DNA of 14,982 nucleotides. Origin: Desulfuromonas sp. SDB. Lineage in GTDB: Bacteria > SDB-A. This document shows positions 1-14,982 of the stretch, piece after piece. The DNA lies in contig LKUE01000206.1 of NCBI GenBank assembly GCA_001412365.1, positions 1-14,982 on the forward strand. The letters are read 5' to 3'. Made by a program: the position numbers and the translations under genes. Under the pieces are notes generated by a model. It saw only the letters and a list, made by a program, of their open reading frames with translations, was not told where the DNA came from and did not search any database. Within the stretch, counting starts at the first letter, position 1, and every line of letters starts with the position of its first letter.

Positions 1-64
1 GCTGAAAAAATTAATCTTAAGTAAAATATTTATTCAAAAATTCATTGATTCACCGGGAGGTTAG

Positions 65-550
65 ATGGAAAAGAAAGTTGATTCTATTCTAAAAAAATAT
101 AATTATGACCCTAATAGCATTATTCAGATTTTAGACGGTATTCAAGATGAATTCAACTATCTCCCCCGGGAAACAGTTGAACAGGTGAGCACAGTGCTGA
201 AAATACCCCTTAGTAAAATTTACAGCATTGCAACTTTTTATTCTGTATTCAGTTTAGAACCCCGAGGAAAACATATGATCACCGTTTGTAAGGGTACTGC
301 CTGTTTTGTCAAGGGTTCATCTGATGTTTTAAAAAGAATTGAAGACCGCTTAGGCATTACTGCCGGTCATACCACCGAAGATAAGTTGTTTACCCTGGAA
401 ACGGTGAACTGCCTGGGTGCTTGTGCTCTGGCCCCTATCGTTGTGGTAGATGGGCAATACTACGGTAAAACCACTGTCCAGAAAGTTGACGCAATATTAG
501 ATGAATATCAAAAATCAGAAGAAAGATTGGTGGAGCAGGTTCAGGAATAA
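65..550 (+). CDS. nuoE: NuoE/HydC-like [2Fe-2S] subunit of a bifurcating NADH-dependent complex
   Basis: This 161-residue protein is a thioredoxin-fold [2Fe-2S] subunit of the NuoE/HydC family and is expected to dock on the NuoF-like flavoprotein encoded at 4698-6518. Cys75, Cys80, Cys116 and Cys120 form the family pattern C-x4-C-x35-C-x3-C, in the contexts VCKGTAC and NCLGAC. The N-terminal ~70 residues contain the usual helical NuoE segment, including the typical FYSVFSLEPRGKH stretch. Length is normal for the family. The ATG is preceded by a strong Shine-Dalgarno sequence (GGGAGG, 55-60). In HydABC-type enzymes this subunit and HydB form the bifurcating core, which is the role I infer here. 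It is separated from its NuoF partner by seven regulatory or accessory genes, an order I recall from clostridial hyd loci. The next gene starts 3 nt after its stop codon. Confidence 0.93.
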   Translation: MEKKVDSILKKYNYDPNSIIQILDGIQDEFNYLPRETVEQVSTVLKIPLSKIYSIATFYSVFSLEPRGKHMITVCKGTACFVKGSSDVLKRIEDRLGITAGHTTEDKLFTLETVNCLGACALAPIVVVDGQYYGKTTVQKVDAILDEYQKSEERLVEQVQE

Positions 551-553
551 TAT

Positions 554-910
554 ATGAAAATTAAAGAAATATTGGAACTGCTTCAATGTGGATGTCTGTC
601 TGAAAATTACGATAATGATAGTGATATCATTTATGTTTACGCTTCCGATCTGATGAGTGATATATTAGTGTTGCCCTGTCCGGGAGCTTTATTAGTTACT
701 GGTTTAGTAAATCATCAAGTAGTTAGAACGTCAAAAATTGCAGGAGTAAATGTAATCTTGTTTGTGAGAAATAAAAAACCAGAACCAGGAGTGATAGACC
801 TGTCAGTCAAATACAAAATACCAATTTTAACCACAAAGTTATCTATGTTTGAAGCTTGTGGCTTGCTTTATAATCATGGTTTGCGATCAGTTCATAGTAA
901 GAAAGATTAG
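554..910 (+). CDS. DRTGG-domain protein, first copy
   Basis: This 118-residue protein resembles the small stand-alone DRTGG-domain proteins found beside [FeFe]-hydrogenase genes. The domain name comes from a motif in larger proteins; that exact motif is not present here. Recognition rests on the overall pattern: a short N-terminal helix, a central alternating hydrophobic/glycine segment (ILVLPCPGALLVTGL), a conserved-looking ILFVRNKKPEPG stretch, and a C-terminal KIPILTTKLSMFEACG segment. The second copy at 2607-2963 shares the same ending (RNPEP, then IPLFKTELPAFE), so the two are clearly paralogous. No catalytic residues are apparent; the domain is usually considered a ligand-binding or regulatory module. 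It is cytoplasmic, with no signal peptide or membrane segment. A likely Shine-Dalgarno (AGGAA, 543-547) lies inside the end of the NuoE gene. Confidence 0.8.
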   Translation: MKIKEILELLQCGCLSENYDNDSDIIYVYASDLMSDILVLPCPGALLVTGLVNHQVVRTSKIAGVNVILFVRNKKPEPGVIDLSVKYKIPILTTKLSMFEACGLLYNHGLRSVHSKKD

Positions 911-923
911 TAAAATCGCCAAA

Positions 924-1352
924 ATGAAAGATATTATCTACAAACAGGAATTTAACATCCAGGGAGGGGACTTTATAAATGGAGGTGAAGCTTCCTGTAA
1001 GATAAGCACTATTTTAAAGGAAATAGGCATTGATCCAGAAGTAATATTAAGAGTGGCTGTTGCTTCTTATGAAGCTGAAATGAATGTGGTGATGTATGCT
1101 CAGCAAGGTACGATAATATTTATATTAACTCCTGTAAAACTGGTTTTACAAATTGAAGATATTGGACCGGGAATTGAAGATATTAACCGGGCTATGGTTC
1201 CTGGATTTTCCACTGCCACCGATGAAATGAGAGAAATGGGTTTTGGAGCAGGTATGGGTTTACCCAATATAAAAGAAAATTCAGATGTACTTAATATAGA
1301 TTCGGAAACGGGAAAAGGTACTAAATTGGAAATTATTATTAATTTGCCCTAA
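924..1352 (+). CDS. RsbW-like HATPase (anti-sigma/serine kinase type), first copy
   Basis: This 142-residue GHKL-type ATPase domain protein resembles RsbW/SpoIIAB anti-sigma factors and serine kinases. The N-box is visible as ASYEAEMN (about residues 48-55). The G1 box is EDIGPGIED (about 80-88) and the G2 box is the glycine-rich GFGAGMGLPNIKE (about 107-119). A GTKLEI strand closes the domain. There is no dimerisation/phosphoacceptor domain, so it is not a complete histidine kinase. I chose the ATG at 924 because it leaves a 13-nt gap after the DRTGG gene and gives a protein starting directly at the HATPase fold; the in-frame ATG at 849 would overlap the previous gene by 62 nt. No clear Shine-Dalgarno precedes 924, so translation may depend on coupling. 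Role inferred: ATP-dependent signal transducer in the HydS regulatory block. Confidence 0.83.
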   Translation: MKDIIYKQEFNIQGGDFINGGEASCKISTILKEIGIDPEVILRVAVASYEAEMNVVMYAQQGTIIFILTPVKLVLQIEDIGPGIEDINRAMVPGFSTATDEMREMGFGAGMGLPNIKENSDVLNIDSETGKGTKLEIIINLP

Positions 1353-1357
1353 AAATT

Positions 1358-2614
1358 ATGAATCATACTATCAAGGTAAACGAACAAAAATGCATTGGTT
1401 GTGTTACTTGTATGAAATCTTGCCCTACTAAAGCAATACGAATAATTAATAAAAAAGCTGTGATTATTGATGAAAGGTGCATAGATTGCGGCGAATGTTT
1501 CAGGGCATGTAAATATGACGCTATTGAGATCTTATCCACCGAGGAATCCACCTTGGAAAAATTCAAGTACAAGGTTGCCTTACCCTCGCCGGTTTTATAC
1601 TCCCAATTTGGTGAAAATGTACTGCCCGGAGAGGTTTTATGCATATTAAAGGAGATGGGATTTGATTCAGTGTATGATGAAGCAGTTATCTGTGAAATGA
1701 CTAGTATGGCGATCGAAGAATATCTTGATAAATACAGAGGTATTAAGCCGATTATTTCTTCCAGTTGTCCGGTTGTAGTACGTTTAATCCAGCGTTTGTT
1801 TCCTGGTTTATGCAAACAGATAATTCCAATTGAACCTCCTCGGGAAGTAGCTGCCAAGAATTTGCGGAGAGAAATATCTAAAAAGCATAATCTCCAACCC
1901 CAAGAAATTGGGATATTTCACATAACTCCCTGTTCCGCAAAAATATTATCCATTAATTATCCGGAGACCATGGGGAAATCCAATTTAGATGGAGCGGTTC
2001 CAATCAATAAAATATACAATAATTTGATGATGAAAATTAAAACCAATAAAAAACCGATCATGATACAGCATCACAGCAATGTTAGCGGGGTGGGGATATC
2101 CTGGACCATTCCAGGAAATGAAATTAGAAATTTAAAATTCCGTACAGTAGCGGTGTCCGGAGTAATTGATACAATTGAAATACTACAAGATGTTGAGTCC
2201 AATAAATTGAAGAATATTGACTATTTAGAATGTCTTATATGTCCTCATGGATGTTTAGGTGGTCCTTTAACTGTGGAGAACCGTTTTATTGCTAAAAGTA
2301 ACATGTTGCATCTAATTAGAATGTACGGCAAGAAGCGAACTGTAAATACCAATTTAGTACGAAAACTTTATCAGGAAAAATTTTTCTCCTTTGAGCATAA
2401 TGTGATTCCCAAGCCATTTCCTCCCCTTGATCCAAACACCACCCGGGCTCTGGAAAAGTTAAAGCAAAAAGAAAGTATAATGAATCAATTACCTGGATAT
2501 GATTGTGGAATGTGCGGATCTCCGGATTGTAAAACATTTGCTGAAGATGTAGTAAGGAATGATATTTTGATGGATAAATGCATGTTTTTACCCCAAGCAG
2601 GTGATTATGAGTAA
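1358..2614 (+). CDS. hydS: HydS-type (group D-like) [FeFe]-hydrogenase homologue, putative H2/redox sensor
   Basis: The protein has 418 residues. Two N-terminal [4Fe-4S] sites are formed by Cys12/15/18/22 and Cys41/44/47/51. The middle is an [Fe] hydrogenase large-subunit domain with three recognisable H-cluster loops: SSSCPVVVR (Cys137), TPCSAK (Cys192) and ECLICPHGCLGG (Cys295, Cys299). Thus all four presumed H-cluster cysteines are kept. The residue before Cys137, which is the proton-transfer Cys in prototypical hydrogenases, is Ser136. A C-terminal four-Cys motif (Cys383/386/391/408) looks like a further [4Fe-4S] site of the FeS (PF04060-like) type. Known family: putative sensory hydrogenases from Thermoanaerobacter and relatives, slow or impaired catalysts thought to signal. 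It lacks the PAS domain of group C sensors. It starts 5 nt after the HATPase gene, without a clear Shine-Dalgarno, and overlaps the next gene by 8 nt. No H-cluster maturase gene (hydE, hydF, hydG) lies in the window. Confidence 0.85.
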   Translation: MNHTIKVNEQKCIGCVTCMKSCPTKAIRIINKKAVIIDERCIDCGECFRACKYDAIEILSTEESTLEKFKYKVALPSPVLYSQFGENVLPGEVLCILKEMGFDSVYDEAVICEMTSMAIEEYLDKYRGIKPIISSSCPVVVRLIQRLFPGLCKQIIPIEPPREVAAKNLRREISKKHNLQPQEIGIFHITPCSAKILSINYPETMGKSNLDGAVPINKIYNNLMMKIKTNKKPIMIQHHSNVSGVGISWTIPGNEIRNLKFRTVAVSGVIDTIEILQDVESNKLKNIDYLECLICPHGCLGGPLTVENRFIAKSNMLHLIRMYGKKRTVNTNLVRKLYQEKFFSFEHNVIPKPFPPLDPNTTRALEKLKQKESIMNQLPGYDCGMCGSPDCKTFAEDVVRNDILMDKCMFLPQAGDYE

Positions 2615-2963
2615 AAAAATCATTTCATTGGAGCAGATAAAAACTTCGTTAAACCTGGAAGTACTCCAAGGAAACCAACTGGATAAAAAAAAGGTTAACA
2701 AAGGTTATGTAGGGGATGTACTCAGTAATGTTATTGCCCAAGCAAAACCTGGGGATATTTGGATTACTTGCCAGGGACATCCCAATATTGTTGCTGTAGC
2801 GGTGTTAAAAAAATTATCAGCAATTATAATTGTGGGAAAGAGAAATCCTGAACCAGCAACCGTACAAAAAGCAAAAACCGAAAATATTCCCCTGTTTAAA
2901 ACTGAACTTCCTGCCTTTGAAGTAGTGGGAAAAATTTATCAACAAGGAGTATTTGGAATCTAA
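2607..2963 (+). CDS. DRTGG-domain protein, second copy
   Basis: This 118-residue protein is paralogous to the product of 554-910. It carries the stronger DRTGG-like signature of the two: GYVGDVLSNVIAQAKPGDIW near the N-terminal third, then VGKRNPEP and a C-terminal IPLFKTELPAFEVVGKIY segment. There are no obvious catalytic residues. I placed the start at ATG 2607, which overlaps the HydS stop in an ATGAGTAA junction; a GTG at 2601 would add two residues. Having two DRTGG proteins flanking the HydS gene suggests that they form a heteromeric ligand-binding unit or two parallel branches of the same signalling system, but this is inference. Confidence 0.82.
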   Translation: MSKKIISLEQIKTSLNLEVLQGNQLDKKKVNKGYVGDVLSNVIAQAKPGDIWITCQGHPNIVAVAVLKKLSAIIIVGKRNPEPATVQKAKTENIPLFKTELPAFEVVGKIYQQGVFGI

Positions 2964-3702
2964 TGAAGTGAAAAAGTATCGTGCTGATTTACACATACAT
3001 AGTTGTCTTTCCCCCTGCGGAGATTTACTTATGTCACCCTTGAGGATTGTGGGAAAAGCAGTTCAACAGCACGTTGATATCATTGCTATCTGCGATCATA
3101 ATACCGCAGAAAATGTTTACGCTACGGTGAAATGCGCCCCTCCACAATTAAAAGTATTTCCGGGAATGGAAATTACCAGTATTGATGAAGTTCATATTCT
3201 AGCTCTATTTGAGAATATTGATGAGGTGATGGCTTTACAGAATATTGTTTACCAACATCTGTTGCCGGAAAAAAATGATGAATTAATATTTGGCGAACAG
3301 TTGATTGTTAATGAAAATGATGAAATTGAAGGGCATAATGACCGGTTTCTGATTGGCTATACCAGCTTAACCTTGAGTCAAATAATTTCTTCTATCCATG
3401 AGTTTAAGGGCATTGCCATTGCTTCACATGTGGATCGTGAACAATTTGGCATTATTAATCAGCTTGGTTTTATCCCCGAAGATCTGAAATTTGATGGTTT
3501 GGAAATATCCTACCGGATTACAAAATCTCAAGCAGTTATGCGATATCCTCAAATTTGCCAATATCCCTTGATCACATCTTCAGATGCTCATCATTTAGAT
3601 CACATCGGTCGAAGTACTATAGATCTGTTGATAGAAAAACCAGATATCCACGAATTTAAATGGGCTCTACAAAGAATTAAAGGCAGAAAGGTTATTTTTT
3701 AA
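2953..3702 (+). CDS. PHP-family metallo-phosphoesterase
   Basis: This 249-residue protein belongs to the polymerase-and-histidinol-phosphatase (PHP) family of metal-dependent phosphoesterases. Visible metal-site motifs, in order, are DLHIHS (His14, His16), CDHN (Asp48, His49), GMEIT (Glu73), VHIL (His81), SHVD (His159) and SDAHH (Asp211, His213). These include all expected motifs, so the enzyme should be active. Substrate is unknown; a phosphorylated protein or small signalling nucleotide is possible. The start is most likely TTG 2953, overlapping the DRTGG stop by 11 nt, with AAGGAG at 2944-2949 only 3 nt upstream. GTG 2968 is an alternative that removes five residues. Together with two HATPases it could form a kinase/phosphatase pair within the HydS regulatory block (inference). 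Confidence 0.87.
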   Translation: MESNEVKKYRADLHIHSCLSPCGDLLMSPLRIVGKAVQQHVDIIAICDHNTAENVYATVKCAPPQLKVFPGMEITSIDEVHILALFENIDEVMALQNIVYQHLLPEKNDELIFGEQLIVNENDEIEGHNDRFLIGYTSLTLSQIISSIHEFKGIAIASHVDREQFGIINQLGFIPEDLKFDGLEISYRITKSQAVMRYPQICQYPLITSSDAHHLDHIGRSTIDLLIEKPDIHEFKWALQRIKGRKVIF

Positions 3703-4253
3703 TGCAGGATTTATCTTTACATATACTGGATATTGTGGAGAATTCAATTAAAGCTAAGGCAACTCTGGTGCAAATTAGCATTACTGAAGATATCCCCCAT
3801 AATAAATTAATTATAGTTATAAAAGATAATGGTTCAGGGATTTCTGCAGAACAACCTTCTATGGTATTAGATCCTTTTTATAGTACAAAAAATTCCAGCC
3901 GTATCGGATTAGGTCTGCCTTTACTCCAGCAAGCTACTCAGGAAGCGGGGGGAGATTTAAAGATGCAGTCAGATAAGCATTCTGGAACTACCATTACTGC
4001 AAATTTCATTCGAGATCATATAGACCGAAAACCGTTGGGTAATGTTGGAGAGACTTTGATTGCTTTGATTGCATCTAAAGGAGAGGAGATGGATTTTGTT
4101 TATACACATCAAATTGGAGATCAAATTTTTGAATTTGATACCCGGGAAATTAAACTCCAGTTAGAAAATGTGACTATCAATAATCCGGAAATTATTAACT
4201 ATTTAAAAAAAGTAATATCAGATAATTTAACCAAAATGAATATCGGAAGGTAA
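3702..4253 (+). CDS. HATPase-domain protein, second copy (histidine-kinase-type ATPase)
   Basis: This 183-residue protein has a GHKL ATPase domain in its first ~105 residues. The N-box is DIVENSIKA (Asn14), the G1 box is KDNGSGI (Asp42, Gly44) and the G2 region is TKNSSRIGLGLPLL (Gly69, Gly71). GTTITANF closes the fold. The G2 region is of the GLGL histidine-kinase kind, unlike the RsbW-like first copy. The remaining ~75 residues form an additional C-terminal segment I cannot assign. There is no phosphoacceptor His domain and no sensor domain, so any kinase activity would need a partner. Its ATG overlaps the PHP stop by one nucleotide (TAATG), with AAAGG at 3687-3691 as the probable ribosome-binding site. 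Confidence 0.85.
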   Translation: MQDLSLHILDIVENSIKAKATLVQISITEDIPHNKLIIVIKDNGSGISAEQPSMVLDPFYSTKNSSRIGLGLPLLQQATQEAGGDLKMQSDKHSGTTITANFIRDHIDRKPLGNVGETLIALIASKGEEMDFVYTHQIGDQIFEFDTREIKLQLENVTINNPEIINYLKKVISDNLTKMNIGR

Positions 4254-4260
4254 GGTACTA

Positions 4261-4644
4261 ATGAAAAAATTAAAGGTAGGGGATTTAAAAAAAATTAGGG
4301 ATAAAGTGCAAAAAACTACAAATTTGAGGAAAAGCCAATCAAGGGCGGTGATTACCGTTCATATGGGTACCTGTGGCATAGCCGCAGGATCTAGGCAAAT
4401 ATTGACAAGAATTATGGCTATTTTAGAAAAGAAAAAAATTGATGATGTTTTGGTTACTACATCAGGTTGTGCTGGGTTTTGCAGTCGTGAACCCATGATT
4501 ACCGTTGAAGTCAAGGGAGAACCACCGGTGAAATACGGTGATTTAACTGAACAGAGAATTGATAAGATAATATCGCAACACATTATTCAAGGAAATCTAG
4601 TGAAGGAATTTGTTTTAGCCCTGGGCAGTGAAAGAACTTACTAA
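4261..4644 (+). CDS. Small thioredoxin-like (2Fe-2S) ferredoxin-domain protein
   Basis: This 127-residue protein resembles the N-terminal thioredoxin-like ferredoxin domain of HydB/NuoF-type subunits and the small stand-alone version encoded just upstream of hydB in many hyd loci. Only three cysteines are present: Cys38 (in HMGTCGIAAG), Cys70 and Cys74 (SGCAGFC). A canonical domain has four, with C-x4-C in the first loop; here the first position is apparently occupied by His34 or another residue. It may bind a [2Fe-2S] cluster with a non-Cys fourth ligand, or have lost it. As I recall, related proteins share the three-Cys arrangement, so this is probably a subfamily trait rather than damage. 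AAGG at 4252-4255 precedes the ATG with normal spacing. It starts 7 nt after the HATPase gene, and a 53-nt gap follows it. Confidence 0.82.
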   Translation: MKKLKVGDLKKIRDKVQKTTNLRKSQSRAVITVHMGTCGIAAGSRQILTRIMAILEKKKIDDVLVTTSGCAGFCSREPMITVEVKGEPPVKYGDLTEQRIDKIISQHIIQGNLVKEFVLALGSERTY

Positions 4645-4697
4645 CCATTAATTTAAAATATAGATATTAGGCAAATGAATAAAGTAAGGAGATTAAA

Positions 4698-6518
4698 TTG
4701 GAACACCGGCTTCATTTACTAGTGTGTGCTGGAACTGGTTGTGTGGCAAACCGATCTTTCCAGATTAAACAAAAGTTAGAGCAGGAAATAATCAAAAACG
4801 GTCTCCAGGATGAGGTGAAGGTGATATCAACAGGATGTCAGGGTTTTTGTGAAAGAGGTCCGGTAGTTATTGTTAAACCGGGAGATATCTTTTATCAGCA
4901 AGTTAAGGAAACAGATATTCCCTTGTTGGTAGAAGAACATCTGTTGAAGGGAAGACCAGTTAAAAAGTTGATGTATAAACCTTCGGGAAAAGAACCGCCG
5001 GTACAGAAGATGATGGATATTGGATTTTTCAAGCATCAAAGGTTGATTGTGCTGAAAAATCGGGGACGCCTTGATCCTGAAAATATTGATGAATATATTG
5101 GATTTGACGGTTATCTGGCTATGGAAAAAGCATTGGCTACAATGACTCCGGAGCAGATCATTGAAGAAATTAAGAAATCCGGATTAAGGGGGAGAGGAGG
5201 AGCAGGCTTCCCCACTGGATTGAAGTGGGAATTCTGTCGTAAAGCCAAAGGTAATCTTAAATATCTGGTATGTAATGCAGATGAAGGAGATCCGGGAGCT
5301 TTTATGGATCGCAGTATTTTAGAATCTGATCCTCATCTGGTTCTAGAAGGGATAATTATCGGAGCCATTGCCATTGGAGCAAGTAAAGGATTTATCTATG
5401 TTAGAAGCGAATATCCATTGGCGGTCAAAAGAGTAAAAATTGCCATTGAGCAAGCCCAGGACTACGGTTTGCTGGGAGATAATATACTGGGAACTGATTT
5501 CAGTTTTTCTCTGGATGTAATTCAGGGAGCAGGTGCTTTTGTATGCGGAGAAGAAACTGCATTAATTGCCTCTATCCAAGGACAAGTGGGAAGACCCCGC
5601 CCCCGCCCCCCTTATCCCGCTGAAAGTGGATTATGGGGAAATCCCACCAATATAAACAATGTGGAAACTTGGGCAAATATTCCAGGCATTATTCAAAAAG
5701 GTTCCCAGTGGTATTCTTCCATTGGCACTGAAAACAGCAAAGGAACAAAAATCTTTTCCCTGGTAGGGAAGATAAATAATACTGGATTGGTGGAAGTGCC
5801 CATGGGCATTACCTTGAGAGAGATAATTTATGAAATTGGAGGGGGTATTCCCAATAAAAAAGAATTTAAAGCAGTTCAAACCGGAGGACCTTCCGGGGGA
5901 TGTTTGCCTAAACAGATGCTTGATTTGTCCATAGATTACGATAGTTTAACTAAAGCAGGATCTATCATGGGGTCAGGGGGGATGATTGTCATGGATGAAG
6001 ACACCTGCATGGTTGATTTAGCTAAATACTTCTTGAAATTTACGGTAGAAGAATCATGTGGCAAATGCACTCCCTGCAGAGTAGGAACCAGAAATATGGT
6101 GGATATTCTGGAAAAAATATGCAGCGGACAAGCTACTCTTGATGATTTAGATAAGCTGGAATTTTTGGCTAAAACAGTTAAATCAACTGCATTATGCGGA
6201 TTAGGGCAAACTGCTCCTAATCCGGTGCTAACCACTTTAAGATACTTCCGAGATGAATATATTTCTCATATTGTGGATAAATACTGTCCGGCATTGGTTT
6301 GCAGAGATCTAATTGAATTCTATGTGATCCCGGAAAAATGTACTGGCTGTCAACGATGTGTAAGTGTTTGCCCTACCGGAGCAATAACCGGACCAAGATC
6401 CCAACCCCATAATTTAGATAAAGATAAATGCATTAAATGCAGGGCTTGTTATGAAATTTGCCGCTTTGATGCCATTGCCGGAGATGCGATTAGAATAAAA
6501 TCAGGGGAGGAAGCATGA
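4698..6518 (+). CDS. nuoF: HydB/NuoF-like flavoprotein: FMN/NADH subunit of the bifurcating core
   Basis: This 606-residue subunit has the full HydB layout. An N-terminal thioredoxin-like [2Fe-2S] domain (Cys10, Cys15, Cys47, Cys51) comes first. Next is the NuoF core, with the FMN/NADH signature GRGGAGFPTG at 165-174 and the [4Fe-4S] motif ESCGKCTPC (Cys454/457/460) plus Cys500. The C-terminal ferredoxin domain has two [4Fe-4S] sites (Cys548/551/554/558 and Cys578/581/584/588). Complex I NuoF lacks the two terminal domains, so this is the soluble bifurcating type (HydB, StnB-like). Expected role: oxidise or reduce NAD(H) at FMN and exchange electrons with ferredoxin. His524, Cys530 and Cys535 precede the C-terminal domain and might form the zinc site reported in HydB structures. 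The start is TTG 4698, supported by AAGGAGA at 4686-4692; no in-frame ATG lies nearby upstream. It overlaps the next gene by 4 nt (ATGA). Confidence 0.95.
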   Translation: MEHRLHLLVCAGTGCVANRSFQIKQKLEQEIIKNGLQDEVKVISTGCQGFCERGPVVIVKPGDIFYQQVKETDIPLLVEEHLLKGRPVKKLMYKPSGKEPPVQKMMDIGFFKHQRLIVLKNRGRLDPENIDEYIGFDGYLAMEKALATMTPEQIIEEIKKSGLRGRGGAGFPTGLKWEFCRKAKGNLKYLVCNADEGDPGAFMDRSILESDPHLVLEGIIIGAIAIGASKGFIYVRSEYPLAVKRVKIAIEQAQDYGLLGDNILGTDFSFSLDVIQGAGAFVCGEETALIASIQGQVGRPRPRPPYPAESGLWGNPTNINNVETWANIPGIIQKGSQWYSSIGTENSKGTKIFSLVGKINNTGLVEVPMGITLREIIYEIGGGIPNKKEFKAVQTGGPSGGCLPKQMLDLSIDYDSLTKAGSIMGSGGMIVMDEDTCMVDLAKYFLKFTVEESCGKCTPCRVGTRNMVDILEKICSGQATLDDLDKLEFLAKTVKSTALCGLGQTAPNPVLTTLRYFRDEYISHIVDKYCPALVCRDLIEFYVIPEKCTGCQRCVSVCPTGAITGPRSQPHNLDKDKCIKCRACYEICRFDAIAGDAIRIKSGEEA

Positions 6519-8836
6519 ACATCACCATTGATCAACAGGAAATTGATGTACCTGATAATATAACTATATTGGAAGCTGCCCAGCTTAATGACATCTACAT
6601 TCCTAACCTGTGTTATCATCCCCAACTGACTCCCTATGGAGGATGCCGTTTATGTATTGTTGAAGTCGAAGGATTGAGGGGATATCCCACCGCCTGTACT
6701 ACCAAAGTAAAAGAAAGAATGAAAATTAAAACAAAATCAAAAACTCTTAACGATATGAGAAAAGAAATCCTTCAGTTAATTTTAAGTGATCATCCTTCCG
6801 GTTGCTTACTTTGTGATGAACAGGAAGAATGCTCATCCAATCAGGTCACTATTCGAAAGGTGGGAGCTACTACCGGCTGCCGTTGGTGCCCCAATGATCA
6901 GGATTGTGAACTGCAGAAGATAGTTGAATATTTGGAAATTAAACAGATTATCTTTCCGGTTTACTATCAGGGATTCCCGGTTGAAACTGAAGATCCCTTC
7001 TTTGATCGCGATTACAATTTATGCATCTACTGCGGGCGGTGTGTGAGAATATGTCAGGAGCACCGCAAGAGCGAAGTAATAACCATGAACCAAAGGGGGA
7101 AACTTACTACAATTGGTCCTCCTTATGATTTAACCCATATTGAGGGAGGCTGTGAATTTTGCGGTGCTTGTGTTTCTATTTGTCCTACCGGAGCCAATTT
7201 TGAAAAAAGCCGGAAATGGGCAGGACCACCGGATTCCTATGAACCGTCATTTTGCCCTTTGTGCAATCTGAACTGTGATCTGCAGGTCTTGGTTAAAAAA
7301 AATAAAATTATCGGGACTCTACCCCCTGGTGATCCTCATCTTTCCGGAGGTGATTTATGTGTAAAGGGGAGATTTTGTATAAATGAATTGATAAATTATA
7401 CTCAGCGGGAGATGACTCCCAAATTAAAGCGCAACTATGGTTATCAGTTAATGTCCTGGGAGAAGTCTATTTCAGAGGTTAGAGACATATTGAAAAATCT
7501 TGATGGAGAAAAAATTGCTATTTACCTCTCTCCCGAACTTTCCCTGGAAGAATTAACTGCAGTAAAAATTTTTAGCTCAGAAGTAATTCACTGTTCAAAC
7601 CTAACTTCGTCAATTATTAATAACAGCTTAATTAAACTTGTCCAATTGTCCACCATGAATATTCCAGTCAAGGATATTGAAAAAGCAGACTGTATAATAT
7701 CCATATTTCTAAATGGGAATTATAATTATGCCCCGGTTACCCTTGCTGTTAAAAGGGCAGCAGAACGAGGAGTTCCCTATTATCAAATTGGCTGGTTCAA
7801 CGACACTACCAGCAGATTCACCGAAAGGCAAATCATCCTTAAACCGGGCAAAGAGAAGTCTTGGTTTAAAAAGATAGTTAATCATGTGGATAAAGGAGGA
7901 TCAGCTTCAAACGAGATCCAGGAGTTGATCAGAGTGATTAAAGTATCTCCCAGTCCGGTAATTATTTTAGGTCATCAGTTTATTGATTTATCCGAAGGGG
8001 TGGAGATGTTGAAGTTGATCAAACGGTTTATCGAACTGACCGGAGCGAAAATTTATGTATCCCTGCCTTACGGGAATCTACTGGGGTTATTAGGGGTTTT
8101 AAAGATCAGGCACAGTGTGGATGTTGAAAAATTATGGGAACAAAATGAAATTGAAGTTATCTACAGTTTTGGAGATTTGCCTTTTTCTAAAAGACCCCCG
8201 GTGAAATATATTATCCACCAGAGCAGCTATCCTCCATCCGGAGATATTAAACCGGATATAATTTTTCCCACACCAACCTGGGGTGAAACTGACGCCTGTT
8301 ATGTTGATGATCAATTGATCATCAAAAAATTTAAAAAGGTGGTCAATCCTCCTGAAAATCTATGGTCCTGTTTAGATATATTAGGGAAATTAGCCCAGGA
8401 AATGGGAAAAGACAGCGGTAAATTCAAATCAACTGAGATAATGAAATCATTTCCTGAACAAATCAAATTAAATCTGCCTGATTTGAAAAAAGTGAAAAAA
8501 GAAAAAATATACTCACCTGATTCTGACTATCCCTACCTATTAATTGAAGAGGTAACTAAGAACCGGTTTTTAAATATATCAATAAATAAAACCAGTGAAG
8601 GATTTGATATGATCTTACCTCAGCAGGTGCTCATAATAAATCCGAATGATGCTGAAAAACTCGGTTTAACTGATTATCAAACGGTAATTGTAAAATCCAG
8701 AAATAGCAGCAAAGTTTATCCTTTAAAAATTAGAACAATTATTCAACCCGGCTTTATATACCTTATCACTGATGAAGAAAAACCAGTGTTTGAAACGAAT
8801 CCATGTCCAGTACATATTAGGAGGCAAAATGTTTGA
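6515..8836 (+). CDS. nuoG: NuoG-like iron-sulfur subunit with degenerate molybdopterin-oxidoreductase domain
   Basis: This 773-residue protein begins with a [2Fe-2S] domain (Cys33/44/47/61). A Cys/His-rich stretch follows with His93, Cys97/100/106 and Cys122/125/131, longer than the single H-x3-C-x2-C-x5-C motif of ordinary NuoG. Two [4Fe-4S] sites come next (Cys170/173/176/180 and Cys213/216/219/223). A formate-dehydrogenase-like [4Fe-4S] site (Cys247/250/254 and Cys282 in the GGDLCVKGRF context) leads into a molybdopterin-oxidoreductase-like region. At the position of the catalytic Cys/Sec (D-H-C-A-R-L-C/U in formate dehydrogenases) the sequence reads HCSNLTSS, giving Thr364. A molydop-binding-like C-terminal domain occupies about 700-770. 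I infer an electron-wiring scaffold as in complex I NuoG, not a formate dehydrogenase. It replaces the HydA subunit of a hyd operon. The ribosome-binding site is GGGGAGG at 6504-6510. Its end overlaps nfnA by 8 nt. Confidence 0.9.
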   Translation: MNITIDQQEIDVPDNITILEAAQLNDIYIPNLCYHPQLTPYGGCRLCIVEVEGLRGYPTACTTKVKERMKIKTKSKTLNDMRKEILQLILSDHPSGCLLCDEQEECSSNQVTIRKVGATTGCRWCPNDQDCELQKIVEYLEIKQIIFPVYYQGFPVETEDPFFDRDYNLCIYCGRCVRICQEHRKSEVITMNQRGKLTTIGPPYDLTHIEGGCEFCGACVSICPTGANFEKSRKWAGPPDSYEPSFCPLCNLNCDLQVLVKKNKIIGTLPPGDPHLSGGDLCVKGRFCINELINYTQREMTPKLKRNYGYQLMSWEKSISEVRDILKNLDGEKIAIYLSPELSLEELTAVKIFSSEVIHCSNLTSSIINNSLIKLVQLSTMNIPVKDIEKADCIISIFLNGNYNYAPVTLAVKRAAERGVPYYQIGWFNDTTSRFTERQIILKPGKEKSWFKKIVNHVDKGGSASNEIQELIRVIKVSPSPVIILGHQFIDLSEGVEMLKLIKRFIELTGAKIYVSLPYGNLLGLLGVLKIRHSVDVEKLWEQNEIEVIYSFGDLPFSKRPPVKYIIHQSSYPPSGDIKPDIIFPTPTWGETDACYVDDQLIIKKFKKVVNPPENLWSCLDILGKLAQEMGKDSGKFKSTEIMKSFPEQIKLNLPDLKKVKKEKIYSPDSDYPYLLIEEVTKNRFLNISINKTSEGFDMILPQQVLIINPNDAEKLGLTDYQTVIVKSRNSSKVYPLKIRTIIQPGFIYLITDEEKPVFETNPCPVHIRRQNV
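8819..8824 (+). promoter_or_regulatory. Shine-Dalgarno deciding the nfnA start
   Basis: A perfect AGGAGG lies 4 nt upstream of ATG 8829. It selects 8829 over the in-frame ATG at 8772, which lies deep inside the preceding gene and would add 19 residues absent from the usual NfnA N-terminus. Confidence 0.8.
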
Positions 8837-9665
8837 GGTTATCCAAAAAGAGATGATTGTTCCCAATCTTCATCTCCTCACCATTAAAGCTCCTGAAGTG
8901 GCATCTCAAATTGAACCAGGTCAATTTGTAATTGTCAGATCTCACCAGGATGCGGAAAGAATCCCCTTATCCGTGGCGGATTGGGATCGGGAGCAGGGAA
9001 CAGTGACCATGATATTTATGGTGGTGGGAAAATCTACCGCTCGGTTAGCCAGATTAAATAACGGTGATAATATCCCCACCTTGGTAGGTCCGTTGGGAAA
9101 GCCGACAGTTATTGAAAATTTTGGTACAGTGATGTGTATCGGGGGATGCTATGGAATTGGTTCTATTTATCCGGTAATCAGGAAGTTGAAAGAAAAAGGG
9201 AATGAAATAATTACAGTGGTTGAAGCTCGCAGCAGTTATTTACTTTACTGGTTGGATAAGTTAGGCAAATTGAGCAAAAAGATTAAAATAATTACCCGTG
9301 ACGGAAGCTTCGGGATCAAAGGTCATATAAATTGCTTAACTGAAATAATGGAGAAAGAAAAAATAACACCGGATCGTATTATTGTAAATGGATGTACATA
9401 TCTCCTCTCTAAAAGCTCCGCTGACCTGAGGTCATTAAATGTGCCCATTGTGGTCAGTTTGAATCCGATTATGATTGATGGGACCGGAATGTGCGGAGTA
9501 TGCAGAGTTACTGTAGATGGCAATACTAAATTTGCCTGTGTGGATGGACCTGATTTTGACGGAAGATTAGTGGATTGGACTGAATTATTTCAACGCAGAA
9601 AGCAATATATGAATGAAGAAGCCCAGCTGGTGCACAGTTCAGGATGTGGAGGTGGTCATGAGTAA
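8829..9665 (+). CDS. nfnA: NfnA-like ferredoxin-NADP reductase alpha subunit (FAD, [2Fe-2S])
   Basis: This 278-residue protein belongs to the NfnA/PyrK-type FNR-like family. An N-terminal FAD-binding barrel carries the signature ERIPLSVADWD (43-53), followed by VGPLGKPT (86-93). The nucleotide-binding loop reads CIGGCYGIGSIYP (103-115). This differs from the usual GGGVGIAPVYP form, so NAD affinity may be altered. The C-terminal iron-sulfur motif is DGTGMCGVC with a later FACVDGPDFDG: Asp217, Cys222, Cys225, Cys237. In Thermotoga NfnA the [2Fe-2S] cluster is held by one Asp and three Cys, and this protein shows the same set. Length is normal. The gene overlaps the NuoG-like gene (ATGTTTGA) and the NfnB-like gene (ATGAGTAA) by 8 nt each, which implies translational coupling and complex formation. 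Alternative name: sulfide dehydrogenase beta subunit-like. Confidence 0.9.
   Translation: MFEVIQKEMIVPNLHLLTIKAPEVASQIEPGQFVIVRSHQDAERIPLSVADWDREQGTVTMIFMVVGKSTARLARLNNGDNIPTLVGPLGKPTVIENFGTVMCIGGCYGIGSIYPVIRKLKEKGNEIITVVEARSSYLLYWLDKLGKLSKKIKIITRDGSFGIKGHINCLTEIMEKEKITPDRIIVNGCTYLLSKSSADLRSLNVPIVVSLNPIMIDGTGMCGVCRVTVDGNTKFACVDGPDFDGRLVDWTELFQRRKQYMNEEAQLVHSSGCGGGHE
9648..9653 (+). promoter_or_regulatory. Shine-Dalgarno deciding the nfnB start
   Basis: GGAGGT lies 4 nt upstream of ATG 9658, within the last codons of nfnA. It favours 9658 over the in-frame ATG at 9613, which lacks such a site and would add 15 residues not typical of the family. Confidence 0.75.
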
Positions 9666-11049
9666 GCTGGATCTAAATCGCAGAGAAATGCCCAAACAGT
9701 CTCCTGAAATCAGGAAAAGTAATTTTAATGAAGTTGCCTTTGGCTATACCAAGGAATTAGCAGTAGCTGAAGCAAGCAGATGTTTACAGTGTAAGAAACC
9801 GAGATGTGTGGAAGGATGTCCGGTAGATATTAACATACCTGGATTTATAAAATGTATTGTGAATTCAGAATTCACCGGAGCAATTAGAGTGATCAAAGAA
9901 AAGAACTGCCTTCCTGCAGTATGCGGAAGGGTATGCCCCCAGGAAGAACAATGTGAAAGTAAATGCGTTTTACTGAAGCAGGGTGCTCCTATTGCCATTG
10001 GAAGACTGGAAAGATTTGCTGCGGAAATGGAAGTAGCCAGGGAGAAATTTGAATTGCCTGAAAAAAATCCTCCCACTGGAAAAAAAGTGGCAGTTATTGG
10101 GTCAGGACCGGCGGGAATTACGGTAGCCGGGGATTTAATTATGCTGGGGCATGAAGTAACAATATTTGAGGCACTGCATGCAGCAGGCGGGGTGTTAACA
10201 TACGGTATCCCTGAATTCCGTCTTCCCAAGAAAGTGGTCAACAGGGAAATGGAGTATATTCAGAGACTGGGAGTAAAACTGATTACAAATTTTGTAGTGG
10301 GAAAAACCAGATCACTGCAAACTTTATTAAAGCAATATGATGCGGTATTTGTGGGAACTGGAGCAGGATTGCCCTGGTTTATGAACATAGCCGGAGAAAA
10401 TTACAACGGATGTTATTCAGCCAATGAATTTCTGACCAGGATGAATTTGATGAAAGGATATCAATTCCCCAATTCATTTACTCCCATTATCCGCCATAAG
10501 AAGATCGCCATTATCGGGGGAGGAAATGTGGCTATGGATTGTGCCAGAACTGCATTGAGATTAGGAGCTAAAGAATCCTATATAGTATATCGGCGGTCAG
10601 AAGCTGAACTACCCGCCAGATTGGAAGAATATGAAAATGCAGTGGAAGAAGGTGTTATATTTCACTTCCTGACTTTACCGGTTAAGTTAACTGCCGACCA
10701 GTCTGGCTGGGTTAAAGAAATGGAATGTTTAAAAATGAAACTGGGAGAGCCGGATGCCAGCGGCAGGAGAAGACCAATCCCCATTGATAATTCAAATTTC
10801 ACCATGCCCATTGACGGATATGTAGTAGCTATAGGCAATAGTCCCAATCCCCTTATCCCCAGCACTACTCCGGAGTTGGAAGTTAGCAAAAAAGGAACAA
10901 TAGTGGCAGATTTGGAGACTGGCAAAACTTCAATGGACCGGGTATGGGCGGGAGGAGATATAGTCACCGGAGCGGCAACAGTTATTTTGGCTATGGGGGC
11001 GGGGAAAAAAGCAGCCCGGTCAATGCATGAATATTTGATGAAAAACTAA
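9658..11049 (+). CDS. nfnB: NfnB/GltD-like NADPH-binding subunit with two [4Fe-4S] sites and FAD
   Basis: The 463-residue protein matches NfnB and the glutamate synthase small subunit (GltD). The N-terminal cluster domain carries Cys42/45/50/54 and Cys89/93/99/103. The latter are in the family motif AVCGRVCPQE, followed by GRLERF (Glu118, the region of the unusual Glu cluster ligand in NfnB). The FAD-binding dinucleotide fold starts at GSGPAG (148-153), with the GltD signature TYGIPEFRLPK (181-191). A second dinucleotide fold begins at GGGNVAMD and is followed by YRRSEAELPARLEE, whose arginines fit NADP(H) binding. The C-terminal AGGDIVTGAATVI segment contacts FAD. All expected motifs are intact. 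No gltB-type glutamate synthase large subunit is present, so a redox role with NfnA and/or the NuoEFG-like proteins is more likely than glutamate synthesis. This is the last gene of the tightly coupled cluster. Confidence 0.92.
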   Translation: MSKLDLNRREMPKQSPEIRKSNFNEVAFGYTKELAVAEASRCLQCKKPRCVEGCPVDINIPGFIKCIVNSEFTGAIRVIKEKNCLPAVCGRVCPQEEQCESKCVLLKQGAPIAIGRLERFAAEMEVAREKFELPEKNPPTGKKVAVIGSGPAGITVAGDLIMLGHEVTIFEALHAAGGVLTYGIPEFRLPKKVVNREMEYIQRLGVKLITNFVVGKTRSLQTLLKQYDAVFVGTGAGLPWFMNIAGENYNGCYSANEFLTRMNLMKGYQFPNSFTPIIRHKKIAIIGGGNVAMDCARTALRLGAKESYIVYRRSEAELPARLEEYENAVEEGVIFHFLTLPVKLTADQSGWVKEMECLKMKLGEPDASGRRRPIPIDNSNFTMPIDGYVVAIGNSPNPLIPSTTPELEVSKKGTIVADLETGKTSMDRVWAGGDIVTGAATVILAMGAGKKAARSMHEYLMKN

Positions 11050-11115
11050 TTATTTTGTATAGTAAGTAAACTTTATGTTAGACCTTCATGTTCAAATTAG
11101 ATTGAGGAGAAATAA

Positions 11116-12369
11116 ATGCTGGATGCCCAAGAAGTTTTATCTGAGCTTAATTTTGAAAGATTAGCCGGTTCTCCCGGAGAGAAAAAAGCATTGGAATTAA
11201 TTGGTGGTTATTTAAAAAAATTACACCTTGAATATCAACTGGAACCTTTTCAGTTAAACAGTTTTGATACCGGACATGCTCAGATTAAACTGGGCGAAAA
11301 AGTTTATCCGGCTCATCCGTTTGGATTAACTCAAGCCACTAATGTTCAGGGTGATTTAATTTTCTTGGAAAATGCCAAGGTTATATTTCATAACCGTTCT
11401 GCCTACCCTGGAAAAATAATTATTTCAAAAAACTATTCCCGGAAATATCAGCAATATCTTGTAGCCGGGGAGGTAAAAGCTTTTATATTGATTGGTAAAC
11501 CATTCCGGGAAGCCCACAGCATTTCCGTAAGGCAGAAGAAGTTTGCAGAGGGTTTTGTCCCGGCAGTAGTTGTTGATTATGATGTCGGTGCAGAATTGTC
11601 CAAATTCAGCGGACAGTCAGTTACCCTTCACATAAACCAGCATGCTGAAAAGAGAACTGCCCATAATTTAGTAGTTAATATAAGCGGGAAAAAAACAGAT
11701 GAGAACCTGATTATAAGCTGTGCCCACTATGATACCGTTGCCAGGTCCCCAGGCATCACTGATAACGGAGGGGGTGTTGTTGCCCTGCTTAAAATTGCTG
11801 AATATTTTTCCAATCATCCTCCTTCCAGGGATCTAAGATTAGTTTGGTTTTCCGGAGAGGAGTTGGGTCTTCTGGGTAGTTATGATTATGTACAAAAACA
11901 TCTAGCTGAAATAAAAAATAGATTGATGATGGTTTTAAATATAGATGTAGCCGGAGATGATTTGGGAGTAAATGAAATGGTGGTAATGGGTACCCGGGAA
12001 TTACTGGGTTACGTTTCAGGCATAGCCAGGGAAAAAGGAGTTTATTTTAATGCCGGCTTGAATATATACAGTTCAGATGGAGTGCCTTTTTCCGTTTATG
12101 AAATTCCTTCGGTAAATCTGGGAAGATATGGAGGTAAAAACTCTTTTCGCATTCACACTTCCGGAGATAATCCAGAGTATATTTCCTCTAGGGGTTTGGA
12201 GCCCATCATCAGTTCAGCTGTTAACATCTTAAACCGTTGTTTAAATGCTGAAGTATTTCCATTTGTTCCTGAAATTGATGCAGAATTAAAAGAAAAATTG
12301 GAAAAATATCTTTGGCAATCCACTTTTAATCCTCCCCATTTGCACTGGACTCCCCATTATAAGAAATGA
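11116..12369 (+). CDS. M28-family zinc metallopeptidase (aminopeptidase-like), cytoplasmic
   Basis: This 417-residue protein has the complete co-catalytic dizinc site of family M28: His204 (CAHYD), bridging Asp216 (ITDNGGG), catalytic Glu248 with ligand Glu249 (WFSGEELG), Asp277 (LNIDVAGDD) and His347 (RIHTSGD). Residues ~75-175 form an insertion resembling a protease-associated (PA) domain, placed between an N-terminal helical segment and the catalytic fold. There is no signal peptide or membrane segment, so it probably acts in the cytoplasm on peptides. The ATG is preceded by GAGGAGA (11104-11110) at good spacing. It follows the nfnB-like gene after 66 nt with no visible terminator, so read-through from the redox operon is possible, but no functional connection is apparent. 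Substrate specificity cannot be read from the sequence. Confidence 0.9.
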   Translation: MLDAQEVLSELNFERLAGSPGEKKALELIGGYLKKLHLEYQLEPFQLNSFDTGHAQIKLGEKVYPAHPFGLTQATNVQGDLIFLENAKVIFHNRSAYPGKIIISKNYSRKYQQYLVAGEVKAFILIGKPFREAHSISVRQKKFAEGFVPAVVVDYDVGAELSKFSGQSVTLHINQHAEKRTAHNLVVNISGKKTDENLIISCAHYDTVARSPGITDNGGGVVALLKIAEYFSNHPPSRDLRLVWFSGEELGLLGSYDYVQKHLAEIKNRLMMVLNIDVAGDDLGVNEMVVMGTRELLGYVSGIAREKGVYFNAGLNIYSSDGVPFSVYEIPSVNLGRYGGKNSFRIHTSGDNPEYISSRGLEPIISSAVNILNRCLNAEVFPFVPEIDAELKEKLEKYLWQSTFNPPHLHWTPHYKK

Positions 12370-12470
12370 ATTTAATTTTTAATTTTTCTTTTAATAATTT
12401 TTTAATACTGCTTTGTTAAAGTTATTATGAGAAAATTATTTTATTAAATTATATTTAACTGGGAGGTATT
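12370..12470. other. AT-rich intergenic spacer upstream of the slipin gene
   Basis: This 101-nt spacer is the second-longest gene-free stretch in the window after the 3' tail. It is extremely AT-rich, with runs of T and A. I see no GC-rich hairpin that would make a convincing intrinsic terminator. A promoter for the slipin gene may lie here, but no hexamer pair with proper spacing stands out. GGGAGGT at 12461-12467 is the ribosome-binding site of the slipin gene. Confidence 0.5.
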
Positions 12471-13226
12471 ATGCCCTGTCTAATTGCCATAGTAGTTATT
12501 CCTTCAGTGTTTTTATTCTTTTACCTGTTAAGATGCATCCGGGTTCTCTATCAATATGAACGGGGGGTGGTATTTACTCTGGGGAGGTTTACCGGATTGA
12601 GAAATCCCGGAATTACCTGGGTATTTCCCATATTTCAGAAGATGAGAAAAGTTGACATGAGGATAAAAACAGTGGATGTACCCCGTCAGGAAGTGATAAC
12701 CAAAGATAATGTTCCCATCCTGGCTAATACCGTGGTCTATTTTAAAGTAAAAAATCCTGTAGATGTGATCATTGAAATTGAAGACTACATCTTTGCCGTG
12801 CGCCAGTATACCCAAGCTGCGCTAAGAGATATCGTAGGTAATAGTGAGCTGGATTTTGTATTAACTGAAAGAGAAAAAGTAGCGGACAGCATCAAAGAAA
12901 TTGTGGATGCGGAGACGGATAACTGGGGAGTGGATATTGAAGCAATTAAAATTCAGGAAATCGAACTACCCGCGGAGATGAAAAGAGCAATGGCGAAGCA
13001 GGCAGAAGCGGAAAGGGAAAGGAGAGCGATGATAATTGCCTCCCACGGGGAATTAAAAGCTTCTGAAAATTTAATGCTGGCTGCTGTAAATCTTTCTAAA
13101 AATACTGCTGCACTTCATATTAGAACTTTACAGACCATCAGGGATATTGCCGCCGATCCGTCTGAAAAAATTGTCCTGTTTTTGCCCTCTGATTTAGGAG
13201 ATATTATTAAAAAATTAAAAGCATAA
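12471..13226 (+). CDS. Slipin/stomatin-like SPFH-domain membrane protein
   Basis: This 251-residue prokaryotic slipin has an N-terminal hydrophobic segment (residues ~3-20) that anchors it in the membrane. It is followed by the SPFH/Band 7 domain (~25-190). Typical elements are YERGVVFTLGRF, the PGITWVFPIF segment, VDVPRQEVITKDNV, and the helical LTEREKVADSIKEIVDAETDNWGVDIEAIKIQEIELP region. These are followed by an Ala/Glu/Arg-rich helix and an oligomerisation tail. Length matches the family. Slipins form ring-like membrane microdomain scaffolds and are often encoded next to an NfeD-type protease partner; no NfeD gene is present here. The ATG has a strong Shine-Dalgarno at 12461-12467. It begins 101 nt after the peptidase gene and is probably a separate or loosely linked unit. 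Confidence 0.92.
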   Translation: MPCLIAIVVIPSVFLFFYLLRCIRVLYQYERGVVFTLGRFTGLRNPGITWVFPIFQKMRKVDMRIKTVDVPRQEVITKDNVPILANTVVYFKVKNPVDVIIEIEDYIFAVRQYTQAALRDIVGNSELDFVLTEREKVADSIKEIVDAETDNWGVDIEAIKIQEIELPAEMKRAMAKQAEAERERRAMIIASHGELKASENLMLAAVNLSKNTAALHIRTLQTIRDIAADPSEKIVLFLPSDLGDIIKKLKA

Positions 13227-13247
13227 TTAATTTATACGGAATAAATA

Positions 13248-13913
13248 ATGTTAGACAATAATAAACGTTATCTGCAGTTGGCATTTAACTATACTTTAGA
13301 TCAGGTCAGCAAAATACTACCTTACATTCCTCAAAATAACCGCATATTTATTGAAGCAGGCACCCCCTTTATTAAAATTGAAGGATTGAGAGGGATTAGT
13401 TATATTGCTAAGAACTGGAATGGGATTGTGGTTGCGGATTTAAAGACATTGGACGGAGCTGTGTCCGAGGTAAATTACGTTTACAATGCCGGGGCTAGAG
13501 CAGCTACCGTACTGGGTAATGCTCCCACTGAAACCCTGAACTTGTTTATTGACAGATGCAGGAAATTAAGAATGTATTCGATGATTGACATGCTGGGGGT
13601 GGAGAGACCTTTAAAAGTTATGCTGAAATTAAAGAAACCACCTGATATTGTGGTAATACACCGGGGCAGGGATGAAGAGGGGACCAGAGGTAAGATGATA
13701 AAATATAAGCACATCAATAAAATCAGGGGTAAATACGATGTGCTGATATCCGCGGCAGGAGGTATTGACCTTAGAGAAGCCAGAAGCGCAATCTTCAACG
13801 GAGCAAACATTGTGGTGGCAAATATTGTGTCTCCCTCCGATCCCTGGACCGGCATCCGTACTGATACCGATGTTAAAAAAATGGCAGTTGAGTTTCTAAA
13901 GACAATTAAGTAG
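13248..13913 (+). CDS. 3-hexulose-6-phosphate synthase-like enzyme (OMP decarboxylase superfamily)
   Basis: This 221-residue TIM-barrel enzyme belongs to the orotidine-5'-phosphate decarboxylase superfamily, closest in pattern to 3-hexulose-6-phosphate synthase (HPS) and 3-keto-L-gulonate-6-phosphate decarboxylase. Key motifs are IEAGTPFIKIEG (Glu36), the metal/catalytic DxKxxD motif ADLKTLDG (Asp64, Lys66, Asp69), ATVLGNAP, IDMLGVERP, VIHRGRDEEG (His138, Arg139) and the phosphate-site AGGID (170-174). HPS condenses formaldehyde with ribulose 5-phosphate, or runs in reverse to supply ribulose 5-phosphate where the oxidative pentose phosphate pathway is missing. The usual partners, a phosphohexuloisomerase or a formaldehyde-activating enzyme (Fae), are not in the window, so the exact reaction is uncertain. 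It follows the slipin by 21 nt with only a weak ribosome-binding site (CGGA). Confidence 0.78.
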   Translation: MLDNNKRYLQLAFNYTLDQVSKILPYIPQNNRIFIEAGTPFIKIEGLRGISYIAKNWNGIVVADLKTLDGAVSEVNYVYNAGARAATVLGNAPTETLNLFIDRCRKLRMYSMIDMLGVERPLKVMLKLKKPPDIVVIHRGRDEEGTRGKMIKYKHINKIRGKYDVLISAAGGIDLREARSAIFNGANIVVANIVSPSDPWTGIRTDTDVKKMAVEFLKTIK

Positions 13914-13943
13914 AAAATTTTAAGCTATTTAATTAAAATAATA

Positions 13944-13959
13944 TGAGGAGATGACCTCA
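13944..13959 (+). promoter_or_regulatory. Shine-Dalgarno inside a small hairpin before the GTG start of the deacetylase
   Basis: GAGGAG (13945-13950) lies 9 nt before GTG 13960 and directly abuts the alternative ATG at 13951, which it therefore could not serve. The flanks TGAGG (13944-13948) and CCTCA (13955-13959) are perfectly complementary with a 6-nt loop, so the ribosome-binding site can pair with the spacer. This may reduce translation but the stem is only 5 bp. Confidence 0.5.
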
Positions 13960-14784
13960 GTGAAAAGAATTACCGGTATTGTTTTTTTTATTATTCTATT
14001 TACCGGTTGGTTAACTTCCAAACAAATGGCAATTACTCTGGATGATCTGCCTTTTGCTTACTCACCTGGTCTGTCAGAACAGGCAAGATTTAGTTATTTT
14101 TACAGGATTTTAGATATTTTAGATCAATATGAAATCCAAACAGCAGGATTTGTAGTAGGGGAGCAAGTTTCTCCGAGAAGATATCAATGTCTTTTAGACT
14201 TTCATAACCGGGGTCATATCATTGCCAACCATACCTTTTCTCATCCTGATTTGAACAATTTAAGTGCCGGTGATTTTAGCGAAGACATAATAAAATGCAA
14301 TCAGGTTATAGAAGAATTTTATAATGAAGTGAAGTACTTCCGTTATCCCATGCTTCACCGGGGAAATTCAATTGAAAAAAGAGACAGCGTATATGATTTT
14401 CTCCACCGGCAAGGTTTTATAATTGCTTCGGTGTCTATTGACAATGATGAATATGCATTTAACAAGGCGTATCTGGACACTCTAACTTATGGGGATACTG
14501 CTGCCGCGGACAGCATTGGAGAAGAATATCTTGCTTATATGATAAGTATATCTAATTATTATGATAGTTTAGCTTTGGAATTAACTGGAAGAGAAATCAA
14601 TCACATCCTACTGCTGCACATGAATTATCTTAATTCAGTTTATTTGGATGATCTTATTGAATTGTTGATGAAAGACGGATGGGAATTTCTGCCTTTTTCT
14701 GAGGCAATCCAGGACTCGGTCTATCTATTGCCGGATAATTATATCGGCACAAGAGGCATTTCCTGGCTGGAGAGGATCCAGTAA
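13960..14784 (+). CDS. Exported NodB-type polysaccharide deacetylase family protein
   Basis: This 274-residue protein (GTG start) has an N-terminal basic and hydrophobic segment (MKRITGIVFFIILFTGWL) consistent with a signal peptide or membrane anchor. It then enters a NodB/carbohydrate esterase 4-like fold. Motif 1 is ITLDDLP (Asp28, Asp29), motif 2 is NHTFSHPDL (metal ligands His91 and His95) and motif 3 is YFRYPMLHRG (Arg128, Pro130). A later LLLHMN supplies His220 as a possible motif 5 residue. These suggest an active metal-dependent deacetylase acting on a cell-envelope or extracellular carbohydrate. I chose GTG 13960 because GAGGAG at 13945-13950 is correctly spaced for it, while it touches the in-frame ATG at 13951. 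No cleavage site is clear-cut. No glycan-biosynthesis neighbours are present, so the substrate is unknown. Confidence 0.85.
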   Translation: MKRITGIVFFIILFTGWLTSKQMAITLDDLPFAYSPGLSEQARFSYFYRILDILDQYEIQTAGFVVGEQVSPRRYQCLLDFHNRGHIIANHTFSHPDLNNLSAGDFSEDIIKCNQVIEEFYNEVKYFRYPMLHRGNSIEKRDSVYDFLHRQGFIIASVSIDNDEYAFNKAYLDTLTYGDTAAADSIGEEYLAYMISISNYYDSLALELTGREINHILLLHMNYLNSVYLDDLIELLMKDGWEFLPFSEAIQDSVYLLPDNYIGTRGISWLERIQ

Positions 14785-14982
14785 GATATCTAAATTTCAC
14801 TAAAACAGAGTTGTTTCCCTTCCCCGGCAGCAGTTACAGTCTGTCATTATCTGTGTTCTGGAGAGGATGTGGGTAGGTGGTTGCTGTGTTTACCTGCCAT
14901 AGTTGGCAGGTGAATCAGTGTTTAATAATTCTGGGTGGTGGGTGGTCCATGCGCAGCAACTTTAATTAACTGTGTTTTGTGA
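14785..14982. other. Noncoding 3' tail, less AT-rich than the rest
   Basis: I find no convincing gene in the last 198 nt. The composition differs from the genes before it: long G-rich stretches appear on the + strand (14865-14880 and 14933-14945). The heptamer CTGTGTT occurs three times (14851-14857, 14884-14890, 14970-14976). A strong inverted repeat (14889-14914) sits between the G-rich tracts. GTTGCTG (14880-14886) and CAGCAAC (14954-14960) are complementary and enclose that inverted repeat. The stretch may contain the operon terminator, a dispersed repeat unit, or a structured RNA; the window ends before this can be decided. Confidence 0.5.
14889..14914 (+). repeat. Inverted repeat forming a strong stem-loop (possible terminator)
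   Basis: ACCTGCCA (14892-14899) and TGGCAGGT (14904-14911) are perfect reverse complements with loop TAGT. The stem extends outward by one T-G wobble and two T-A pairs to about 11 bp. It lies 105 nt downstream of the last gene. The following sequence (TCAGTGTTTAATAATT) has no clean T-run, so a typical intrinsic terminator is doubtful; a repeat-element hairpin is an alternative. Confidence 0.7.

Follow-up and report, generated by a model that had tools for sequence, protein, structure and literature searches.

In the NfnAB transhydrogenases of Thermotoga maritima and Pyrococcus furiosus (NfnI), NfnB has both [4Fe-4S] sites and the b-FAD arginine, and NfnA carries FAD and an Asp/Cys3 [2Fe-2S] cluster. 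StnABC of Sporomusa ovata and Nfn-BfuABC of Thermococcus sibiricus combine a BfuBC core (NuoE plus NuoF) with a GltD/NfnB-type NADP(H) flavoprotein and a NuoG-type subunit that carries a dead FdhF-like domain; in Stn, the GltD module is an insert in StnC, and there is no NfnA homologue (PMC10482914). A BfuABC core is also present in the A. mobile NiFe-HydABCSL enzyme (a Type 3 Bfu) and in HydABC hydrogenases, and BfuB is defined by the domains IPR011538/019554/019575/017896 (PMC9304861). NfnII of P. furiosus (Xfn, 5vj7), which has a degraded NAD(H) site in its NfnA, is no longer active with NAD+ and perhaps uses a different acceptor (PMC6405883, PMC8097209); no linkage to NuoEFG is described for it in this literature. 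Here we analyse a locus in which NuoEFG genes are joined to nfnA and nfnB, an arrangement of five genes of which we found no description in the searchable literature.

The window is a stretch of 14,982 nucleotides of contig LKUE01000206.1 from Desulfuromonas sp. SDB. As the original prediction had it, genes for HydB/NuoF-, NuoG-, NfnA- and NfnB-like proteins follow one another directly, with overlaps of 4, 8 and 8 nt, and a NuoE-like gene opens the operon. Seven genes separate the latter from hydB (Table 1). The subunit identities obtained with Pfam and NCBIfam were far above chance.

Table 1. Features of the NuoEFG-NfnAB gene run and altered NfnA codons (positions in the window)
Feature	Position	Strand	Details
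NuoE/HydC/BfuC-like [2Fe-2S] subunit	65..550	+	161 aa; C75, C80, C116, C120; PF01257 E 4.8e-53
Regulatory cassette, part 1	554..1352	+	DRTGG-like protein (554-910), HATPase (924-1352)
Group C-like [FeFe]-hydrogenase homologue, HydS-like	1358..2614	+	Fe_hyd_lg_C E 1.7e-26; four usual H-cluster Cys motifs
Regulatory cassette, part 2	2601..4644	+	Second DRTGG-like protein, PHP phosphoesterase, HATPase, thioredoxin-like [2Fe-2S] protein
NuoF/HydB/BfuB-like subunit	4698..6518	+	TTG start
NuoG/BfuA-like subunit	6515..8836	+	773 aa
NfnA-like subunit	8829..9665	+	278 aa
NfnA Cys107	9147..9149	+	In place of third Gly of GGGxG pyrophosphate loop
NfnA Glu132	9222..9224	+	In place of Gly of GxR motif
NfnA Cys189	9393..9395	+	In place of Pro of GPxxMM motif
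NfnB-like subunit	9658..11049	+	463 aa; two [4Fe-4S] sites, FAD, NADP-binding YRR

The NuoF/HydB-like protein consists of a thioredoxin-like N-domain, the FMN/NAD(H) 51K domain, SLBB, NADH_4Fe-4S and two C-terminal [4Fe-4S] sites. It contains the BfuB domain set as the Pfam equivalents PF01512, PF10531, PF10589 and Fer4, and its top PDB matches were HydB of the A. mobile NiFe enzyme (7t2r_B, E 4e-266) and HydB 7q4v_B. The PF01257 domain of the NuoE-like protein corresponds to the BfuC signature IPR002023. In the NuoG-like subunit, Fer2 and Fer4 supply the 2Fe-2S and 4Fe-4S ferredoxin domains that mark BfuA. Its clusters comprise [2Fe-2S], an H93-C97-C100-C106 motif, an additional C122-C125-C131 motif, two ferredoxin-type [4Fe-4S] and an FdhF-like [4Fe-4S], and its C-terminal half is a degenerate molybdopterin fold. 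A Pfam search of this subunit revealed no H-cluster domain or Fe_hyd_lg_C and no GltD domain; NfnB is encoded separately. The additional CxxCx5C motif, by which this NuoG differs from those of Stn and Nfn-Bfu, was present in every main-clade NuoG of a five-gene set. We rejected it as a marker of such sets, as Chloroflexi NuoG proteins with GltD fusions also carry it, as do SAR202/Dehalococcoidia loci that have no NfnAB.

The operon had been thought to lack a HydA with an H-cluster. This holds for NuoG and for group A HydA, but a group C-like homologue, HydS-like and encoded apart from NuoG, lies within the run and is its sole H-cluster-type gene. The HydF maturase is encoded in the same genome. 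The HydS-like protein is probably an H2 sensor, and we assign it no role in the complex. A point in common with A. mobile NiFe-HydABCSL and HydABC is a cassette of HydS, HATPase, DRTGG and PHP genes, which accompanies several of the five-gene sets as well as certain other HydB operons; the part 1 genes recur next to related sets, and part 2 recurs in two of the loci compared (L039 and L066). Unlike these hydrogenases, the five-gene set has no hydrogenase subunit, and NfnAB would be its third-substrate module.

An NfnA-like subunit had been expected to be retained. It is present, but in derived form, with a remodelled NAD(H) site. In FNR-fold enzymes, the motifs altered here line the nicotinamide pocket beside the flavin. 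The canonical NAD(H)-binding motifs of NfnAB (GGGxG, GxR and GPxxMM) are replaced by their Cys, Glu and Cys variants, whereas the degraded site of P. furiosus NfnII reads GAYTG and GP and has no Cys pair. Both cysteines were found in 32/32 NfnA of the clade, all linked to NuoEFG, and Gly and Pro at these positions in 32/32 standalone NfnA. The variant had a single origin (support 99/92) in a tree from which the diagnostic columns were left out. As in NfnAB, the FAD motif ERxPxT/S (here ERIPLS) and the [2Fe-2S] motif DGTGMCGxC...C (D217, C222, C225 and C237) are kept, and so is the fold (AlphaFold pLDDT 88; best structural match 5jca_S, Z 36.9). Looking for plasmid-borne relatives of this NfnA, we found no close match (best 43%). 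We infer that NfnA of the five-gene sets no longer binds NAD(H); the rebuilt pocket may hold a metal or Fe-S centre, or a dithiol. In a related lineage, three loci (L064, L065 and L237) have NuoEFG linked to a canonical, presumably NAD-binding NfnA, and linkage alone is thus no proof of lost NAD binding.

NfnB resembles that of NfnAB. Both [4Fe-4S] motifs are present, R188 is the equivalent of the b-FAD arginine R201 of P. furiosus, and the cluster ligands are kept across 23 aligned rows. Since these ligands and the arginine are all retained, there may be two active bifurcating flavin sites, and the NfnB flavin may still bifurcate to a second ferredoxin site.

The NuoG proteins form a monophyletic clade of 26 loci (SH-aLRT 99) that spans at least 10 phylum-level lineages, including Thorarchaeota; relatives of the operon thus occur in many unrelated bacteria and in Asgard archaea. 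In two loci the contig ends within or at the end of nuoG. In all others (24/24), nfnA lies immediately 3' of nuoG, and nfnB is present in 23/24, the contig of the 24th ending first. A second sample of 386 genomes contained the variant NfnA in 14, of which 7 were new relative to the first; nuoEFG adjoins in 14/14, and nfnB does so wherever the contig extends. Routine separation of nfnAB from nuoEFG, which would have spoken against a common enzyme, was therefore not seen. This conservation far beyond the source genome excludes a chance neighbourhood. In three loci (L074, 852 aa; L235, 830 aa; L236, 848 aa) NuoG and NfnA are naturally fused, which, like the constant linkage, sets these sets apart from NfnAB. 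The NuoG and NfnA trees were the most congruent pair (r 0.92), whereas NuoG and HydB reached only 0.56. AlphaFold2 did not place the domains of a natural fusion confidently (pTM 0.50); modelling such cofactor-rich domains without cofactors is a poor test.

From gene content, clade-wide linkage, natural fusion, motif loss, co-inheritance and overlapping genes, we consider it probable that the five genes encode one NuoEFG-NfnAB complex with NAD(H) at NuoF only, NADP(H) at NfnB and NfnA repurposed as the link. The original proposal, a five-subunit enzyme acting on NAD(H), NADP(H) and ferredoxin, thus remains the best reading; the physical complex and its direction of electron flow are what we infer from these data. 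The enzyme would be soluble, its NuoG-type BfuA joining a HydBC/BfuBC-type bifurcating core (NuoE and NuoF) to the NfnAB module. NuoF would react with NAD(H) through its FMN, the sole site for this substrate, and with ferredoxin through its C-terminal clusters. The clusters of NuoG would conduct electrons to the FAD and [2Fe-2S] of NfnA, and from there they would reach the NfnB FAD, the reaction site of NADP(H). NfnA, with its pocket rebuilt, would be an electron link to NuoG instead of an NAD(H) oxidoreductase. The net reaction would be a reversible transhydrogenation between NADH plus reduced ferredoxin and NADP+, as in Nfn and Stn.

An obligately co-transferred operon whose products do not touch could also produce the linkage and the tight congruence. 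The run might encode two independent enzymes, an NfnAB transhydrogenase and a Bfu-type NuoEFG acting on some third substrate. Elsewhere NfnAB suffices as an enzyme, no fixed differences between linked and standalone NfnB were found in the alignment, and the two kinds intermix in NfnB trees, though a single five-gene clade was not rejected (AU p 0.073). We nevertheless regard two enzymes as unlikely, given the three fusions, the universal linkage within the NuoG clade, the restriction of the NfnA change to linked sets and a NuoG that itself lacks a catalytic module. Quite improbable, too, is that NfnA serves another substrate, its FAD and a Cys107/Cys189 dithiol reducing a disulfide or other carrier in a reaction coupled to NADH, NADPH and ferredoxin. 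The position of both cysteines by the flavin, as expected from FNR-fold geometry, would suit such a role, as would the precedent of P. furiosus NfnII; the NuoG-NfnA fusion and congruence favour NuoG as the partner, and comparison of the neighbourhoods of related sets revealed no additional substrate-specific gene recurring at all loci. That the operon encodes an Stn with StnC in pieces is very hard to credit despite the same module types (NuoE, NuoF, NuoG and a GltD-like NADP(H) subunit), as NfnB groups with bifurcating NfnB, a 100/100 branch dividing it from GltD domains of the StnC type, and matches 4ylf_B (E 1.5e-168) far better than S. ovata StnC (8oh5_C, E 1.2e-82), an NfnA is present, though altered, unlike in Stn (PMC10482914), and StnABC itself is encoded by two intact, fused operons elsewhere in the genome. 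The NfnB tree and these operons led us to reject both the split StnC of the original prediction and its evolutionary intermediate between Nfn and Stn, for which phylogenetic support was absent.

The single NuoEFG-NfnAB complex may hold more than a link. A tentative and rather doubtful extension is that Cys107, Cys189 and Glu132 of NfnA carry a new redox centre, be it a metal site, an Fe-S site or a redox dithiol, that wires together two bifurcation sites of different mechanism, the FMN/Fe-S site of BfuBC and the b-FAD of NfnB, giving one enzyme with two ferredoxin sites. If so, the NADPH/NADP+ ratio could be set steeper than by Nfn or Stn.

The GC content of the contig (0.385) fits that of the other contigs of the genome (0.37-0.46), which speaks against contamination as its source. 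The operon is absent from all three other genomes of the family and was therefore likely acquired laterally.

Further diversity of the HydBC family has been predicted (PMC9304861, PMC10482914), and the five-gene set fits this expectation. It is a third, widespread arrangement that holds both bifurcation machineries, and the altered NfnA fits an electrical connection between them. The set is also a natural experiment on the consequences of replacing an NAD(H) site, and it makes testable the idea of two bifurcation sites working in series. For many uncultured anaerobes, including Asgard archaea, it predicts routes of NADPH supply.

The window is the whole of contig C206, one of 433 contigs in an assembly of 3.14 Mb, and every gene between 65 and 11049 lies on the + strand. 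The four consecutive genes hydB/nuoF, nuoG, nfnA and nfnB overlap by 4, 8 and 8 nt, respectively, as originally noted, and closest matches confirmed the identities of HydB, NuoG and NfnB. The best structure match of HydB was A. mobile NiFe-HydB (7t2r_B, E 4e-266). NuoG resembles BfuA/FDH-type subunits, and its C-terminal half has a degenerate molybdopterin fold. The original remark that no HydA with an H-cluster is present held for NuoG, in which domain analysis found no H-cluster domain, but the same gene run does encode an H-cluster-type protein. This protein looks like a sensor-type hydrogenase rather than HydA; HydF is encoded in the same genome. The cassette between nuoE and nuoF accompanies, whole or in part, 10 further five-gene sets (genes for HydS, HATPase and DRTGG at relatives' loci L039, L051, L053, L054, L057, L066, L067 and L230-L232) and may render the operon H2- or redox-responsive.

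Coordinates of features in the window and at loci of relatives (L numbers)
Feature	Location	Strand	Length (aa)	Remarks
Gene run	65-11049	+		nuoE, DRTGG, HATPase, group C-like [FeFe]-hydrogenase homologue, DRTGG, PHP, HATPase, thioredoxin-like [2Fe-2S] protein, hydB/nuoF, nuoG, nfnA, nfnB
Cassette between nuoE and nuoF	554-4644	+		HydS-like group C [FeFe]-hydrogenase, HATPase, DRTGG, PHP, thioredoxin-like genes
H-cluster-type protein	1358-2614	+		all four usual Cys motifs present
NuoG-NfnA single open reading frame	L074:10001-12559		852	Hydrogenedentes genome
NuoG-NfnA single open reading frame	L235		830	
NuoG-NfnA single open reading frame	L236		848	
NuoE-HydB (NuoF) fusion	L236:9313-11736		807	
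NuoG-NuoE fusion	L197:5702-8041		779	
GltD-tailed HydB/NuoF	L068:943-4062			separate NfnA/NfnB
GltD-tailed HydB/NuoF	L070:6790-9909			separate NfnA/NfnB
GltD-tailed HydB/NuoF	L071:6943-9987			
GltD-tailed HydB/NuoF	L122:13229-16357			
GltD-tailed HydB/NuoF	L235:9566-12718			separate NfnA/NfnB

Among the 145 genomes searched first, four other families had contiguous nuoE-nuoF-nuoG-nfnA-nfnB, and a fifth had matching order and the same regulatory genes, nfnB being off the contig. A scan of ~85,000 species genomes yielded 80 loci, which were annotated. In the NuoG tree the window falls inside one clade of 26 loci (SH-aLRT 99). Linkage is the rule, since nfnA directly follows nuoG in 24 of these, with nfnB next except at a contig end; in the other two (L055 and L061) the contig ends inside or just past nuoG. 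Most relatives are metagenome assemblies. Named hosts in the clade include Cloacimonadota, Bacteroidales, Zixibacteria, Planctomycetota, Hydrogenedentes, Coatesbacteria, WOR-3, TA06, one deltaproteobacterium and two Thorarchaeota. Within the window's own family the operon is patchy (one of four genomes), which suggests lateral transfer.

When 25 linked NfnA (beside nuoEFG) were compared with 28 standalone NfnA, near-fixed differences coincided precisely with the three motifs that bind NAD(P) in the FNR-type fold. Numbered from the ATG at 8829, Cys107 replaces the third Gly of GGGxG, Glu132 the Gly of GxR and Cys189 the Pro of GPxxMM, accompanied by Trp52 and mostly His166. These three positions presumably converge at the nicotinamide pocket beside the flavin. 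The sole linked exception, L064, falls outside the main NuoG clade. Across 69 loci, Cys107 and Cys189 occurred in 32/32 linked NfnA of the altered type and canonical residues in 32/32 standalone NfnA, counts that are not independent trials because the change is one old event: with the diagnostic columns removed, the altered NfnA remain together on one side of a branch (support 99/92). Both cysteines are absent from five linked NfnA that belong to other lineages (L064, L065, L076, L105 and L237). L064, L065 and L237 (Chloroflexota) represent a second NuoEFG-NfnAB lineage with canonical NAD(H) motifs; L076, grouped with it, is from a Methanosarcinales archaeon and has odd NfnA motifs and nfnAB upstream of nuoG. 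The FAD-binding and [2Fe-2S] residues of altered NfnA are conserved, and AlphaFold2 predicted an NfnA fold (pLDDT 87.9; 5jca_S, Z 36.9, rmsd 2.5 over 273 residues). A precedent is P. furiosus NfnII, whose NfnA has lost its NAD site and which may use another acceptor (PMC6405883, PMC8097209), although the residues there differ from Cys/Glu/Cys.

Subunit fusion is a classic indicator of physical association, and the natural NuoG-NfnA fusions pick out these two subunits as a putative contacting pair. Tree-distance correlations over 28 loci were 0.92 for NfnA-NuoG, 0.85 for NfnA-NfnB, 0.82 for NuoG-NfnB and 0.56 for NuoG-HydB; NfnA thus tracks NuoG more closely than NuoG tracks its known partner HydB. 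In a second sample of 386 genomes searched with an NfnA profile, altered NfnA occurred in 14, seven of them newly met, and nuoEFG adjoined in 14/14. Hence, neither here nor in the NuoG clade was nfnAB routinely unlinked from nuoEFG, the pattern named beforehand as speaking against a joint complex. That NuoEFG and NfnAB are two separate enzymes is unlikely beside this linkage. The AlphaFold2 model of the natural fusion had a pTM of 0.50 and gave no confident relative placement of NuoG and NfnA. An NfnA working on another substrate, for which the NfnII acceptor leaves room, appears no likelier given the pairing with NuoG.

NfnB handles NADP(H). Its best match was the bifurcating T. maritima NfnB (E 1.5e-168), StnC being far lower (1.2e-82). 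The cluster Cys positions are conserved (rare swap at Cys89 only; numbering from the ATG at 9658), as are the motif Glu and the b-FAD arginine R188, and the alignment comparison revealed no fixed difference between linked and standalone NfnB. In NuoG of the clade the usual HxxxCxxCx5C is followed by an additional CxxCx5C motif; some NuoG without NfnAB share this motif, which makes it a trait of the clade and not proof of an NfnB port. In the tree, linked NfnB fall among bifurcating NfnB, separated by a 100/100 branch from the GltD domains found in StnC and in other fusion proteins; a single origin of linked NfnB was not rejected (AU p 0.073). The split StnC originally proposed is therefore highly improbable, for all the shared NuoEF-type core, and the set does not look like an Nfn-to-Stn intermediate. 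This genome also has two fused-StnC operons (C301 and C386) and a separate canonical NfnAB on contig C37 (NfnB of 601 aa with a 135-aa N-terminal extension), giving one organism four predicted transhydrogenases. Some relatives have HydB/NuoF proteins of about 1014-1050 aa with a C-terminal GltD-like domain, so that the bifurcating subunit gains another domain of NADP(H) or FAD type. Chloroflexota loci L083, L084 and L085 encode compact proteins of 737-771 aa in which the N-terminal part of NuoG is fused to an NfnB/GltD domain; these are shorter relatives of StnC.

We found no description of an NfnAB-linked Bfu complex in the literature searched, which included the main text of the Bfu classification, the Hydrogenedentota Bfu paper and Nfn reviews; with 17 clades left unassigned in the Bfu survey, prior notice there is possible.

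Electron bifurcation between NAD(H) and ferredoxin is established for HydBC/StnAB-type cores, which are fed by a NuoG-type subunit (PMC9304861, PMC10482914). Judged from sequence, NuoEFG, altered NfnA and NfnB probably form a single complex in which NAD(H) would react only at NuoF. Electrons would pass between NuoG and NfnA in both directions, the former NAD pocket of NfnA serving as a contact or a new redox centre, and from NfnA through NfnB to NADP(H). Since the high-potential [2Fe-2S] cluster (Asp ligand) is retained along with both clusters of NfnB, NfnB may still bifurcate. Bifurcating the same electrons twice, fully in series, seems to leave little thermodynamic margin, so a mode with one site acting as a relay would be as likely.
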